The translations under genes and the position numbers were made by a program. Shown in pieces: positions 1 to 64,000 of a stretch of DNA of 64,000 nt (positions are counted from its first letter, which is position 1; each line of letters starts with the position of its first letter). Origin of the DNA: Methanomicrobium sp. W14 (GTDB taxonomy: Archaea; Halobacteriota; Methanomicrobia; Methanomicrobiales; Methanomicrobiaceae); assembly GCF_017875315.1 (NCBI RefSeq), contig NZ_JAGGMM010000002.1, forward strand, positions 186,001 to 250,000, written 5' to 3'. Below the pieces are notes generated by a model. That model did not search any database, had not been told where the DNA came from, and worked only from the letters and a program-made list of their open reading frames with translations.

Positions 1-27
1 TTCTGTTATCTGGGGATCAATGTCCAT
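1..27 (-). CDS. N-terminus of a minus-strand gene, cut by the window start
   Basis: Reading leftwards, an ATG at 27 opens MDIDPQITE and runs off the window edge. A GGAGATG Shine-Dalgarno-like stretch lies about 6 bases before it. A TATA-like ACTATATATAG sits at 64-74, which would start a transcript near 45. In-frame GTG (36) and ATG (48) are alternative starts. Only nine residues are visible, so the product cannot be named. Confidence 0.35.
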
Positions 28-63
28 AATTTTCACATCTCCAATCATTACTCAGGATTTGAT

Positions 64-74
64 CACTATATATA
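64..74 (-). promoter_or_regulatory. TATA-like box for the truncated minus-strand gene
   Basis: ACTATATATAG is 25-30 bp upstream of the expected transcript start for the truncated gene at 1-27. It is nearly symmetric, so it could also serve the plus-strand gene at 157, though that would leave a longer leader. Confidence 0.35.
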
Positions 75-156
75 GCTATTACGAGCACCCTGAAAGTGAA
101 TTACGGGTTTGTATTTTAGAACTTATTAAGTACCTTTAATTTCAAAGACTGTTATC

Positions 157-348
157 ATGGTATTAACAGCAGATAGTTCTTTAAGTGAACTGCTACAGGA
201 GAATCCAAGGGCGGCAGAGACGCTGATGCGCTTTGGGATGGGTTGTGTCGGCTGTGCTCTTGCCAACGGAGAGACAATCCGCCAGGCGGCAGAGGAGCAC
301 GGGATTCCTCTCCCTGAGCTTTTGAAGGCCCTCGGAATCGAGAACTAA
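157..348 (+). CDS. DUF1858 redox-disulfide domain protein (63 aa)
   Basis: A free-standing DUF1858 domain, the small helical domain often found beside or fused to hybrid-cluster and other redox proteins. The whole protein is one domain: a short lead (TADSSLSELLQ), the family core ETLMRFGMGCVGCALA with its CxxC pair near residues 30-33, then a helical tail ending in LLKALGIEN. The CxxC pair suggests a thiol/disulfide or metal-thiolate role; a specific partner cannot be read from the sequence. A TATA-like CTTTAATTT around 132-140 sits close to the ATG, which suggests a leaderless or nearly leaderless mRNA. The gene is monocistronic. Confidence 0.85.
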   Translation: MVLTADSSLSELLQENPRAAETLMRFGMGCVGCALANGETIRQAAEEHGIPLPELLKALGIEN

Positions 349-480
349 GCCGTATCCGGCAAAACCATCTATTTTTTTGGGTTTAATAAAGCCTGTTTTA
401 CATATGCTTATATGGCAGGGTGTTTAATTTGTGTCTGCAGGTGCACCCGATACCTGAACATTAAAAATAGGAGAGAAAAA

Positions 481-1416
481 TTATAAAGTGTTACTGTCCG
501 GCTGTTGCTCTGACATCTTCAGTCCGAGTTCGCATGATATTTTTTTGAGTTCCGAAAGTTCAGTTTCCGGGTTTTTTAAGACGGCTCTTACTATATCGGG
601 GTAATGGTTCAGGAGACAGTTTTTGCATGACCATATTTTTTTTCCCTGCGATACCGAGTCCACCCATTCACCGAGCTCCTCGTCACCGCAAGGGTAATGC
701 GGGCAGTAGCACAGTTCGCATCTCTGCCCTTTGAAATGGCACGGATAATACTGGCATTTCCTCCTCTGCCACAGGTTCATCTTCAGTCCGTCTTTTGTGG
801 TGAATATGAAAAATGACGGCTCATCCGCTTCAATAACACCGTCGTACCTTCTGATTGACTCGGTCACTCCGTTCTTTACGCATGTGTAGACTTTGTCGCC
901 GCATCCGGTATAGGTCCCTGCAGATTCGTGGAATTTTCTGTTTTCTGACCCTTGTCTGTCATAAATTACGACGACTTCGTCTGTCGTCGTGCCGGTGAAG
1001 CTGTACCCCGCTGAAATTAGAGCGTCGGCCTTTGCCTCGGTTGCAGTTATTATCGTCTCGAGAAGGGCACCGTCGGATAATGCCTCCCTTGAATGGATTA
1101 TTATATTGATAGTGTTCGGACCTTTCGGGTTAGGATTTGAGACACCTGCCGTGACAAATACCGTGATGTATTCGTATGACATTATGCAGAGGTTCTTCAT
1201 CCCGACGGCAGTCAGCATTCCAAAAAAATCGTCTTTGTATCCCCTTTCACTGATTATATTTCTGAGAAGCCTGTACGGGTCATCTTCGTTGAAGTCACGC
1301 GGAACAGTATGGTTTACGACTGTTGTGATATCAGAAATTCCACCATTTATTCCTGTGCTGGCGGCTTTAAAAGAGCCTCTTATAAAAAGAGTATTTTTGT
1401 GAAGGAAATACTTCAT
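481..1416 (-). CDS. cbiZ: Adenosylcobinamide amidohydrolase CbiZ with C-terminal Cys-rich domain
   Basis: CbiZ removes the aminopropanol side chain of adenosylcobinamide so that methanogens can salvage incomplete corrinoids through adenosylcobyric acid. The N-terminal two thirds match the family: GINGGISDITTVVNHTVP near the start, then a segment with VTAGVSNPNPKG and a Thr-rich GYSFTGTTTDEVVV stretch. A cysteine-rich extension follows (CQYYPCHFKGQRCELCYCP and CKNCLLNHYP), probably a metal-binding small domain known as a CbiZ fusion partner. ATG at 1416 is chosen because it overlaps the stop of the upstream gene as ATGA, indicating translational coupling. A longer open frame exists upstream but lies inside that gene. 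Confidence 0.85.
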   Translation of the reverse strand: MKYFLHKNTLFIRGSFKAASTGINGGISDITTVVNHTVPRDFNEDDPYRLLRNIISERGYKDDFFGMLTAVGMKNLCIMSYEYITVFVTAGVSNPNPKGPNTINIIIHSREALSDGALLETIITATEAKADALISAGYSFTGTTTDEVVVIYDRQGSENRKFHESAGTYTGCGDKVYTCVKNGVTESIRRYDGVIEADEPSFFIFTTKDGLKMNLWQRRKCQYYPCHFKGQRCELCYCPHYPCGDEELGEWVDSVSQGKKIWSCKNCLLNHYPDIVRAVLKNPETELSELKKISCELGLKMSEQQPDSNTL

Positions 1417-1775
1417 GCTACGTTGTAGTGCGTGCGGTCTTTTAATTCCTGCTGTTTGCCATGGTTCCATCCTGCAACGTCTGCCAGGTAGCCCGTTACC
1501 CTTGATACCTGCGATACGTCGTGTGAGCCGCATTCAGGGCAGATTGGCTGGCCGCAAAGCGGGCAGTACTCTATCTTCTCTATTATGCTGTGCTGGCAGT
1601 TGCAGTGGTCAAGAGGGCACATAATCTCAAGATTTGTCTCCCCGCAGCAGGGGCATGGTGTTTCGTCAACGATATGGTTGCAGGTGTGGCATTTGTAGCG
1701 TCTCTCTTCAACCGGGATATCTTCAAGGCTTTTGTATTTTTTTGCGAGTGCAAGCTGTTCCTCAGTCCATATCAT
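1413..1775 (-). CDS. Stand-alone NrdD-type glycyl-radical and zinc domain protein (120 aa)
   Basis: The protein resembles only the C-terminal end of anaerobic ribonucleoside-triphosphate reductase NrdD. It carries several CxxC-type pairs (CHTCNH, CPCCG, CPLCG, CPECG) followed by SRVTGYLADVAGWN, where Gly95 sits in the glycyl-radical motif RVTGYL, and by GKQQELKDRTHY. The roughly 500-residue catalytic barrel is missing, and no reductase gene is adjacent. It could be the radical-bearing piece of a split enzyme, or a spare radical domain in the way YfiD/GrcA serves pyruvate formate-lyase; both are inference. It is the first gene of a two-gene operon with cbiZ, with an ATGA overlap. A TATA-like AGATTTAAT lies about 25 bp upstream. 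Confidence 0.7.
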   Translation of the reverse strand: MIWTEEQLALAKKYKSLEDIPVEERRYKCHTCNHIVDETPCPCCGETNLEIMCPLDHCNCQHSIIEKIEYCPLCGQPICPECGSHDVSQVSRVTGYLADVAGWNHGKQQELKDRTHYNVA

Positions 1776-1979
1776 ATATTAGAATCCCCGGCAGAGACAT
1801 TAAATCTTTTTGTCTTATTTAAATATTTCTTTACCTAAAACAAGGATTTTTTAAGTGAATTTTCTCCCGGACTATTGCAGACCAGGAAATTGCCTTTCAT
1901 TGTCTGCGGATAGCTAATTTACGCCAGGGGCCTTCCTGTCACCAGTATTTTTAACTTTGAAAGTGAAATATAGGTCTCT

Positions 1980-2255
1980 ATGGGAAAAAATCTGCCTGAT
2001 GCGGGCCTTGACGAGGACATGTCGGGAATGGTTTTTGACGGCGTAAGATACGAAATTCCCGACCTGGACCAGGTATTTTATGCTGTTTACAAAAGGGGCA
2101 TCTCATCGCGGGATGATTTGAAGGAAGAACTGCTTTCAAGAGTTAAAAAAGCCGGTGTAAAAGTCCCTGAAGGCAAGGAAGAGGACTTCGGGTATGCACT
2201 TGCAAAAAAATACAAGATGACCATGGACCGCGGAAGCCCCATGGACTTTTACTGA
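1980..2255 (+). CDS. Hypothetical acidic protein (91 aa)
   Basis: I do not recognise this family. The protein is soluble and charged, with no cysteine and no membrane segment. It has the segment GMVFDGVRYEIPDLDQVFYAVY, a helical central part (SSRDDLKEELLSRVKKAGVK) and a C-terminus ending in GSPMDFY. Codon use matches neighbouring genes, so it is probably real. It is transcribed alone, convergent with pyrF. A GAAAGTGAAATATAGG stretch directly precedes the start. Confidence 0.65.
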   Translation: MGKNLPDAGLDEDMSGMVFDGVRYEIPDLDQVFYAVYKRGISSRDDLKEELLSRVKKAGVKVPEGKEEDFGYALAKKYKMTMDRGSPMDFY

Positions 2256-2382
2256 AAAGTAATTCCTGTTTTGCTTTCTTTAGAAAAACTGCTTTTTAGA
2301 AATAAATGCCAGGCAGATGATATCCGGCCGGGCTTTAAACGTTCACTCTAATGCTGATATGAATCCGCCTCAGGTGACTCAT

Positions 2383-2405
2383 AGGGTTCATCATCACCCT
2401 TTGTT
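2383..2405. terminator. Short hairpin between convergent genes
   Basis: AGGGT (2383-2387) pairs with ACCCT (2396-2400) and is followed by TTTGTT. It lies between the 3' ends of the 91-aa gene (+) and pyrF (-). The stem is only five base pairs, so termination is tentative. Confidence 0.25.
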
Positions 2406-2442
2406 AACTTTGTTAAAAAAGGATCAGAGTCGGGTCATCTCA

Positions 2443-3078
2443 TCATCGGCGGATGAAGGCATATTTTTCTGCTTCTTTTGCGGGGTCTTCGGCTGAATAT
2501 ATGGAGCGGCCGACGATCATCCCGTCAATTAAAGGAGCTATGATGTGTGCGTCCCCGCCCTGTGCACCTACCCCGGGGGAGAGGATCTTTCTGCTGCCGA
2601 CAATCTCTCTCAGGGCTTTTACACGTTCAGGCCTCGTTGCGGGTGCAATTATCCCGTCCGCCCCGCATTCAACTGCCATTCCTGCTATCTTTTCGGCATT
2701 TTCACCGGAAAGAAATTCCAGAGCGCCGGGATGGCTCATCTCGCTTACTACATAGCATTCCCCGCCGGCGTCGTGCGCCGCTTCGACGCATGCGATAACG
2801 GAGTCGCTTCCGGTAAAGCCGTGCGTGATTATTCCTGAAAAACCGGCCTCAAAGACATGCCCTGCGATAAGGCTGTTTGTATTCGGGATGTCTGCGACCT
2901 TGAAGTCGGCTATAAGCGGAAGGTCAAAATGCAGAAGTTCTCCTGCTATTGAAAGCCCTGCTCCAAGTACAAGAGGATACCCTATTTTTACGGCATCAAT
3001 GTACGGTGCCGTTTTTTCGGTAATCTCTATGGCGTCCTCTCTTGTCAGGACATCAAGGGCCAGGATAAGGTCTGTCAT
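2443..3078 (-). CDS. pyrF: Orotidine 5'-phosphate decarboxylase
   Basis: Catalyses the last step of de novo UMP synthesis, OMP to UMP plus CO2. The archaeal short form is clear: LILALDV at the N-terminus, the active-site segment DFKVADIPNTN with the catalytic Asp/Lys array, and the phosphate-loop segment LSPGVGAQGGD followed by MIVGRSIY. At about 211 residues it is a normal single-domain length. ATG at 3078 is preferred; a TTG at 3084 overlapping the upstream stop is possible. A GAGG element about 7 bases upstream fits the ATG. It lies directly downstream of dys and is likely co-transcribed with it. Confidence 0.95.
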   Translation of the reverse strand: MTDLILALDVLTREDAIEITEKTAPYIDAVKIGYPLVLGAGLSIAGELLHFDLPLIADFKVADIPNTNSLIAGHVFEAGFSGIITHGFTGSDSVIACVEAAHDAGGECYVVSEMSHPGALEFLSGENAEKIAGMAVECGADGIIAPATRPERVKALREIVGSRKILSPGVGAQGGDAHIIAPLIDGMIVGRSIYSAEDPAKEAEKYAFIRR

Positions 3079-3080
3079 CT

Positions 3081-4022
3081 TCAATCCTCAAGTCTTTCCA
3101 GAACGGCTGCAACAATTAAGGGAAGGTTTATAGTGGCATCGCCGTATACGGTCTGTCCCTTTGCCTCTCCTGTAAGCTTTCCCCAGGACTTTGCCTCGTC
3201 AAGTGTCGCCCCGGAAAGCCCTCCCAAATCAGGTCTGTCACCTGTAAGCTGGACTGCATAGTCAAAGCCGTTAGGTGTCATTAGCATGCTCTGGAATATG
3301 TAGTTTTTGGGCACTCCTCCGCCGACAAGCATTGCACCGGCCTTTTTTGCGGCAAAGCACCTGTCGATTAATTTTGACATGTCTTTGAATGCGTCTACTG
3401 TGATTCCCCTTGTCTGGTTGAAAAGCCAGTACTGAAGGCCGATCATCGAGTCCTGGAGGGCCGGGCAGAACACGGGAATATCTTTTTTTGCGGCCTCTGC
3501 AAGTATTCCGGTGTTTAAATGCTCGCCGATAAGATGTGTTATATCCTGAATCGAGTACTTCTGTGATTTTTCAAGGCTTTCAAAGACCTCCTGCAAAAAG
3601 CTCTCAAATTTTATGAAAGCGTCGTTAGGGAGGAATATGTCATATATCCTGTTTATCTCCTCTTCACGGAGAAGCACGTCGTCGCAGATTTCAGTTCCGT
3701 GGTAGTGTTTGCACCCGATTGCTTCTATAGTATCGTGCGTCAGGTTGGCGCCCGTGGATACCAGTATATCGATGTGGCCCCTGTCTATTAAGTCAGAGAC
3801 TATTCCGCCCATTCCTCCGGGGACCATTGCTCCTGCAAGTCCAAAGAACTTGACGGCGTCTTTGTCCCTGAGCATATTTTCATATATATTTACGGCCCGC
3901 CAGAGAGAGCCGGCGTTATACGCACGCGTATTTCCGTACTGTTCCACGAGTTCGTTTACGGTCATGCCGGGTCTTACCTTTGCCTGAATTACAGGCGTGC
4001 CGCATAAATCTTCTGGTTTCAT
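3081..4022 (-). CDS. dys: Deoxyhypusine synthase
   Basis: Transfers the aminobutyl group of spermidine to a lysine of archaeal initiation factor 5A. The sequence shows GAMVPGGMGGIVSDLI, the NAD-site segments VSTGANLTHD and CKHYHGTEICDD, and the catalytic-lysine segment MLVGGGVPKNYI, all typical of the family. The open frame extends 54 residues further upstream, but that part is unlike the family. ATG at 4022 (MKPEDLCGTPV) gives the usual length of about 313 residues and has a TATA-like CAATATTAG at a promoter-like distance. The gene ends within a few bases of pyrF. Confidence 0.92.
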   Translation of the reverse strand: MKPEDLCGTPVIQAKVRPGMTVNELVEQYGNTRAYNAGSLWRAVNIYENMLRDKDAVKFFGLAGAMVPGGMGGIVSDLIDRGHIDILVSTGANLTHDTIEAIGCKHYHGTEICDDVLLREEEINRIYDIFLPNDAFIKFESFLQEVFESLEKSQKYSIQDITHLIGEHLNTGILAEAAKKDIPVFCPALQDSMIGLQYWLFNQTRGITVDAFKDMSKLIDRCFAAKKAGAMLVGGGVPKNYIFQSMLMTPNGFDYAVQLTGDRPDLGGLSGATLDEAKSWGKLTGEAKGQTVYGDATINLPLIVAAVLERLED

Positions 4023-4286
4023 ATTCTGAAAACAAGCCTCACTAATATTGCTTAACAATGTTTGTTCTAATAAGCGATAAGTGTTAGAGAAGACCGTTGT
4101 GCAGGTAATAAAATAATTGTTTTTCGTATGAATTTTCCCGTAATGTATAAGTTCTAAAAGAGCAATAGCATGGATTAATTTCATGTGCCCTTTGAAAAAC
4201 GGAAAAAATGCAGGGACTTTCGTTTTTGCGTCGTGACTGTTTTTCAGGTGTTTAGTCTTGAATGTAGAATTATGGGGGGGAAATAA

Positions 4287-5129
4287 TTGCCTGAAAATGC
4301 AGAAAACCTGCCTTTTAAACCTGATATCGGAAATTCAAAAGAAAGAAACATTAAGTTTTCAGGATACGTGGCATTCGTAATAATTCTGATAATCATCCTT
4401 TATGCCATTGAAAGTATGGTTGCATCGGGTATGATTTCTTCTGAAGCTGCGAGCGATTATATCATTTTGGACTACGATTCGCCGAATTTTTTCTCTTTAT
4501 ACCTCTCGAAATATGTGCACTCCCAGGATAATCCGTTTCATATGGTGAACAACATTGCTTCATTTTTGGTAGTATCTGTTATAATCGGGATTTTGTACTT
4601 CTTTTTTTACCCGAAAATCGGTATAATGATGCCGGAATATTACCTCCTGGCGGTGTACATCCAGATTATTGCAGTTGTCCCGTTTTCAATATCGATTATA
4701 TCCTATATTTACCGGCAGATTGGTGTCATCGATGAAGTTATGCGTTACTCTGTCGGATTTTCGGGTGTTGTCTGGGCGCTTACCGGGTTTATGCTTTTTC
4801 TGGTCTCTCTTTTTTTATTGAAAGCGCTTTCCCCGCGTCTTGCAGGTCACGGTGGTGATTTTGTAAGGATAGTCTCGGTTTGCCTCCCCATTCTCTTCTT
4901 AGTTTCACTTCTTGTCATTTTGCCTGTTTTCATTATTGTCACTGATATTCACACCAGCAAAAATATGTTTGCGCATCTTGCAGGTTTTGCTTACGGGTGG
5001 CTGATTCCGGCACTTACAGGCTCTTATTTCGTATCGTCGTGTGCTAACTGTAAGATTGCAAATCTCCTTTATACTTTTCTTATTTTTTCAATTCCCTTTG
5101 TGATAGCAGCGTTTCTCGTGGCACTTTAA
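4287..5129 (+). CDS. Rhomboid-family intramembrane serine protease
   Basis: A polytopic membrane protein of about 280 residues whose conserved sites match rhomboids. HMVNNIASFL (residues 85-94) is the second-helix H/N motif, GFSGVVWALTG has the GxSG nucleophile Ser159, and MFAHLAGFAYGWLIP carries the dyad His230 with the glycine-rich helix. It should cleave membrane proteins within or near their transmembrane segment; substrates are unknown. The start is TTG after a run of seven G residues (4274-4280) that can serve as ribosome-binding site. An ATG at 4272 is in frame but is followed by TAA after three codons. The gene stands alone and ends in a strong hairpin. Confidence 0.8.
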   Translation: MPENAENLPFKPDIGNSKERNIKFSGYVAFVIILIIILYAIESMVASGMISSEAASDYIILDYDSPNFFSLYLSKYVHSQDNPFHMVNNIASFLVVSVIIGILYFFFYPKIGIMMPEYYLLAVYIQIIAVVPFSISIISYIYRQIGVIDEVMRYSVGFSGVVWALTGFMLFLVSLFLLKALSPRLAGHGGDFVRIVSVCLPILFLVSLLVILPVFIIVTDIHTSKNMFAHLAGFAYGWLIPALTGSYFVSSCANCKIANLLYTFLIFSIPFVIAAFLVAL

Positions 5130-5158
5130 AAGTGCCGGAAATTATTCCTCTTTTTTCT
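5120..5158 (+). terminator. Hairpin terminator after the rhomboid gene
   Basis: GGCACTT (5120-5126) and AAGTGCC (5130-5136) form a perfect 7-bp stem. Its three-base loop is the TAA stop codon of the rhomboid gene. A T-rich run follows at 5145-5158. Confidence 0.6.
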
Positions 5159-5215
5159 TTCCACTAAATTTAAGAAGTTTCATGATGTATCTGAATTCAT
5201 CCCGGGGTGAAAAAA

Positions 5216-5752
5216 ATGTATGACGGACTCTATGAGAGGATCCATGCCGAGAGAATGAGGCGCGAAAAGGAAAATTTTGAAATATACATAAAGCAGCTTA
5301 AAGACCCGGGGATACCCTACCGGACAAAGGCTGCCGAAGCCCTTGGAAATTATAAGGACCCGCGGGCTGTGCCTTATCTTATTGAATGCGCCAAATGTGA
5401 GACCGACCCGGGCGTTCTTTATGTCGCGATATGCTCTCTTGCAAAGTTCCGGGACAAAAGTTCTGTTGTGCCCCTACTGGCGCTTCTGGACCACAGCGAC
5501 AAATGGGTGAGAAGCGGTGCCGCAAAAGCGCTCGGGGAGATTGGCGACCGTGAATCGGTTTTTTGCATAAAGCCTATGCTTTCCGATGAAAACCCGAAGA
5601 TCCGTGCCTCTGCTGCCGAGGCACTCGGGCTTATGAGCTACTGGGAGTTTGCAGACCTTGTAATTCCTCTTCTTGATGACGAGGAAAGCGAGGTCCGTGC
5701 GGCTGCAAGGGCTGCTGTAAGAAAACTCGGCCGCGGGGACCTCGCCGACTGA
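5216..5752 (+). CDS. HEAT-repeat (PBS-lyase-type) protein
   Basis: The protein is built almost wholly of short alpha-helical HEAT-like repeats of about 31 residues, visible as recurring AAEALGNYKDPRAVPYLIE, SGAAKALGEIGDRESV, ASAAEALGLMS and AAARAAVRKLG. Such proteins are protein-protein adaptors; no enzymatic residues are seen. The N-terminus (YERIHAERMRREKENFEIYI) is a charged helix. ATG at 5216 is chosen because GGGGTGA about 6 bases upstream makes a good ribosome-binding site; GTG at 5207 is an alternative inside it. It is monocistronic, and its partner is unknown. Confidence 0.85.
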   Translation: MYDGLYERIHAERMRREKENFEIYIKQLKDPGIPYRTKAAEALGNYKDPRAVPYLIECAKCETDPGVLYVAICSLAKFRDKSSVVPLLALLDHSDKWVRSGAAKALGEIGDRESVFCIKPMLSDENPKIRASAAEALGLMSYWEFADLVIPLLDDEESEVRAAARAAVRKLGRGDLAD

Positions 5753-5786
5753 ACAATTCCTGATTTTCCCTTAAATCTGTATTTTG

Positions 5787-6392
5787 TCAGACCGGGAGTT
5801 TTTCCCTCCCGTAAACTTCGTTAATAACCTGTGCAAGACCTGCATACATCGCTGACAGCCCGCAAATTATTCCTTCATATCCTGCAACTGTCGTTACAGT
5901 CGTACTTCCTGTGAAATCCCCAAGTGCAAGCAGGAAAAAAAGGACTGCAAGCGATCCGAATACGAACTGAAGGGCCCTGCCAAGCTTTAATGTTGCAATA
6001 AACATTACAGCGGTGAAAAGACCCCACATGAAGAGGTATGCGCCCATCTCATAACCCCCCGGTGCCGCTGCAAGGTTTAAGCCGGGAAGTATAAGGATTG
6101 CGACAAGGCTTATCCAGAAAAACCCGAATGAGCAGAAGGCAGTCGTTCCGAATGTGTTCTTCTTTTTCCATTCCATTACCCCTGCAATGACCTGTGCAAG
6201 ACCGCCGTAAAATATCCCCATTCCCATAATCATGCTGCCGAGTCCGAAGTATCCGGCATTATGCAGGTTTAGGAGGACTGTCGTCATACCAAAGGCTAAA
6301 AGACCAAGCGGGGCCGGATTTGCGGTTCCGTCGATTATAAACATGTTGTTTCTGTCTTTGTAATCTTCGCTGTGAGACAATTGATAAATCAC
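5787..6392 (-). CDS. GPR1/FUN34/YaaH (SatP) family acetate-type permease
   Basis: A six-helix inner-membrane protein of about 200 residues. The diagnostic [14 protein letters not shown] segment opens the first helix, and the glycine-rich [22 protein letters not shown] motif follows the second. Family members move acetate, succinate or ammonium; acetate uptake would fit an acetate-requiring Methanomicrobiales methanogen, but this is inference. The start is uncertain: GTG at 6392, a TTG at 6383 behind GGTGAT, or ATG at 6344. The gene is transcribed alone, convergent with the HEAT-repeat gene. Confidence 0.85.
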
Positions 6393-6546
6393 CTATCCGC
6401 AAGATATAATGATTAATCATTATATTTCATTTCCGGTCAAAACTAGTAATCCGGATAATGCTCTAAAAGCGAAAAAAATTGTTTTCCGGGCGAAGGCAGG
6501 GTTTGCAGGACTAAAATGATAATTTCTTTGATCTGGGGGTTTTATT

Positions 6547-7914
6547 TCATAGTTTTTCCTGTTTGCCGGGGTTGAATTTGCACCAGTGTCCGTCCGGGTA
6601 ATATGCTGTAAGAACACCGCTGCTGTTGCAGTACTCTCCGCCGGGGTGTCCTGACTGCCAGTCCAGGTTAAGCCAGTACTGCGGGTCGTTGTTTTTGTCG
6701 TGGTCTATGTGGTAGGCGGCCGAATTGCACTTGTACATCTTCAGAATGTACTTGGACATTATGTCGAATTTCCGGCTGTCGTTTGTAATGTAAGCCTCCG
6801 CATATGAATGTCCGTCACCTTCGGAAGTGTTTGTTGAGACTATTCTCGATTTTCCTCCGACTGCTTCTATAAATGACGCCACAACAATAGCAAAATCATC
6901 ACAATCACCTTTCATTCCGTGTCTTATGAAGTCCCTTGCCGGAGAAAAATGACCAAAACCGCCAGGGTTCTGAACATATGTCCATTTTCCCTTTACTATA
7001 TCCCAGATGTTGCAGACTTCTTCAATGCTTACTATTCCGTTTGAATTTATGCCTCTTATTGAAAGAGCATAGTTTTTTGTGGTCTGGCTGCCGGGGTCTA
7101 TTGCTTCTGCAATCGCCTGTGCCCTTTTATCCTCGGAGGAAATATTCTTTGATACTGCCGGGAAGTCTGCTCCGTGAAGATTTTCGGCAGGATTGTTCCC
7201 GTTTTCAAAAATGTTCATACTTAGTGCCCCGTAATACCCGATGACCAGAAGTATGATTATTGCAGCCGACATTTTGAATAGATTCCAAGGGTTTTTGACA
7301 GGACGGTTGCTTTTAGACCCGCCCTGTTTTTTTCTGCCCGCATACTTCGGTCTGTTCTTTGATTCAAAGGGCAGGTAACTGTCCCCGTTCTGGATATATT
7401 CCTGCCCCCTGACGATAACGTGGTGCGAATTGGAAAATACGAACTCCCTGTTTTCTATCGTCACCGTCTCTGTGTCAACATAGTATTCAGAGTCCACGCA
7501 GTTCAGGTCAAAAGGGAATAATTCCCTGCTGAACCTGAGGTATTCACCTTTGTACTCCACGAATTCCTGGTTTTCACTTATTAAATGGCGGGATTTTTTG
7601 ATGCAAAGATTTTTTCCGTCAATGAGAAGCGTTTCATTGTGAGCGTAAAAAGTGTGGTCTTTGTTATTATCTTTGTCTTCTGTGCCTTTTTCTTTGTTTT
7701 CAAGGGACTGGTCATATATGGGTTTTTTGTCCGGGTCTCCGAGAACCTCATACGCTTCGTTTATTTTTTTGAAATATTCCAGAGCATCAGGAAGTGGAGA
7801 GACATCGGGATGATATTTTTTTACAAGTATTCTGTATGCTTTCCTGATGTCTGATGTTGTTGCGTTGTGGTCCAGACCAAGTATTTCGTAATAATCGGAT
7901 TTATCCCCCATCAT
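6547..7914 (-). CDS. DnaJ domain - transmembrane - transglutaminase-like fusion protein
   Basis: Residues 8-70 form a complete J domain ([23 protein letters not shown] at about 37-39, YEVLGDPD). A central part of about 130 residues is rich in short beta-like repeats around '[13 protein letters not shown]' and '[14 protein letters not shown]'. One transmembrane helix follows at about 215-235 ([17 protein letters not shown]). The C-terminal transglutaminase-like domain keeps [13 protein letters not shown] with the nucleophile Cys340, His371 in [10 protein letters not shown] and an Asp in RKFDIMSK. The likely topology puts the J domain in the cytosol and the papain-like domain outside. GTG at 7920 or ATG at 7914 or 7911 are all possible starts. 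Function is unknown; a link between chaperone recruitment and surface-protein processing is inference. Confidence 0.8.
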
Positions 7915-8042
7915 AATCACGATAATATTTTATTGTACTCAGGTATGATTTATTTTTTTGAAAGTTTCAAAATGTAGTGTATCGCGTGAGACTGTTTAAA
8001 ATCAGAATCTTGAAATTTTTAAGTCTGAACGTTTCCGGGATG

Positions 8043-8064
8043 CTGTACACTGTAAAAAGTACAG
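8043..8064. repeat. Small inverted repeat
   Basis: CTGTAC and GTACAG flank a 10-base loop downstream of the decayed gene at 8103-8471. It may be a weak hairpin. No T-run is obvious, so no role is claimed. Confidence 0.2.
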
Positions 8065-8102
8065 GTAAAAATTTCTCTGGTTTCAGGTTATTTTATTTCC
8101 AT

Positions 8103-8471
8103 ACCGGTTAAACAGCCGGTCCAAAAAACCTTGCATCCCCGGTGTATACGGGAAATCCGGGAAAAATGGAATAAGAAACCCGGTAACCTTTCCACGCGTA
8201 ACTGACTGGCTGCGTTTTATTGCATCTGTACGGATTACGGATATTCCCTTTCTCATCCTTTTTTTCAGTTTTCAAATTTGTTTTTTGCTTTGTCATCAGA
8301 CAGCCGTTCAAGTTCATTTTCTTTCCATTGTCTGGTATCTTCGTCTTCCTTCTGTCGCCGCCATGATTCAAAAATTGTTCTTGCTCTCTGCTCAATCTGG
8401 CCCTGTGTTTGAGAGCATCTGTAAAACAGAACTAGCGTTGTTATAATCAACAAAATGATGAGAATTATCAA
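8103..8471 (-). pseudogene. Decayed Holliday junction resolvase-like gene
   Basis: Three reading frames on the minus strand together spell one member of the small archaeal membrane-anchored Holliday-junction-resolvase-related family. Frame one (8471 to 8265) gives an N-terminal hydrophobic helix and RARTIFESWRRQKEDED, then a stop. A second frame (about 8250-8130) gives IRTDAIKRSQSVTRGKVTG and PFFPDFPY. A third finishes with GDARFFGPAV and a stop at 8108. Intact relatives continue into a nuclease-type core (DF.VFDG...), which is absent downstream. There are therefore at least two frameshifts plus loss of the C-terminus. No ATG exists at the front; TTG at 8471 is the first usable start. Family assignment is from memory of the motif order. 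Confidence 0.65.
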
Positions 8472-8555
8472 AATAATAACAAACCATTCAGTTATATGAG
8501 TTATTACATTTTTTAATTAAAAAATGCAGGTAAATAAATCATTAAAAAATGAAGA

Positions 8556-8627
8556 TGGGCCCGGAGGGGTTCGAACCCACGGCCTCCCGGTTATGAGCCG
8601 GGCGCTCCACCACTAAGCTACGGGCCC
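8556..8627 (-). tRNA. tRNA with anticodon CAT (elongator Met, or Ile2 if modified)
   Basis: The cloverleaf reads on the minus strand. Acceptor GGGCCCG (8627-8621) pairs with CGGGCCC, followed by discriminator A. The anticodon arm is CCCGG-CTCATAA-CCGGG, and the T loop is TTCGAAC. No CCA is encoded. The acceptor is unlike the AGCGGG start of archaeal initiator tRNAs, so an elongator Met is likeliest. C34 modification to give tRNA-Ile cannot be excluded. The T stem has one U-U mismatch. Confidence 0.93.
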
Positions 8628-8648
8628 CCCGTTTTTAAAAGTCAAGTG

Positions 8649-8729
8649 TCAGCCGCAGATGCCGTGTCCTCCGCAGGATTCAATGGGGGGCATTTGATCA
8701 TGCGGGTCCACGGCGACGGCTGTGCACAT
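8649..8729 (-). CDS. Putative 26-residue cysteine-rich peptide
   Basis: The short frame begins with ATG at 8729 and reads MCTAVAVDPHDQMPP and then IESCGGHGICG before TGA. It has three cysteines, and its end CGGHGICG looks designed for metal or thiol chemistry. Codons are GC-rich and gene-like. A TATA-like CTTTTTAA (complement of 8761-8768) lies about 35 bp upstream, consistent with a short leader. No ribosome-binding site is seen. It lies 21 bases upstream of the tRNA on the same strand, so both may share a transcript. I do not recognise the peptide. Confidence 0.35.
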   Translation of the reverse strand: MCTAVAVDPHDQMPPIESCGGHGICG

Positions 8730-8897
8730 TGGTTGTGCAAACAATATTTGTTAACACCGGTTAAAAAGATTTTGAGTCATTTCATATTTTAGCTGAAAAA
8801 AGAAACCGTAAGTCAGTTTTTTGTTTCTTTTTACGCATAGTGCTGCATAATGCTTCAGGGACTGCTAATGCCATAAATTATGTGGTAATTTGTTTAA

Positions 8898-9584
8898 TTA
8901 TGTATTTTTTTCCGTATCGACAACAGTTTCTGAATCCTGTTTTTTATCATAAACTGCGGCACTGCACTTCTCTACTTCATCCAGGTTGAGGTTTCCTGCA
9001 AAAATTTCGGCAACTTTTCGTTTGGGAAATTTCATCATATAGAAATTGCCGACCGCAGCAACTACTACCGCACCGAAAAGGACAAAGATCATGTCAAGCA
9101 TCGTATCGGTATTTCCGTGCTGCATGTTTCCGCCGAAGAAAGTATCTACGGTAAATTCGATTATCTCCCAGAAAGCCCCGAATGCCATCGTCATCATTAT
9201 TATCATGAATATTATCATCGGGCGGTTGAAGTTCATCTCGGTGTACCTGTCCATTATCAGAACAGCTGTAAACCCGAGGAGTGCTACGGTAGACCCGGAT
9301 ATAAAGTGGGCTATCTTGTCGTAATACGGGTAGAAGTCCAGGTACCACCCGAAATATTCGCCTGCAAGGTGAACGTAAAGGGAAAGGACAATCAGGAGCA
9401 TTACTCCCCATGGTATGGTGATATTTATCCTGCGCTCAACAATTGCCGGAATAAGCGTTAAGAACAGGGCGAAAACACCGCCGATGACGTAAAAATAGTA
9501 CCCTGTAAAAAGGCTGGAGATAACTATTGACAATATCATAAGCTGAAGAAAGTACGCAATTAATACCCCTATGCTAATCTTCAA
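8898..9584 (-). CDS. YjdF/DUF2238-like integral membrane protein
   Basis: A six- to seven-helix membrane protein of 228 residues. The family signature is conserved polar residues inside helices: YYDKIAHFISGSTVALLGF, FGAFWEIIEFTVDTFFGG and NTDTMLDMIFVLFGA. This resembles the YjdF (DUF2238) inner-membrane family, whose function is unknown. The cytoplasmic tail is charged (KKQDSETVVDTEKNT). The start is TTG at 9584 behind GGAGAGG. It is divergent from the IMPACT-family gene with 60 bp between, so the two promoters share that gap. Confidence 0.72.
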   Translation of the reverse strand: MKISIGVLIAYFLQLMILSIVISSLFTGYYFYVIGGVFALFLTLIPAIVERRINITIPWGVMLLIVLSLYVHLAGEYFGWYLDFYPYYDKIAHFISGSTVALLGFTAVLIMDRYTEMNFNRPMIIFMIIMMTMAFGAFWEIIEFTVDTFFGGNMQHGNTDTMLDMIFVLFGAVVVAAVGNFYMMKFPKRKVAEIFAGNLNLDEVEKCSAAVYDKKQDSETVVDTEKNT

Positions 9585-9644
9585 TTAACCCCTCTCCAAA
9601 AGCATTATTTTGTCTGTACTGATATAGTTTGTGTAGAACCGACA

Positions 9645-10022
9645 ATGCAGGAGCTCTCGGCGGTAAAATACGAGGAGAAAAAATCCCGGTTTTATGCGCA
9701 TTTATACAGGATATACTCACATGAAGAATACCCGGAAATACTGAAAATTCATGCAAAGACCTATAAAAAAGCCGCACATCACTGCTCGGCCATAAATTTT
9801 TCTGATTCGGGTGGAAGAGTCTTCCGGGAGTTTAAAAATGACGGTGAGGTCGGACACCCCGGAAGAATTCTTTCATCGGTTCTCGAAAAAAATTCACTGG
9901 ACAGTCATGCGATAGTTGTGTCACGCATATTCGGCGGGATAAAGCTTGGGCCTGCAGGCGTTTCAAGGGCGTTTCGTGATTCAGGCGAGGCCTGCGTTAA
10001 AGTTTACCTTGAAAAAAAATGA
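9645..10022 (+). CDS. IMPACT/YigZ family protein (UPF0029 N-terminal domain only)
   Basis: At 125 residues this is just the conserved N-terminal domain of the IMPACT/YigZ family. Key segments are KKAAHHCSAINF, the loop FKNDGEVGHPGRILSSVLEKN, and IVVSRIFGGIKLGPAGVSRAF. In eukaryotes IMPACT regulates Gcn1-dependent translation control; the molecular role of the prokaryotic proteins is not settled. The C-terminal ferredoxin-like domain of bacterial YigZ is absent. The gene is convergent with the methyltransferase gene that begins 9 bases further on. Confidence 0.85.
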   Translation: MQELSAVKYEEKKSRFYAHLYRIYSHEEYPEILKIHAKTYKKAAHHCSAINFSDSGGRVFREFKNDGEVGHPGRILSSVLEKNSLDSHAIVVSRIFGGIKLGPAGVSRAFRDSGEACVKVYLEKK

Positions 10023-10030
10023 AAATCCCT

Positions 10031-10654
10031 TTATGTTTTTTTAAAGGACGCATTTATCTCGGCTCTTTTGTATTCAGTTCCCTTAATTTTCATTTTCCAC
10101 CTGCTGACATTGGACGATACCGGGCTGAGACCTGAAAAAAGGTCTTTTACCTCGGCTTCGGTGAAAAAATGTGTAAGTATCCCGTTTTTTTTAAGAACTG
10201 TATTCTTTTCAGTCTCTTCTCCTGATTCGGACCGCAGATCCGAGACTTCAAATTCGGAAAAATAAAGCATACCGCCGGGTTTAAGCACTCTTGAAAATTC
10301 AAAGGCTATTTCTTTCCTTTTCACCTTTTCCGAGTGCCCGGTGATGTGGTATGCAAAAACCGCGTCAAATATACTGTTTTTAAAGGGGAGGTCCGATGCG
10401 TCGGAGACCAGAACGGATGAAAAGGAATCATTTTTCAGGTTCTGCCTGCACAAGTAAGCCGCTTTTTTCGAAAAGTCAAAGCCTGTTATATCCCACCCTT
10501 TTCCTGTCATTGAAAGGAGGTTTTTTCCGTTTCCGCACCCTGCTTCAAGGACTTTTGATCCGCGGCAAAGCCCGGGAAGACCTGAGATTTTTCCTGCCCA
10601 GACATTTCTGCATTTTTTGTAATGTTCATCCCAGAAAATGGGTGTTTCGTTCAT
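10031..10654 (-). CDS. Class I SAM-dependent methyltransferase
   Basis: A 207-residue Rossmann methyltransferase. Motif I is VLEAGCGNGKNLL, followed by the acidic second strand ITGFDFSKKAA, then DLPFKNSIFDAVFAYHITGH (motif IV region) and the post-IV segment FSRVLKPGGMLYFSEFEV. This profile is that of the methyltransferase_11 type acting on small molecules, lipids or quinone-like substrates; the substrate cannot be predicted. The C-terminal helical part FFTEAEVKDLFSGL probably caps the active site. It is monocistronic. Confidence 0.82.
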   Translation of the reverse strand: MNETPIFWDEHYKKCRNVWAGKISGLPGLCRGSKVLEAGCGNGKNLLSMTGKGWDITGFDFSKKAAYLCRQNLKNDSFSSVLVSDASDLPFKNSIFDAVFAYHITGHSEKVKRKEIAFEFSRVLKPGGMLYFSEFEVSDLRSESGEETEKNTVLKKNGILTHFFTEAEVKDLFSGLSPVSSNVSRWKMKIKGTEYKRAEINASFKKT

Positions 10655-10785
10655 ATTCCTTATAGAAGTTTTTTTCCTGTATGATTTAGTTATTTGATGA
10701 TCTGCTGTTTTTTTATGCAGTCATCACGGTGCAAAAATATTCCTTAAAAATTATCTAAAAAATGTGGTATTCTTTTTTCAGGCGT

Positions 10786-11190
10786 TTAAACGGCAATCCA
10801 TGGTGATATTGCCGACTGGTAGGATGTTGTCTTTTTTGCAGCCGTAATCTCTATTTCGGACACTGATGAGTACCCGGCGTAGCCCGAAAGTATATTTTTG
10901 AGGGCGGCAACTGAAACCGTGTATATCCCCATGTTTTCCATTATGAAGTTCACGGCTTTTTTTGAGCGTGACATTACTGCCTTTCCGGCAGCGCCGTTGA
11001 GATACCTGCCCCAGTTATGCTTCAAGTACCATACTGTTCCGGTCTCGTTCGTATACAGGATTCTTCTGATGTCCCTGACGGAAACGGCGTAGACCTTTTT
11101 TGAGATGCATATCTCCAGTATCCGCTGGCCCGAACCGTCGTAGTCCTTTGCCGGGTAGCCTGACTTCTGGATATATCCTGCTCTTTTCAT
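10786..11190 (-). CDS. Hypothetical protein (134 aa)
   Basis: I do not recognise this protein. It looks like a soluble alpha/beta domain: a strand-rich start (QRILEICISKKVYAVSVRDIRRIL), a basic middle (WYLKHNWGRYLNG) with KAVMSRSKKAVNFI, and a small-residue-rich end. There are no cysteine pairs, membrane helices or nucleotide motifs. The ATG has GGTGA seven bases upstream. The intergenic DNA upstream contains two GAAAGTG repeats. Basic surface patches would allow nucleic-acid binding, but that is speculation. Confidence 0.6.
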   Translation of the reverse strand: MKRAGYIQKSGYPAKDYDGSGQRILEICISKKVYAVSVRDIRRILYTNETGTVWYLKHNWGRYLNGAAGKAVMSRSKKAVNFIMENMGIYTVSVAALKNILSGYAGYSSVSEIEITAAKKTTSYQSAISPWIAV

Positions 11191-11457
11191 TTTTATTCAC
11201 CTGATTTTGAGATTTTTCTTTCTTAGTCACGCATTGATTATGTGAATATATATGGTGTCGCCGTGCGCGGAGTGAAAGTGCAAAAAAGCGAAAGTGAAAT
11301 CAGAATGCCCCCGTGACTTCACCTTGTGTGAATCATTTTTTATCTGAAATTGCAGGAAGGATTTTACCCGGTATGAGGATTATCTCATGTCAGGGTTCAT
11401 ACTGCATTTCGTGATGTTTACAATTCAAGTACTACCTGCAATAAACATTTCTGCCAT

Positions 11458-12078
11458 ATGAGCGGGTGTGAAAATCCGGGTGTCCGTGACAATATGCGGG
11501 TTATGACCAAAGAGGTCTCCAGCCTTATCGATGAGATATCTGATGAGGATATAACTGTATTTTTATCAGAGCTTCTGAAGGAGAGGAGAATATATGTTGC
11601 CGGCGCCGGGCGTTCAGGCTTAATAGGCAGGGCTTTTGCCATGCGCCTGATGCATATCGGGCTTGACAGTTATGTAGTTGGGGAAACGGTTACACCAGCA
11701 ATGAGAAAAGATGACCTTGCTGTAGTCTTTTCCGGGTCAGGAGAGACGAATTCCGTCGTGGATATAGCCGAGACCGCGAAATCCCTCGGGGGATTTCTGT
11801 GTCTTGTAACGGCCCATGAAAAGTCAAGGATTGCAGACATCGCGGACTGCAGGGTTGTTCTGCCTTCAAATCCGCCTTCGGATACAGAGTGGCCGAACAC
11901 ATTTGAGGTAAGACAGATTACCGGGGGCTACAAGTCCCTTTCACTTCCGCTTGCACCCATCGGGACTCTTTTTGAGACTTCTGCAATGATATTTTCAGAC
12001 GCCGTCATCGCTTCCCTTATGGAGATAAAGCACTGCGGTATTGAGGACGTTATGAAAAGACTCTCGAATGTACAATAA
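11458..12078 (+). CDS. hxlB: 6-phospho-3-hexuloisomerase
   Basis: An SIS-domain isomerase that interconverts arabino-3-hexulose 6-phosphate and fructose 6-phosphate. In archaea lacking the oxidative pentose pathway it works with hexulose-phosphate synthase to make ribulose 5-phosphate. The family blocks are YVAGAGRSGLIGRAFAMRL, YVVGETVTPAMRKDDL and FSGSGETNSVVDIAETAKS. Length of 206 residues is a little above the family's usual 180-200, owing to a stretched start; ATG at 11497 would be an internal alternative. The partner synthase is not in this window. Confidence 0.9.
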   Translation: MSGCENPGVRDNMRVMTKEVSSLIDEISDEDITVFLSELLKERRIYVAGAGRSGLIGRAFAMRLMHIGLDSYVVGETVTPAMRKDDLAVVFSGSGETNSVVDIAETAKSLGGFLCLVTAHEKSRIADIADCRVVLPSNPPSDTEWPNTFEVRQITGGYKSLSLPLAPIGTLFETSAMIFSDAVIASLMEIKHCGIEDVMKRLSNVQ

Positions 12079-12237
12079 AGTAATACAGTAAGTTCAAATA
12101 AATCTTAGCGGTTTTCAATAGATTTTAATAAATTCCACTGACGTTTTTTAACAGACAGGCCGGTCTCCCGGTAAAAATCCGCAAGAATAATATTTTATTA
12201 AGTCTTCTCTTTTCAAAAAAGAGAGGCAGTGAAATAA

Positions 12238-13362
12238 ATGGAGAGACCGGGCCTGAATGACTTTAAAATAACCTGTCCTGTATGCGGAAAAGACTGCATA
12301 AAGGACGCAGCAGATGTGTTATCCTCTATTGATACGCTGTTTTCAGGCTGTACCTCATGCACGAAGACACAACTTCGCAGAAACAGGACTATTCCTGACG
12401 ATATAAAGATAAAGGATCCCTGTCCTGATTGTGAAAGGCGTTTTATAGATGACGTAATGGTCCACTGCCACCAGATAATGAGGGAGGAGAAAGATATTCC
12501 TTTTGGAGTCTCTCTTTCAAAGACCGGAATTCCCCTTGTAACACCCGGATTTCCTATGTCCTCCCCTCCTTACCTCACGAAAGACTCGCTTGTTCTCCAG
12601 ACAGTTTATGCGGGGAGCGATTCGGCAAAAAGAATTGTAGAAGAGGTCTCCGAGGTAAAGGGGGTTATAAAGGACGCCGGTGTTGTACCCGGGGTTTCCT
12701 GCACCGGAAAAAACCGGAAAAAAGACTTAAATGAAGCAGGGGATACGGACATGAAAGCAACCGGAAAAACCCCCAAATTTCATAAAAATACTCTTCTTGC
12801 AGGCTGTGATGTCAGGTGCGATGTATTTCGTGCCGGGCAGGCCCCATTTGTCATCTACAAAAGTCAGTCCGAGATGCATATCGAGTTCCCGCGTGGATTT
12901 GACCCTAAAATAAACTCTGTCGGTATGAATGCACTGAAATATCTGCCTGAAACATTCATAGACGCCTGCTGCGGTGCGGGGACTCTCGGGATTTCTGCAG
13001 CACTTTTCGGTGTGAATTCGGTTGTGTTCAATGATATCTGGTACCCGGCAGTCTTCTGGACTATTGTCAACCTGTGCTGCAACAGGGAAATTCTTGAGAT
13101 TGAGGAGGAGGAGTTTCGTCTCGGCTATGATGAGCTAAAGAGTCTTTTCGGGACTGAAAAACCGTTCAAAGCTGCCATTTTCAGGGGAAAAAACTGCTCG
13201 TATGAAGTTTATATGGGTGACTATTCCGGTCTTTCCGAGGTTGTCTGCGGTGACAGGACACTTGCGGCTCTGGACATATTTGATAAAAATGACAGGGGCT
13301 TAATGTATGCCGCGGTTTCGGACTGGAAGATAAAAGTTGGCGGTGATGCTTTTATCCCTTGA
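12238..13362 (+). CDS. Zinc-finger-containing putative SAM methyltransferase
   Basis: The N-terminus has cysteine pairs suited to a zinc site (TCPVCGKDC near residue 13, CTSC, CPDCERR). A linker rich in charged residues follows. The C-terminal half has a methyltransferase-like core: FIDACCGAGTLGISAALFG as motif I and SVVFNDIWYPAVFWTIVNL as the next strand. No clean NPPY-type motif IV is seen, so the target (rRNA, tRNA or protein) is open. A bidentate CC in motif I is unusual. The 3' end overlaps the presumed promoter of the SRP RNA gene. It starts with ATG, with no obvious Shine-Dalgarno beyond GAGAGGCAG at 12220-12228. Confidence 0.65.
   Translation: MERPGLNDFKITCPVCGKDCIKDAADVLSSIDTLFSGCTSCTKTQLRRNRTIPDDIKIKDPCPDCERRFIDDVMVHCHQIMREEKDIPFGVSLSKTGIPLVTPGFPMSSPPYLTKDSLVLQTVYAGSDSAKRIVEEVSEVKGVIKDAGVVPGVSCTGKNRKKDLNEAGDTDMKATGKTPKFHKNTLLAGCDVRCDVFRAGQAPFVIYKSQSEMHIEFPRGFDPKINSVGMNALKYLPETFIDACCGAGTLGISAALFGVNSVVFNDIWYPAVFWTIVNLCCNREILEIEEEEFRLGYDELKSLFGTEKPFKAAIFRGKNCSYEVYMGDYSGLSEVVCGDRTLAALDIFDKNDRGLMYAAVSDWKIKVGGDAFIP
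13347..13355 (+). promoter_or_regulatory. TATA-like box for the SRP RNA
   Basis: GCTTTTATC within the last codons of the upstream gene is centred about 26 bp before the inferred SRP RNA 5' end at 13378, the normal archaeal TATA spacing. This would let the SRP RNA be transcribed independently. Confidence 0.4.
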
Positions 13363-13383
13363 GTCCCTAGTATATTAGGGACT
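13362..13383. repeat. Inverted repeat spanning the SRP RNA 5' end
   Basis: AGTCCCTA (13362-13369) is a perfect complement of TAGGGACT (13376-13383), with a 6-base loop. The right arm contains the first bases of the SRP RNA. In a read-through transcript this hairpin would compete with the normal terminal helix, so it may matter for processing. Confidence 0.5.
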
Positions 13384-13686
13384 AGTCCGGGTGGTTAGGC
13401 GTCACCTGTTACCCGAAACCGCCATTATGCGGGGGACGAAGTCCGGAGAGCGGCTTTGGCGATCTGTTCAAAGTGAATTATCCTTGACTGAGAAACCTTG
13501 TCCTGTGAGATCAGCGTAGAGTAACCGTGATTCCGGAGGGAATTGAGGTCTTTGGTTGCGGGGACCGGTCCAGGCCCGGAAGGGAGCAGACTTACCGCAA
13601 GCGTCTGGTGCCCATGGGGTTGCAGGGCGGAGAAGGGGATGTTTACGGAGTTCAGGCACGTAATTCCCATCTCCGGGCGTGTCCCT
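13378..13686 (+). ncRNA. ffs: Signal recognition particle 7S RNA (archaeal)
   Basis: The signature SRP54-binding loop is clear: GGTCCAGGCCCGGAAGGGAG and then CAGACTTACCGCAAGCGTCTG closing helix 8. The 5' Alu-like part reads GGTGGTTAGGCG and TGTTACCCGAAACCGCC. The terminal helix forms from GGGAC (13378-13382) with GTCCC (13681-13685), plus UCCGGG on both sides pairing with G-U wobbles. The size of about 309 nt is right for euryarchaea. A T-run at 13686-13690 ends it. It acts in the cytosol with SRP54/SRP19 to target proteins to the membrane. The malate dehydrogenase start codon is only 15 bases downstream. Confidence 0.95.
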
Positions 13687-13700
13687 TTTTGGTGAATTTA

Positions 13701-14678
13701 ATGGCAAAAGTAACCATTATAGGTGCTTCCGGGAAAGTAGGCCAGTTTGCCGCATATTCTGTGTCGCGTATACCTTTTGTGACAAGGATGGTTCTTTTTG
13801 GAAGGGACGGCAATGAAAATGTGCTTGAGGGCACCAAATGGGATTTTATTGACTCTTTTGCAGCGCTTGGCAGAAGTCTGAGACTTCAGTGGAGTATTGA
13901 CCCTGCGGATATACAGGACTCTGACATTGTTATAATAACGGCAGGGATTCCGCGTCATAACGGCCAGACCAGGCTTGACCTCGCGAAGAAAAACGCAGTA
14001 ATCATCGCCGGTTACGCTGAGATGATTGCAAAAAACGCTCCTGACAGCATAATACTCGTTGTAACAAATCCGGTTGACGTAATGACCGCAGTTGCCCTGA
14101 AATATTCCGGGTTTCCGCAAAACCGCGTATTCGGCCTGGGGACGCATCTGGACTCGATGCGGCTGAAATCCTTTGTTGCAAACCATTTTCAGGTTCACGT
14201 AAGCGAAGTCCATACACGTATTATAGGTGAGCACGGCGACAGTATGGTGCCCCTGTGGTCCGCGACAACTATCGGAGGAATTCAGGTGAAAAATCTTCTT
14301 GCTTTCGCAAGTCTGCCGAAAGAGGAGATGGTCCACTGGGTGAAGACTGCAGGTTCGCATATAATCGAGAAGAGCGGTGCGACAATTTACGGTCCCGGTG
14401 CTGCGATAGCGACTCTTGTGAGGACTGTTCTTGGAAATGAAAACAGGATTCTTTCTGTCTCGGCGTACGTAAAAAGCGAAGTGCACGATATAGGAAACGT
14501 CTGCATAGGCGTTCCGGCAAGACTTAACAGTCACGGTGCTTTTCCGGTCTCAATACGAATTGACGAAAGTGAGGTCAGGCAGTTTCAGCAGTCTGTCGAG
14601 AAGATTCGCGGTGTAACAGCCGAAGTTATGGAAGACCTCAAAAATCAGATGCAGGACAAAGAAAACGAAACCAACTGA
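13701..14678 (+). CDS. mdh: Malate dehydrogenase (LDH/MDH superfamily)
   Basis: Interconverts malate and oxaloacetate with NAD(P)H, feeding the partial reductive TCA branch of methanogens. The Rossmann motif is VTIIGASGKVGQFAAYSV. The loop AGIPRHNGQTRLDLAKKN carries the malate-specifying Arg, GLGTHLDSMRLKSFVA the substrate Asp/Arg, and IIGEHGDSMVPLWSATTIGG the catalytic His. The closest remembered relative is the M. jannaschii NAD(P)-type L-2-hydroxycarboxylate/malate dehydrogenase. The open frame runs into the SRP RNA; ATG at 13701 with GGTGA five bases upstream is the real start and gives 325 residues. Confidence 0.93.
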   Translation: MAKVTIIGASGKVGQFAAYSVSRIPFVTRMVLFGRDGNENVLEGTKWDFIDSFAALGRSLRLQWSIDPADIQDSDIVIITAGIPRHNGQTRLDLAKKNAVIIAGYAEMIAKNAPDSIILVVTNPVDVMTAVALKYSGFPQNRVFGLGTHLDSMRLKSFVANHFQVHVSEVHTRIIGEHGDSMVPLWSATTIGGIQVKNLLAFASLPKEEMVHWVKTAGSHIIEKSGATIYGPGAAIATLVRTVLGNENRILSVSAYVKSEVHDIGNVCIGVPARLNSHGAFPVSIRIDESEVRQFQQSVEKIRGVTAEVMEDLKNQMQDKENETN

Positions 14679-14958
14679 AAAATAATTATTATTCTGCTCT
14701 TTTAGCAATCCGGATTTGTCTGAAGGCTTTTGATGTATGGTGTTTTTTATCTTAACCGTAAAGACAGTTTGAAAACCGCAGATCCTGATTAATTTATGCC
14801 GGACAGTAAAAATTCGCTAAAGTTACGCTTTTAATGGATTGCGGCATAGCATATCTTTTGCATTTCCTGTTTTATTTTAAAAGCATCTCGTTTTATGGAA
14901 TTAAAATAGTATATGGAATTTTTGTCAATTCCAATATGCATGCCTGATATTATCTTTT

Positions 14959-15219
14959 TTATGTAAGTGTCAGGGATTCAATCTCGGCACTCTGAACACC
15001 GTCGATTGAACAGAGGATATTTTCAGCCTCTTCGGAAGCTCCTGCCTCCCCGTCGGGGATTACTATTGCAACCTTCAGGGCCGAAAGTCCGAATCCGATA
15101 GGCTCTTCCTGGATATCCTTTGTTCCCGGATATTTTTCCTTGATTGCAACCTTTAATGCCGCAAGATCAACATCCGGTGATTCGGGCATCACTTTTACGA
15201 TAATTACAACGTCACCCAT
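14959..15219 (-). CDS. ef1b: Translation elongation factor 1-beta (archaeal EF-1B)
   Basis: The archaeal guanine-nucleotide exchange factor for EF-1alpha, an 86-residue ferredoxin-like fold. Typical blocks are MGDVVIIVKVMPESPDVDL, then EEPIGFGLSALKVAIVIPDG, with the ending VQSAEIESLTLT. ATG at 15219 matches the family start; the frame open further upstream belongs to the zinc-finger gene. It follows that gene by 4 bases, so the two are translationally linked, an arrangement typical of euryarchaea. Confidence 0.95.
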   Translation of the reverse strand: MGDVVIIVKVMPESPDVDLAALKVAIKEKYPGTKDIQEEPIGFGLSALKVAIVIPDGEAGASEEAENILCSIDGVQSAEIESLTLT

Positions 15220-15223
15220 TGTC

Positions 15224-15385
15224 TTATGGCCCCTGGAATCCGCATGACTGGCAGACGTACGGGATGCTCTGGTGTCTGCACCTGTGGCATCTGTAGATAA
15301 TGCTGCCGCATTTTGGGCATTCAAATTTTGTCCATCCCGCCTCTGAAAGAGGCGCTTTACATGATGTACATTTTTCTGTTTCCAT
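15224..15385 (-). CDS. Small zinc-finger protein of the HVO_2753 type (53 aa)
   Basis: Direct translation of the minus strand gives METEKCTSCKAPLSEAGWTK followed by FECPKCGSIIYRCHRCR and VCQSCGFQGP. The four CxxC knuckles form two zinc sites, the pattern of the short archaeal zinc-finger proteins next to EF-1beta (haloarchaeal HVO_2753 is one). Their exact role is unsettled; RNA or ribosome binding is often suggested. At 53 codons it is easily missed. It sits between the mfnE-like gene (22 bases before it) and EF-1beta (4 bases after), implying one operon. Confidence 0.93.
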   Translation of the reverse strand: METEKCTSCKAPLSEAGWTKFECPKCGSIIYRCHRCRHQSIPYVCQSCGFQGP

Positions 15386-15407
15386 ACTCTTTTCTCCTAA
15401 AATTATC

Positions 15408-16052
15408 TTATAAATTCGGTGTATACCTTCTTAAAAACTTCCCATGGACATGAGTGCCGAAAAAGTCTTCACCTGACAGAAATTTCTTCAGCACTTCGGG
15501 TTTTCTGGCATTTACAACCCATGTGTCAATATTTTTTTCAAGAACGTAATGCAGAAAATACGGGTCGACCTCTTCAAACTCCTCCTCTGCGCAGACTTCC
15601 TTTAAAAAAGAGCCGTTCTTTTTCAGGCCGTCTGTGGACTTGAGTACGAGAAGGTCTGCTGAAAGGGTCTCTGCGACCCACGCAGCTATCGAGTCTGACG
15701 TTACGTCCCAGGAATGCGGGAGAGGATCTTTTTCCCTCATTATCCTGTAGGGGAGAAGGACTCTTACCCTGTCAGCGCCACCTTTCGTTTCGCAGGGGTT
15801 TTCGGTGGACTGAACTCCGAAAGATGATATGTAATGGCCGTACTGCTCCATCCCCAGGATTGCCATCCAGTGTGCGGCATCGGGTTTCGGGTCAAGCTCA
15901 CGCACAGTATCGGCAAAGACTCCGCCGCCCGGGACTATCAGGACTCTTCTGCCTGAGTCCTTAAAAATGGTGGTTACACCGGAAATAACATCTGTAAGGC
16001 TCCCTCCGGCCTTTGCAACCAGGAGACTGTCATTGTGTCCTGAGTTTTTCAT
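15408..16052 (-). CDS. mfnE: Amino-acid-kinase family protein, probable MfnE
   Basis: An amino-acid-kinase-fold protein of about 214 residues: VAKAGGSLTD at the phosphate-binding N-terminus, VLIVPGGGVFADTVREL, HSWDVTSDSIAAWVAETL, and DLLVLKSTDGLKKNG. The short length and these blocks match the methanogen kinase that phosphorylates (5-(aminomethyl)furan-3-yl)methyl phosphate during methanofuran synthesis (MfnE, MJ0458). An uncharacterised kinase of the same fold is the alternative. ATG at 16052 with GGCGAAG just upstream is preferred over TTG at 16076. It leads the operon with the zinc-finger and EF-1beta genes. Confidence 0.65.
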   Translation of the reverse strand: MKNSGHNDSLLVAKAGGSLTDVISGVTTIFKDSGRRVLIVPGGGVFADTVRELDPKPDAAHWMAILGMEQYGHYISSFGVQSTENPCETKGGADRVRVLLPYRIMREKDPLPHSWDVTSDSIAAWVAETLSADLLVLKSTDGLKKNGSFLKEVCAEEEFEEVDPYFLHYVLEKNIDTWVVNARKPEVLKKFLSGEDFFGTHVHGKFLRRYTPNL

Positions 16053-16096
16053 GTCTTCGCCAGATATAATATTCAAAAAGTCATAATAACTTCTAA

Positions 16097-17806
16097 ATGG
16101 CGGGGGTACACCAAAAGTTAATTCTTGTTCTCGTTATAGCTGTCCTGCTCTTCTTTTTAGTGTCCTCCGCGTATGCATTTAAGATAACATCGGTCTGCCC
16201 CGATACCTGGCAGAAGGGTGAAGGCGACGAGTATTTTGTCATATCCGGAAACGGGAGTCTTGACGGTTTTATGGTAAGTGACGGCGAGGGAAGCGTCAGG
16301 TTTGTCTCCGGCGACTTCTGTAAAGGCTCTGTAACCGTTGCAAGGGAGGGCAGGGCGTATGAGGCTGTTCACGGTGCACCTCCTGATTATGAAATCTATG
16401 ACACCGACCCGTCTGTTCCAGGTGTCGTGCGCTCGGGAAATTTCAGGATGGGAAACAGCGGTGACGGACTGACTCTCTTTGAAGACAACAGGCCTGTGCA
16501 GGAGGTTGCCTGGCCGGGCGACTTCAAGAGCAGGGAAGGGATGGTTCATGTGTTAAAGGACGACGTGTGGGACGTACGTCCGTATTACATAGGCCAGTCG
16601 GATTTCGGTCCGGTCACTTTTGAAAATGTATCGCTGACGGCTTTTGTCTCACCCGACTGCTCGTATGAAGTTATCTCTGATGCAATAGAGAAAGCGGAGT
16701 CTGACATCAAATTTAACGTATACGAGTTTACAAGTCCTGAAATTGAAGGGCTTTTAGAGAAAAAGGCAGGCATGGGAGTGTTAGTAAAAGGACTTCTCGA
16801 GGGAGGGCCTGTAGGCGGGATATCAGGAGAGGAGTACTGCCTGGCATCAAAGCTTTCCGGTGCAGGCGGCATGTTATACACGGTCGAAACAGAAAAAGGG
16901 GTTTTTCATACACCTTACAGGTATGACCACGCCAAATACCTGATATCTGATGACAGAAACGTCCTTCTAACAAGCGAGAACTTTGGGGAGACAGGTTTTC
17001 CCCTGAAAGGAAAATCCGGAAACCGCGGCTATGGTGTTTATATCAGGGACATAAACTTCACGTCCTATTTCGGTGACGTGTTTGAGACAGATACTTCAGG
17101 CGGCTGGGTTACGCCTTTTTTTGGAAAGGAAAAATACCCTGAAGAGGAGTTGGAAAAATCTTTCTCGCCCCTGTTCGAACCGGAAAATTTCACCGGTGTT
17201 TCTGTAACGCCTGTCCTCTCTCCTGATACGAGTTATCTTATACAGGATATGATAGAAAAAGCGCAGACTTCCGTTGATATAGAGCAGGCCTATATCAAAA
17301 ACTGGTCGTCCGGTAAAAATCCTTACCTTGAGGCGGCGGTGTCTGCCGCGGATAGAGGGGTGCGTGTCCGCATTCTCTTGGATTCATATTACTACAACAC
17401 TGAAGACGACAACGACAATGATGAAATGGCGGATTACATAAATTCGGTTGCAGAAGAGAGAAACCTGAACCTTTCGGCAGCCCTCATTGATTTAAACGCC
17501 CTTGGCGTTGAAAAGATTCACAACAAAGCCGTAATAACCGACGGGGACAACGTTCTGATAAGTTCTGTTAACTGGAACGAAAACTCACCTTCGTACAACC
17601 GTGAGGCAGGGGTGATTCTTTCAGGAGGCAGTGTAGGGAAATATTATCAGGACGTTTTTGACTATGACTGGTCAAGACGCCAGGGCACGGGTTCTGCAGG
17701 AATTATAGAGTCCGTTTCGAAAGACGGCGGGTACATGCTCAAATTTTTTATAGCACTGTTTGTAATAATTCTGTTTGCCGCAGTCTACTTGGTAAAGAGA
17801 AGATGA
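16097..17806 (+). CDS. Exported, membrane-anchored phospholipase D-domain protein
   Basis: Residues 1-27 are a Sec-type signal peptide (LILVLVIAVLLFFLVSSAYA). The next 150 residues are beta-rich and resemble a lamin-tail/surface domain, with GDEYFVISGNGSLDGFMVSDGEG. Two phospholipase-D half-domains follow: the first has YDHAKYLISDDRNVLLTSEN, the second EKIHNKAVITDGDNVLISS then NWNE, so both HxK(x4)D motifs are intact. A C-terminal helix (MLKFFIALFVIILFAAVYLV) and KRR anchor it. It should act outside the cell as a phosphodiesterase or nuclease. It is divergent from the mfnE-like gene with 44 bp between starts. Confidence 0.85.
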   Translation: MAGVHQKLILVLVIAVLLFFLVSSAYAFKITSVCPDTWQKGEGDEYFVISGNGSLDGFMVSDGEGSVRFVSGDFCKGSVTVAREGRAYEAVHGAPPDYEIYDTDPSVPGVVRSGNFRMGNSGDGLTLFEDNRPVQEVAWPGDFKSREGMVHVLKDDVWDVRPYYIGQSDFGPVTFENVSLTAFVSPDCSYEVISDAIEKAESDIKFNVYEFTSPEIEGLLEKKAGMGVLVKGLLEGGPVGGISGEEYCLASKLSGAGGMLYTVETEKGVFHTPYRYDHAKYLISDDRNVLLTSENFGETGFPLKGKSGNRGYGVYIRDINFTSYFGDVFETDTSGGWVTPFFGKEKYPEEELEKSFSPLFEPENFTGVSVTPVLSPDTSYLIQDMIEKAQTSVDIEQAYIKNWSSGKNPYLEAAVSAADRGVRVRILLDSYYYNTEDDNDNDEMADYINSVAEERNLNLSAALIDLNALGVEKIHNKAVITDGDNVLISSVNWNENSPSYNREAGVILSGGSVGKYYQDVFDYDWSRRQGTGSAGIIESVSKDGGYMLKFFIALFVIILFAAVYLVKRR

Positions 17807-17907
17807 TGCCAATATTGACTTTTCATGGCAGCTTTTTCCGGTGATTATAAGGCTCTGGAATAAAGTCTCAGATTAATAGGTGGATACACGGGGGGAAACC
17901 CAAAAAA

Positions 17908-18756
17908 TTAGAAATCCCGGTTGTCCCGGACTTGTCCGGCATCCCAGCACATGCAGACACGGTTTGAAAAGCCGGAAATTTTGGTTTTGCCGTCTGATCT
18001 GCTCCTGAAAAATTCAAGGACTTTTTTTTTGTCATCTTCATCAATAACCGAGTGCCTCTGGCAGATTCTTGCGCATGCCTCTTCAGGCGACCCGTATACA
18101 TCATGGACCCCGAGCGGAAAAGTAGTTACATCAGGGTATATACCGAGGTCTGAAAGGACACCGTATAATATGTCTGCCTTAGGTCCTGGGTAGAAGTCCT
18201 TTGACTTTACGGTCTTCCACATGTTTCTCATTTCAGGATCGTCCCACGTGAAGTCCCCGGCAAACCAGAACAAAAAGACCTTTCCTGAGCATACGGAGTT
18301 CATCCTTAAAATTTCAGGGCCCAGGTCTGCAATAGACAGAGAGTACGATGCGATAACCTTTTCAAACTTACCTTTAGGTAGTTCATTTAAAGACACTTCC
18401 TCCCATTTTTTCCGGATAACCGAGAGGTTTGAGAGGCCGTTTTCAATAGCCCTTTCTTTCAGGACCGTGCACATCCCGCCTGAAGGCTCCACTGCAACGA
18501 CACTTTTTGCAATCTTTGCCGCAGGAATGGTTATTGTCCCGGGGCCTGAACCTATGTCAAGGATAGTATCGTTTTCTTTTGGGTTTATCATTTTTATCTG
18601 GTCTTTAACCCTTGCAGTATCCTTTTTTGTCCTGTCCCAGTAGTCTCTTGCGTGCTTTACCGACTCCCATTTTACGCGGTTTCCGTGTTTTTCGTCTTCC
18701 GAGAACACTTCAAGCATCATGCTTTTCCAGATAGCGCTGTATGGTATTTTTTCCAC
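17908..18756 (-). CDS. Class I SAM-dependent methyltransferase (282 aa)
   Basis: The Rossmann motif I is ILDIGSGPGTITIPAAKIAKS, preceded by a helix with HARDYWDRTKKDTARVK that is common in methanogen methyltransferases of this subgroup. Motif II is VVAVEPSGGMC, and a IASYSLSIADLGPEIL segment follows. The C-terminus has several Cys residues (CARICQRH, CMCWDAG). The substrate is unknown. The start is GTG at 18756 behind GGAGGAACAG. It is monocistronic, convergent with the phospholipase gene. Confidence 0.82.
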   Translation of the reverse strand: MEKIPYSAIWKSMMLEVFSEDEKHGNRVKWESVKHARDYWDRTKKDTARVKDQIKMINPKENDTILDIGSGPGTITIPAAKIAKSVVAVEPSGGMCTVLKERAIENGLSNLSVIRKKWEEVSLNELPKGKFEKVIASYSLSIADLGPEILRMNSVCSGKVFLFWFAGDFTWDDPEMRNMWKTVKSKDFYPGPKADILYGVLSDLGIYPDVTTFPLGVHDVYGSPEEACARICQRHSVIDEDDKKKVLEFFRSRSDGKTKISGFSNRVCMCWDAGQVRDNRDF

Positions 18757-18989
18757 TATGATCTGTTCCTCCTTTATTCGTCTGCTCTTTTTGCCTGTCC
18801 CGGGGAAAAAATTGTAAAAACTTTTTTTCAGGGCAGGGCGGTATTTTAAAATTGAAGGTATTATCTTTCAACTGAAAAACAGCACCTGTGTTTCTGGTGC
18901 GGTTTAACTATTCTCTTCGATAGACAAATGAAAAAAACTAACGGCTTTATGAATCGCTTTTATTTTTACCCTGCCTGAATTAATTTTAC

Positions 18990-19026
18990 CTGGTAAATGC
19001 CGGAAAAATATCCGGTATACCAGGGT
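18990..19026. repeat. Nested hairpin in gene-free DNA
   Basis: CTGGTA (18990-18995) pairs with TACCAG (19018-19023), and inside it CCGGA (19000-19004) pairs with TCCGG (19011-19015). ACCCTG at 18968-18973 can alternatively pair with CAGGGT at 19021-19026. The two pairings are mutually exclusive, as in some regulatory RNAs, but no conserved motif is recognised. Confidence 0.4.
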
Positions 19027-19060
19027 TAAGGTAGCAATTGTGAGAATTTGTTTTTCATTG

Positions 19061-19090
19061 CGGCGGAGAATTACTGCCCTTTCTCCGCCG
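19061..19090. repeat. Perfect 10-bp inverted repeat
   Basis: CGGCGGAGAA (19061-19070) and TTCTCCGCCG (19081-19090) are perfect complements around a 10-base loop. It is GC-rich in otherwise AT-rich DNA and lies 35 bases beyond the nested hairpin. No T-run follows, so a processing or RNA-structural role seems likelier than termination. Confidence 0.5.
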
Positions 19091-19490
19091 CCAGAATAAG
19101 AGCGGGATTTATTTTATCCCTGTATGAAAAAACTCTTTTTTTGGACAAAAGATTACTGGTTTTATCTGTCTTCTGGTTATTATCTGGTGTTCTCTCTAAT
19201 GAAATATCAAGCTCATCTGCGGTGATCATTTATGAGTTTTGATCTTCTCTTTGCTGCAGCCTCCTAAAAAAACCCGTATTTAATGGTCTCTCTTTTGATA
19301 CCCTTCTAAGTTTTTTATTCTGGGGGAGGCTATACAGATGTCTGGTTTCAGCATATATATCTTTAATGGCAATAATATATGCCCAAACTATATTTTACGG
19401 GTTTCACTGTGTCTTTATGGCAATCATATGCACATTTTATGTGAGTTAAAAATGCAATATTTTAGGTTTTTAAGAGTATATTTTTGACAT

Positions 19491-19985
19491 TTAGAGATAA
19501 TATGACTGTATTTTGACGATTTCCGAGGAGTCCTTTGCACCGGCGTATTCTTCAAGGGGCTCTGCATTTACCTCGAGAAATCTCAACCCCCAGTTGAATT
19601 TTGAAAGGACCGTTTTTGCCTGCTCTTTTTCACCGATAATATAAAGCGCCGCGGAAAATGCCTCAACTGAGTTCAGCATAAACGGCCTCCCAAAATGCCC
19701 GGGGTTTGCAGCGACAAGAAACGGAAGTGCACGCCTCCTTTTCCAGCCTTCTATTATTCCGGTATTGAGAGTCTCCCATGAACAGTCAAGTACTGTTATT
19801 GACGGTGATATTTTATCCGCCGGCGAGAGTGCCTGACCTGCCGTAGGGTCCAGGACGAGAGTGTTTCTTGGAACAGATGCTATTTTCGGGTATATTCTGA
19901 CCATGCCGAATCTGTGAAGTTTCTTTACCGAACAGACCCTTGGATCACAGCTGTTGTCCCGCCATGCATAAAGCGGTATCATCAT
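19491..19985 (-). CDS. tsr3: Tsr3-type rRNA aminocarboxypropyltransferase (DUF367)
   Basis: Transfers the 3-amino-3-carboxypropyl group from SAM to an m1-pseudouridine of small-subunit rRNA, a late ribosome maturation step. The family blocks are DPRVCSVKKLHRFG near the start, LDPTAGQALSPAD, VLDCSWETL and RRRALPFLVAANPGHFGRPF. The 164-residue length is normal for archaea. Two adjacent ATGs (19985, 19982) are possible. No Shine-Dalgarno is visible, so the mRNA may be leaderless. It is divergent from the deoxyribosyltransferase fusion with only 27 bp between starts. Confidence 0.9.
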   Translation of the reverse strand: MMIPLYAWRDNSCDPRVCSVKKLHRFGMVRIYPKIASVPRNTLVLDPTAGQALSPADKISPSITVLDCSWETLNTGIIEGWKRRRALPFLVAANPGHFGRPFMLNSVEAFSAALYIIGEKEQAKTVLSKFNWGLRFLEVNAEPLEEYAGAKDSSEIVKIQSYYL

Positions 19986-20012
19986 TTATACTTGGTAACC
20001 AAAATCGTATCA

Positions 20013-20873
20013 ATGTTTATACTGATGTGCCCGTGCATAAAAGACCCCGGGCTGAGGGCAAAGGGTATTACAAAACCCTCTGACATCAATATGTTTGTAC
20101 GGTGCGTAGAACGGTGCGGGACTTTCGGAGTTGAAATAGTGTATCTTCCGTGTCCCGAGACGATATATCTCGGTAAAGAAAGGGAACCGGGGAGTTATCT
20201 TGACAATCTCAATACCCCTGAATTTGAGAGGCTTATAAAAGACCTTTCCGGAGATGTGCACGCTAAAATCCGGGACATGGGAGCTCCTTTATGCATTGTA
20301 GGCGTTGATTCATCGCCTTCCTGCGGTGTTACCGCGACCTATTACTCTGATGAGAAAAAGCCCGGCAGAGGGGCATTCCTGAATCTTTTTTCAGGTATTC
20401 CGGCTTATGACGTATCAGTGTTCTCGAAATACAGGGTATATCTTGCTGCACCGCTTTTTACTGCGGCCGAAAGAAGTTTTAACAGGCGGCTCTCAGAAAT
20501 CCTGGGAAAAAATCTTTTTGACGTTTATCTTCCCCAGGAGACGGGAGACTGTATCGGTTCAAGAGAAGCATATCTAAATAAGAGTATTTTTGAAAAGAAT
20601 CTGTCTGAACTCAAAAAGGCGGATATCGTCGTATCCGTAACAGACGGGGCAGATGCCGATTCCGGCACGTCATGGGAGATGGGTTTTGCATATGCCATGA
20701 ATAAAAAGGTCGTATCACTGAGGACGGATTTCCGCATGGCCGGGCCAAATGAAAGGGTCAACCTGATGCTTGATGAGTCCTCTGTCGTCGTTACAACGGT
20801 AAAAGACCTTATTGAAGCATTGAATTCTCCGGTAAAGGACATTTTTCCATACGAACAAAATGATTTCCTCTGA
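20013..20873 (+). CDS. Cys-motif N-domain fused to nucleoside 2-deoxyribosyltransferase-like domain
   Basis: Residues 1-110 carry a DUF523-like segment: MCPCIKDPGLRAKGI, then VRCVERCGTFGVEIVYLPCP and PLCIVGVDSSPSCGVTATYY, whose paired cysteines suggest a metal or thiol site. The C-terminal 150 residues resemble nucleoside 2-deoxyribosyltransferases: YRVYLAAPLFTAAERSFNRR, DIVVSVTDGADADSGTSWEM with the family's catalytic Glu in SWEMGFA, and a strand KKVVSLRTDF. The reaction is probably N-glycosidic bond cleavage or transfer on a nucleoside or nucleotide. ATG at 20025 is an alternative start. Its head-to-head partner is Tsr3. Confidence 0.72.
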   Translation: MFILMCPCIKDPGLRAKGITKPSDINMFVRCVERCGTFGVEIVYLPCPETIYLGKEREPGSYLDNLNTPEFERLIKDLSGDVHAKIRDMGAPLCIVGVDSSPSCGVTATYYSDEKKPGRGAFLNLFSGIPAYDVSVFSKYRVYLAAPLFTAAERSFNRRLSEILGKNLFDVYLPQETGDCIGSREAYLNKSIFEKNLSELKKADIVVSVTDGADADSGTSWEMGFAYAMNKKVVSLRTDFRMAGPNERVNLMLDESSVVVTTVKDLIEALNSPVKDIFPYEQNDFL

Positions 20874-20936
20874 TATCTAAAAATAAATACTCCTACATTA
20901 AATAAATTAATAATAAATAATAATCCTGGTCGATTT

Positions 20937-22301
20937 ATGCTGATAAACGGTTCAAATGAAAGCGAGTCAGGCGGTCACTGGAAAATAATAATTTTAGTCC
21001 TGACACTGCTCGTTTTTTTCGTAAATTTCATCTCTTATCTTTTTGATATAACGGATACCGTAGCCAACCTTTTTCTCATACCCGTGATAATAGCTACCTT
21101 TTTTTTCCGGAAAAAAGGGATGGTTTATACACTTGCGGTAATGGGCATTTACCTTGTCTTCGTATGGGCGGTTGCTCCGGAACCTTCAGTAATAGTCGAT
21201 GCGGGAGAGCACGCGATTGTTATGGCAGGTTTGGGGCTTATCATCACTCTTTTGAGCATTGCCCTTCACAGCAGTGAGGAGAAGTACAGGCTTCTGTTTG
21301 AAACGTCTCCTGCGCCTCTTATAGTAACTGATTCAAACGGCATCATAACTGATGTAAACGACAATTTTTATTCCCAGTTCGGATATGACAAGAAGTGTCT
21401 GGTCGGATTTCCTGTACAAAAACTTAATTTTATAGCAGAGGGAAGCCGCAAAGTAATCGAAGCTGTCATGCTGTCAGGAAAAAGTCCGGGTTTGCAGAAA
21501 AGCAAAATAAAATCTCCTCCTGAAATTTATATCGAGGACGAAAAGGGCTCGGTTCATACGTGCAGGCTTTTTTTCAGCGCTTCTGACAGAAGTGACACAG
21601 ACGCCGAGATGAAGATGATAAGTCTTCTTGACATAACTGATAATGTCATCGCCGAAAAGAGAATAAAACTTTCTTTAAAGGAAAAGGAGATGCTTTTAAG
21701 GGAGGTTCATCACAGGGTAAAGAATAATCTTCAGATTATAGTAAGTATACTGAGGCTTCAGCTCAGCAGGACTTCAGACCCGAAAACCCGTGATATTTTA
21801 AGAGACTGCCAGAGCAGGGTGTACTCGATGGCGATGGTCCACGAAAAGATGTACAGGTCCGAAAGCCTTGCGACTATTGATATCAGGGAATACCTGGAGC
21901 ACCTGTCAAAGGATATCCTGATGGAATATTCGGATATGATAGGAAGGGTGACAATTGACGTTACATCAGAAAAAGACTTGAATTTTGACCTGGATACTAT
22001 CGTCCCCTGTGCACTTATAACAAGTGAGCTTCTTACGAATTCCATGAAATATGCATTCCCCGGGAATAGGCAGGGACATATAAAAATAGATATATATGGA
22101 AAAAAAGCACCTTATACTTTATACTACAAAGATGACGGTGTAGGAATCCCGGAAAATTTTGACCCTGAATATGTAGATACCCTGGGAATAAAGATAGTGA
22201 TGTCCCTTGTCAAGCAGCTCAGAGGGAATATGGTTATGAGGAACAGTTCGGGGACCGAGATTATAGTGATATTTCCTGTAGAGACTGATTTAAACGTTTA
22301 A
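20937..22301 (+). CDS. Membrane PAS sensor histidine kinase (HisKA_2 type)
   Basis: Four N-terminal transmembrane helices (residues about 17-36, 43-57, 62-80, 91-110) replace a large sensor. One PAS domain follows (115-240, with APLIVTDSNGIITDVNDNFY). The kinase core has the HisKA_2 phospho-acceptor motif LLREVHHRVKNNLQIIVS (His258/259), the N-box LLTNSMKYAFPG and the G-box DDGVGIPENF. It should phosphorylate the response regulator encoded 11 bases downstream. The ligand is unknown. The ATG has GGTCGAT upstream. Confidence 0.9.
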   Translation: MLINGSNESESGGHWKIIILVLTLLVFFVNFISYLFDITDTVANLFLIPVIIATFFFRKKGMVYTLAVMGIYLVFVWAVAPEPSVIVDAGEHAIVMAGLGLIITLLSIALHSSEEKYRLLFETSPAPLIVTDSNGIITDVNDNFYSQFGYDKKCLVGFPVQKLNFIAEGSRKVIEAVMLSGKSPGLQKSKIKSPPEIYIEDEKGSVHTCRLFFSASDRSDTDAEMKMISLLDITDNVIAEKRIKLSLKEKEMLLREVHHRVKNNLQIIVSILRLQLSRTSDPKTRDILRDCQSRVYSMAMVHEKMYRSESLATIDIREYLEHLSKDILMEYSDMIGRVTIDVTSEKDLNFDLDTIVPCALITSELLTNSMKYAFPGNRQGHIKIDIYGKKAPYTLYYKDDGVGIPENFDPEYVDTLGIKIVMSLVKQLRGNMVMRNSSGTEIIVIFPVETDLNV

Positions 22302-22312
22302 ATAAAGGGAAA

Positions 22313-23746
22313 GTGAGACCTGTGGCCACTAATAAAAAGATACTCATTGCAGAGGACGAAGGGATAGTATCTCTTGAGATAAAGGAGACGCTTGAAAATC
22401 TTGGCTATACAGTTGTCGGCGAGGCTCAGACCGGGCTTGAAGCGCTGAAAATGGCAGAAAAGCTCAGTCCTGATCTTGTCCTGATGGATATTATACTCCA
22501 GGGGGATATTGACGGAATAGAGGCAGCCGAAAGAGTTTATTCCCTGTATGATATACCTGTAATATTTCTGACGGCTCATTCCGATGAGGCGACATTAAAA
22601 AGGGCGCTTAAAACCAACGCCTTCGGTTATCTCATAAAACCCTTCAATGAAAGGGAGCTATACAGCAACATCGAGATGACTCTTCACAAGCACAGGATCT
22701 TAAAGAAAGTCGGCTCTCCCGGTGAAACCGTTGAAAAAACGCTTGTTCTGGTGTCAGATGCCGTGGTTACGACTGATACCCGGGGCAATATAACGAGAAT
22801 AAACCCCCCGGCGGAATCACTTACAGGATGGATGAGAGGTGATGTTCTGGGTTTTGATATATTCTCGATATTCGAACTCGACCAGGGGAAAGTCCTTGGC
22901 CTGATGGATTCGGTCAGAAATGATTCATTTGAAAGGAGGACTATGCTTTCGTGGGCCGACGGGCTTAGTCTGAAGAAGAAGTCCGGTGACAAAATCCCTG
23001 TTTCAATGAATATCGGGTTTATAAAAGGTAACAAATGGGAGCCTGACGAATTCTTTTTTGTAATCATACCTGATGACGTAAAGGACGAAAACGGCGAATG
23101 CAGGCTTGAGAGGTACTACAGAATAGTAATGGACCTGATGAACAACTCGGTCTTCATGATAAACTCTGACATGAAAATTGTCGTTTATAATCAGGCTTTT
23201 TTGGATTTGTGTGCAAATATCGGAATATCTCTTGAAAAACTTGACAAACCGGTTTATGAAATTCTTCCTTCCGAAATCTTTGGGAAAAAGTGGGATTACC
23301 AGGAGATATTTGACAACGGTTCTTCATACAGGATGGAAAGAACATATAAAAATGAAAAAACCGTCAGGTATCTTACGATTGAAACTATACCGCTCTCGGA
23401 TAACAATTCGATAACCCATGCTGCGTTTATAGGGTCTGACACCACGCGTGAGAAGGAGATTGAGGAGAAAGAAGAGAGAATCTCGATGAATTTTAAGGCT
23501 CACAGTGAAAATGTAGAAGAGATAGCAGACCTGTGTGCACGCATAAAGATGCCCCTCGGAAAAATCAGAAAAATCTCGGAATCATCGGCATCCGCGGATC
23601 TAAAAAATATATCTGCCGCAGCTTCTGAAATTTCTGAAATTTTACTGGATATTGACCTGAAATGGCTGAAATACGAGAAAATAAAGACTTTTTTTGATCT
23701 CATTAAAGAGTCCTCCTCAGGCGGAGAGAAAAAGGAAGAGGCATAG
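22313..23746 (+). CDS. Response regulator with two PAS-like domains
   Basis: An N-terminal receiver domain is complete: Glu14/Asp15, phospho-acceptor Asp59 in LVLMDIILQGD, Thr86 and Lys108 (YLIKPF). It is followed by PAS (about 145-250, VVTTDTRGNITRINPPAE) and a second PAS-like region (about 265-380, MNNSVFMINSDMKIVVYNQ). The last 90 residues form a charged coiled-coil. No DNA-binding or kinase domain is present, so output is probably by protein contact. GTG at 22313 is given; GTG at 22322, behind GTGA, is an equally good start. It lies in one operon with the upstream kinase. Confidence 0.87.
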   Translation: MRPVATNKKILIAEDEGIVSLEIKETLENLGYTVVGEAQTGLEALKMAEKLSPDLVLMDIILQGDIDGIEAAERVYSLYDIPVIFLTAHSDEATLKRALKTNAFGYLIKPFNERELYSNIEMTLHKHRILKKVGSPGETVEKTLVLVSDAVVTTDTRGNITRINPPAESLTGWMRGDVLGFDIFSIFELDQGKVLGLMDSVRNDSFERRTMLSWADGLSLKKKSGDKIPVSMNIGFIKGNKWEPDEFFFVIIPDDVKDENGECRLERYYRIVMDLMNNSVFMINSDMKIVVYNQAFLDLCANIGISLEKLDKPVYEILPSEIFGKKWDYQEIFDNGSSYRMERTYKNEKTVRYLTIETIPLSDNNSITHAAFIGSDTTREKEIEEKEERISMNFKAHSENVEEIADLCARIKMPLGKIRKISESSASADLKNISAAASEISEILLDIDLKWLKYEKIKTFFDLIKESSSGGEKKEEA

Positions 23747-23898
23747 TAAATTTGCAGTTTTTTATATGGAATATATGCAACTGATAAAAAAGTGAATAGA
23801 ATACCATAACAGTTGTTTTGTGAGTCCTGTAACTTTATTTTTATGCGGGATGGCCTATTTACGGATGTTTACTGTTCAGACTAAAAAAACACTTTAAA

Positions 23899-26109
23899 TT
23901 ATTTTATGTCCCTTATATCTGCCGGTACGTGCCACAGATTATCAGGGACTGTCATCTCAAATCTGGCGCATTTCCCGTGAATTCCTGTTTCACGTATCTT
24001 TATGCCGGTTATTTCAAGAATGTCCTTTACCAGAAACAGTCCGTACCCTGAATTTCCACCGAATCCTTTCTCAAAGATTTCCTCTTTTTTGTCCTCTTCT
24101 ATACCTATCCCGTTGTCTTCAACTGTTATAATCCCTGATTTGTCGTTTCCGGTTTTAAACGAGACGCTTATTTTTGTTGCGGATTTACCGTGACGTTTTG
24201 TGTTGTCAAAAAGGTTAAAAAATACTTTTTCAAGCATTTTGTCCGCAAATATCTCTACGTTTCCTGTCTCTATTGATATGACAGTATTTTCGTCCTTTGC
24301 AGATGCAGCAGCCCTTTTTGCAGCTGTTGCGACATTCTGCCAGACAGGTTTTGAAAGCCCCATCTCCTCGTAGTCTTTTGTAAAGTTTATCTGCTGCTGG
24401 ATGACTTCTGCCGGGCGTACAAGTTTTGGAATATATTTTGAAACTTTGGGATTTTCTCCGATGTCATCGTTCATGATTTCAATGTATCCCAGAAGTGCCG
24501 TAACCTGGTTTAAGATGTCGTGCCTTGTAACTGACGATAGTATGCTGAGTTTTTTATTCGCCTCCAAAAGCGCATTCCTGTACATTACGGTCTCGTCTAT
24601 ATCCGTAAAAGTTCCGACAATCCTTTCCGGGCTGTTTTCACTGTCTTTTTCAACGTTTCCGCGTGAGCGTATCCATTTCCACCCTTTGTCCTTTGTCATT
24701 ATCCTGTAATCCTGGATGAATTTACCCCCGGATTTTATGCAGTTTTTATAGCCTTCAATGAAGGCCTTCCTGTCGTCAGGGTGGATCATCTTTATCCAGG
24801 TGTTTGGGGTTATCACAATTTCACCAGTTCTGTAGCCAAGCATTTTAAGTCCTGCGGAATTTGTGTAGTACTCTTTTTTATCAAAATCCCAGTCCCATAG
24901 TCCGTCCTGGGTTGCGTAAAGGGCCATTGAAAGCCTTTCTTCGCTTAGTTTCAAAAGTTCCCCGGTTATTTTCAGTTTTCTGTTTAGAAAGACCAGTACA
25001 ACAAGTATGACAAAAAGCCCTATGCATGCAAAGATTATTATGGTGAATTCGGCTACGGAGATACTGATGAAATTTGGAGGTTTATTTATTACAGTGGAGT
25101 TTTCAGGTAGTTTTGAGAGATCGTAGCCGAAATTTTTGAGTATGTCATAATCGAACAGGGGCTGGCTGACGTTGTAATGTGTAATCGGGATTTTTGAAGG
25201 TTTAATGCCGTTTATTATCTTTATTGCCTTTTCGGCGGCAAAATATCCATGCACGTATGGGGAAGAGACAATCCCTCCTACCGAACCTGTTCCGACGAGG
25301 TTGTCAACCATAACATATACCGGTACGGAACTGGCCCCTGCTATTGCTTTTACAGCCTCTTTGTTTGTGAATACCTCGCCGTTTGCGTCCCTGTTGAATA
25401 CCGTGTATATTATTGCCGAGTCATCGGGCATATTTGAAACTTCATACAGAAGTTCACTCATCGGGATATCATATATATTGACGAATTCAACGCTGCCGTC
25501 GTAGTCCTTTGTTATATTTTTTATAACATTTCTGTAGGACTGTCCGGTCTCTGTGTCGTCTGTTATGAAATATATGCACTTTAGTTTGACAGGGTTTATC
25601 GCAATGGCATTGTTTATGTTTTCCTTTATAGGCAGGGTTTCAAGACAGCCTGTAATATCAGGGTATCTTTTGGTGAAATCCGGAGCAACTTCATTTACAC
25701 CGCAGAAGACAACAGGCGTATTATTGTTGAAAAGAGTTTCTCTGTTCACTGTGACAAAGTTCAGGGCGTTATCGTCAGAGGTAATTATGACGTCAAAGTT
25801 TTTGTTCCGGTATTTGTACATGTAGTAGTTGTAGAGATTTTTGTAATTCTCTTCAGAAGGATAGTTTTTCGTATCCATGTATTCAGTGTAAAGGTTCACA
25901 TTGCCATTTTGGGAAATGCAGTCCGACACTCCTCTTGACTCGTCATCGCTCCAGTCAAGGCCTTTGTGGTATGAATTGATATACAGTACGTTTTTTGTAT
26001 CCCCGGCATGCACCGGCTGAATGGCGGAAGATACTATAAACGATAAAAGCAGCAGAAGTATGATTTTATGCATTCTCTTTTTGTAGATTTCCGGATTGTT
26101 GTGGTGCAT
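23899..26109 (-). CDS. ABC-type-sensor PAS histidine kinase
   Basis: A signal peptide or anchor (residues 14-35) is followed by a 290-residue ABC-substrate-binding-like sensor facing outside (VLYINSYHKGLDWSDDESRG; FDVIITSDDNALNFV). A transmembrane helix lies at about 352-375. Then come a PAS domain (390-510, with DGLWDWDFDKKEYYTN and WIKMIHPDDR) and a kinase core with phospho-acceptor His530 in SVTRHDILNQVTALLGYIE. The ATPase part has NLFDNTKRHG and VEDNGIGIEEDKKEEIFEKG. This HDILNQ type is common in Methanomicrobiales. No response regulator is adjacent. It is convergent with the preceding two-component pair. Confidence 0.9.
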   Translation of the reverse strand: MHHNNPEIYKKRMHKIILLLLLSFIVSSAIQPVHAGDTKNVLYINSYHKGLDWSDDESRGVSDCISQNGNVNLYTEYMDTKNYPSEENYKNLYNYYMYKYRNKNFDVIITSDDNALNFVTVNRETLFNNNTPVVFCGVNEVAPDFTKRYPDITGCLETLPIKENINNAIAINPVKLKCIYFITDDTETGQSYRNVIKNITKDYDGSVEFVNIYDIPMSELLYEVSNMPDDSAIIYTVFNRDANGEVFTNKEAVKAIAGASSVPVYVMVDNLVGTGSVGGIVSSPYVHGYFAAEKAIKIINGIKPSKIPITHYNVSQPLFDYDILKNFGYDLSKLPENSTVINKPPNFISISVAEFTIIIFACIGLFVILVVLVFLNRKLKITGELLKLSEERLSMALYATQDGLWDWDFDKKEYYTNSAGLKMLGYRTGEIVITPNTWIKMIHPDDRKAFIEGYKNCIKSGGKFIQDYRIMTKDKGWKWIRSRGNVEKDSENSPERIVGTFTDIDETVMYRNALLEANKKLSILSSVTRHDILNQVTALLGYIEIMNDDIGENPKVSKYIPKLVRPAEVIQQQINFTKDYEEMGLSKPVWQNVATAAKRAAASAKDENTVISIETGNVEIFADKMLEKVFFNLFDNTKRHGKSATKISVSFKTGNDKSGIITVEDNGIGIEEDKKEEIFEKGFGGNSGYGLFLVKDILEITGIKIRETGIHGKCARFEMTVPDNLWHVPADIRDIK

Positions 26110-26515
26110 GGTGCAGAAGTCTCCAGTAATTGCGTTGAGTGATTGTATTGTTTAAATTATTCAATTTATATCCGTAATGAATTCCTTTGACGTGAAATTA
26201 TATATTTTTGATATATTCTATAAAATTAAAAAGGTTTTTCAATGAAATTTTTATTTCAATTTAGTAAAAAAAATGACTGTTCTCTGTACTTTGGGATAAT
26301 TCAGAAAAACCGGGAAAATATATCAGATTAAATTTGTATATCTCATGATTGAATCATAAAGAGTGTTTGAGGTTTTATTTTTCAATGGCCGGATAAATCT
26401 GTAAATTGCGTCAGCATCTCCGAAATCAATGTTACTAATGTCTGTTTTAAGTGCCAATGAATTTTCTGGACACAAAGACTTTATACTGGACGTGAATATC
26501 TTTTTGTAATTAAAA
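26110..26515. other. AT-rich non-coding stretch of about 400 bp
   Basis: It lies between the ABC-sensor kinase start and a 58-aa ORF. It contains several TATA-like sequences (ATTATATATTTTTGATATATTC near 26200-26221) and the palindrome TGAAATTTTTATTTCA. The minus-strand frame 26323-26652 overlaps the better-supported plus-strand ORF and is judged doubtful. Nothing else was recognised. Confidence 0.4.
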
Positions 26516-26692
26516 ATGGGGCATTTTAATCTGTGTATAAAAGACGGGCTTTTAAAACCTATGAGCCTGTCAGACGTTATGGAAAGGGAAGAGTGTGAAC
26601 TCTTCACGTCTTCGCACTCTGCGGATGAAGTCATTAGGTCCTGCGGAAACAATATGGTCTCCTTTATATCAGAGCGTGATGAGGCGGATTAA
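26516..26692 (+). CDS. Putative 58-residue acidic protein
   Basis: ATG at 26516 opens a frame reading MGHFNLCIKDGLLKPMSLSD and then VMEREECELFTSS, ending FISERDEAD. Third-position composition resembles neighbours. A TATA-like TTTATACT at 26480-26486 is about 30 bp before the start, compatible with a short-leader mRNA. The opposite strand has a longer frame (26323-26652), so the strand choice is not certain. No family is recognised. A perfect inverted repeat follows 8 bases after the stop. Confidence 0.4.
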   Translation: MGHFNLCIKDGLLKPMSLSDVMEREECELFTSSHSADEVIRSCGNNMVSFISERDEAD

Positions 26693-26700
26693 ACTTTAGG

Positions 26701-26750
26701 AAAGTGAAACAATGGGCCTTGAGACTTTAGGTTTTTAACCGTTTCACTTT
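26701..26750 (+). terminator. Long inverted repeat, possible terminator
   Basis: AAAGTGAAAC (26701-26710) and GTTTCACTTT (26741-26750) form a perfect 10-bp stem, with TATTTT following. The 30-base loop is larger than usual for a terminator. The left arm contains the GAAAGTGAA sequence seen at several other intergenic sites. Confidence 0.4.
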
Positions 26751-26964
26751 TATTTTGAGTCTCTGCCGGATTCGAATATATTTTTCGGGGTATTCAGTCC
26801 GGCCTTTTATTTTTAGTGCGATGAAACCGGTTTTAAATTCAGTCTGCTCTTTTTTTCTTTCGGGAAGACTCCCCGCTTTTATAAACCTGTATATGGTTTA
26901 TACTATATTCTGGGATAAAAAAATGATTTTGGTATCCGGCTGGCTTTTCCTGTCAAAAAAAGGT

Positions 26965-27534
26965 TTACTGGTTTAGGGATTTTAGTATAAACGCCACGTT
27001 GCTGCCGAATTTACGTACGGTATCTATTCCTTCTTTGTCTTCTGCAACAGCGCCTGTGTCGCCTCCGAATGCAATGTTCCAGTAGTCCGAGCCTGCGACA
27101 ATCATGTCGTTTATGAAATAGAACATCAGAAGCTCCTGGATTGTAGCTGTCTGTCCGCCTCTTCTCCCTACTGCTATCGGGCCTCCGACCATCTTTGACA
27201 AAAACCTTTCGCCTGCGTAGGAGACCATGGAAATTCTCTGTATAGCAGACATAATGTCCCCCCTTGCCGTCCCGAAGTATACCGGAGCTGCAACAATCAG
27301 GCCCTGTGCGTCTTTGATTTCATCTATTACATCGTTTAAACCGTCGTCTATTGCGCATTTGCCTGTTTTTTTGCAGCTCCCGCATGCTATGCAGGAAGTA
27401 AACGCTTTTCCGCGGAATGAAATAATCTCAGTGGTGAAGCCGGCGCTTTCGATTGCATCCGCACATTCGGTGCACAGGATTTTTGTATTTCCGTTTTCTC
27501 TGGGACTTGCGTTAAGAATAATTACATCTGCCAT
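26965..27534 (-). CDS. Iron-sulfur flavoprotein / NADPH-FMN reductase family
   Basis: A flavodoxin-fold protein of 189 residues. The phosphate-binding loop for FMN is LNASPRENGNTKIL. The compact cysteine motif CIACGSCKKTGKC (about residues 48-60) is that of archaeal iron-sulfur flavoproteins, which bind a [4Fe-4S] cluster. The second flavin segment is APVYFGTARGDIMSAIQRIS. Such proteins shuttle electrons from ferredoxin or deal with oxygen stress in methanogens. It lies 40 bases downstream of the DUF362 gene and is probably in the same transcript. Confidence 0.87.
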   Translation of the reverse strand: MADVIILNASPRENGNTKILCTECADAIESAGFTTEIISFRGKAFTSCIACGSCKKTGKCAIDDGLNDVIDEIKDAQGLIVAAPVYFGTARGDIMSAIQRISMVSYAGERFLSKMVGGPIAVGRRGGQTATIQELLMFYFINDMIVAGSDYWNIAFGGDTGAVAEDKEGIDTVRKFGSNVAFILKSLNQ

Positions 27535-27575
27535 TTTTTACGCACCCTTTTTTCTTTGTTATAAGAATAAATTAT

Positions 27576-28685
27576 TCAGATTTTTATAAGTTCGTACGAG
27601 GCAGTTCCAAGTCCTATCTCCTCTCCGTGGATAATCTGCCTGTCGGCGTCGGTATAGCTCCATGTCCCTTTGAATTTGTCTTCGCCCGGCAGGTGGTTGC
27701 ACTGAAGGTGCGTCCCTTCGTTTCCTTTCTGCATGTTTACAAGGTCACGGCATGCCGCATCGATTGCCACGGGGTCGTCTGAAGCAAGTATTCCTATATC
27801 TGGAACAATCGGGGCATCGCTCCATGGTGCGCAGTCGCACAGAGGTGTCACGTTTATCAGAAATGTGATGTATGCTGTTTTCTTATCCTTTCCTTTTACT
27901 GCCCCGAGAGCATATTCCGCAATTCTTTCGGTGAAAGGAACTATATCTTCGTCCCAGCAGAATGATATTGCCCCTTCGGGACACGAAGGTACGCACTGGC
28001 CGCAGGATGCGCATTTGTCCCCGTTTATGTAGGATTTTTTATCGATTATTTCGGGAGCTTCAAAACTGCATACTTTCCTGCATTTTCCGCATCCTGTGCA
28101 GAGGTCCAGGTTGACTTCCGGCTGAAGCACCCTGTGCTGGTCGCGTTTTCCTTCATATGTCGCACAACCCATCCCAAGGTTTTTTATCGCTCCGCCAAAT
28201 CCTGCGACGATATGGCCTTTGAAGTGTGAAACTACAATCATGCTGTCGGCTTCACATATTTCGGGCGCTATTTTGACTGTTTTGAAATGTTTTTTGTCAA
28301 TTGTGACTTCACAGTGGTTGTCGCATTTAAGGCCCCCGCCTATTACTATCGGTGCGTTTGTTACGGCATAGTCAAATCCGTGCTCTATTGCGGTTTTAAT
28401 ATGGTTTACGGAGTTGTGTCTTGACCCTGAGTAAAGTGTGTTTGTGTCTGTCAGAAACGGGTTTGCGCCGCATTCTTTGATATTGTTTATTATTCTTCGT
28501 ACAAAAACCGGATTTAAGTATGTATCGCAGCCCTCCTCACCGAAATGAACTTTTACGGCAGTAAGGTCACCTTCAGAAAGGGCTTTTCTGGTCTCAGCCT
28601 CGTTAAAAAGCCTGTCTATAAGTTCTATTGTATTTTCAAAAGGCCTTTTGTGCTGCAGGTCTGCAAAATAAACTTTCGATGCCAT
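27576..28685 (-). CDS. DUF362 protein with two ferredoxin-type [4Fe-4S] motifs
   Basis: The DUF362 scaffold is evident in TAVKVHFGEEGCDTYLNPVF, DTNTLYSGSRHNSVNH and VSHFKGHIVAGFGGAIKNLG. An inserted ferredoxin-like part has CTGCGKCRKVC and CASCGQCVPSCPEGAI, enough for two [4Fe-4S] clusters. C-terminal DDPVAIDAACRDLVN is also typical. The family is widespread in anaerobes but its reaction is not established. It is followed by the flavoprotein gene, which suggests they work in one electron-transfer route. Confidence 0.9.
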   Translation of the reverse strand: MASKVYFADLQHKRPFENTIELIDRLFNEAETRKALSEGDLTAVKVHFGEEGCDTYLNPVFVRRIINNIKECGANPFLTDTNTLYSGSRHNSVNHIKTAIEHGFDYAVTNAPIVIGGGLKCDNHCEVTIDKKHFKTVKIAPEICEADSMIVVSHFKGHIVAGFGGAIKNLGMGCATYEGKRDQHRVLQPEVNLDLCTGCGKCRKVCSFEAPEIIDKKSYINGDKCASCGQCVPSCPEGAISFCWDEDIVPFTERIAEYALGAVKGKDKKTAYITFLINVTPLCDCAPWSDAPIVPDIGILASDDPVAIDAACRDLVNMQKGNEGTHLQCNHLPGEDKFKGTWSYTDADRQIIHGEEIGLGTASYELIKI

Positions 28686-28847
28686 CAGTTACTATTTAAG
28701 TGCTGTTTCAGTTATATTTTTTGTACGGAAATTCTGTTGTAAACAGCTGTATCTGGCGTGTTTTTAAAAAATTTAGTAATATCATGGTTTTTTATATGCC
28801 TGAAATCTTAAAAAAGTATTACATTATCTTAATAATCTGTTGTTCTT

Positions 28848-29687
28848 TTATGTGACGACTACCTTGTTTACCGTTCTCCAGGCTGTCGCAAACATAGCTG
28901 CGGCGAATACTACAAGGTACGTAAACGATATCAGGATGTCCAGGGAGGAGTATGCAAAATGCATCCCTATCGCATTGAAATCATTTCCTATTGCAAAGTA
29001 CCTTATCCCGTTTATGAGGTGCGTGAGTGGGTTTAAGTCCGCTATATCCTGGACGACCGAGGGCATTCCGTCAAGGGGGTAAAGGGCGTTTGATGCAAAA
29101 AAAAGCGGCATGGTAAGAAGCGTGGTAACCCCCTGAAAACCCTCCGGTGAGTCCATCCTGAGTGCAATAGTGGCGGAAATACTCAAAAAGGAAACCGCAA
29201 AAAGCGAGATAAAAAGAAAAATCCCGGCGACTGATATTATTGTCTGAAGGACAGAGTACCCTGAAAAGAACTGAACTCCAAGTATCAGGCCGAAGACGAG
29301 AATTATCGATGACTGTATAAGAGATTTTGTAACTCCGGACATTGTTATTCCGGTTATAAGGTGCCTTCTCGGCATGGGGCTTGCAAGGATCTCCCTCAGG
29401 ATGCCCCAGTTTTTGTCGAATAGAAGTATGAACCCACCGAATATATTCGTGAAAAGTATTGTGACGGCTATTATTCCGGCGCACATGTAAGTAAGATAGC
29501 CGACTGACATAGCACCTGACACTTCCTGGGATGATGACAGAATTCTGTCGAAGTTTCCTGCCATTGATATTCCGAAGAATGCAAGCCAAAGTGCAGGCTG
29601 AAGAAGAGAGGAGAGAAGCTGCGTCTTGAAACGCAGGTATCTTGTCATATCCCTCTTGTAAATATTAAAAAATCCTAGGTCTGCCAT
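28848..29687 (-). CDS. ABC-2 type transporter permease (DrrB-like)
   Basis: A six-helix permease of 279 residues. Landmarks are the first extracytoplasmic-facing helix PALWLAFFGISMAGNF, NWGILREILASPMPRRHLITG (the conserved coupling-helix region of ABC-2 permeases), and the last part with TLLTMPLFFASNALYPLDGMP then LNPLTHLINGIRY, the ABC-2 signature. It pairs with the ATPase whose stop lies 15 bases upstream. Substrate is unknown; relatives export drugs, lipids or polysaccharide precursors. Confidence 0.92.
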   Translation of the reverse strand: MADLGFFNIYKRDMTRYLRFKTQLLSSLLQPALWLAFFGISMAGNFDRILSSSQEVSGAMSVGYLTYMCAGIIAVTILFTNIFGGFILLFDKNWGILREILASPMPRRHLITGITMSGVTKSLIQSSIILVFGLILGVQFFSGYSVLQTIISVAGIFLFISLFAVSFLSISATIALRMDSPEGFQGVTTLLTMPLFFASNALYPLDGMPSVVQDIADLNPLTHLINGIRYFAIGNDFNAIGMHFAYSSLDILISFTYLVVFAAAMFATAWRTVNKVVVT

Positions 29688-29702
29688 TCTTTCCTCTTTT
29701 TT

Positions 29703-30668
29703 TTATGTGCTGCTTTTTACCCCGTCTCTTAGTGCAGTGCCCGTGTAGTGCAGGAATACATCGTCCATAGAGGGTTTTTTCAGGTTTACCGATACGGTTT
29801 TGAGGCTGTTTTTTTCAAGAAGCTGCAATATTTCCGGAAGAATCCTTGCCCCGTCATATTCCGATGTAAGGACCAGCACCCCCTCTTTTTCAGAGACACT
29901 GCGCACTCCGTGATGGCTTTTTAGTATTTCCAGTGATTTTTTGTTTTCAGATGTTTCAAGGTATATTATGTCTTCTCCCAGGCTGTTTTTAAGTTCTCCG
30001 GGAGTCCCGGTAGCAATAATCCTGCCGTTATCTATTATCGAGATTCTGCCAGAAAGTTTATCGGCCTCGTCCATATAGTGGGTGGTCAGAAAAACCGTCG
30101 TGCCGTTTTTGTTTACGTCTCTAAGGTATTCCCATGTCTTCATTCTTGTCTGCGGGTCCAGTCCAATCGTCGGTTCGTCGAGGAACAGGACCTGCGGTCG
30201 CGTAAGAAGACCTCTTGCAATCTCAAGACGCCGTTTCATCCCCCCGGAAAGCTCTTTTATCAGGGAGTCTCTTTTATCGGAAAGTTCTACAAGTCTTAAA
30301 AGCTCTTCAATCCTTTTATTCATCAGGTCTTTTTGCACTGAATATAATCTTGCGTGAAATTCAAGCGTTTCGTAAACCGTCATGTCACGGTCAAGAGTAA
30401 TCTCCTGAAAAACTATCCCTATGGATTTTCTCACCAGTTCCGGTGAACTTTTAAGGTCGTAGCCTGCTATCCTGACCGTTCCCTCCTGGAGCTTTAAAAG
30501 AGTAATCAGGACATTTATTGCTGTACTTTTTCCTGCCCCGTTTGGTCCTAAAAATGAAAAAATCTCCCCTTTGTTTACATAAAACGAGATCCCTTTTACT
30601 GCCTCAAAATCCCCGTATTTATGCTTTAAATCTATTACATCAATTATTTTTTCCGGTTTATGCGCCAT
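29703..30668 (-). CDS. ABC transporter ATP-binding protein (DrrA-like)
   Basis: A complete ABC ATPase: Walker A GPNGAGKSTAIN, Q-loop GIVFQEITLDRDMTVYETL, signature LSGGMKRRLEIARGL, Walker B VLFLDEPTIGLDPQTR and H-loop FLTTHYMDEAD. The C-terminal 90-residue extension (to LKKPSMDDVFLHYTG) is the DrrA-type tail that positions it on a DrrB permease. It is the first gene of the exporter operon. Confidence 0.95.
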   Translation of the reverse strand: MAHKPEKIIDVIDLKHKYGDFEAVKGISFYVNKGEIFSFLGPNGAGKSTAINVLITLLKLQEGTVRIAGYDLKSSPELVRKSIGIVFQEITLDRDMTVYETLEFHARLYSVQKDLMNKRIEELLRLVELSDKRDSLIKELSGGMKRRLEIARGLLTRPQVLFLDEPTIGLDPQTRMKTWEYLRDVNKNGTTVFLTTHYMDEADKLSGRISIIDNGRIIATGTPGELKNSLGEDIIYLETSENKKSLEILKSHHGVRSVSEKEGVLVLTSEYDGARILPEILQLLEKNSLKTVSVNLKKPSMDDVFLHYTGTALRDGVKSST

Positions 30669-30730
30669 TTCGTTACTTGTCCCCGGTTTCTTTGAATTTT
30701 ACCTGCATGTTTTCTAAAAATTTCATTCTA

Positions 30731-30742
30731 TGGTATAAATTA
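30731..30742 (+). promoter_or_regulatory. TATA-like box before a 33-aa ORF
   Basis: TGGTATAAATTA lies about 50 bp before an eight-G tract that could act as ribosome-binding site for the small ORF at 30800. The role is provisional. Confidence 0.25.
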
Positions 30743-30799
30743 TTATTCAAAGAAAATATTCAAAATATAAAGGTGGCATACAGGAGGGGGGGGTGGATT

Positions 30800-30901
30800 T
30801 TGGGAGATGAAAAAAGATTGGATATATTTTTTGCTGAACTATTACCATATCAAAAAATAAAAAAAAACTATAGTTTTCGTTTTTTGCACATTTATGCCTG
30901 A
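30800..30901 (+). CDS. Putative 33-residue peptide
   Basis: A TTG-initiated frame reads LGDEKRLDIFFAELLPYQKI then KKNYSFRFLHIYA. AGGAGGGGGGGGTGG (30782-30796) could act as ribosome-binding site. The ORF is short and its start is weak. The amphipathic composition is protein-like. It is convergent with the 63-aa gene just beyond. Confidence 0.22.
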   Translation: MGDEKRLDIFFAELLPYQKIKKNYSFRFLHIYA

Positions 30902-30904
30902 AAT

Positions 30905-31096
30905 CTAAAGAAGGTCGTCATCTTTTTCGTCAGCGAAAAATCCCATGGATATTGCGTCAATCTCATCCTCTTCACTGCACCTGACCATTATTATTACTGA
31001 GCCGTCCTTCAGAATGTCCCCGGGTTCAAGGCAGTAGTCGTCGGGAATTTCTATCTCCTCCTCTTTTCCGTCGGATCTCCGAACAATAACCAGCAA
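30905..31096 (-). CDS. Small acidic hypothetical protein (63 aa)
   Basis: The protein is a short beta-rich domain (LVIVRRSDGKEEEIEIPDD, YCLEPGDILKDGSVIIMVRC) followed by an acidic tail ending DEKDDDLL. I do not recognise a named family. The first part resembles small barrel domains, but that is an impression. The start is TTG at 31096. It lies upstream of, and divergent from, crcB. Confidence 0.55.
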   Translation of the reverse strand: MLVIVRRSDGKEEEIEIPDDYCLEPGDILKDGSVIIMVRCSEEDEIDAISMGFFADEKDDDLL

Positions 31097-31235
31097 AACA
31101 AAACACTCTCAAAACGATATAGGATTTCAGGAAAATATAACATTTTCCTATGGGAACCTTTCCCGGGGAATATTATTATGTGCCTGCAGCTAGAAACTAA
31201 AACCTGCCAAAAAAACAGTTTACGGAATTTAAACT

Positions 31236-31622
31236 ATGAATGCTTTACTGCTTGTAGGAGTAGGGGGGTTTGTAGGCGCCATAGGGCGTTATCTGATCTC
31301 GGGCTGGATTCAGGACGGTTACTCGTCGTTCCCGCTGGGAACTATGGGGGTAAATGTTATTGGAAGCTTTCTTCTGGGTTTTGTTATGTATATGACCGAG
31401 TACACCGGAGTCTTCAGTGATGAAACAAGAATTTTCCTGACAATCGGCCTTATAGGGGCATTTACGACAATGTCGACGTTCAGTTATGAGTCCTTCAGGA
31501 TGCTGGAGGACAGCAATGCACTGAATTTCTTTTTGAACGTCGGAGGAACGCTCTTTTTGACTCTTATGGCAGTATGGGCCGGAAGAATTATTGCAAAGAT
31601 TGCAGGAGGTCTTATCTTATGA
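31236..31622 (+). CDS. crcB: Fluoride ion channel CrcB/Fluc
   Basis: A four-helix protein of 128 residues that as a dual-topology dimer exports fluoride. The family blocks are GGFVGAIGRYLISG, PLGTMGVNVIGSFLLGF with the central Asn, and GLIGAFTTMSTFSYES with the conserved TTxSTFS and Phe box. It overlaps the DUF190 gene as ATGA. I looked for the fluoride riboswitch in the 140 bp upstream and did not find it. Confidence 0.95.
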   Translation: MNALLLVGVGGFVGAIGRYLISGWIQDGYSSFPLGTMGVNVIGSFLLGFVMYMTEYTGVFSDETRIFLTIGLIGAFTTMSTFSYESFRMLEDSNALNFFLNVGGTLFLTLMAVWAGRIIAKIAGGLIL

Positions 31623-31972
31623 TGCTTAAGAAAGGTTCAAAAGCGGTTCTTCTGAAGATATATATCGGAGAATCCGACAGGTACAGGGGAAAACCGTTAT
31701 TTCAGTATCTGATTGATTTTTTCAGTGAAAAAGGTCTTTACGGCGCAACGGCGACACGGGGAATAACGGGTTTTGGTGCAACAAGCCGTATTCATACATC
31801 TTCGATTATCAGGCTTTCTTCTGACCTTCCTGTAGTAATTGAAGTTGTAGACTCTGAAGAAAAAATAAATGAGATAAAACCATTTCTTGAGGAAATTATC
31901 GGCGGAGGACTCGTCATTCAGCAGGAAGCTGAAGTATGCTATTACAGGTCAAAAGAGGACTCAAAAAAATAA
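31619..31972 (+). CDS. DUF190 family protein
   Basis: A small PII-like fold protein found next to crcB in many genomes. Its blocks are LKIYIGESDRYRGKPLFQYL, GLYGATATRGITGFG and SSDLPVVIEVVDSEEKIN. It probably regulates or accompanies the fluoride channel; the mechanism is not established. ATG at 31619 overlaps the crcB stop; ATG at 31622 is the alternative. Confidence 0.92.
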   Translation: MMLKKGSKAVLLKIYIGESDRYRGKPLFQYLIDFFSEKGLYGATATRGITGFGATSRIHTSSIIRLSSDLPVVIEVVDSEEKINEIKPFLEEIIGGGLVIQQEAEVCYYRSKEDSKK

Positions 31973-32140
31973 AAAACAACCAAATCGTATTTTTTATTTT
32001 GCTGTTTTGATATTATTTGTTTAATCTGTGCATGTAGTGAAATAACCATATAGTTATATACATGCCAATTAGATATGGGCATAAAAAATGCCCAAAGGAT
32101 TATCCGGGCAGAATTTAATGTTTTTTCAGGGGGATTTTTT

Positions 32141-35100
32141 GTGTACAGAGGACTGAAAGTGATGATCGTTGAGGATGAGGCTCTAATAGGAATGAGTCTT
32201 AGGAAAGTTCTCACGAAAATGGGCTATCTTGTAACCGGTGTCGCAGGAAGCGGAGAAGAGGCGTTTTCTTTTGCTTTGTCATCACACCCGGATGTCATTT
32301 TGATGGATATCCGTATAAAAGGAAATATGGACGGAATTGAGGCGGCTGAAAGGATAAACCGTGAATTCAGTGTCCCCGTCATATATGTTACCGCGTACAA
32401 TGATGATGAATGCATTGAGAGATGCATAAAATCGGGGTTATACGGTTTTCTTACAAAACCTGCTGCGGCACAGGAGATTAAAGCTGCAATAGAGACCGCC
32501 GTGGAAAGGCATCGTGCACATAAGGCAGAGGAGGAGATGAGAAAAAAGGAGGCTATCCTAAGGGCTGTCGGTTTTGCGGCAGAAAAGTTTCTGTCAGGAG
32601 GATCTTTTGAAAAAAATATAAAGGAGGCCCTTTTAGATATAGGAAAGGCAGCAGGTTTTGAAAGGATATACCTGTACAGGTGTGACGGCATAAAGGCTGT
32701 CTTTGAATTCTCTTTGTTTTGCTACTGGGAAAATGAGACGTTTTGTGAAGATTTCATGAAAAAAGACGTGAAAAATCTCAGAACCGGTAGAATGGACGAA
32801 TCATTCCTAAAAGAGGGTAAAACAACATTCTGGTCTTCAGAAATCCTGGATAACTATGGTTTGGGAGCTCTTTTCCTCTCAGAAGGAGAATATGCCATTA
32901 CTGTACCGGTATATGCATGCAACAGGTACTGGGGTTTTTTGTGTTTTATTTCATCAGGGGAAAAGATATCATGGTCTGCCGGTGAAAAGGAGGGCCTTTG
33001 TGCGACTGCATCCCTTCTGGGTTCCGCTATTTCCAGTGAAATGCTTAAAAATGATATTGTTTCAAGTGAAAAAAAATACCGGAGCCTGTATAACCTTGTC
33101 AGAATAATGTGCGATAATGTCCCTGATATGATCTGGGCTGAGGACGAAAACAGAAGATGTACATTTGCAAATCTTACTTTTTGCAGGAAGGTTTTGGGAA
33201 GGGACAATACAAAAGAGCCTGTCGGAAAGAGTGCGGATTCTGTTATTGAAGACGAAAAACAGAAAAATCCTGAAAATTCTTTCCTGAGTCTTATGGAGAG
33301 TCATGCACATGATTTTGCCTTTTCAAAAGAAAAATGCAAATCTGTACGTAATTTGTGCAGTATCTGTTCAAAGGGCAAATTTTTTCATTACGACGTGTGC
33401 AGGACGCCTTTTTTTGATGATGATGGTGTATTTGCAGGTTTAGTATGGTGCGGCAGAGATATCACCCATGAAAAGGAATTTGAAAAAAATCTGGTAAGAA
33501 TAAATACGAGATTTGTAACTTTCATGGACAAACTTCCTGCCTGCGCCTATATCCGTGACAAAAACGGAAAAATCCTTTATTCCAACCGTTATACAAAAAA
33601 TGTCTTCTTTTATGAGGGTAATCTGGATATATGCTTTATTCCTGAGATCTTCGGGGAGAATGACCCCTGTGCACTTGATGAGGTCAACAAAAAAGTTTTC
33701 GAATACGGACCTGCGGAGATGGAAAACACCTTTATTTTACGTGACGGAAATCTCCATACCTTTAAATTCATTTTGTTTCCTGTTTCCTGCAGCAATATGG
33801 AAAATGCAGTTGGTGCAATCGGTATAGATATAACGGATACCAGAGAAGCTGAACTTTCTTTGCATGAGTCAGAGCAGAATTACCGGATTCTTTTTGAAAA
33901 TGTAAATGATGCCATCTATGTAGGCGACGGGAGGGTCTGTGTAGACTGCAATTTAAAGATGAGCAGACTTCTCGGATATGAAAGAAATGAAATAATCGGC
34001 AGAAGCATTCCTGATTTTTCCCCGGAGTACCAGCCTAACGGAATGCGTTCAGATGATTACATCCATGAGATTGTGCGTCTTTCGTCAGCCGGGAAGAACC
34101 CTGATTTTTTTGACTGGGTACTTGTCAAAAAAAACGGAAATATTCTTTATACCAGAATAAGTATTAATGCCGCAACAGTTGGTCCGAAAAACCGTTTTTT
34201 TCTTGTTATCCGTGATGTAACCGATAAAAAAAGATCGGAAGAGGCTTTAAAGGAAAGCGAGATGATGTACAAAAGCCTTGTTAACAATTCCCCCATAGGC
34301 ATAGAGATATTTCAGGACCAGAAAATAGTTTACGTAAACCCTTCTGTCTCCGGAATTCTGTCAATGAGTCCGGAAGATCTAATGAACAGGTCTCTTCCGG
34401 GAATTGTGCATAAGGATGATGTCGATTATATTCTTGACATCAATAACAGGAGACTTGCAGGAATCAGTGTTCCTGACTGTTATAAAATACGTGTAATTGA
34501 CGGCGAAGGGCACATCCGTATAGTGGAGCTTAATGTGGTCGTAATCGAGTGGAATAAAAGACCCGCAACGCTCAATTTTCTGACCGACGTTACTGAAAAG
34601 GAGAAGTCTGAAGAAGCTTTAAGGGAGAGTGAAGAACGTTACAGAAGCGTAGTTGAAAATGCACGGATTAATATCATTATAGCCAGAAATGAGAAATTCT
34701 GCTACGTAAATCCATCCGCCGCAGAATTCTTGGGTTTTTCAAATGAAAAACTTTTTTCCCGCAGTTTTATTGATTTCATATGCAGGGACGACCGTGAAAA
34801 AGTTATTGAAATTCATAAAAAAATGTTTTCTGGTACAGATAATCCTGATGTCACAGAAAAATCCACAATACGTGCCTGGAACTGTATGGGAGAGGTAAGA
34901 ATACTTGATTTTAATGCAAAACTTATACAATGGAACGGTAAGCCTGCGACGCTTAATTTTCTTGTAGACATAACGGATCAGATTAAGTCCGCAAAGGTTA
35001 CTGAAAAGGCTCTTATGGAAAAGACTGTTCTTTTGCAGGAGGTTCATCACCGTGTCAAAAACAATCTTGCACTTATAATCTCCCTTCTTTCGGTACAGGC

Positions 35101-35626
35101 AAGGTCAGCAGATACAAAGGATGTTGCAAACTCCCTTCGTGACGCTGAAACACGGATATTCTCAATAGCAGCTGTCCATGAAAGTCTTTACAGGTCTTCG
35201 TCAATTTCAACAGTATCAGCAGGAGAGCACCTTAGAAATCTCGGGGAGGAGATTATAGGCAACTATTCAGCCGATGTTAAAATAAGTCTGGACGTTGATG
35301 GAGGGGAATGTCAGCTTGGTCTAAATCTGGCAATTCCGATAAGTCTTGTTGTAAACGAACTTTTGATAAATTCCATAAAATATGCCTTTTCAGGCAGAAA
35401 AAAGGGCAGAATTTATATTTTTATGAATTGCAGCGGTGATTTCATAGACCTCGTTGTTGGCGATGACGGCAAAGGAATACCGAATGACTTTGATCTGTTA
35501 AAGACTCATTCGCTTGGTATGACACTCGTGCGTAATATTGTGACCAATCAGCTTGACGGGACGATTGAACTTAAAGAAGGAAAAGGGACCGAGTGGGTAA
35601 TCAGAATCCCTCGTAATGACTTATGA
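32141..35626 (+). CDS. Large hybrid sensor: receiver - GAF/PAS repeats - HisKA_2 histidine kinase
   Basis: The 1161-residue protein begins with a receiver domain (VMIVEDEALIGM; phospho-acceptor Asp56 in HPDVILMDI; Lys in GFLTKPA). A GAF-like region follows (about 130-300), then about five PAS domains between 310 and 950, with repeated signatures such as YKSLVNNSPIGIEIFQDQKI and YRSVVENARINIIIARNEKF. The kinase core has VLLQEVHHRVKNNLALIISL (His969/970), LLINSIKYAFSG and DDGKGIPNDF. No transmembrane segment is seen, so it is a cytosolic sensor. GTG at 32141 has GGGGG 7 bases upstream; a longer frame from 32075 lacks such a site. The receiver at the front suggests it is fed by another kinase. 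Confidence 0.9.
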   Translation: MYRGLKVMIVEDEALIGMSLRKVLTKMGYLVTGVAGSGEEAFSFALSSHPDVILMDIRIKGNMDGIEAAERINREFSVPVIYVTAYNDDECIERCIKSGLYGFLTKPAAAQEIKAAIETAVERHRAHKAEEEMRKKEAILRAVGFAAEKFLSGGSFEKNIKEALLDIGKAAGFERIYLYRCDGIKAVFEFSLFCYWENETFCEDFMKKDVKNLRTGRMDESFLKEGKTTFWSSEILDNYGLGALFLSEGEYAITVPVYACNRYWGFLCFISSGEKISWSAGEKEGLCATASLLGSAISSEMLKNDIVSSEKKYRSLYNLVRIMCDNVPDMIWAEDENRRCTFANLTFCRKVLGRDNTKEPVGKSADSVIEDEKQKNPENSFLSLMESHAHDFAFSKEKCKSVRNLCSICSKGKFFHYDVCRTPFFDDDGVFAGLVWCGRDITHEKEFEKNLVRINTRFVTFMDKLPACAYIRDKNGKILYSNRYTKNVFFYEGNLDICFIPEIFGENDPCALDEVNKKVFEYGPAEMENTFILRDGNLHTFKFILFPVSCSNMENAVGAIGIDITDTREAELSLHESEQNYRILFENVNDAIYVGDGRVCVDCNLKMSRLLGYERNEIIGRSIPDFSPEYQPNGMRSDDYIHEIVRLSSAGKNPDFFDWVLVKKNGNILYTRISINAATVGPKNRFFLVIRDVTDKKRSEEALKESEMMYKSLVNNSPIGIEIFQDQKIVYVNPSVSGILSMSPEDLMNRSLPGIVHKDDVDYILDINNRRLAGISVPDCYKIRVIDGEGHIRIVELNVVVIEWNKRPATLNFLTDVTEKEKSEEALRESEERYRSVVENARINIIIARNEKFCYVNPSAAEFLGFSNEKLFSRSFIDFICRDDREKVIEIHKKMFSGTDNPDVTEKSTIRAWNCMGEVRILDFNAKLIQWNGKPATLNFLVDITDQIKSAKVTEKALMEKTVLLQEVHHRVKNNLALIISLLSVQARSADTKDVANSLRDAETRIFSIAAVHESLYRSSSISTVSAGEHLRNLGEEIIGNYSADVKISLDVDGGECQLGLNLAIPISLVVNELLINSIKYAFSGRKKGRIYIFMNCSGDFIDLVVGDDGKGIPNDFDLLKTHSLGMTLVRNIVTNQLDGTIELKEGKGTEWVIRIPRNDL

Positions 35627-35696
35627 AAAATTCAGAAATTTATCCGGTTTTGTTTTTGGACAGGAAATCATTAAATGATGGTTGAAGGGCCTGTTG

Positions 35697-36209
35697 TCAG
35701 GCATATCTCCTGACAACTATCATCTCGCATAAACTGTCGCAGTTGCAGATAGACTTCTGGAAAACAAGTTTATATGCAGGATTCAGATTTTCAACGGCCG
35801 AACCCGCGAAATTCATGCACATTTCGTATACTATCCGCCTGTCTGTTCCTGTTTCAAGCGACTTTGAGCAAATAGGGCATTTTTTTATTGTTATTTTTGC
35901 CGTATCACCTTTTCCCTTCATGGTTTCAGACTCAGTTTCAGGTCCTGTAATGGCGGAATTTATCATCCGGAAAGCCTCTGCGACTTCAAGTGCGTTGTCC
36001 AGCGGAAGATTTAGATATGTGGCGTATTTTTTTCCTTTTTTTCCCGCTTCCCTGAATATTTTAAGTTCTGCGTCCTTTATCTTTGCATCATATTTTCCTG
36101 CTGAAATTTTCCTGATTTCATCGTCAAAGGCCTGAGGCATGTACCCTGCAAAGTCAGATGAAATTTTCCACATGGCTTCATCCGTGCTTTTTTCCTCCTT
36201 TTCCTGCAT
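35697..36209 (-). CDS. Hypothetical protein with C-terminal Cys cluster (170 aa)
   Basis: The N-terminal 80 residues are helical. The C-terminal part has IKKCPICSKSLETGTDRRI, then VYEMCMNFAGSAVENLNPAY and SICNCDSLCEMIVVR. The order CPxC - C - CxCxxxC resembles small ligand-binding domains of the V4R/DUF6125 kind, where the cysteines bind a metal or heme-like ligand. I cannot assign a family with certainty. It is convergent with the hybrid kinase gene, so a shared signal is possible but unproved. Confidence 0.55.
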   Translation of the reverse strand: MQEKEEKSTDEAMWKISSDFAGYMPQAFDDEIRKISAGKYDAKIKDAELKIFREAGKKGKKYATYLNLPLDNALEVAEAFRMINSAITGPETESETMKGKGDTAKITIKKCPICSKSLETGTDRRIVYEMCMNFAGSAVENLNPAYKLVFQKSICNCDSLCEMIVVRRYA

Positions 36210-36592
36210 TTTTAATTTCCTCTTTTAAGGCGTAAGTTTCATTACCATACCTGCTTTTCAAGTTAATAGCGACTGTAGCACTCTGCTGGCAGAATCATAT
36301 GGTGAATCTTTGTAAATATATACTTATTCCCTGAAAATCAGTCCTTCATGGCCGATATTTTATATTTACGATCTGGTATTGTAATAATTATTATGAAAAA
36401 TTTATTCTGATTTATCATTTCCTCCATTATTCTTAGACATAATTATGGAAACTGCCGTTCATTTTATGCAGTATGAACTCCATATATATATACATATATT
36501 CAAACTGGGGGTTGCGGGGTGAAGCGTTGGATATACTGGTATCTATATGACTTTTCCTTTTTTTGGATGTCCGGCTCCGGGAGATCACTGAT
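36210..36592. other. AT-rich intergenic stretch of about 380 bp
   Basis: No coding frame is credible. It has TATA-like tracts (CATATATATATACATATATTC near 36481-36501 and GATATACTGGTATCTATATG near 36531-36550) that probably drive the 36593 gene. The long minus-strand frame 36433-36933 is a shadow of that gene. Confidence 0.4.
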
Positions 36593-36961
36593 ATGCAGAA
36601 ATTAAAAGCAGTATACTGGGATGAAAGAACCCTTTTTTCAAAGGAAAAGATGAATGAATACATCTTGATCCTTGCAGATCTGATAAAGAACTGGAATCCG
36701 TCGAAATATGACGGAACAGCATATAAGCTTATGTCATATTTTGAGGAGATGAAAAGGGTTTTAAAAGTTTTAAATGACGATTTCGGGGAGAAAAAAAGCA
36801 TCGGTGATTTTATTAAAAAATCAGACTTAAGTTCATATTCACCGCTTACAGAAGAACTTACGGATAAGTCGGTGTGGGCTATGGACAGGTGGGGAGTTGC
36901 CTTTATAATGGATGAAGGGTCCATGAAAACCATGAATTTAAAGGATATGATCCTCGGGTAG
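36593..36961 (+). CDS. Hypothetical helical protein (122 aa)
   Basis: A mostly alpha-helical, slightly basic N-terminal half (AVYWDERTLFSKEKMNEYI, LADLIKNWNPSKYDGTAYKL) leads into KRVLKVLNDDFGEKKSIGDF and an acidic C-terminus. I do not recognise a family. ATG at 36593 with GGAGATCA about 7 bases upstream is preferred over the longer TTG start at 36563. It lies alone upstream of the DNA methylase. Confidence 0.55.
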   Translation: MQKLKAVYWDERTLFSKEKMNEYILILADLIKNWNPSKYDGTAYKLMSYFEEMKRVLKVLNDDFGEKKSIGDFIKKSDLSSYSPLTEELTDKSVWAMDRWGVAFIMDEGSMKTMNLKDMILG

Positions 36962-37113
36962 TCCCAAAAATAGGATTATCCATCAACTTTTATAATTGAT
37001 CTCAGATCAAAAAACCCTTTTTTTTGGGTAATTCTTAAAACTATAGTCATAAATTGATTAAAGTTCAGATTATATGCAGATGAGATCTGTGCCGTTTTTC
37101 AGGAGACAGAATT

Positions 37114-38034
37114 ATGCCGGGGATAAATGAAAAGCCTTTTCTTAAGTGGGCAGGGGGGAAAACCCAGCTTTTGGATGAATTTACAAAAAGAATTCCCGGT
37201 GAGCTTAAAAATGGTGAGATTACGGCTTTTGTCGAACCTTTTGTAGGTGGGGGCGCTGTTTATTTTCATTTTAACAAGCTTTTTAATTTTGATGAATGCC
37301 ACCTGTTTGATGTTAACAGTGAACTTGTTCTGGTATATAACGTCATAAAAAACGATGTTGATGAACTAGTTGAGTACCTTTGTGTGGTTGCAGGTGAATT
37401 TCTTTCAAAGAATGATGAGGGGAGGAAAAAATATTATTATTCAGTAAGAAACGAATTCAACCGCACGAAACCTTCCATAAATTTCGGCAGGTATGGAAGA
37501 CCGTGGATAGAGCGTGCAGGACAGCTCATATTTCTGAATAAAACCTGTTTTAACGGTTTGTTTCGTGTCAACTCAAAAGGAGAGTTCAATGTTCCGTTCG
37601 GACGTTATAAAAACCCTAAAATTGTTTATCCGGAGTTATTGAAGGCTGATTCCGATCTTCTTCAAAATACCGTTATACACCTTGGGGATTTTGAATTTTC
37701 GGCCGGGTACATCGACAGCCATGCCTTTGTTTACTTTGATCCGCCTTACAGGCCTCTTAATTCGTCGTCATCCTTTACAGGTTATTCAAGTGACGGTTTT
37801 GACGATAAATGCCAGAGGCGTCTTGCTAAATTTTATAATCAGTGCGACATGAAAAATGCGAAACTTATGCTCAGCAATTCTGACCCGAAAAACATCAGTC
37901 CTGATGACAATTATTTTGATGACATGTACAGGAGGTTTAAAATTGAACGCCTCAGTGCAAGGCGCAACATAAATTCCGATGCGAGCAAAAGGGGAGATAT
38001 AAACGAGATCCTTGTAATGAATTACGATTACTAA
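37114..38034 (+). CDS. DNA adenine methylase, Dam/D12 class
   Basis: A class-alpha N6-adenine methyltransferase. The SAM motif is FLKWAGGKTQLL at the very front, EPFVGGGAVYFHF completes it, and the catalytic motif IV is DPPY in HAFVYFDPPYRPLNSS. C-terminal RFKIERLSARRNINSDASKR matches D12-class enzymes. The 306-residue length is normal. The D12 class often recognises GATC, but specificity is not readable. No restriction endonuclease gene is adjacent, so it is a solitary methylase or has lost its partner. Confidence 0.9.
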   Translation: MPGINEKPFLKWAGGKTQLLDEFTKRIPGELKNGEITAFVEPFVGGGAVYFHFNKLFNFDECHLFDVNSELVLVYNVIKNDVDELVEYLCVVAGEFLSKNDEGRKKYYYSVRNEFNRTKPSINFGRYGRPWIERAGQLIFLNKTCFNGLFRVNSKGEFNVPFGRYKNPKIVYPELLKADSDLLQNTVIHLGDFEFSAGYIDSHAFVYFDPPYRPLNSSSSFTGYSSDGFDDKCQRRLAKFYNQCDMKNAKLMLSNSDPKNISPDDNYFDDMYRRFKIERLSARRNINSDASKRGDINEILVMNYDY

Positions 38035-38240
38035 AAAAACCATTTTTCGTGACCTTTTCTGTAGATGCTGCACGGAATTTCGGTTTGTCCTTTTAATGTT
38101 TTTTGCATATGAAACACGTTTTTTCCGGAATTTTGATTGAATTAGGGTTTAAGTTTAAAAAATTCTGGTTAATGTACAGGCTTCAATAGATATGAAGAAG
38201 AATATTTATATCCGTGGTATCCGTGTCATGGCAGTCTGCA

Positions 38241-39587
38241 ATGAGGGCAGAACTTTTAAAATCAGAAGTCTCTGATGCATTTTTGGACGAAAAAAGAATC
38301 AGACCCGGTACAAATTTTTATTTTGCAAAATCACCTGACAGGACATCTTTAATATTTTCGTATCCGGTATTTGTAAAATGCCGCCTTCTGGAAGACTTTC
38401 CCGAAGCAAAGGAAGGGTACGACGGGGCGGTGGCCGGGCTTATAGAGTCAATAAAAGATAAATGCCGCGAAATTTCTGCTCTTCACCCGCTTGGAGGGCT
38501 TGATACCGGGTGTCCCGGTAATTATTCACCTAATATAGAACCTGTGACGTTCTGCAGGGTCTCTTCCGGCACCGGGCAGATGCTCTGGAAGGCCGGGCCT
38601 GACAATTATATGAACGATGACGGAATTTTTCTTACACTTTGCGGAGCTGTTCCATACCCTGGTGACCCTGTCTGTGGAAATGTCCGTCGTGCAGGTGAAA
38701 TTTTTTCATCACTTCTTGAGTCTGTTGCAGAATTGTCATTCAGATTCAGCAGAAAAAGCGCAGAAGCTGGAGCAATGTGCTCTCTTGACCAGAAGCTTTT
38801 AAGAAAAAATCTCAGTTTGGCAGGTCTTGTTTCGTTTATTGCGGACAACACTCTTCCTGCAAGGACATACACAAGACACAGGGGTTACTTCAGGATTGCA
38901 GGACCTGGCAAAAGCAGTAATGTTCCTTTTGTCTGTCCTTTGGAGCTTGAACCTGTGGAAATGGAGCTTATGGCTTCCGGGGGATCCGTTACCGGTCTTG
39001 GAATCAGGAAAAAGGAGGTTTTTGCTGTTACAGGATCAAATGCTGAAGGAAAGTCGACTTTTCTTCAGACTGTCCGGTCGGGCTGCGACGACCACCTCCC
39101 CGGTGACGGGAGGGAGCAGGTTGTGACTTCAGGAAGTGTCATGACAGCGGAATCTTGTGAATCTGATATATCAGGCTCTGATATAAGCATGTTCTTTTCG
39201 GCCCTCCCGCCCGGTGCTTCAGGAAGCCCCAAATGTGTGTTCGGCAGTGGCAGCGGTTCTATGGGTATGGCTGCACAGTTTTCGGAGGCTGTAAGGAAAA
39301 AAGCACAGGTGATTGTTGTCGACGAGGACAAATCGGCGACAAATCTTCTTGTTCCGAACTGTATGCAGGGTATGAACGTAACACCCCTGTCTTTAATATG
39401 CCGTAAACACAGGGAAAAGCTTGGTGGGTCTTCCGTGGTTTTTGCTGCAGCCACAATGGATATTCTTGTTTCGGAGGCGGACAGAATTATGGAATTCAGG
39501 GATCATACTGCATTCGGGATAAAAAGGGATGACTTCAGAAAAAAGCTTAGACAATACCTTGAATCTGTGATAAAAGGTCTTCAGTAA
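38241..39587 (+). CDS. ABC-class predicted ATPase (COG3044-like), divergent
   Basis: The C-terminal half follows the predicted ABC-class ATPase family: LSLAGLVSFIADNTLPARTY, GLGIRKKEVFAVTGSNAEGK (Walker A GSNAEGKST), HLPGDGREQVVTSGSVMTAE, SGSGSMGMAAQFSEAV and Walker B VIVVDEDKSATNLL. Compared with family consensus as I remember it, GGGYHGKST has become GSNAEGKST, and SGSTSQAAN has become SGSMGMAAQ. It is shorter than the usual 550 residues at the N-terminus. ATG at 38241 is taken because a TATA-like ATTTATATC lies about 30 bp before it, suggesting leaderless translation; GTG at 38214 is possible. Confidence 0.72.
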   Translation: MRAELLKSEVSDAFLDEKRIRPGTNFYFAKSPDRTSLIFSYPVFVKCRLLEDFPEAKEGYDGAVAGLIESIKDKCREISALHPLGGLDTGCPGNYSPNIEPVTFCRVSSGTGQMLWKAGPDNYMNDDGIFLTLCGAVPYPGDPVCGNVRRAGEIFSSLLESVAELSFRFSRKSAEAGAMCSLDQKLLRKNLSLAGLVSFIADNTLPARTYTRHRGYFRIAGPGKSSNVPFVCPLELEPVEMELMASGGSVTGLGIRKKEVFAVTGSNAEGKSTFLQTVRSGCDDHLPGDGREQVVTSGSVMTAESCESDISGSDISMFFSALPPGASGSPKCVFGSGSGSMGMAAQFSEAVRKKAQVIVVDEDKSATNLLVPNCMQGMNVTPLSLICRKHREKLGGSSVVFAAATMDILVSEADRIMEFRDHTAFGIKRDDFRKKLRQYLESVIKGLQ

Positions 39588-39696
39588 GTTTATCTGCACT
39601 TTTATCTATCTGAGGCATTTATTGTTGCATCAGTGGAAGTTTGATGTTTCAAAATTATTTCAGTCCGCATTTTTTTGCGGCGGATTAAAAAAGAGA

Positions 39697-41226
39697 TTAT
39701 TTTCTTGTTTTTAAGGCAAGTAATATTATTCCTATTACAATAATGCCTTCGAATATCATGATAATTGTAGTGAACGGGCTGTCCTTTAAAAAGGAGTTTA
39801 TCGGGTCAGAAGTTTCTGTTGCAGTACTTTCAGGCTCATCCCGGTTGTTCTGTAGTCCTGGTGCATATGCTGAACCTGTTTCCGGTATATATACACTGTT
39901 GTTGTTACGGATTTCAAGTCCGGCTGAAGCATCTGCTTTATTGTCGTAATCACTTACCTTTACACTGTAATTTCCCACGCCAAGGTTTGATGATGACACA
40001 TTTGTTGACCATGTATTGTAAGGCCTGGATTCTGATACCGGTATAATTGATGTTAACGTTCTGTTAGCTTTGTTCTCATCATAATTTTGCATTTTAACAA
40101 CTACCCATGTGCCTTTGTCAAGGTTGGTTGTTCCTGAAATGTTTATCTGCCGGCCTAAACCGGCGTCTGGAATCTTTCCGTTGTCTGTGCCTGAAAACCT
40201 GATCCAGGGCTCTTCGAGAAGCATTACGAACTGCTGGTACGGGTTTTCGTCCTCGTTTGCCTTTAATAATCCTCCTGACGAGGAGGGAGCTGTCTGGTTA
40301 AGTTTTTCCTCTATTTCTGACAGTTCATCCTTTGTGCCCATAATGGCGTAGATGTAGTATCTCCCTGAAATTATGTTCATAGTTTCATTTGACGACAACA
40401 GTTCATTGTCCCAGACAATGAAACCGCTTGTACTGGTTTTTGGTTTCACATACTTTTTGAATGTGTATTCGCCGTATTCATCCGATCTTGAAATAAGAAC
40501 CAGAATATCTTTTCCTTTCTGGCCCTGGCCGTCTATTTTAAGTGAATCCCCTTTGGTAATTCTTCCTCCTCTTGAGGACAGGTCAGGTTCAAGAGTAAGA
40601 TCTATACCAAAACCGGGCGTTAAATATGAGTTCTGCTCATAAAATTCGTCTTCGTCTGATTTTTCCGGTGAAGCGTTTTCTTCTGTGCTGTTCTGGCCAG
40701 TAAGCTCAATTTTGAAAACATCGGCGGAAGTGTAGGTTACATGGGCAAGTTTTACTATTCTGTTTTCTTCATCGCCTTCAATCCATGCCCTGAATATGTA
40801 GTCGCCAGGGGGTGTATCGCTAAGGCTCATCCTGGATGTCCATTTTTTCTTTGAATCAGGTTTGAGTGTAAATTCTATGGACTTTGAGCCTGAACTGCCT
40901 TTTATAAAGGTTCCGTTCTCATCGTAGCAGTCGGTAGAGTGAAAGTCCTCGTATACGGTTACTTCTTCGGTTTTGGGGTAAGTCCCTGTTATCTGAAGTC
41001 TTTCATTCCATATTGTCTGGTCGGTTACGGGGTCTATTGAGGCGCCTGTGTCTGTTTTGGCAGAGGCCGGCATGCAGAATATTGCTGAAATAATCAAAAA
41101 AAATGCAAAACAGAGAAATCCTGCCTTTTGGCATTTAAAATACCGGACTTTATTTCCTGCATCTGAGTGATTCAGCCTTCCAGGACGCAATTGATGGTGT
41201 TTTTTTATTGATATTTTATTTTTCAT
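39697..41226 (-). CDS. Exported surface protein with DUF3821-like repeats
   Basis: A long signal peptide (hydrophobic core GFLCFAFFLIISAIFCMPASA, about residues 36-56) precedes beta-sandwich repeats. Repeats recur as the motif 'I.GTYPK...VTVYEDFHSTDCYDENG', 'PPGDYIFRAWIEGDE' and later 'SGTTNLDKGTWVVVKMQNYD'. The C-terminus has a transmembrane anchor (FTTIIMIFEGIIVIGIILLAL) and a short basic tail. These features match methanogen surface (S-layer-like) proteins. GGGGGTTATC precedes the ATG. It is convergent with the ATPase gene and divergent from the winged-helix regulator. Confidence 0.78.
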   Translation of the reverse strand: MKNKISIKKHHQLRPGRLNHSDAGNKVRYFKCQKAGFLCFAFFLIISAIFCMPASAKTDTGASIDPVTDQTIWNERLQITGTYPKTEEVTVYEDFHSTDCYDENGTFIKGSSGSKSIEFTLKPDSKKKWTSRMSLSDTPPGDYIFRAWIEGDEENRIVKLAHVTYTSADVFKIELTGQNSTEENASPEKSDEDEFYEQNSYLTPGFGIDLTLEPDLSSRGGRITKGDSLKIDGQGQKGKDILVLISRSDEYGEYTFKKYVKPKTSTSGFIVWDNELLSSNETMNIISGRYYIYAIMGTKDELSEIEEKLNQTAPSSSGGLLKANEDENPYQQFVMLLEEPWIRFSGTDNGKIPDAGLGRQINISGTTNLDKGTWVVVKMQNYDENKANRTLTSIIPVSESRPYNTWSTNVSSSNLGVGNYSVKVSDYDNKADASAGLEIRNNNSVYIPETGSAYAPGLQNNRDEPESTATETSDPINSFLKDSPFTTIIMIFEGIIVIGIILLALKTRK

Positions 41227-41663
41227 TTCTGATAACCCCCGCGGGCAGTATTTGTCTGACTTTTTTTGCTCATGCGGGTGTATTCCGTATTTTTTTTAAT
41301 CCAGAAGTTTTTCTGATTTTGCTGTGTGTTTCTGTATTATTCCGCACCATAATATTTTTTCCGGGCAGTAATTGTTTTTCAGGTTCCCGGATGGTTCAGG
41401 CTTTAAGGCACGGGGCTTTTATACTGCCATTTCTGATTTTTGTTATGATGCCCTTTCTGACTATTTCTTGAAGTCCTTTATGTAAATGATTTCTGTGAGA
41501 TGTCTGAAACCTTTGTTGCATCTAATGCTTCCGGATTTATGCTTTTAAGCAATCCGCATACCAGTAAATTTTTTTGAACTTTAAATGTAATATTAAGGTT
41601 TTCTGCTGCATTATGCTTTCGTCAGTTTTTCGTTTTATATTTGTCACAGAAAATTGATATAAT
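41227..41663. other. Intergenic stretch of about 440 bp between divergent genes
   Basis: It is T-rich. The 87-residue hydrophobic frame (41208-41471) is a composition artefact overlapping the surface-protein start. TTTTATAT at 41633-41640 fits the winged-helix gene as a promoter. Nothing else is recognised. Confidence 0.45.
41633..41640 (+). promoter_or_regulatory. TATA-like box for the winged-helix regulator
   Basis: TTTTATAT centred about 27 bp before the ATG at 41664 predicts a leaderless transcript. Confidence 0.4.
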
Positions 41664-42449
41664 ATGATATGTAAATTTAAAAAAGGTTGGATTGTGGTGA
41701 GACAGGAGTTTAAACTGATTTCCGGCGTTCTGCTGATGGTTGTATTTTTGATATCCTTTTATACTGCATCAGCATCTTCTGTTGAGTACTCCGTCCAGAG
41801 CTGGGAAAACTCCCCTCCGGTGGGAGATTCTCTGGCGCCTGACCCCCTTGAGCTGTGGCAGGTTTCACCTCTTATGCTTGCCGCGGTAATGCTTGTTGCG
41901 ATATCCCCGTCTCTGGTTGTCCCGGCACAGATTATCCTTACCGGCCTTGGTTTAACGATGCTCAATTTCAGGCGCGTGAATAATAAAGCAGTTCTTGACA
42001 ATGAGTTGCGTGGAAGCATATACAGTTTTATCGTGGAAAATCCCGGGGTATGTTTTACCGGAATAGAAAAAGAGGTTGGTGTCAACAAAGGTACTCTTGA
42101 GTATCATCTTGGAATGCTTCGTCGCGGGCATAAAATATATGTATTCACGAAGAATAGGCGCAGTTTCTACTTTGAGAATTCCGGAAGATATTCAGCAGGT
42201 GAGATGGAAATGCTTTCGGTTATCAGAAACGATACCGAACGTGCAATATGCGGATATCTTTACGAGTGCCCGGGAGCGTCAAGAAACGACATTGTGTCAT
42301 TTGCAAGGCTGACGTGTTCGACCGTATCGTGGCATATGAAAAGGCTTTGTGACTCCGGGGCCGTTTTCCCAACAAAAGACGGAAAATTCATAAGCTATCA
42401 CCTGTCTTCTCCTGCAAAAAAAATAGTCGAGATGATATCCGACCAGTAG
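41664..42449 (+). CDS. Membrane-anchored double winged-helix transcriptional regulator
   Basis: Two hydrophobic segments (about residues 16-36 and 66-98) precede two winged-helix domains. The first has FIVENPGVCFTGIEKEVGVN and LEYHLGMLRRGHKIYVF; the second has ICGYLYECPGASRNDIVSFA and SWHMKRLCDSGAVFPTK. This architecture is common in methanogens and suggests a one-component regulator sensing at the membrane. The segment between the two hydrophobic parts is extracytoplasmic. It sits upstream of the pilus region and could regulate it; that is inference from position. GTG at 41694/41697 is an alternative start. Confidence 0.82.
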   Translation: MICKFKKGWIVVRQEFKLISGVLLMVVFLISFYTASASSVEYSVQSWENSPPVGDSLAPDPLELWQVSPLMLAAVMLVAISPSLVVPAQIILTGLGLTMLNFRRVNNKAVLDNELRGSIYSFIVENPGVCFTGIEKEVGVNKGTLEYHLGMLRRGHKIYVFTKNRRSFYFENSGRYSAGEMEMLSVIRNDTERAICGYLYECPGASRNDIVSFARLTCSTVSWHMKRLCDSGAVFPTKDGKFISYHLSSPAKKIVEMISDQ

Positions 42450-42654
42450 GAATCTGTTTTAAATCCTGTAATAAAAAATAATCTTTCCCGGATTCCAAAA
42501 CCTTTTTGAAGTTAAATTTAGAAGCTGCCTATATTTTTCCTGATGGCGGGAGTGCTTTGAGGGGCAGCAGGTGTTTCTGCACTTTAATGTGCATTTCTTT
42601 TCGTGCAGGTTGTCCCTTTTTTCAGCCCATTTTACAAGAGGTATAACTGATAAA

Positions 42655-42739
42655 CGCCGAGAAGGAGATTTGAACTCCCGAGGTGCAGAGCACCAGTGGC
42701 TTTCGAGGCCACCGCCTTTCCGGACTAGACTATCTCGGC
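42655..42739 (-). tRNA. tRNA-Ser (CGA)
   Basis: Read on the minus strand: acceptor GCCGAGA with TCTCGGC and discriminator G. The anticodon arm is GTGGC-CTCGAAA-GCCAC (anticodon CGA). The long variable arm (GGTGC-TCT-GCACC) is diagnostic of a class II tRNA, and the T loop is TTCAAAT. No CCA is encoded. No intron is seen. 85 nt. Confidence 0.95.
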
Positions 42740-42922
42740 AAAGTAAAGACAAAAAACGTAATGCCTTTTTTGCACACCGTTTTAAGCATACATATTGTGC
42801 TGTATTTACTGATAAAAATAACGTTGTGTTGTTCGGTTGCTTAAAACGATGTTATTGAAATCCGGGTGATGCCTGTCTGGCATTGGACATTTAAGGATTT
42901 ATCGTCAGGTGTTTTCGTTTTT

Positions 42923-43372
42923 TTAAGCCTGGAGACTGGTCTCGCCTGAATAAATTGTGTTTTTACCGCTTACAAGCCTCACAGTCTCTCCTCCTTTAAG
43001 TGTGATACTGCTGGTTTTGTAAACGTCGACGGTAATATTGTCGCCAAGGTCAAAGGATTCACCTTTCATTGAAAAGCCCTCGTCTGAAGGCTTTATAGTA
43101 TAAGTATGGGTATCCTTCCCTTCTCCCTGTATAACAATTACCCTGATTTCAGACTTTTTTATCCAGTCTCCGCCCTTGTGCCATAATGTTATGGTGTTGT
43201 CCTGTATTGAGTAATTCATCCGGATATCAACGGTATCACTTCTCTCTGACGGCAGAAGGCCAAGAAGAGTTACGGAAAAAAGTGAGACAAGCAGAATCGC
43301 AAGTGCGACCATCATCATTTCCCCCACAACCGGAGATAATGCCTCACAATTTTCTTCCGCATCAAAATCCAT
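42923..43372 (-). CDS. Archaeal type IV pilin-like protein
   Basis: A class III signal-peptide start is followed by a hydrophobic helix (EALSPVVGEMMMVALAILLV). Cleavage is expected just before LSPVVGE. The 149-residue globular part is beta-rich with no cysteine. Compared with the other pilins in the region the motif is SPVVGEMMM rather than SPVIGVMLM, so it may be a minor or differently processed pilin. It stands alone, downstream of the glycosylase on the same strand but separated by 130 bp. Confidence 0.75.
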   Translation of the reverse strand: MDFDAEENCEALSPVVGEMMMVALAILLVSLFSVTLLGLLPSERSDTVDIRMNYSIQDNTITLWHKGGDWIKKSEIRVIVIQGEGKDTHTYTIKPSDEGFSMKGESFDLGDNITVDVYKTSSITLKGGETVRLVSGKNTIYSGETSLQA

Positions 43373-43506
43373 ATTGTTTGTTCCTGATAAAATTTATTGG
43401 TATATATTATGGCGGGTCTGCCGGATATTTGTTTTGGTACTCAGCAAAAATAAAAGGAAAAACGTTTTTTGCTGGTATATTTCTTTAATAATCAAAAAAG
43501 TGATTG

Positions 43507-44391
43507 TCAGGTTATTTTGAAGAACCTTTTCTGGCGCAGACGTTCTGCAAAGAGGTACTCAAGGGCATATCCGGAATATTCCCCAAAATAATCCCTTGCG
43601 TTGTTTTTTATTATTCTGTCGGTTGTTGCATCAAATATTTTAACGGGTGGAAGACCGGACAGATATGTCTCAAAGAAATACTTTCTTATGTGGGAGTCAA
43701 CTGGAAAAACACTGTAGCACTTAAATGAAAACAGAAGTATCCATTCGGCGACGTTTGGCTTAATCCCCTTGAAATTGCAAAGATACGATATCGCGTCGTT
43801 GTTGCTCATATTTAGTATCCTGTTTGTCCACAGCGGGTCTTCTGATGTTTTTTCAGCGGCAAGATAGATGTTTTTGGCTTTATACCCTATATTGCATGAT
43901 TTGAGTGCAGATATTCCTTTTTCAAGGATATTCGCAGCTGAAGGGTATGTGTGAAATGTCATATCGTCAAGCTCTATGGGCTCCCCCAGTTTATTTGAAA
44001 TTCTTGTAAAACTGTCCACCTTTGGTATAACACGCTTTTTGTTTACCGATAGCTGAAAGCACAGGCACTCCCACGGGTCCTGTACTGTTATTCTCAACCC
44101 GTAGTTTTTTTCAATTGCCTTTTTCATGTTCGGGTCGTCCGGGAAATGGTTATAAAACCCTTTGATATCATATTCGAGAGAGAAATATTCCCTGCAGAAT
44201 TTTTCCGAGCACCCTGAAAAGTAAAGAATATTACCATCCTGCCTGATCTTTATTACCGAGTCCTTTACGACCCCGTACCACCATCCGGTCTTCCTGTTAT
44301 ATGCCCACCGCGGGGCCTGGCCAAGGGAAAGTGTTTTATTCAGGTTAAATGGGCATTCTGCATGAATCTCCATTGATCTGTAGCCGTCCAT
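43507..44391 (-). CDS. ogg: 8-oxoguanine DNA glycosylase/AP lyase (OGG1 type)
   Basis: Removes oxidised guanine from DNA and nicks the abasic site. The N-terminal domain has AECPFNLNKTLSLGQAPRW, matching OGG1's start. The HhH-GPD region has CNFKGIKPNVAEWILLFSF with catalytic Lys211 and SVFPVDSHIRKYF with Asp232. The length of 294 residues is typical of archaeal OGG1. In anaerobic methanogens it deals with sporadic oxidative damage. It lies between pilin genes on opposite strands, with no operon partner. Confidence 0.87.
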   Translation of the reverse strand: MDGYRSMEIHAECPFNLNKTLSLGQAPRWAYNRKTGWWYGVVKDSVIKIRQDGNILYFSGCSEKFCREYFSLEYDIKGFYNHFPDDPNMKKAIEKNYGLRITVQDPWECLCFQLSVNKKRVIPKVDSFTRISNKLGEPIELDDMTFHTYPSAANILEKGISALKSCNIGYKAKNIYLAAEKTSEDPLWTNRILNMSNNDAISYLCNFKGIKPNVAEWILLFSFKCYSVFPVDSHIRKYFFETYLSGLPPVKIFDATTDRIIKNNARDYFGEYSGYALEYLFAERLRQKRFFKIT

Positions 44392-44489
44392 ATTTTACGC
44401 CGTTTTTTTTATTCAGATAAGTAGGTAACATCATAAATTATTAATTGTTCAGGGACAATCTGTAATATTAAATTGTTAAACAACAAACT

Positions 44490-45107
44490 ATGATTAAAAA
44501 AACCATATCTTATGAGTATTCCTTCATGGGCGGTCCGAATGCACGGGAAATGCCTGACCTTGCGGTGTCGCCCGTTATCGGTGTAATGCTGATGCTTGCA
44601 ATAACTATCGTTGTCGCAGCCACATTGTCCGCATTCATAGGCGGCGCCTCGACTGGTTACGAAAAAACACCGCAGTTGAGTCTGGACGTTGTATGCGACG
44701 GGTCGGGGGACGATTTCAATCTTGTATTCGAGCATAGGAGTGGTGATTATCTTAAGACTGAAGACCTCAAAATTGTGTCCTGGGTAAAAAATGCCGACGG
44801 GAAGATGGTCAAACATGAACAGACGAAGGACTCGTACCTGACTGATGTTGACGGCACAGGTTTAAGGCTTCCGTATATCTATGATTCGCAGGACGGGACA
44901 GATTCTTCTCTTGAATTTGGAGATGCAGTCTGGAAAGCGGGGATGTCTGCCGGGACGGGGGACCTTAAGGCAACAGCGGATTTTTTAGGTTTGGCGGACG
45001 GCAGTGAACTTGAAGACCTTATTGATTCAGGTGAGTCTGTTGAGATAGACATTGTGTATCTTCCAAGCGGGAATACAATCTTTAAAAAGGAGTTCATACT
45101 CGTGTGA
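44490..45107 (+). CDS. Archaeal type IV pilin-like protein
   Basis: The N-terminal leader MIKKTISYEYSFMGGPNAR precedes PDLAVSPVIGVMLMLAITIV, a class III signal peptide with hydrophobic helix. The processing site is expected before VSPVIG. The globular part has about 160 residues with polar, aspartate-rich segments typical of extracellular archaeal proteins. The leader is unusually long; ATG at 44526 is an alternative that shortens it. It is followed by a second pilin that starts 5 bases after its stop. Confidence 0.83.
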   Translation: MIKKTISYEYSFMGGPNAREMPDLAVSPVIGVMLMLAITIVVAATLSAFIGGASTGYEKTPQLSLDVVCDGSGDDFNLVFEHRSGDYLKTEDLKIVSWVKNADGKMVKHEQTKDSYLTDVDGTGLRLPYIYDSQDGTDSSLEFGDAVWKAGMSAGTGDLKATADFLGLADGSELEDLIDSGESVEIDIVYLPSGNTIFKKEFILV

Positions 45108-45112
45108 GGCTT

Positions 45113-45667
45113 ATGGAAAATATCGTTTCTTCTGATGACGGTGTGTCCGAAGTTTTCGGGGTGATGCTTCTTCTGACAATCACTATCATTGTGGCATGTA
45201 TAGTAAGCGTTTTTGCAGGAGGATTTTCGTTTTCCTCGTCCGAAGATACGATATCCTCAAATATTGCCGCTTCTGATTTCCATGTTCCTGGCGGCAGCGA
45301 CGATTATACGTATGTCGTATTCGACCTCATCAGCGGTGACCCGGTTTCCCTCAACGGGATAACTGTAAAGCTTGGTGTCCGTTCATCTGAAAAAGAGACT
45401 ACTGTTATAAGCAATTCCGACAATCCTTCCGGAAACGGTTTAGATGACTATATGGAAAGCTATGGGGACAAAAAAAGCAGAATAACAGTCGGCGGAAGAT
45501 TCATCCTTTATGCTGACGGGACAGATGATGACGGTGTATACTGGAAAAGCGAGGGGTCTTTAAACAGGTTTCACGTGGACTCAGATGATTTTCTGACCTA
45601 CCGGATTATTGATGATTCCACAGGAAGGCCGGTTTCTTCAGGGATGATAGCTGTTCCTGCTGTATAA
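45113..45667 (+). CDS. Archaeal type IV pilin-like protein (variant motif)
   Basis: The N-terminus MENIVSSDDGVSEVFGVMLL and following hydrophobic stretch LTITIIVACIVSVFAGG resemble a pilin, but the usual SPVIG is replaced by SEVFG, with Glu and Phe. The 187-residue protein ends in a beta-rich domain. It probably belongs to the same pilus as the preceding gene, as a minor component. ATG at 45113 is chosen over GTG at 45104 because the latter overlaps the upstream stop. Confidence 0.78.
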   Translation: MENIVSSDDGVSEVFGVMLLLTITIIVACIVSVFAGGFSFSSSEDTISSNIAASDFHVPGGSDDYTYVVFDLISGDPVSLNGITVKLGVRSSEKETTVISNSDNPSGNGLDDYMESYGDKKSRITVGGRFILYADGTDDDGVYWKSEGSLNRFHVDSDDFLTYRIIDDSTGRPVSSGMIAVPAV

Positions 45668-45818
45668 TTTTAATTTTTTTGTAGCCGTGCCAAATTTTTT
45701 TCAGATATTCTGGTTTAAAATATTTTTTTGATAATTTTTTCCTTTCCTGGATGTATTTACGGATAAGTTCTGTTCCTGTCTGTGACCCGGTCTTTAAGAG
45801 TTCATTTCCAAAGCGCAT
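45606..45818 (-). CDS. Doubtful 70-aa basic ORF overlapping a pilin 3' end
   Basis: A minus-strand ATG frame reads MRFGNELLKTGSQTGTELIR then KYIQERKKLSKKYFKPEYLK, a basic, helix-forming composition. It overlaps the pilin's last 60 bases. In-frame sequence continues upstream of the ATG to a TGA, and neighbouring frames also read protein-like. It may be the end of a decayed gene. No family is recognised. Confidence 0.25.
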   Translation of the reverse strand: MRFGNELLKTGSQTGTELIRKYIQERKKLSKKYFKPEYLKKIWHGYKKIKIIQQEQLSSLKKPAFLWNHQ

Positions 45819-45887
45819 ATTTTTGGCAGGTTTTGAGAGTTTCGCCTTTGAATATTTTCGATAATTTTGTCAGGTTTGTCTGAATCT

Positions 45888-45902
45888 GTGAATATTTTTC
45901 AC
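45888..45902. repeat. Palindrome, copy 1
   Basis: GTGAATATTTTTCAC, nearly identical to copy 2, followed by TATGAAAAAT that also repeats. The spacing of 71 bp between copies is close to seven helical turns. It may be a paired operator. Confidence 0.45.
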
Positions 45903-45958
45903 TATGAAAAATTATTTGGGAAGTTAGTTTCCGGTATAGCCATGAGAGAATATCTTCG

Positions 45959-45973
45959 GTGAAAATTTTTCAC
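45959..45973. repeat. Palindrome, copy 2
   Basis: GTGAAAATTTTTCAC is a near-perfect palindrome, followed by TTGAAAAAT. A TATA-like TTAATATAAG follows about 22 bases downstream. Confidence 0.45.
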
Positions 45974-46157
45974 TTGAAAAATCAATATCATAACCTTAAT
46001 ATAAGTTGTTTTAGATCAAACTATTTTGTCTCTACTGATCTTTTCAAAAGAAAATGGGGGCAGGGGGTCATCTGCTTTTTAATCTTGGAAAAGTGCTGAA
46101 AAAACAGCGAAAAAAGTCTCAAAAAAGGCTTTTTTGGAAAATCAGTACTGACGGAAT

Positions 46158-46185
46158 AAGGGTTTTTAAGGACCCTTGTTTTCTT
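46158..46185 (+). terminator. Terminator-like hairpin
   Basis: AAGGGT (46158-46163) and ACCCTT (46172-46177) flank an 8-base loop, then GTTTTCTT. It could end a small transcript initiated near 46020. Confidence 0.3.
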
Positions 46186-46271
46186 AAATGCCGGCAAACG
46201 GACCTGTACAATGAAAAAGTCCTGAAATGGGGGGTTGATTTTTAATCTTATCCCCGTATTTCCGGTGCACG

Positions 46272-46282
46272 CGTTTATTTAG
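46272..46282 (+). promoter_or_regulatory. TATA-like box for the beta-propeller gene
   Basis: GTTTATTTAGT is placed to give a transcript start near 46303 and a leader of about 50 nt carrying AGGAG (46342-46346) before the ATG. Confidence 0.35.
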
Positions 46283-46354
46283 TGTCCTGGCACCGCCTGG
46301 CACCACCCCGGCATAAGAACGAACTGAAAAGTATTGAATTCAGGAGTATAGTTA

Positions 46355-47767
46355 ATGGTAAAAAGAAATATAATGCTTATTATAGCAGGTTTAATGCTTC
46401 TGGCACTTTTTGTGCCTTCTGCAATGGCAGCAGACTACCAGAACAACGGGCAGTTCATTGCTTACTATGACAGTGACAAAGTCTCAAACGGAGTTTCTGA
46501 TGACGCTGCGACAACCTACTATAACGAAGGTATGAAAATGGCGTCCGCAAACGCCATAGCAACGCTTCAGAGTGTGTCTTCCAACGACTGGCCACAGTTT
46601 ATGTACAATGCGGCAAATGTCGGGAGTTCACCTTCAACCGGCCTTGTTTCAAACAACCAGTCTGTGACAAGCCTTGACGTAAATGCGATAGGCACAGTGA
46701 ATCCGGTTATCGCGGACGGGCATATATTTGTTTTAACTGGATATTCCGGTTTTGACGAGCCGAGCGGACTTACGCAGATATATCTTACCTGCATTGATGA
46801 GAGCACGCATTTAGTTGAGTGGAATTTCCCGCTTCCGCGTGATGTCCACTACGGTTCATGGTCTTCTCCTGCTACCGACGGGACATATGTATATGCTGTC
46901 TCTGACAACAAAGTGTATTGTGTCAATGTTGCAACCGGAAACGAAGTATGGGACTTCACCACGATTGGTAGCGTTATTTGCAACGGGGGCCCGACAATAG
47001 GCGGAAGCCATGTCTTCTGCAGCGACTGGTCTGGAAATTATTACTGCCTTGACAAGGACGACGGAGAACTGAACTGGATATTCAACAACACCTGCACACA
47101 GGATTATGACATGACTTATTCACAGGGCACCCCTGCGTATGATCCTGCAGGATATGTTTACCTGACTGGTTATGGATATTCTGACGGTGATCAGGCAGGA
47201 GAATTATATAAGGTAGATGTTTCTACAGGACAGGAAGTATGGGGTATTGAAGAGACTGGTCGCGGAGAATTTTGTGGTTCCGCGTCAATTGATGGCGATT
47301 ACGTCTATGTGACATCGTACTCTTTCTCAGGCAACGGTGCCCTTTACAAGTTTAGCAAGAGTGACGGTACCCGTCAGTTCCGTAAAACTATTGAGAGAAC
47401 AGATGCAACACCTGCTATAGACTCTGAAAATGGTCTTATTTATGTGTCAGGTGGATGGAACGGAGGAGAATGGGGCAGAGCTGCTCCTGGAGTTAGGTGC
47501 TATTACACCAACGGTACACTTAAGTGGAGCCGCCTGAATGAAGATATGGGTGGATGGACATGCTCTGTTGCACTTGCTGACGGATATGCATTTGTAGGAA
47601 AGGAGTCCGGTGATATGAGTACATTCTGCTACAATACGACTTACGCATTAAATGCTGAGACTGGTGCAACTGAATGGTTCTACCCTGCCGGAGGAGCGAC
47701 CGCAGCTATTGCAAACGGTAATGTTTACACTATCGGAAACGACGGAAATCTGTACATATTCGGATGA
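46355..47767 (+). CDS. Exported PQQ-type beta-propeller repeat protein
   Basis: The signal peptide is MLIIAGLMLLALFVPSAMAA. After a helical spacer the protein repeats blades with tryptophan-docking signatures: VYCVNVATGNEVWDFTT, YYCLDKDDGELNWIFN, LYKVDVSTGQEVWGIEE, ending LYIFG. Seven or eight blades fit the 470 residues. It is secreted and lacks an anchor. Such propellers bind partners rather than PQQ in archaea, and its position between pilin operons suggests a pilus-associated or adhesin role; that is inference. Confidence 0.8.
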   Translation: MVKRNIMLIIAGLMLLALFVPSAMAADYQNNGQFIAYYDSDKVSNGVSDDAATTYYNEGMKMASANAIATLQSVSSNDWPQFMYNAANVGSSPSTGLVSNNQSVTSLDVNAIGTVNPVIADGHIFVLTGYSGFDEPSGLTQIYLTCIDESTHLVEWNFPLPRDVHYGSWSSPATDGTYVYAVSDNKVYCVNVATGNEVWDFTTIGSVICNGGPTIGGSHVFCSDWSGNYYCLDKDDGELNWIFNNTCTQDYDMTYSQGTPAYDPAGYVYLTGYGYSDGDQAGELYKVDVSTGQEVWGIEETGRGEFCGSASIDGDYVYVTSYSFSGNGALYKFSKSDGTRQFRKTIERTDATPAIDSENGLIYVSGGWNGGEWGRAAPGVRCYYTNGTLKWSRLNEDMGGWTCSVALADGYAFVGKESGDMSTFCYNTTYALNAETGATEWFYPAGGATAAIANGNVYTIGNDGNLYIFG

Positions 47768-47799
47768 ATTCTGAATACACTGCACTATCCGGAAAATAA

Positions 47800-47825
47800 G
47801 AGATGATTAATTTCATCTCCTTTTT
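47800..47825 (+). terminator. Strong intrinsic-type terminator after the beta-propeller gene
   Basis: GAGATGA (47800-47806) and TCATCTC (47813-47819) form a perfect stem with a 6-base loop, followed by CTTTTT. Confidence 0.7.
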
Positions 47826-47829
47826 GCAT

Positions 47830-48207
47830 CAATGAATTTTGACTTCACTGAAAAGAAATCGTTGCATCATTATTTCTGAATTGATCCAACTATTATATCG
47901 GAGATATTGGTATTTTATGTAATCTTATTTTAGTCAAACCGGATTTCTCGGTAGTGTTATAGCTATACCAGTAATTTCGTAATGGTTAAAATCACAGGTC
48001 ATAGTGTTCTCCATAATTGTGTGATGTGCGTATAATTTTATTTTCAATGAAAAATCTCACTGTTGAAGTTCTGCGAATTCTGTCTTAAAAGATCTGGAAA
48101 TCATTGGTTAGTGAATATTTGAGTCTTGTTTCAAAAAAGTATTGCAGTTGATTCTTGCAAAAACTGCAATAAATTTAAAATTCGTGGATTGGTTTTTTGA
48201 GTTGTCT
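47830..48207. other. AT-rich intergenic stretch of about 380 bp
   Basis: Between convergent transcription units (beta-propeller and the six-pilin operon). No coding frame or repeat of note was recognised beyond short ATG frames under 15 codons. Confidence 0.4.
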
Positions 48208-48732
48208 TTATCTGAGTATAAACTTCCCTGTCTGTATTGCCTTTGAGCTTTCCTTATCGATTATCATATAATCGACGTGTGCATAGTATGGTATTGTGAA
48301 GTTGGTTTCAACATCGGTTGGCTGGAATACTAATAGTTTATTTGTTTCATCGTTTGTGTCGCATGTGAGAACCATCCTGTCTCCGCCGGCGATAAATCCG
48401 TCAGCGTCATTACCAAGTTCTGTGAGGTATTTGTAATCACGTTTTCCCATTTTATCAAGGTTTGACAGAGTTATGGTGCTATCGTTGTATTCCATCTGGA
48501 CAAGGACTTCGTCAAGTATCAGTTCGTCTCCTCCTGTGTCTTTGAATATTATCGTGCCATTTCCGTCAAGATCAGCACTAACTGTGAAAGCGGCTGTAGG
48601 GACTTTGTCTTCGGTTGCACTCATACCTCCTGCGAATGCAGAAACTACTGCTGCAATTATAATGGTTACAACTATCATCAGCATTACACCGATAACAGGT
48701 GATACAGCATCCTCTTCAACTGGGGACTTCAT
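48208..48732 (-). CDS. Type IV pilin, operon gene 6
   Basis: Leader MKSPVEEDAVSPVIGVMLMI then VVTIIIAAVVSAFAGGM, the canonical archaeal pilin N-terminus, cleaved before VSPVIG by a prepilin peptidase not encoded here. The mature part is 166 residues, beta-rich. ATG overlaps the preceding gene's stop (ATGA), so translation is coupled. Last gene of the six-pilin operon. Confidence 0.88.
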   Translation of the reverse strand: MKSPVEEDAVSPVIGVMLMIVVTIIIAAVVSAFAGGMSATEDKVPTAAFTVSADLDGNGTIIFKDTGGDELILDEVLVQMEYNDSTITLSNLDKMGKRDYKYLTELGNDADGFIAGGDRMVLTCDTNDETNKLLVFQPTDVETNFTIPYYAHVDYMIIDKESSKAIQTGKFILR

Positions 48733-49307
48733 TGTACTGTCACATCCTGGTCAACTATTGCTTTTTGAGAGCTGGTATCAACAAGTTTAATGTTGAAGGT
48801 ATCCCCAATATTTACATCAGAAACACCTATAATTCCACTAAACCCTTTTGGACTTCCAGATGAGAGGACCTGCCCGGTTTTCCACATAAAACTGCCAAAA
48901 TTTGTCTTTTCAGTGCCTACATCGCCTTCCTTAACATCAGTAAGATACGGTACTTTTCCGCTGACAATTTCACCTTTTGAATTTGTAAGGTCATCGACAT
49001 TAACTCCTGTTGACCTTTTTTGTACAGGAGCACCACCTGAATCAGTGTAACTTACGATAATTTTCAGGTTTGCAGTGTTTATCGAATCTCCTGATATGTG
49101 TTTGAAAGTAAGTATTGTATTGGTGTCTTCTTTTACGATTTTACACTGGATTGATGCAACCGGTGCAGTGTCCTGACCGCCGCTCATATCACTGGCAAAT
49201 GCCGAGACAACGGCTGCAATAACTACTGTTACAACTATCATCAGCATTACACCGATAACAGGTGAAACCGCGTCATTGGTTTTTATGATTTTAATAAGTT
49301 TCTTCAT
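48729..49307 (-). CDS. Type IV pilin, operon gene 5
   Basis: Leader MKKLIKIIKTNDAVSPVIG and hydrophobic helix. The leader has four lysines, more basic than its neighbours. The mature domain is 180 residues with Asp/Thr/Gly-rich loops. It follows the previous gene by 34 bases, the only gap in the operon, and has its own possible ribosome-binding sequence (GATTTGAAGTGAT). It overlaps the next gene by 4 bases. Confidence 0.88.
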   Translation of the reverse strand: MKKLIKIIKTNDAVSPVIGVMLMIVVTVVIAAVVSAFASDMSGGQDTAPVASIQCKIVKEDTNTILTFKHISGDSINTANLKIIVSYTDSGGAPVQKRSTGVNVDDLTNSKGEIVSGKVPYLTDVKEGDVGTEKTNFGSFMWKTGQVLSSGSPKGFSGIIGVSDVNIGDTFNIKLVDTSSQKAIVDQDVTVQ

Positions 49308-49341
49308 TTTTTCATCACTTCAAATCCATATTTCGTTTTTT

Positions 49342-50127
49342 TCAGTTATTGTCAGGGAAATAGATGTCTCCGCTTGCAAGTATTTCACCAGACGGTTTGT
49401 GCGATAGAACCCACTCATTTCCTGACCCTTTATCCATACCAAAACTTTCTCTTCCACCCGCCCATGATCCATCTCCGGTTCTGGCGCTCATTGCCCAGCT
49501 TTGATAGCCATCGTCAGTATAAAACTTGAACTGGTCCCCGGGGCGTATGATTGTATCTCCAGTAGTTTCAGGATTTATTTTAACGAAATACCTGTTAGAC
49601 TGATTTGTAGCCATTGCTTTCACATCGTCCAGCGTATAACTACTGTCTGAAATATCAATGCTGTATATTATATCTCCAGATGTGTCATAATCATCGCCAA
49701 CTTTTCCATCAGGAAGTGAATTTGTTGAAGCCTGGTCTCTTGTGACAGTGTAATCCACTAGGACATTGAAGTTATTTGAGGATACATCCATCTGGAGATC
49801 TTTAAGATCAATTGCGTCTCCACCTATGTTCGTAAAGAGAATTCCATGTTGTCCACCATTGGGAGAAATAGTGTACTTCTTAGAACTTGATTCGTCCAGG
49901 GGATCTTCTCCAGCACTGAGGTCATCAGGGCAGTAATATGTATATGTTACAGTCACTGGTTCTGCTGATGTCATAACCAGTTCTGACTGAAGATTTACAT
50001 TAGGGCCTGTTTTCTGGTCAAGATCCATATTTCCTGCAAATGCCGATACTGCCGCAGCAATTACAATTGTAACGACAATCATGAGCATGACTCCTATTAC
50101 CGGGGATACTGCCTCATCATTTTTCAT
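49342..50127 (-). CDS. Type IV pilin, operon gene 4 (largest)
   Basis: Short leader MKNDEAVSPVIG, then VMLMIVVTIVIAAAVSAFAGN. At 261 residues it is the longest pilin of the operon; the mature domain has about 250 residues and includes a central segment GGQHGILFTNIGGDAIDLKD. It ends in a GEILASGDIYFPDN strand resembling the ends of its neighbours. It overlaps the upstream gene by 4 bases. Confidence 0.88.
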   Translation of the reverse strand: MKNDEAVSPVIGVMLMIVVTIVIAAAVSAFAGNMDLDQKTGPNVNLQSELVMTSAEPVTVTYTYYCPDDLSAGEDPLDESSSKKYTISPNGGQHGILFTNIGGDAIDLKDLQMDVSSNNFNVLVDYTVTRDQASTNSLPDGKVGDDYDTSGDIIYSIDISDSSYTLDDVKAMATNQSNRYFVKINPETTGDTIIRPGDQFKFYTDDGYQSWAMSARTGDGSWAGGRESFGMDKGSGNEWVLSHKPSGEILASGDIYFPDNN

Positions 50128-50630
50128 ACACTTATCACCCCTTCAGAAATTGTCTGGCCGCTTTCCCTGTCAAGTATCCTGTAAGTTCCGATCTCATCTT
50201 TTGTAAGGTAAAACGCCGGGTCGTCAGATGTTTCATCCCATCCAAGGTATCCGCCGCCAGCTGAACTTCCATTATTGTCAGCCTCTAAATAGAACTGATT
50301 TCCTGTGTTAATTTGTCTGTCTTTTATGCTGTAAATTGCCATACTCACCTTTTCAAGGTCCGTTGCACCTGTAAATCTTCTTGTATTTTCACCGTTTGTA
50401 AGTACTAAGTTGCAGTCAATAAGGTCAACATAATCCCCGGACTCGTGTGTGAATAAAAGACGGTCTGATAGTGCTTGGCAGGAAATTACAGCAGTTGGTG
50501 CTTTTTTGTCGTCATTGGCATATTGCCCGGCAAATGCCGAGACTGCTGCTGCGACAATTATCGTTACGACAATCATGAGCATGACCCCTATTACCGGTGA
50601 CACTGCCTCTTCATGTTTTTTTGAGATCAT
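50124..50630 (-). CDS. Type IV pilin, operon gene 3
   Basis: Leader MISKKHEEAVSPVIG with hydrophobic helix VMLMIVVTIIVAAAVSAFAG. The mature domain of about 155 residues includes LLFTHESGDYVDLIDCNLVL, one of the few pilin segments with Cys, and ends in DRESGQTISEGVISV. It overlaps both neighbours by 4 bases. Confidence 0.88.
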   Translation of the reverse strand: MISKKHEEAVSPVIGVMLMIVVTIIVAAAVSAFAGQYANDDKKAPTAVISCQALSDRLLFTHESGDYVDLIDCNLVLTNGENTRRFTGATDLEKVSMAIYSIKDRQINTGNQFYLEADNNGSSAGGGYLGWDETSDDPAFYLTKDEIGTYRILDRESGQTISEGVISV

Positions 50631-51196
50631 ATGACTGTCACCTCATCAGACCAGATAATTGTGTTCGTCGGCTTGTACACCATGTCGATGTCAATTTTAT
50701 CACCAGCCTTAGTTTCGTCTTCAGGTATTCCTAAGACATACTCAACTCCTCCTGTAAATTTGTCTCCTGTATGCCAGTAAGAACCAGTATCCCCGAAGTA
50801 CAATTCATTTCCTGGTCCTGAAAAACTCATAAAAACATTTTTAGTTCCGCTTGTTGCGCTTGGATTAACGTTTGATTTGATGAATTCATGTGAACCCTCT
50901 GTACCGTTTGCGTATTTGAAGTGTGAAATAATTTTAAGATTTTCGGTGTTGATTGCTTCTCCGCTTTTTAATCTTGCTTCAAGATATGGGGTTGTCCCAC
51001 TGTTATAAGTGCTTCCAAATACGTAATGAGAATATACTTTAAATTCAAAATTTGCAACAGGCGTGTCAGCCGAAGTGTCGGAAAGACCGGTAGCAAATGC
51101 CGAGACCGCCGCTGCAATTATGACCGTTACAACTATCATGAGCATGACCCCTATTACCGGAGACACACCTTCTTCTTTTTGTAAAAGATTCTTCAT
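50627..51196 (-). CDS. Type IV pilin, operon gene 2
   Basis: Leader MKNLLQKEEGVSPVIG and hydrophobic helix VMLMIVVTVIIAAAVSAFATG. The mature domain (about 175 residues) is beta-rich with LKSGEAINTENLKIISHFKY, a segment conserved among the pilins here. Its ATG overlaps the first gene's stop by one base. Confidence 0.88.
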   Translation of the reverse strand: MKNLLQKEEGVSPVIGVMLMIVVTVIIAAAVSAFATGLSDTSADTPVANFEFKVYSHYVFGSTYNSGTTPYLEARLKSGEAINTENLKIISHFKYANGTEGSHEFIKSNVNPSATSGTKNVFMSFSGPGNELYFGDTGSYWHTGDKFTGGVEYVLGIPEDETKAGDKIDIDMVYKPTNTIIWSDEVTVI

Positions 51197-51792
51197 CAGG
51201 CGATCACCTCGCCGCTGTAAATAGTTCCTCCTGACGGGATGTATATGACCTCAACCTCTATGGGCTCATCACCTATATCTTTGGATGTTGTAACACTTTC
51301 AAGAGACGTGGCATCAGTTGTTGTATAGACGTCTCCGGGCATCATTGTGGAATTGCCCCAGTACTTGACGGGGTCTCCGTTGGAGACTGTACACGGGTAG
51401 CCGTTGTTTGATACTGAAGAGCCAGTCCCGGCAGAATAATCCACTGAATCAAAGTAATTTGCTGCAACTGAAGGATTAAGTGATCCATCAGTGGTGTGCT
51501 TGAAAACTTCTTCGCTAGCTGCTTTTCCTGGTCTTGTAATTTTATGGTAATATGTGATTATCTTGAGATCACTTGTGTCAAGAGGGTCTCCTCCGAGGTG
51601 GGTTATCACAAACCTCGGTGCGTCGTCGCCGGGCTTCAGCTGTACGTCCAGCTGGGCTGTAGGCGTCTGCTCCTGGTTTGAAGCGAATCCTCCTGCATAC
51701 GCAGAAACCGCCGCTGCGACAATTATTGTTACAACGAGCATTAACATGACCCCGATTACCGGGGATACGGCCTCAGAAGAATAATTTAACAT
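51196..51792 (-). CDS. Type IV pilin, operon gene 1
   Basis: Leader MLNYSSEAVSPVIGVMLMLV and hydrophobic helix. ATG at 51792 gives a leader like the others, but it has no spaced ribosome-binding site. Starts at 51816 and 51858 are in frame; the one at 51858 (MNLVDARLKRKK) lies 10 bases after a clear GGAGGT. The mature domain ends IPSGGTIYSGEVI. Upstream is an apparent three-codon frame ATG AAA TGA whose stop overlaps the 51858 ATG. TATA-like AGATATTTATC lies near 51925. The six genes overlap or nearly overlap. Confidence 0.82.
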   Translation of the reverse strand: MLNYSSEAVSPVIGVMLMLVVTIIVAAAVSAYAGGFASNQEQTPTAQLDVQLKPGDDAPRFVITHLGGDPLDTSDLKIITYYHKITRPGKAASEEVFKHTTDGSLNPSVAANYFDSVDYSAGTGSSVSNNGYPCTVSNGDPVKYWGNSTMMPGDVYTTTDATSLESVTTSKDIGDEPIEVEVIYIPSGGTIYSGEVIA

Positions 51793-51920
51793 GCACCCCA
51801 CACTGCGGCAATGCATATCATTCTTTTTTCTTTTCAGCCTTGCATCTACCAAATTCATTTCATCAAGAACCTCCAGTAAAACAAAAATAGTTGTTCTTAT
51901 ACAAGCGTATTGATCAACTT

Positions 51921-51931
51921 GATAAATATCT
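51921..51931 (-). promoter_or_regulatory. TATA-like box for the six-pilin operon
   Basis: AGATATTTATC read on the minus strand, in an AT-rich 170-bp region shared with the divergent surface-protein gene. The predicted transcript would have a leader of about 100 nt before ATG 51792. Confidence 0.35.
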
Positions 51932-52076
51932 TTTACTATTCTGACATTATGTATTTTAATCAACTAATATCTTTTATTATTAATTTATTCAAAAATCTGA
52001 TCAATACCAAGATAATTTATTTTCAAAATAATAATTTATATTTCGGTTATTTCCAAATAAAATTGGTAAAAAACAA

Positions 52077-52088
52077 ATTTTTTATAAG
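52077..52088 (+). promoter_or_regulatory. TATA-like box for the surface protein gene
   Basis: ATTTTTTATAAG lies about 45 bp before the ATG at 52130, giving a leader of about 20 nt that contains CCGGAG. Confidence 0.4.
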
Positions 52089-52129
52089 TTTGTATGCAGA
52101 GGTTATTGTACATTTTACCGGAGTTCATA

Positions 52130-54784
52130 ATGGCTGGCTGCTGCAAAACCAATAAAACTAAAACTTATATAATATGCCTTTTACTGCTGTTTTCTCTCAT
52201 TTCTGCTGTTGTATACCCTGCTGCGGCAAGGTATGCCTCGCCTGAAGGCGGCAACTCGGGAATAGACCCGGGGGACACTATATTCAACGGTGAGCAGGAC
52301 CTTAATTTTTCAAAACTGCAGCCTTCAACGCCACTGGAACCTCCTTTATGGCTGGCCTACCGTGACGGTGAATCGGCAAAATCGATGCAGAAGCTTGACT
52401 CCGGTGCTGTTCTGTCAAGTTCGGTCAACGTTGAGTCAGAATACCTTGACAGCTCTTTTAGATTATACAACGGGTCCTGGGGAGATGCCATCTGCACGGT
52501 TTCAGAACCTTCCGGGACTATTGAGGTCAGGACCGGAACTGAACTAGGAACAGACGTAAACCCGGCTTCGGGGGACACAAAGACGCCGGCCGTAATTCCT
52601 GCGACAATGGATGTACAGTTTAAGCTAGACTCCTCGGCAATCTCGGGGAACGGGGATTTTACGAGTCCGTGGTATGAGTACACGCTCATGGCACCGGGCG
52701 GGTCTTCACGTCAAAGCATCACAAATATTAACGGTGACACAGTATCACTGAAAAACCTGATTGAAGACCCTTCGGACGACAACAATACTCTTGCTTTCAG
52801 TATTGACGACCAGAATCTCGGAGAAGGTTCCTATGGTATGGAGTTTAGGGCATACAGCGGGAACAACGTATTTTATACGGCGGATTATGATTTTGAAGTA
52901 ATATACTACAAGCTTGATGCAGCGATTAACCCTTCATCAGTTCAGGGGGGGGATTCTGCGACTCTGACAATAACCGGAGAGCCGTACATGTATTATATTA
53001 TAGAGAGCAATGATCCAAAGGACGGAAGGCCTGAACTTGATATAAACGGCGACTATGACGAATACATAAACGAGTCTTATGCAATAGTTCATCCTGACTG
53101 GAGCGGGACCATAAATGTTCCCCTGGATATTCCCGAAAGGTCAGCGGGTCAGAGCAGAACTTCCAGCATGTATACAATAGAAGTCTGCAAAAAGGATAAC
53201 CCTGATGACTCAACGACAGCGCGTATAGCGGTTGAGCCGGGAACAAGCCAGGAGATTGAACTTTCGGAAAGTAAACTTGGCATAAAAGAGTACTACTGTC
53301 TTGGGGACAGAATTCCGATTAAAGGGACTCTTGGAGCATCGGCAAAAAGTGATACAACCGTATATTTTTACATAACAGGCCCTAACCTTAATTCAAACGG
53401 TGCAAAACCGTCCAGTCCGGACACTGCAGTTGTTGACGGAGATAATTCTACTTTTGATTACGTATCGGTATCAAAAGGCCAGACCGATTTTACTTTTTAC
53501 TGGGATACTTCAAAGACAGGACTTTCGTCAGGAACATATACGGTTTTTGCGACTGTAACACCCGGCGGGTATGATTCGAGGGAAGTAAGTGAAACCGATG
53601 CTGAGGACTGCACTGACGTTGACCTTAACGATGCATCAATAAACGTCCTCTTTCCTGACGAGGCTCCGGGATTTTTTGCACAGGGAGACCATATTGTATC
53701 CATCTGGTCTGCACGCGGAAGTCCTGCAAGAAACCAGTACACGGGGACCATAAGGTACTACATAATCGGAAACAACTTCAGGTATGCAGGATACACCAAT
53801 TTCCCGCTTTTAAAAACCGACAGCAGCAGCGTTTCTGTCGACCAACTGGATGAAATGGCGGAAACCAATGACTTTCCCGGGTATTCGGGCCTTGATTTGG
53901 GCAGAAGCTTTTCAAACGCAATGGGGAAGGGCACATATTACGTGGTCTACCAGCACCCGATGAACAACCAGGTCTTTGATCTCTATCCGTCTGAGGGCAA
54001 CAGCTACAACGGGACTATCACAAAACTTGTGACAACTACGGGAAAGACGATTGACCTCTCCGGCCTTCAGGTAAATGCGGCACTAAACGCGATAACAGAG
54101 GCAATTGATTCTCCTAGTATAGACGATTCATATGTGACCCAGGAGTTTGATATAGAGAAGCCGTCGATAAGACTCTCTCCGGTTTTATATGCCGAGGTCG
54201 GGAACTCTATAGAGATAAAAGGGGTAACAAACCTTGAATGCCCGATAGATTACCCGTATAACCAGATAGATCTAAACGGAGACGAACTATCCCTTTCGCT
54301 TTACACCGAAAGTATGTATTACGACGGAAAGACGCAGAGCACTTACAGGATATACAGCGATCGGACATATCCTGACAAGACTGAAACAGGAGAGGACTCA
54401 CGCACCTTCACTTTTACCATACCTTCAGATATCTCGGCTAATATGGAGGTCGGAAACTATGTCGCCCTGATAAAATGCGAGGCAGTAAAGTACGAAAAAG
54501 CACTTTTCTTCACTCTTCATGAGCAGGGTTTTGCAGAAGAGCACGGGGTGACAGATATTACAGTCGATTACGAACCTGAAGACCCTGAGTCGTATTTCGC
54601 AGCAACACATCAGCAGACTACCCGGGCAACAGTGAAACAGACCGCAAAAAAGACATCCCCCGGACTACAGAAAGATGAGTCCACGTCAGCTCCTACGAAA
54701 AAAACTTCCGGGAACGGTGTTTTGTTAACCGTATTTTCATTTTTACTGGTGCTATGCACTTTCTGTTATCTCAAAAGGAGGTAG
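52130..54784 (+). CDS. Large exported DUF3821-type surface protein
   Basis: The signal peptide (YIICLLLLFSLISAVVYPAAA) is followed by the DUF3821-like opening IDPGDTIFNGEQDLNFSKLQ. Several immunoglobulin-like repeats fill the 885 residues, recognisable by 'GGDSATLTITGEPYMYYII', 'CLGDRIPIKGTLGASAKSD' and 'EVGNSIEIKGVTNLECPID'. A Thr/Lys-rich linker leads to a C-terminal transmembrane anchor (VLLTVFSFLLVLCTFCYL) ending KRR. This is an S-layer-like or pilus-linked surface protein. The gene starts the 52-61 kb pilus operon. The ATG with GGAG eight bases upstream is preferred. Confidence 0.82.
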   Translation: MAGCCKTNKTKTYIICLLLLFSLISAVVYPAAARYASPEGGNSGIDPGDTIFNGEQDLNFSKLQPSTPLEPPLWLAYRDGESAKSMQKLDSGAVLSSSVNVESEYLDSSFRLYNGSWGDAICTVSEPSGTIEVRTGTELGTDVNPASGDTKTPAVIPATMDVQFKLDSSAISGNGDFTSPWYEYTLMAPGGSSRQSITNINGDTVSLKNLIEDPSDDNNTLAFSIDDQNLGEGSYGMEFRAYSGNNVFYTADYDFEVIYYKLDAAINPSSVQGGDSATLTITGEPYMYYIIESNDPKDGRPELDINGDYDEYINESYAIVHPDWSGTINVPLDIPERSAGQSRTSSMYTIEVCKKDNPDDSTTARIAVEPGTSQEIELSESKLGIKEYYCLGDRIPIKGTLGASAKSDTTVYFYITGPNLNSNGAKPSSPDTAVVDGDNSTFDYVSVSKGQTDFTFYWDTSKTGLSSGTYTVFATVTPGGYDSREVSETDAEDCTDVDLNDASINVLFPDEAPGFFAQGDHIVSIWSARGSPARNQYTGTIRYYIIGNNFRYAGYTNFPLLKTDSSSVSVDQLDEMAETNDFPGYSGLDLGRSFSNAMGKGTYYVVYQHPMNNQVFDLYPSEGNSYNGTITKLVTTTGKTIDLSGLQVNAALNAITEAIDSPSIDDSYVTQEFDIEKPSIRLSPVLYAEVGNSIEIKGVTNLECPIDYPYNQIDLNGDELSLSLYTESMYYDGKTQSTYRIYSDRTYPDKTETGEDSRTFTFTIPSDISANMEVGNYVALIKCEAVKYEKALFFTLHEQGFAEEHGVTDITVDYEPEDPESYFAATHQQTTRATVKQTAKKTSPGLQKDESTSAPTKKTSGNGVLLTVFSFLLVLCTFCYLKRR

Positions 54785-54790
54785 TCTTTC

Positions 54791-56515
54791 ATGGTTTTCA
54801 CTCTTGATCAGGAGATTCTCAACAAAATCATAGTTATCGTAATAATAGGCATAATTATTGCAGGTGCCCTTATTGGACTTAAGCTGACCGGAATTATTGG
54901 CGGTGAGGAAAAAGCGCCTGATTCCGGTGTTTCCCCGTCAGGTAGCGCTGTTCCTGTTGAGACTTCGGACGTTATAATGCCTACACAGACGTATCGGGCA
55001 TCAGTAAAGGATTCGGGCATAACAACCGTTAACAGCAGCTGGGAGTACAAAGGCTATCCTTTCAGGTATACCTTCAGTATAAAAAACTCGACATACCTTG
55101 ATTTTGAGAATAAGGAGCATAAAATTTATCCTGACACCATGGCCGACGATATCCAGGACTACGTGGTTTATGAGGGAGACAGCGGTGTCGTTGAAGGAAT
55201 AGCGGACTATCTTCTGGAGCAGTCCAGACAGAAAGGGTGGGGCGACTATGACACGATTATGAACACTGTTGAGTTTCTGCACCAGTACAGCCCCGGCAGC
55301 TTTAACACTTCTTATTCTGACGGTATGTACCGCTATCCGGTTGAAACTATCCGGAACCAAAAAGGCGATACCGAGGACATTAGTATCCTTGCTGCGTCAA
55401 TTTTTACAAAAATGGGTTACCCGGTTGCATTTCTGGTTTATCCCGAACAGTACGACAGGGGCAGCGTTATAGAACAGTATCCCGCAGTAGCGATTCGAAG
55501 CGACGATGATGTCTCCGGAAAGACCTATACCCTTAAAAAGGAAGAATACGCCGGAGATGTAACCTGCTATCCACAGAAAAAAGACTATTCCGCTCCAGCT
55601 CTTCTGCCTTCCAAACCCGGTTACGGGTATTTTGAGGGCAATACAACAATAGTATTTTCTGACGGGGAAAAAGCGTATGCGAAAAACTGCACATGGGATA
55701 TAGAATCAGGGAGTATGAATTATACCGGCGGGTATAAGCTTTCGGCCGGGGACAACCCGGCTTATTTTAAGATGAGCAACGCCTCATGGACAGGTGAGGA
55801 CTCATATGTATATATTGACGTTCTTGACAACACCACTGTCCCGGGGCAGGTCCCGGCCGAACTTTCATACGCGAAGCCTGAAATTGTTACAGGTCCTGCA
55901 GACGATAATAACGATATAAAAATCTTTCAGGACAACACTCTTGACTCAAAGCTTACAGCACTTCTGAGAATTCCGTCTCCCCTGGAAGACGAGGAGAGGA
56001 TAAATCTTACCGACAGTCTTTCGGAAAGGCTTAAGATACCGGTTCCTGTTTATGTCGGAGACGAGGTAAACAGGATAAACGAGGAGAACCGGGACGAATA
56101 CTGGAAAGACGTCTGGTACAGCACATATAAGAATTTCTATAACCAGGTCTGGTACCTGAACATAATCAACTATGAAATTATAAGTAACCCTAAACACTAC
56201 GCCAAATCAGGTGAGCTGTATTTTACACCAACAGGTGCATGGAGACTCAAATACGAAGTAACCCCGACGACTCAGCCTGACAATGATGTTGACAGTATTT
56301 CATCATTTTCAGAGGTCGTTTTTGCCGTATACAAGGTTAATGAAACGACAAATTCGGCAGACTTTCTATCAGAGTTTTCTTACGGGCAGAACTCCGGTCA
56401 GGACACGGTAAACTATCATAATTTTTATGAGGCGGGCAATTTCTACATTGCAGCTTTTGTAAGAAACTGCGAAGTTAAGCTTTCAGTTCAGGTCCACGGA
56501 AAGGGAGAGGACTAA
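54791..56515 (+). CDS. Membrane-anchored transglutaminase-like protein without catalytic Cys
   Basis: A single N-terminal transmembrane helix (IIVIVIIGIIIAGALIGL) is followed by about 540 extracytoplasmic residues. Residues about 195-230 resemble the core of a transglutaminase-like domain, GDTEDISILAASIFTKMGY, but the nucleophile Cys is replaced by Thr and the expected His is also absent, so the domain is probably inactive. The C-terminal part is unassigned; it contains TDSLSERLKIPVPVYVGDEV. A strong GGAGGTAG precedes the ATG, 7 bases after the previous stop. In the pilus operon it may scaffold. Confidence 0.7.
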   Translation: MVFTLDQEILNKIIVIVIIGIIIAGALIGLKLTGIIGGEEKAPDSGVSPSGSAVPVETSDVIMPTQTYRASVKDSGITTVNSSWEYKGYPFRYTFSIKNSTYLDFENKEHKIYPDTMADDIQDYVVYEGDSGVVEGIADYLLEQSRQKGWGDYDTIMNTVEFLHQYSPGSFNTSYSDGMYRYPVETIRNQKGDTEDISILAASIFTKMGYPVAFLVYPEQYDRGSVIEQYPAVAIRSDDDVSGKTYTLKKEEYAGDVTCYPQKKDYSAPALLPSKPGYGYFEGNTTIVFSDGEKAYAKNCTWDIESGSMNYTGGYKLSAGDNPAYFKMSNASWTGEDSYVYIDVLDNTTVPGQVPAELSYAKPEIVTGPADDNNDIKIFQDNTLDSKLTALLRIPSPLEDEERINLTDSLSERLKIPVPVYVGDEVNRINEENRDEYWKDVWYSTYKNFYNQVWYLNIINYEIISNPKHYAKSGELYFTPTGAWRLKYEVTPTTQPDNDVDSISSFSEVVFAVYKVNETTNSADFLSEFSYGQNSGQDTVNYHNFYEAGNFYIAAFVRNCEVKLSVQVHGKGED

Positions 56516-56578
56516 AAAAATGCCTGAAATCATTTTTGAAGCAGCAGATGCTCTTATGATATCTTTTGGGTGCCTGAC

Positions 56579-58363
56579 ATGAAGCTTTTGAACAGGGAAA
56601 TTAAGGAAGAAAGCACTGCCGCCGCCGTCCCGAAAAAAAGTCTCACAGTCATAACGGATATAATAAAATCCGGAAGGGAGGGCATCTCATCCGCTGCAAA
56701 AAGCGCCTATGGTAAGATGAATGCCTCATACAACCCGCAGGCAAAAAAATCCGAAGCCCGGCCCGGTGAAAAAATCCCCGTTTTTTCTTTCTCTGAAATC
56801 AAAGAAAAGGTCTCAAAATTTTTGAAATCCTCTTCAAAAACCGAAAAAACTGAAATAAAGGACCCTGTTGATGAAATAATTCCATACGGGGAGGAAGAGC
56901 ACTACGAGCTTCCTGCTGTTGACGAATATGAAAAGGACCTGATTGTAGAACGCTACTGGCTTGCGCCCCCGTTTTCGTATGTGAAGATAGTCAAAAACTG
57001 GGAGATGGACCTTGAATACGTCGTGGTTGAGCCTAAAGTAACCGAGGAAGAGTATGTCCTTTTGGAGGAGACATACGAGGAACTCAGGAATATCATGGTC
57101 TACACCTCTCCGGGCGCAATGGAAAACCTGAAATTTGAGGAGAAAAAGGTAAAGGAGATAATCAAGTCCTTTGACCCTGAGATCCCTGAAGAGCGGCTTA
57201 ATATCCTTGTCTATTATCTCAGACGCAACTTTTCGGGTTTCGGAAAGCTTGACCCTCTTATGAAGGACCCGGGTATCGAGGATATAACATGCAACGGTTC
57301 TGATATACCAATATTCATATATCACCGCAGGTACGCAAATCTCGTGACGAATATTGTGTTTTCAGGCGAAGAACTGAATAAATACGCCCTTAAAATCGCC
57401 CAGAAGGGGGACAAGCAGATGTCTCTTACGACACCTCTTGTCGATGCAGCCCTTCCCGGCGGTTCAAGGGCGCAGATTACCTACAGTGACGTGATATCCT
57501 CAAAGGGAAGCTCTTTTACGATAAGAAAGTTCAAAGGCGACCCGATGACGCCGGTTGACCTGATACGACTTGGCACATACAGCTCCGAGCTTCTGGCAAT
57601 AATCTGGCTCTGCGTTGAAAACGGCAAGAGTATGATAGTGGTCGGGGGGACGGCGAGCGGAAAGACATCCACTATGAATGCAATATCCTTTTTCATACCG
57701 CCGGTTGCAAAAATTGTGTCGATTGAGGATACGCGTGAAATTCTTCTTCCGCACAAGAACTGGCTTCCGATGAAGACGCGTGAAGGGGGCAGAAACTTTG
57801 ATTCCGGTGACGTGGACATGTTTACCCTCCTTAAGGCTTCTCTTCGCCAGAGACCTGAATTCATCATCGTAGGGGAGGTAAGGGGAAGGGAGGCGCAGAC
57901 GCTGTTTCAGGCCATGAACACAGGTCATACGACGTTTTCTACTCTCCATGCGGGCGGTGTAAACGAGGCTATAAACAGGCTTACCCATGACCCTATAAAC
58001 GTCCCCCCGGTAATGTTCGGTGCACTTGACCTTATGATAATCCAGGGTCTTCAGCACAAAGGCGGCTATGGATACAGGAGATGCCTTTCAGTCAACGAGA
58101 TGAAAGTGGACGACGGCGTGATACGCTGGAACCCTCTTTATAAATGGAACCTTAAGACTGATGTCTTCGAAAGGACTTATACTGAATCAAAGGCGCTTGA
58201 AGATATAGCCTACACAAACGGGTGGACTTTCGAGGAGCTTTATTCTCATATAGACATGAGGAAGAGACTACTGGAGAGGATGACTGAAAAGAAGATCTAT
58301 GATATAAACGAAATATCCCATTTCATACATGAATTAAGGAAAAAGACCTACAATGCAGATTAA
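56579..58363 (+). CDS. Type II/IV secretion ATPase, GspE/PilB family
   Basis: A 594-residue hexameric assembly ATPase for the pilus. The N-terminal 200 residues are charged and variable. The catalytic part has the Walker A VVGGTASGKTSTMN with Lys362, the Asp box SIEDTREILLPH, Walker B RPEFIIVGEVRGREAQTLFQ, and the His box TFSTLHAGG. It belongs to the archaeal pilus/flagellin ATPase group with additional N-terminal domain. ATG at 56579 (GGGTG upstream) is preferred to GTG at 56570. It overlaps the downstream gene by 11 bases. Confidence 0.95.
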   Translation: MKLLNREIKEESTAAAVPKKSLTVITDIIKSGREGISSAAKSAYGKMNASYNPQAKKSEARPGEKIPVFSFSEIKEKVSKFLKSSSKTEKTEIKDPVDEIIPYGEEEHYELPAVDEYEKDLIVERYWLAPPFSYVKIVKNWEMDLEYVVVEPKVTEEEYVLLEETYEELRNIMVYTSPGAMENLKFEEKKVKEIIKSFDPEIPEERLNILVYYLRRNFSGFGKLDPLMKDPGIEDITCNGSDIPIFIYHRRYANLVTNIVFSGEELNKYALKIAQKGDKQMSLTTPLVDAALPGGSRAQITYSDVISSKGSSFTIRKFKGDPMTPVDLIRLGTYSSELLAIIWLCVENGKSMIVVGGTASGKTSTMNAISFFIPPVAKIVSIEDTREILLPHKNWLPMKTREGGRNFDSGDVDMFTLLKASLRQRPEFIIVGEVRGREAQTLFQAMNTGHTTFSTLHAGGVNEAINRLTHDPINVPPVMFGALDLMIIQGLQHKGGYGYRRCLSVNEMKVDDGVIRWNPLYKWNLKTDVFERTYTESKALEDIAYTNGWTFEELYSHIDMRKRLLERMTEKKIYDINEISHFIHELRKKTYNAD

Positions 58364-60155
58364 TTCTTTTGTAAAGCCGTTCGTTGATGCAAAAAAGCTG
58401 AAAAAATCCCTTTCCGGAGCCCATATCACCATAAACAGTGACCTTTACATCAGCTTCTGCATAGCGATGACCCTCCTGTCGGCACTCTGTATTATGGTTC
58501 TTCTTCTCTTTTTGTATGCCTTTGACATAAGAATAAATATCATTCCGTACCTGCCTGAAGCAGTTTCATGGACTATAATATTCTTTGTATGCATCATGTG
58601 CGTTTTTTTCGGGATGCTTTCATATCCTTCACTTGTAGCTGCGGGGAGAAAGACAAGAATAGACCTTGACCTTCCGTATGCGATAACCTATATGGAGGCT
58701 CTTTCCACAAATGTCACCCTTTACAACCTTTTCAAAAGCGTTTATGAGGCTGAAGACCTTTACGGTGAGGTCTCGCGGGAATGCGGACTTATCGTCCGTG
58801 ACGTGGAGTTTTTCGGTGAAGACCTTTTAACAGCGATGAGAAACCTGCAGGAGACGACACCTTCAAAGAATTTTGCAGACCTTTTAAACGACCTGGCACT
58901 TGTTTTCAGGACGGGAGGGAAGATGAAGGACTTCTTTGACTCCCGCTCTGACAGCTACCGCGAACTTGCAAAACAGGAGCTTGAGGCCACCCTGCAGATT
59001 ATGGAGATGATTGCAGAGGTCTACGTGACGGCTTTTGTTGCAGGCCCGATTGCAATTATCATCATGCTTGTCGCCCAGAACCTCTCCGGGCAGGGCCAGA
59101 TGGCAGGAATAATGCCTCTTATGTACATCGGTCTTCCCTTAGGTGCGATTGCCCTTATCTTTATACTGTATTACATACTCCCGTCTGACAGCCTTGAAAT
59201 ATCGCACAGTGAAGCCCGTGATACCGAGTTTACCGGGGAAATCATCGAAAAAAAGGAAGGAAAAAGTTCTGATCCCGGTTTTATCAAAAAGATAGAGAAG
59301 AGAAAAGAGTGGCTTAAATTGGAACGCATAGTAAAGCACCCCTTTAAGTTCTTCATATCCGACTACCAAATAGGGCTTTTCATAGGAATGCTTCTTTCGA
59401 TGGTTGTCGTATGGCAGTATTTTACGGGCATTCTCGCGGAGATTTTCCCTGAATACACCTTTGAGGTTTTTATATGCCTTTTCGTAATCTTTCTTGTCCT
59501 GCCGGTCTCCGTTGCCTATGAATCAAGGAAAGTTTACATAAACCGGGTCGAGTCGCAGATGCCTGTATTCCTGCGGGATATAGCGGATATGAAGGATTTG
59601 GGGATGACCCTTCAGGGTGCAGTCGACATGGTCTCAAGGTCAAAGATTGGTGTTCTTTCATCAGAGCTTAAGATAGCATCAGAGGAGATGAAGGTAGGTT
59701 TCAGCGTTTCAAGCGCCCTTGTGCGGATGGAGGAGAGAATCGGTCTTTTAACGGTTAAAAGGGCCATATCACTGATTGTAAAGGCAAGCGAGATTACCGA
59801 TCAGCTAAGGGAGATATTAACGATTGCGATAAGCGACCTTGAGCATTACCTGAAAATGAAGTCCAAGAGGTTCAATGTCTCCTTCGTTTATCTTGCGGTT
59901 ATATACCTGTCTTTCGGGATTTATCTGTACTGTTCATACCAGTTAAACGACGCTTTTGTTGCCAGCTTCAGCGATATGGGGGTTACTTTCGACACTTCGG
60001 GAAATATCAGGGATATGTTTAGGGTAGGGATAATTATAGGGGGGTTTTCCGGGATTATGGCAGGACAGCTCAGTTCAAACAATATTCTCTGCGGACTGAA
60101 GCATACGATAGTCTTTCTTGCAAGCTGTATAGTCCTGTTTGTCTTCATCCTGTAG
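58353..60155 (+). CDS. TadC/PilC-type membrane platform protein, two T2SSF domains
   Basis: The 600-residue protein has two type II secretion F domains, each flanked by transmembrane helices. Landmarks are DLPYAITYMEALSTNVTLYN, DLALVFRTGGKMKDFFDSR, VYVTAFVAGPIAIIIMLVAQ and the second copy with MPVFLRDIADMKDLGMTLQG and LIVKASEITDQLREILT. It anchors the pilus base in the membrane and couples the ATPase to pilin assembly. The 11-base overlap with the ATPase gene implies equimolar production. Confidence 0.93.
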   Translation: MQINSFVKPFVDAKKLKKSLSGAHITINSDLYISFCIAMTLLSALCIMVLLLFLYAFDIRINIIPYLPEAVSWTIIFFVCIMCVFFGMLSYPSLVAAGRKTRIDLDLPYAITYMEALSTNVTLYNLFKSVYEAEDLYGEVSRECGLIVRDVEFFGEDLLTAMRNLQETTPSKNFADLLNDLALVFRTGGKMKDFFDSRSDSYRELAKQELEATLQIMEMIAEVYVTAFVAGPIAIIIMLVAQNLSGQGQMAGIMPLMYIGLPLGAIALIFILYYILPSDSLEISHSEARDTEFTGEIIEKKEGKSSDPGFIKKIEKRKEWLKLERIVKHPFKFFISDYQIGLFIGMLLSMVVVWQYFTGILAEIFPEYTFEVFICLFVIFLVLPVSVAYESRKVYINRVESQMPVFLRDIADMKDLGMTLQGAVDMVSRSKIGVLSSELKIASEEMKVGFSVSSALVRMEERIGLLTVKRAISLIVKASEITDQLREILTIAISDLEHYLKMKSKRFNVSFVYLAVIYLSFGIYLYCSYQLNDAFVASFSDMGVTFDTSGNIRDMFRVGIIIGGFSGIMAGQLSSNNILCGLKHTIVFLASCIVLFVFIL

Positions 60156-60183
60156 TTGTATTAAATAAGAGGTGCTTTGATTC

Positions 60184-61233
60184 ATGAAATTCGGAAAAGA
60201 AGGGTTTTGCAGGAGAAGATCCAAAGAAAAAAAAGCTGGAGGCAGCGGCTTCGGTAGTGAAAAGTTTTATTCTACCTTAGTGGACTTTCATTTGAAACGG
60301 TTTTTTGAGGAAAGGGCAGATGCAGTCTCTTCGGTCGTTGCACTGATGCTTATCCTGGCTGTTATTGCGACTTTTATATCCATATATGCGACGACCTTTA
60401 TTCCCGGGCTTAAACAGCAGTCTGAGATTGAGCAGGTAGAGGATGTGAAGGAGTCGTTTATAAGGTTTTCAAATGACATTGAGCACATTACATCAGGTAA
60501 ATCTGAAGGGAAATACAGTGAGATGATACCCCTTGGTGCAGGTGATATACTTATGAGCCCTGAAAAATCCTCCGGGGCTCTCGGCGTGACCGGCCTTGGA
60601 AGCATGGCGGAAATTTACATTGACAACGGCACGGAGCCCGTGTTTTCATTCGGGCTTGTAAACGTTTCTTATGTGCCTCTTTACACGTTCTGGGAAAAAC
60701 AGGGATATTCCTGGCAGTACGGCTATATTAATGCAACGAAGGACGAAAAATCAACTCCCCTGATGAAATATACGATGGATGACGTTATTAAAAGTGATTT
60801 TAAGGATTTTTCCGAGTCTCTTGTCTCTTTTAGGGACGAAGGTGTTTATAATGCGGTAACGGATAAATATGACCTTTTTTCTTTAAGTATAGATGCCGTC
60901 AATATAACTCCCGGGAAAGAGAGGTTTGTGACCGGAAACAGTGTATCGAATCTTGTTGTCAGCTCAAAGACTTCGGAAAAAGACTATGTAAATGTCACAA
61001 AAATCGAATTTTTGTTTGAAAACGATACCGCCTGTCCTGCAAAAAGCGAATTTTCCGGGTTTACGCTTAATAAAACATCTGATTTTCTAAGTTCGCTTCA
61101 CGCGGATTACGATAACGTCAATAGCCTTCAGGTAGACCCTGGCAAAGAAGGGCCTGACAAACTGACACTCGCCTTTGGTTCCAATGTTACAGTCAGTATA
61201 CATTCTGTTGACATAACGGTGTCTGCGACATAG
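60184..61233 (+). CDS. Pilin-like exported protein with internal signal-like helix
   Basis: The first 45 residues are basic (CRRRSKEKKAGGSGFGSEKF). ADAVSSVVALMLILAVIATF at about 48-67 has the pilin-like form small-residue, VSS, hydrophobic helix, but the motif is VSSVVAL rather than VSPVIG. The 270-residue extracytoplasmic part is beta-rich and carries several NxS/T sites (NVSYV, NATK, NVTK, NKTS). It resembles archaeal DUF7289-type pilin-like proteins. It is the last gene of the pilus operon, 28 bases after the platform gene. Confidence 0.77.
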   Translation: MKFGKEGFCRRRSKEKKAGGSGFGSEKFYSTLVDFHLKRFFEERADAVSSVVALMLILAVIATFISIYATTFIPGLKQQSEIEQVEDVKESFIRFSNDIEHITSGKSEGKYSEMIPLGAGDILMSPEKSSGALGVTGLGSMAEIYIDNGTEPVFSFGLVNVSYVPLYTFWEKQGYSWQYGYINATKDEKSTPLMKYTMDDVIKSDFKDFSESLVSFRDEGVYNAVTDKYDLFSLSIDAVNITPGKERFVTGNSVSNLVVSSKTSEKDYVNVTKIEFLFENDTACPAKSEFSGFTLNKTSDFLSSLHADYDNVNSLQVDPGKEGPDKLTLAFGSNVTVSIHSVDITVSAT

Positions 61234-61354
61234 AGGTGGAGAGGAACAGAAAAAGACTCCTGATACCTATTCTTTCAGGCTGTTTATTTGAAATGCAGAA
61301 AGGTCACTGCCGTTTAATTTAATATTCTTCACTGCCTTTTATTCAGTGGTTGAA

Positions 61355-62998
61355 ATGCGCAGCGATGATATAAAATCAGGATATACGAGAGCTCCGAACA
61401 GGTCTCTTATAAGGGCTCTCGGGATATCGGATGAAGAGATGAAAAAACCGTTTATAGGAATAGCAAATTCCTGGAACTCCGTTGTTCCCGGGCACTTTCA
61501 TCTCAGGACTATTGCAGAACGCGTGCGTGAGGGAATATCCGCCGGCGGCGGGGTCCCCTTTGAGTTCAACACGATTGGAATATGCGATGGCATTGCCATG
61601 GGTCATGAAGGCATGAGTTATTCGCTTGCATCAAGGGAGAACATAGCTGATTCGGTCGAATTAATGGTGAACGCCCACCGTTTCGATGCCCTTGTCTGTA
61701 TATGCACCTGCGACAAGATTGTCCCGGGAATGCTTATGGCGGCGGCAAGGTGCAATATCCCGGCGATTTTTGTCACGGGCGGCAATATGCTCCCCGGATT
61801 TTACAAAGGCTGCGAGATGTCTCTTACTGATGTCTTCGAAGGTGTAGGGAAGGTTGCAGCAGGCAAAATGAGTGAATCCGAGCTTCATGAAATAGAGTCT
61901 TCTGCAATGCCGGGATGCGGAAGCTGCCAGGGCATGTACACTGCAAACACAATGGCCTGCATGACTGAAGCCATGGGAATGTCTCTTCCCGGATGTGCAG
62001 CAATTCCTGCGGTTGACGCCGCAAAGCTCAGGATAGCTTACGAAAGCGGTGTAAGGGTCGTAAAACTTGCAGCCGAAAACATAAAGCCCTGCGATATTAT
62101 AACGACAAAGTCTCTCAAAAATGCAATATCGGTTGATATGGCTCTTGGAGGCTCTACAAACACTGTTCTTCACTTAATGGCGGTTGCGCAGGAGGCCGGA
62201 GTCCCCCTAAGCCTTGAGGACTTCACGAAAATCGGCGAGAGGGTTCCGCATATCTGCTCCATGCAACCGGGAGGCCCGCACTCTATGCAGACCTTTTACC
62301 GTTCTGGCGGAGTCCCTGCCGTTTTAAGACAGATAAAAGGATTTCTTGAGGACAGCAACACGGTCTCCGGCAGGTCGGTCTACGAGATAGCCGACGGCGT
62401 GAAGTACATTGACGAAAATGTAATCAGGAGCATTGATGATGCGGTCCACAAGGGCGGCGGTCTTAAGATCCTGAAAGGGTCTCTTGCGCCAGACGGCTCG
62501 GTTATAAAATCGGCCGCCGTAATTGATGATATGTGGAAGCATTCCGGTCCCGCCCGTGTCTTTGACGGGGAAGACGAGGCTATGAAAACCATTCTTTCCG
62601 GAGGCATAAAAGAGGGTGACGTCGTTGTAATCCGCTATGAAGGACCGAAAGGTGGTCCCGGAATGCCGGAGATGCTTTCACCTACTTCCGCTCTTATGGG
62701 GCTTGGATATACGCGTGTCGCACTTGTCACGGACGGGAGGTTTTCAGGAGGTACAAGAGGTCCATGTATTGGGCATGTAGCTCCTGAGGCCGCCGTCGGA
62801 GGCCCTATCGGCCTTGTCGAGGAAGGAGACATTATTTCAGTAGACCTGTACGAAAAAAAACTGGACCTTCTGGTTGACGAGTCAGAACTTTCCAGAAGAC
62901 GGAGGACATGGGTGCCGAAAGACAAAAAGCTCAGGGGTGTTCTTGCAAGGTATGCAAGATATGCAGGCCAGGCGAACCGCGGTGCAGTCCCCGAATAA
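61355..62998 (+). CDS. ilvD: Dihydroxy-acid dehydratase
   Basis: Makes 2-keto acids for valine, isoleucine and leucine synthesis by dehydrating dihydroxy acids. The iron-sulfur ligands are in [19 protein letters not shown] and [18 protein letters not shown], with [13 protein letters not shown] and [20 protein letters not shown] further on. The size of about 547 residues is usual. ATG at 61355 ([14 protein letters not shown]) matches family starts. A TATA-like TTTAATATTC near 61317-61326 suggests a leaderless mRNA. It is convergent with the small zinc-ribbon gene. Confidence 0.96.
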
Positions 62999-63019
62999 AA
63001 ATATATATTTTTGAAAAAA

Positions 63020-63199
63020 TCATATTTTATCGTTGTTCTGGGTAAATTCAATTTGTGTATGGCATTTTGGGCATGTAACTGTATAACGGCCGTTTTCTTT
63101 TGTATTGTCTTTTTCTGCATATTTTCCGGGGGTTTTATTTCTCTTTCCGAATTCTTCATAAAAGCCGGATGCAAGGATACCGGCCGGAAGAGCGAACAT
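63020..63199 (-). CDS. Small zinc-ribbon-like protein (59 aa)
   Basis: Direct minus-strand translation from ATG 63199 gives MFALPAGILASGFYEEFGKR, then a charged linker and VTCPKCHTQIEF near the end. The CPxC half-knuckle alone suggests a dimeric zinc site or a fragment. In-frame coding-like sequence continues upstream of the ATG (KKVSGR before MFALPAG) back towards a TATA-like TTTTTAAAA near 63294-63302, so the real start may be non-ATG and further up. The plus-strand 63011-63208 frame is its shadow. No family beyond zinc ribbon. Confidence 0.6.
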   Translation of the reverse strand: MFALPAGILASGFYEEFGKRNKTPGKYAEKDNTKENGRYTVTCPKCHTQIEFTQNNDKI

Positions 63200-63305
63200 T
63201 CTGCCTGAAACCTTTTTGCCTGCTTTTTCAGACTTTAAGTTACTGCTGCCTTTCCCCCTGGTAATGGATCTTCTGCCTGAAAAAATGAAATTTTTTAAAA
63301 ACCTT

Positions 63306-63578
63306 TTAACCGTGTCTCCAGCGTTTAAGTCCCGGGATAATCCTGAGATTTATCTCGTATGCCTGCTTGTAAGGCATTATCCCAAGTTTTTCGTATTTTT
63401 TTGCGCAGGATTCTATCATCTCTTCGGCAGTCATCTCAGGTTCGATGAATTTTCCCCTCATGTAGCAGTATGTACAAAAATACTGGGATTTTCCCCCGCT
63501 TTTTTCAGTGCCAAAGTCATCATGATTTTTCATAGGCATGCCACATGACTGGCAGATTATCTCTTCCTCGTCCTCCAT
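63306..63578 (-). CDS. Putative zinc-ribbon protein (90 aa)
   Basis: The family signature is CQSCGMPMKNHDDFGTE near the start, followed by KSQYFCTYCYMRGKFIEPEM, giving two Cys pairs for one zinc, and the helical tail MTAEEMIESCAKKYEKLG. This matches the small zinc-ribbon proteins of the 'putative zinc ribbon' type found across anaerobes, function unknown. ATG at 63578 has GTGGAG six bases before it, so the 45-residue upstream extension of the open frame is not used. Confidence 0.85.
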   Translation of the reverse strand: MEDEEEIICQSCGMPMKNHDDFGTEKSGGKSQYFCTYCYMRGKFIEPEMTAEEMIESCAKKYEKLGIMPYKQAYEINLRIIPGLKRWRHG

Positions 63579-63850
63579 AAAAAACTCCACTTTCACCTTC
63601 TTTTGATCTACGAAATCAAAAATATTTTGATCGGTGGAATCGGTTGTATTAAGTAAAAATAAGTTTGCAGAACTGCATAATATCAAGAGTGTCGATTGTG
63701 CTTTTCTGTTCATATTATACCGTCTGCAATGCGGACTTATTGCCTGAACCTTCCGGTAACATATTTGATGCAGTTGGTTTTATACATACTATAGAATATA
63801 TATCATATAAGTTCCCATATGAAGTGTGATTTAACGTAAACTTTACGGAG

Positions 63851-64000
63851 GTGTCAATAATTAAAGCGGAGAAAAAACGAAAACTTCTGCTTCTTGCAGG
63901 CGGCAGCGTACTTCTTGCCTCACCGGCATGTGCGGCGATATGCCCCAGGGGTATCGGAGAGTGTCCGTATCCGGGGAAATGCTTTTTGTTTGTCGATTCG
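63851..64000 (+). CDS. N-terminus of an exported Cys-rich protein, cut by the window end
   Basis: A GTG at 63851 opens a frame with the signal-peptide-like LLLLAGGSVLLASPACA followed by AICPRGIGECPYPGKCFLF, running off the window. The CPRG - CPYPGxC arrangement occurs in archaeal and bacterial exported small proteins with EF-hand-like or Fe-S-related C-termini. The GGAGGTG ribosome-binding element overlaps the GTG, so the real start may lie slightly downstream. The upstream region 63714-63850 is AT-rich with TATA-like ATATATATCATATAA. Confidence 0.6.
   Translation, partial: MSIIKAEKKRKLLLLAGGSVLLASPACAAICPRGIGECPYPGKCFLFVDS

Follow-up and report, generated by a model that had tools for sequence, protein, structure and literature searches.

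The window, by which we mean the whole 64,000-nucleotide stretch of Methanomicrobium sp. W14 DNA that was analysed, carries a gene of 1413-1775 (stop included) on its (-) strand, for a protein of 120 residues that has no catalytic barrel but bears the C-terminal features of the anaerobic (class III) ribonucleotide reductase (RNR) NrdD. The gene, its parts and its neighbours are as follows.

481..1416, (-): cbiZ, adenosylcobinamide amidohydrolase with a cysteine-rich zf-like domain (Pfam PF01955, PF04071)
1413..1775, (-): predicted free-standing glycyl-radical subunit of a class III RNR (ORF, Pfam NRDD, TIGR02487, orthologue alignment)
1425..1574, (-): glycyl-radical domain proper, residues 68-117, homologous to the NrdD C-terminus (Pfam NRDD 503-562; PDB 8p23)
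1485..1502, (-): RVTGYL radical loop, with the codon of the invariant Gly95 at 1491-1493
1530..1565, (-): zinc site of the radical domain, C71xxC74-x4-C79xxC82, invariant in 38/38 orthologues
1590..1691, (-): N-terminal extra region absent from NrdD, with C29, C32, C41, C44 and a C53/C60/H62 cluster, all invariant residues
1816..1823, (-): possible archaeal TATA box, TTTAAATA, about 45 nt ahead of the start codon (ATG) of the small gene, picked out by eye
2443..3078, (-): pyrF, orotidine-5'-phosphate decarboxylase, the conserved upstream neighbour (NF010386/TIGR01740 over cut-off; synteny)
3081..4022, (-): deoxyhypusine synthase, the next upstream neighbour, kept in most genomes (PF01916; synteny)

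The order deoxyhypusine synthase-pyrF-small gene-cbiZ is kept, with few exceptions, in families f1-f6, and cbiZ adjoins the small gene across these families. The coupling to cbiZ that a preliminary description of the locus had pointed out was recovered both in the window and in 54 of 71 distinct loci, where the stop codon TGA of the small gene overlaps the ATG of cbiZ (ATGA), and the identity of CbiZ was confirmed by Pfam. In the window, CbiZ carries the cysteine-rich domain (PF04071) as a small C-terminal fusion. A 91-aa ORF at 1980-2255, divergent from the small gene, occurs in near relatives only and is without a family match.

By hmmscan, residues 62-116 of the 120-aa protein correspond to positions 503-562 of PF13597 NRDD (E 4.2e-14, a score twice the curated cut-off) and the protein also matches positions 540-580 of the TIGR02487 NrdD model, while seven further NrdD models match it at their own C-terminal ends only; its radical loop is matched by NRDD/NrdD families only and not by the PFL-type domain. 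The best solved relative is the Prevotella copri NrdD (PDB 8p23, residues 697-736, E 1e-6), whose authors place the zinc site and, after it, the radical loop in this region (PMC11226230). Within a gap-free alignment of 38 orthologues Gly95, its R92-x-T-G-Y96 context and C71, C74, C79 and C82 are all invariant, and Gly95 aligns with the glycine of the NrdD motif RITGYL. The zinc-ribbon cysteines, the RVTGYL motif with Gly95 and the missing barrel are thus as first described. Distinct from NrdD's own zinc site, the N-terminal ~65 residues contain C29xxC32...C41xxC44 and the C53/C60/H62 cluster, and give a weak match to the DZR double zinc ribbon that lies below the Pfam cut-off. The AF2 model of the protein is of low confidence (pLDDT 67) and returned no significant PDB match. 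Nine ortholog pairs gave dN/dS values of 0.03-0.12 (a tenth pair was saturated), and on these ratios the small gene is under purifying selection.

A whole-genome search with PF13597 (the genome is 99% complete) yielded just the window protein and one distant barrel, which is located on a different contig:

L001 1414-3615, (-), match G000:C1:415204-416928: NrdD barrel, 733 aa, matching NRDD 1-510 only

This protein scores 475 bits against TIGR02487 (cut-off 326), and the top 36 PDB matches of its AF2 model (pLDDT 79) are all class III RNRs; across the barrels Cys186, the finger-loop residue Cys416 and the NxN flap do not vary. It ends 28 residues past the last barrel strand, with a C-terminus that reads ...TQIGYFAFTRDLTVSLKQFTEYRKNDSPAHSKMSALSGGIAT, and has neither zinc cysteines nor a radical loop with its glycine, at the point where the corresponding strand of sister full-length NrdDs leads directly into the zinc ribbon and radical loop. 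A frameshift or lost frame after the barrel was rejected, since the DNA past its stop holds no continuation of the radical domain. In the barrel model the tail, the finger loop and the NxN flap are among the least confident stretches, and in the P. copri enzyme disorder of the flap goes together with disorder of the radical domain (PMC11226230), a resemblance that is suggestive only. The genome also encodes the activase NrdG2 (C1:227738; TIGR02495, 161 bits, cut-off 131) and, separately, a NrdJ in one frame. Both genes that the preliminary description had proposed to look for, an nrdD without the C-terminal glycyl loop and an nrdG, are therefore present, no full-length NrdD is found in the genome, Gly95 is conserved, contrary to what that description had named as evidence against a radical role, and the suggestion that the small protein is a split NrdD subunit is strongly supported. 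Judged from their sequences, the barrel and the 120-aa protein very probably make up one complete class III RNR split over two loci.

The same arrangement recurs across the Methanomicrobiales. An NRDD match was found in 174 of 199 genomes of the order, 169 of which also have the small protein (counted as present at E <= 5e-11); the remaining five are drafts of 71-93% completeness, including G086 (93% complete), in which barrel and NrdG2 were present and the small protein was not detected. Within the order, the NRDD match of a barrel goes no further than about profile position 510, and all 50 barrels that were extracted end 20-34 residues past the last strand, with the radical motif absent. Outside the order, among the matches listed from a 392-genome sample of the phylum, NRDD reaches 560-562 in one frame. 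Since 169 of the 174 genomes carry the small protein and all 50 barrels are without the radical domain, the split is not a strain defect. In genus g21 of family f6 (probably Methanocorpusculum) barrel, small protein and NrdG2 were all undetected, each of the six genomes checked has a class II RNR, and the weak small-protein matches (E 3e-4 to 7e-4) are likely to be chance matches of zinc ribbons. The NrdG2 model itself was found in 167 of the 199 genomes. An NrdG2 orthologue directly adjoins full-length nrdD in sister genomes, where several loci (e.g. L114, L115, L117, L122-L124) have the gene order grx-nrdD-nrdG; in the split order grx-nrdD has been kept together in 49 of 50 cases, with nrdG and the radical domain elsewhere.

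Some genomes of the order show further variations. G001, of the window's family, is the only one seen to have, besides the split pair, an additional full-length NrdD (L165, G001:C1:588703-594373; 569 aa, NRDD 1-560), which is too short for the N-terminal extension seen in split barrels. G034 has two split barrels 15 kb apart (C1:285076-286791 and 300796-302511) and a single small-protein match. Very long frames (~1170-1740 aa) with NRDD matches broken at ~53 and ~260 occur in G052:C15:622793-624358, G084:C7, G116:C2, G009:C1:2135849-2137879 and others, and a 1100-aa NrdJ frame was also seen in Methanomicrobiales; these are probable inteins, at two nrdD sites and one nrdJ site, in several members of the order. 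Because of the broken HMM matches in such frames, protein trans-splicing by a split intein was considered as a way of joining the two halves, and was rejected because neither the barrel tails, at 20-34 aa, nor the small protein could accommodate an intein half.

The strongest argument that the split enzyme works comes from nine genomes at least 90% complete (two of them single-contig), which have barrel, small protein and NrdG2, and in which no class I or II RNR was detected by PF02867 and TIGR02504; provided that the searches are correct, these genomes seem to have no RNR other than the split enzyme. We propose, with a probability of roughly 0.9, that the two polypeptides form a class III RNR in which the 120-aa protein, carrying the radical, is an obligate subunit and the 733-aa barrel the catalytic one. 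The proposal draws on sequence comparison, namely the complementary halves, their conservation and co-occurrence, the single origin of the barrels (see below) and the absence of any other detectable RNR in some genomes.

The preliminary description had also offered the small protein as an analogue of YfiD/GrcA that replaces a damaged radical domain; in this reading it would stand in for the oxygen-cleaved domain of an intact NrdD. YfiD acts in trans with cleaved PFL, and spare parts for other glycyl radical enzymes have been suggested (PMC8683613); moreover, several genomes outside the order encode free-standing relatives of the small protein as well as a full-length NrdD. A repair domain would, however, need a full-length NrdD, of which the PF13597 search found none in this nearly complete genome, and neither the NrdD barrel of this genome nor any other barrel extracted has a radical domain of its own, G001 being the only genome of the order seen with an additional full-length enzyme. 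Since the NrdD of this organism has no radical domain to replace, the spare-part reading is unsupported here and we regard it as very improbable. Replacement of damaged domains does fit the relatives in neighbouring families, where the free-standing domain stands alongside full-length NrdD.

That the neighbours of the small gene are cbiZ and pyrF, and not nrdD, might speak for a radical subunit of a different glycyl radical enzyme, or for a structural zinc protein that no longer bears a radical; yet the domain is NrdD-type, Gly95 and its loop are conserved, the protein co-occurs with the barrel and NrdG2, and without it, the NrdD of genomes in which this is the sole RNR would be left lacking a radical glycine, so that we hold out very little prospect for either variant. 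A lone case would look just the same if it had arisen by frameshift, misassembly or decay into a pseudogene fragment, but the conservation is order-wide and includes complete genomes, the dN/dS values are low (0.03-0.12) and the domain is not continued downstream of the barrel stop, which makes an artefact scarcely credible.

As to the origin of the two-polypeptide enzyme, the split barrels group as a single clade (SH-aLRT 90) whose neighbours are the full-length NrdDs of families f8, f21 and f31, and in this phylogeny the truncated barrels have a single origin. Sequence identity between the barrel and sister full-length NrdDs is 68-71%, and families f8, f21 and f31 also give the best scores for the radical domain. 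With an HMM of the small protein, a few genomes outside the order (f8, f31) proved to encode free-standing relatives, 88-131 aa long, in addition to the one or two full-length NrdDs that they keep:

L186-L196: free-standing NrdD-type radical-domain proteins outside the order (G411, G383, G237, G339, G222, G228, G269, G333, G401, G446, G241)

The copy in a further f31 genome, G446, has an internal stop and the G241 copy is without the usual end. The zinc loop comprises 4 residues in the small protein and in the five outside relatives compared, and ~10 in 30 full-length NrdDs, none of which has the 4-residue loop; this common loop is the sole argument for placing the small protein and the outside free-standing domains in one family. 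On the 55 columns of the radical-domain tree, a common origin of the Methanomicrobiales and the outside free-standing proteins and a transfer between them are both tenable. Beside a full-length NrdD, these relatives look like candidate spare parts for class III RNR, and they may show how the split arose. We suggest tentatively, at somewhat less than even odds, that the domain was first a spare part for full-length NrdD, as still seen in some neighbouring families, and that in the Methanomicrobiales ancestor NrdD subsequently shed its radical domain, relying from then on for good on the separate one; alternatively, the split domain may have been passed sideways.

In the mechanism that we propose for the two-polypeptide enzyme, NrdG2 would cleave S-adenosylmethionine and take a hydrogen from Gly95 of the small subunit, which would dock non-covalently in the open mouth of the barrel, where the C-terminal domain of an ordinary NrdD sits. 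The glycyl radical would then generate a thiyl radical on Cys416 of the finger loop, which would start ribonucleotide reduction together with Cys186, and the glutaredoxin-like protein encoded beside the barrel would probably re-reduce the active site. The N-terminal cysteine clusters may provide a docking surface that replaces the lost covalent tether, although this is a guess and the weakest step. That the subunit docks, that the radical is passed on, and when activation takes place relative to docking are points that we infer.

Published accounts (PMC4520616, PMC4390871) present class III RNRs as homodimers in which one and the same polypeptide also stores the glycyl radical; by homology the present pair is a two-polypeptide class III RNR that departs from this single-chain feature of the family. 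With class III NrdD (P. copri, PDB 8p23; Methanosarcina-type) it shares the barrel with finger-loop cysteine and NxN flap, the NrdD-type zinc ribbon, the RxTGYL loop, the NrdG2 activase and a glutaredoxin-like gene beside nrdD, whereas its radical domain is a separate protein at another locus, with a 4-residue zinc loop (as against ~10) and an extra N-terminal cysteine-rich region, and its barrel finishes in a short variable tail. The split class II NrdJa-NrdJb of Pseudomonas aeruginosa is likewise an RNR on two polypeptides, both of which are needed (PMC4520616), and its C-terminal zinc-finger part is also on the small subunit (PMC9669993); NrdJab differs in being B12-dependent and encoded in one operon, with a small part that does disulfide exchange and carries no radical, whereas here the barrel is class III and the genes lie on different contigs. 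YfiD/GrcA and T4 Y06I (PMC8683613) are likewise small free-standing glycyl-radical domains acting in trans with a barrel, but they are PFL-type and rescue a damaged full-length enzyme, whereas the domain studied here is NrdD-type and its barrel never has one of its own. Class I RNR (NrdA with the radical-carrying NrdB; PMC4390871) also keeps barrel and stored radical on different polypeptides, but with a metal/tyrosyl radical, dependence on oxygen and an unrelated radical subunit. Crona and colleagues (2015) considered split NrdJ to be the one case of a split RNR found outside viruses (PMC4520616). The literature that we searched, mostly outside subscription journals and preprints, held no report of a split NrdD, and an earlier notice is possible.

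Finally, a whole archaeal order appears to run its class III RNR with the radical on a separate, possibly replaceable subunit. It would mislead to annotate the 120-aa gene as a piece of NrdD, or to take the barrel for the whole of NrdD. Across the order a gene for cobamide salvage is coupled to that of an RNR subunit, and through this coupling the choice of RNR class, II or III, could be tied to the supply of B12. The pair offers a natural system in which to ask how the radical domain docks, whether the activase acts on the free domain and whether radicals supplied in trans ease recovery after oxygen damage. If the domain did begin as a spare part, the radical subunit would be exchangeable, and oxygen damage would cost the cell a 13-kDa protein and not the whole enzyme.
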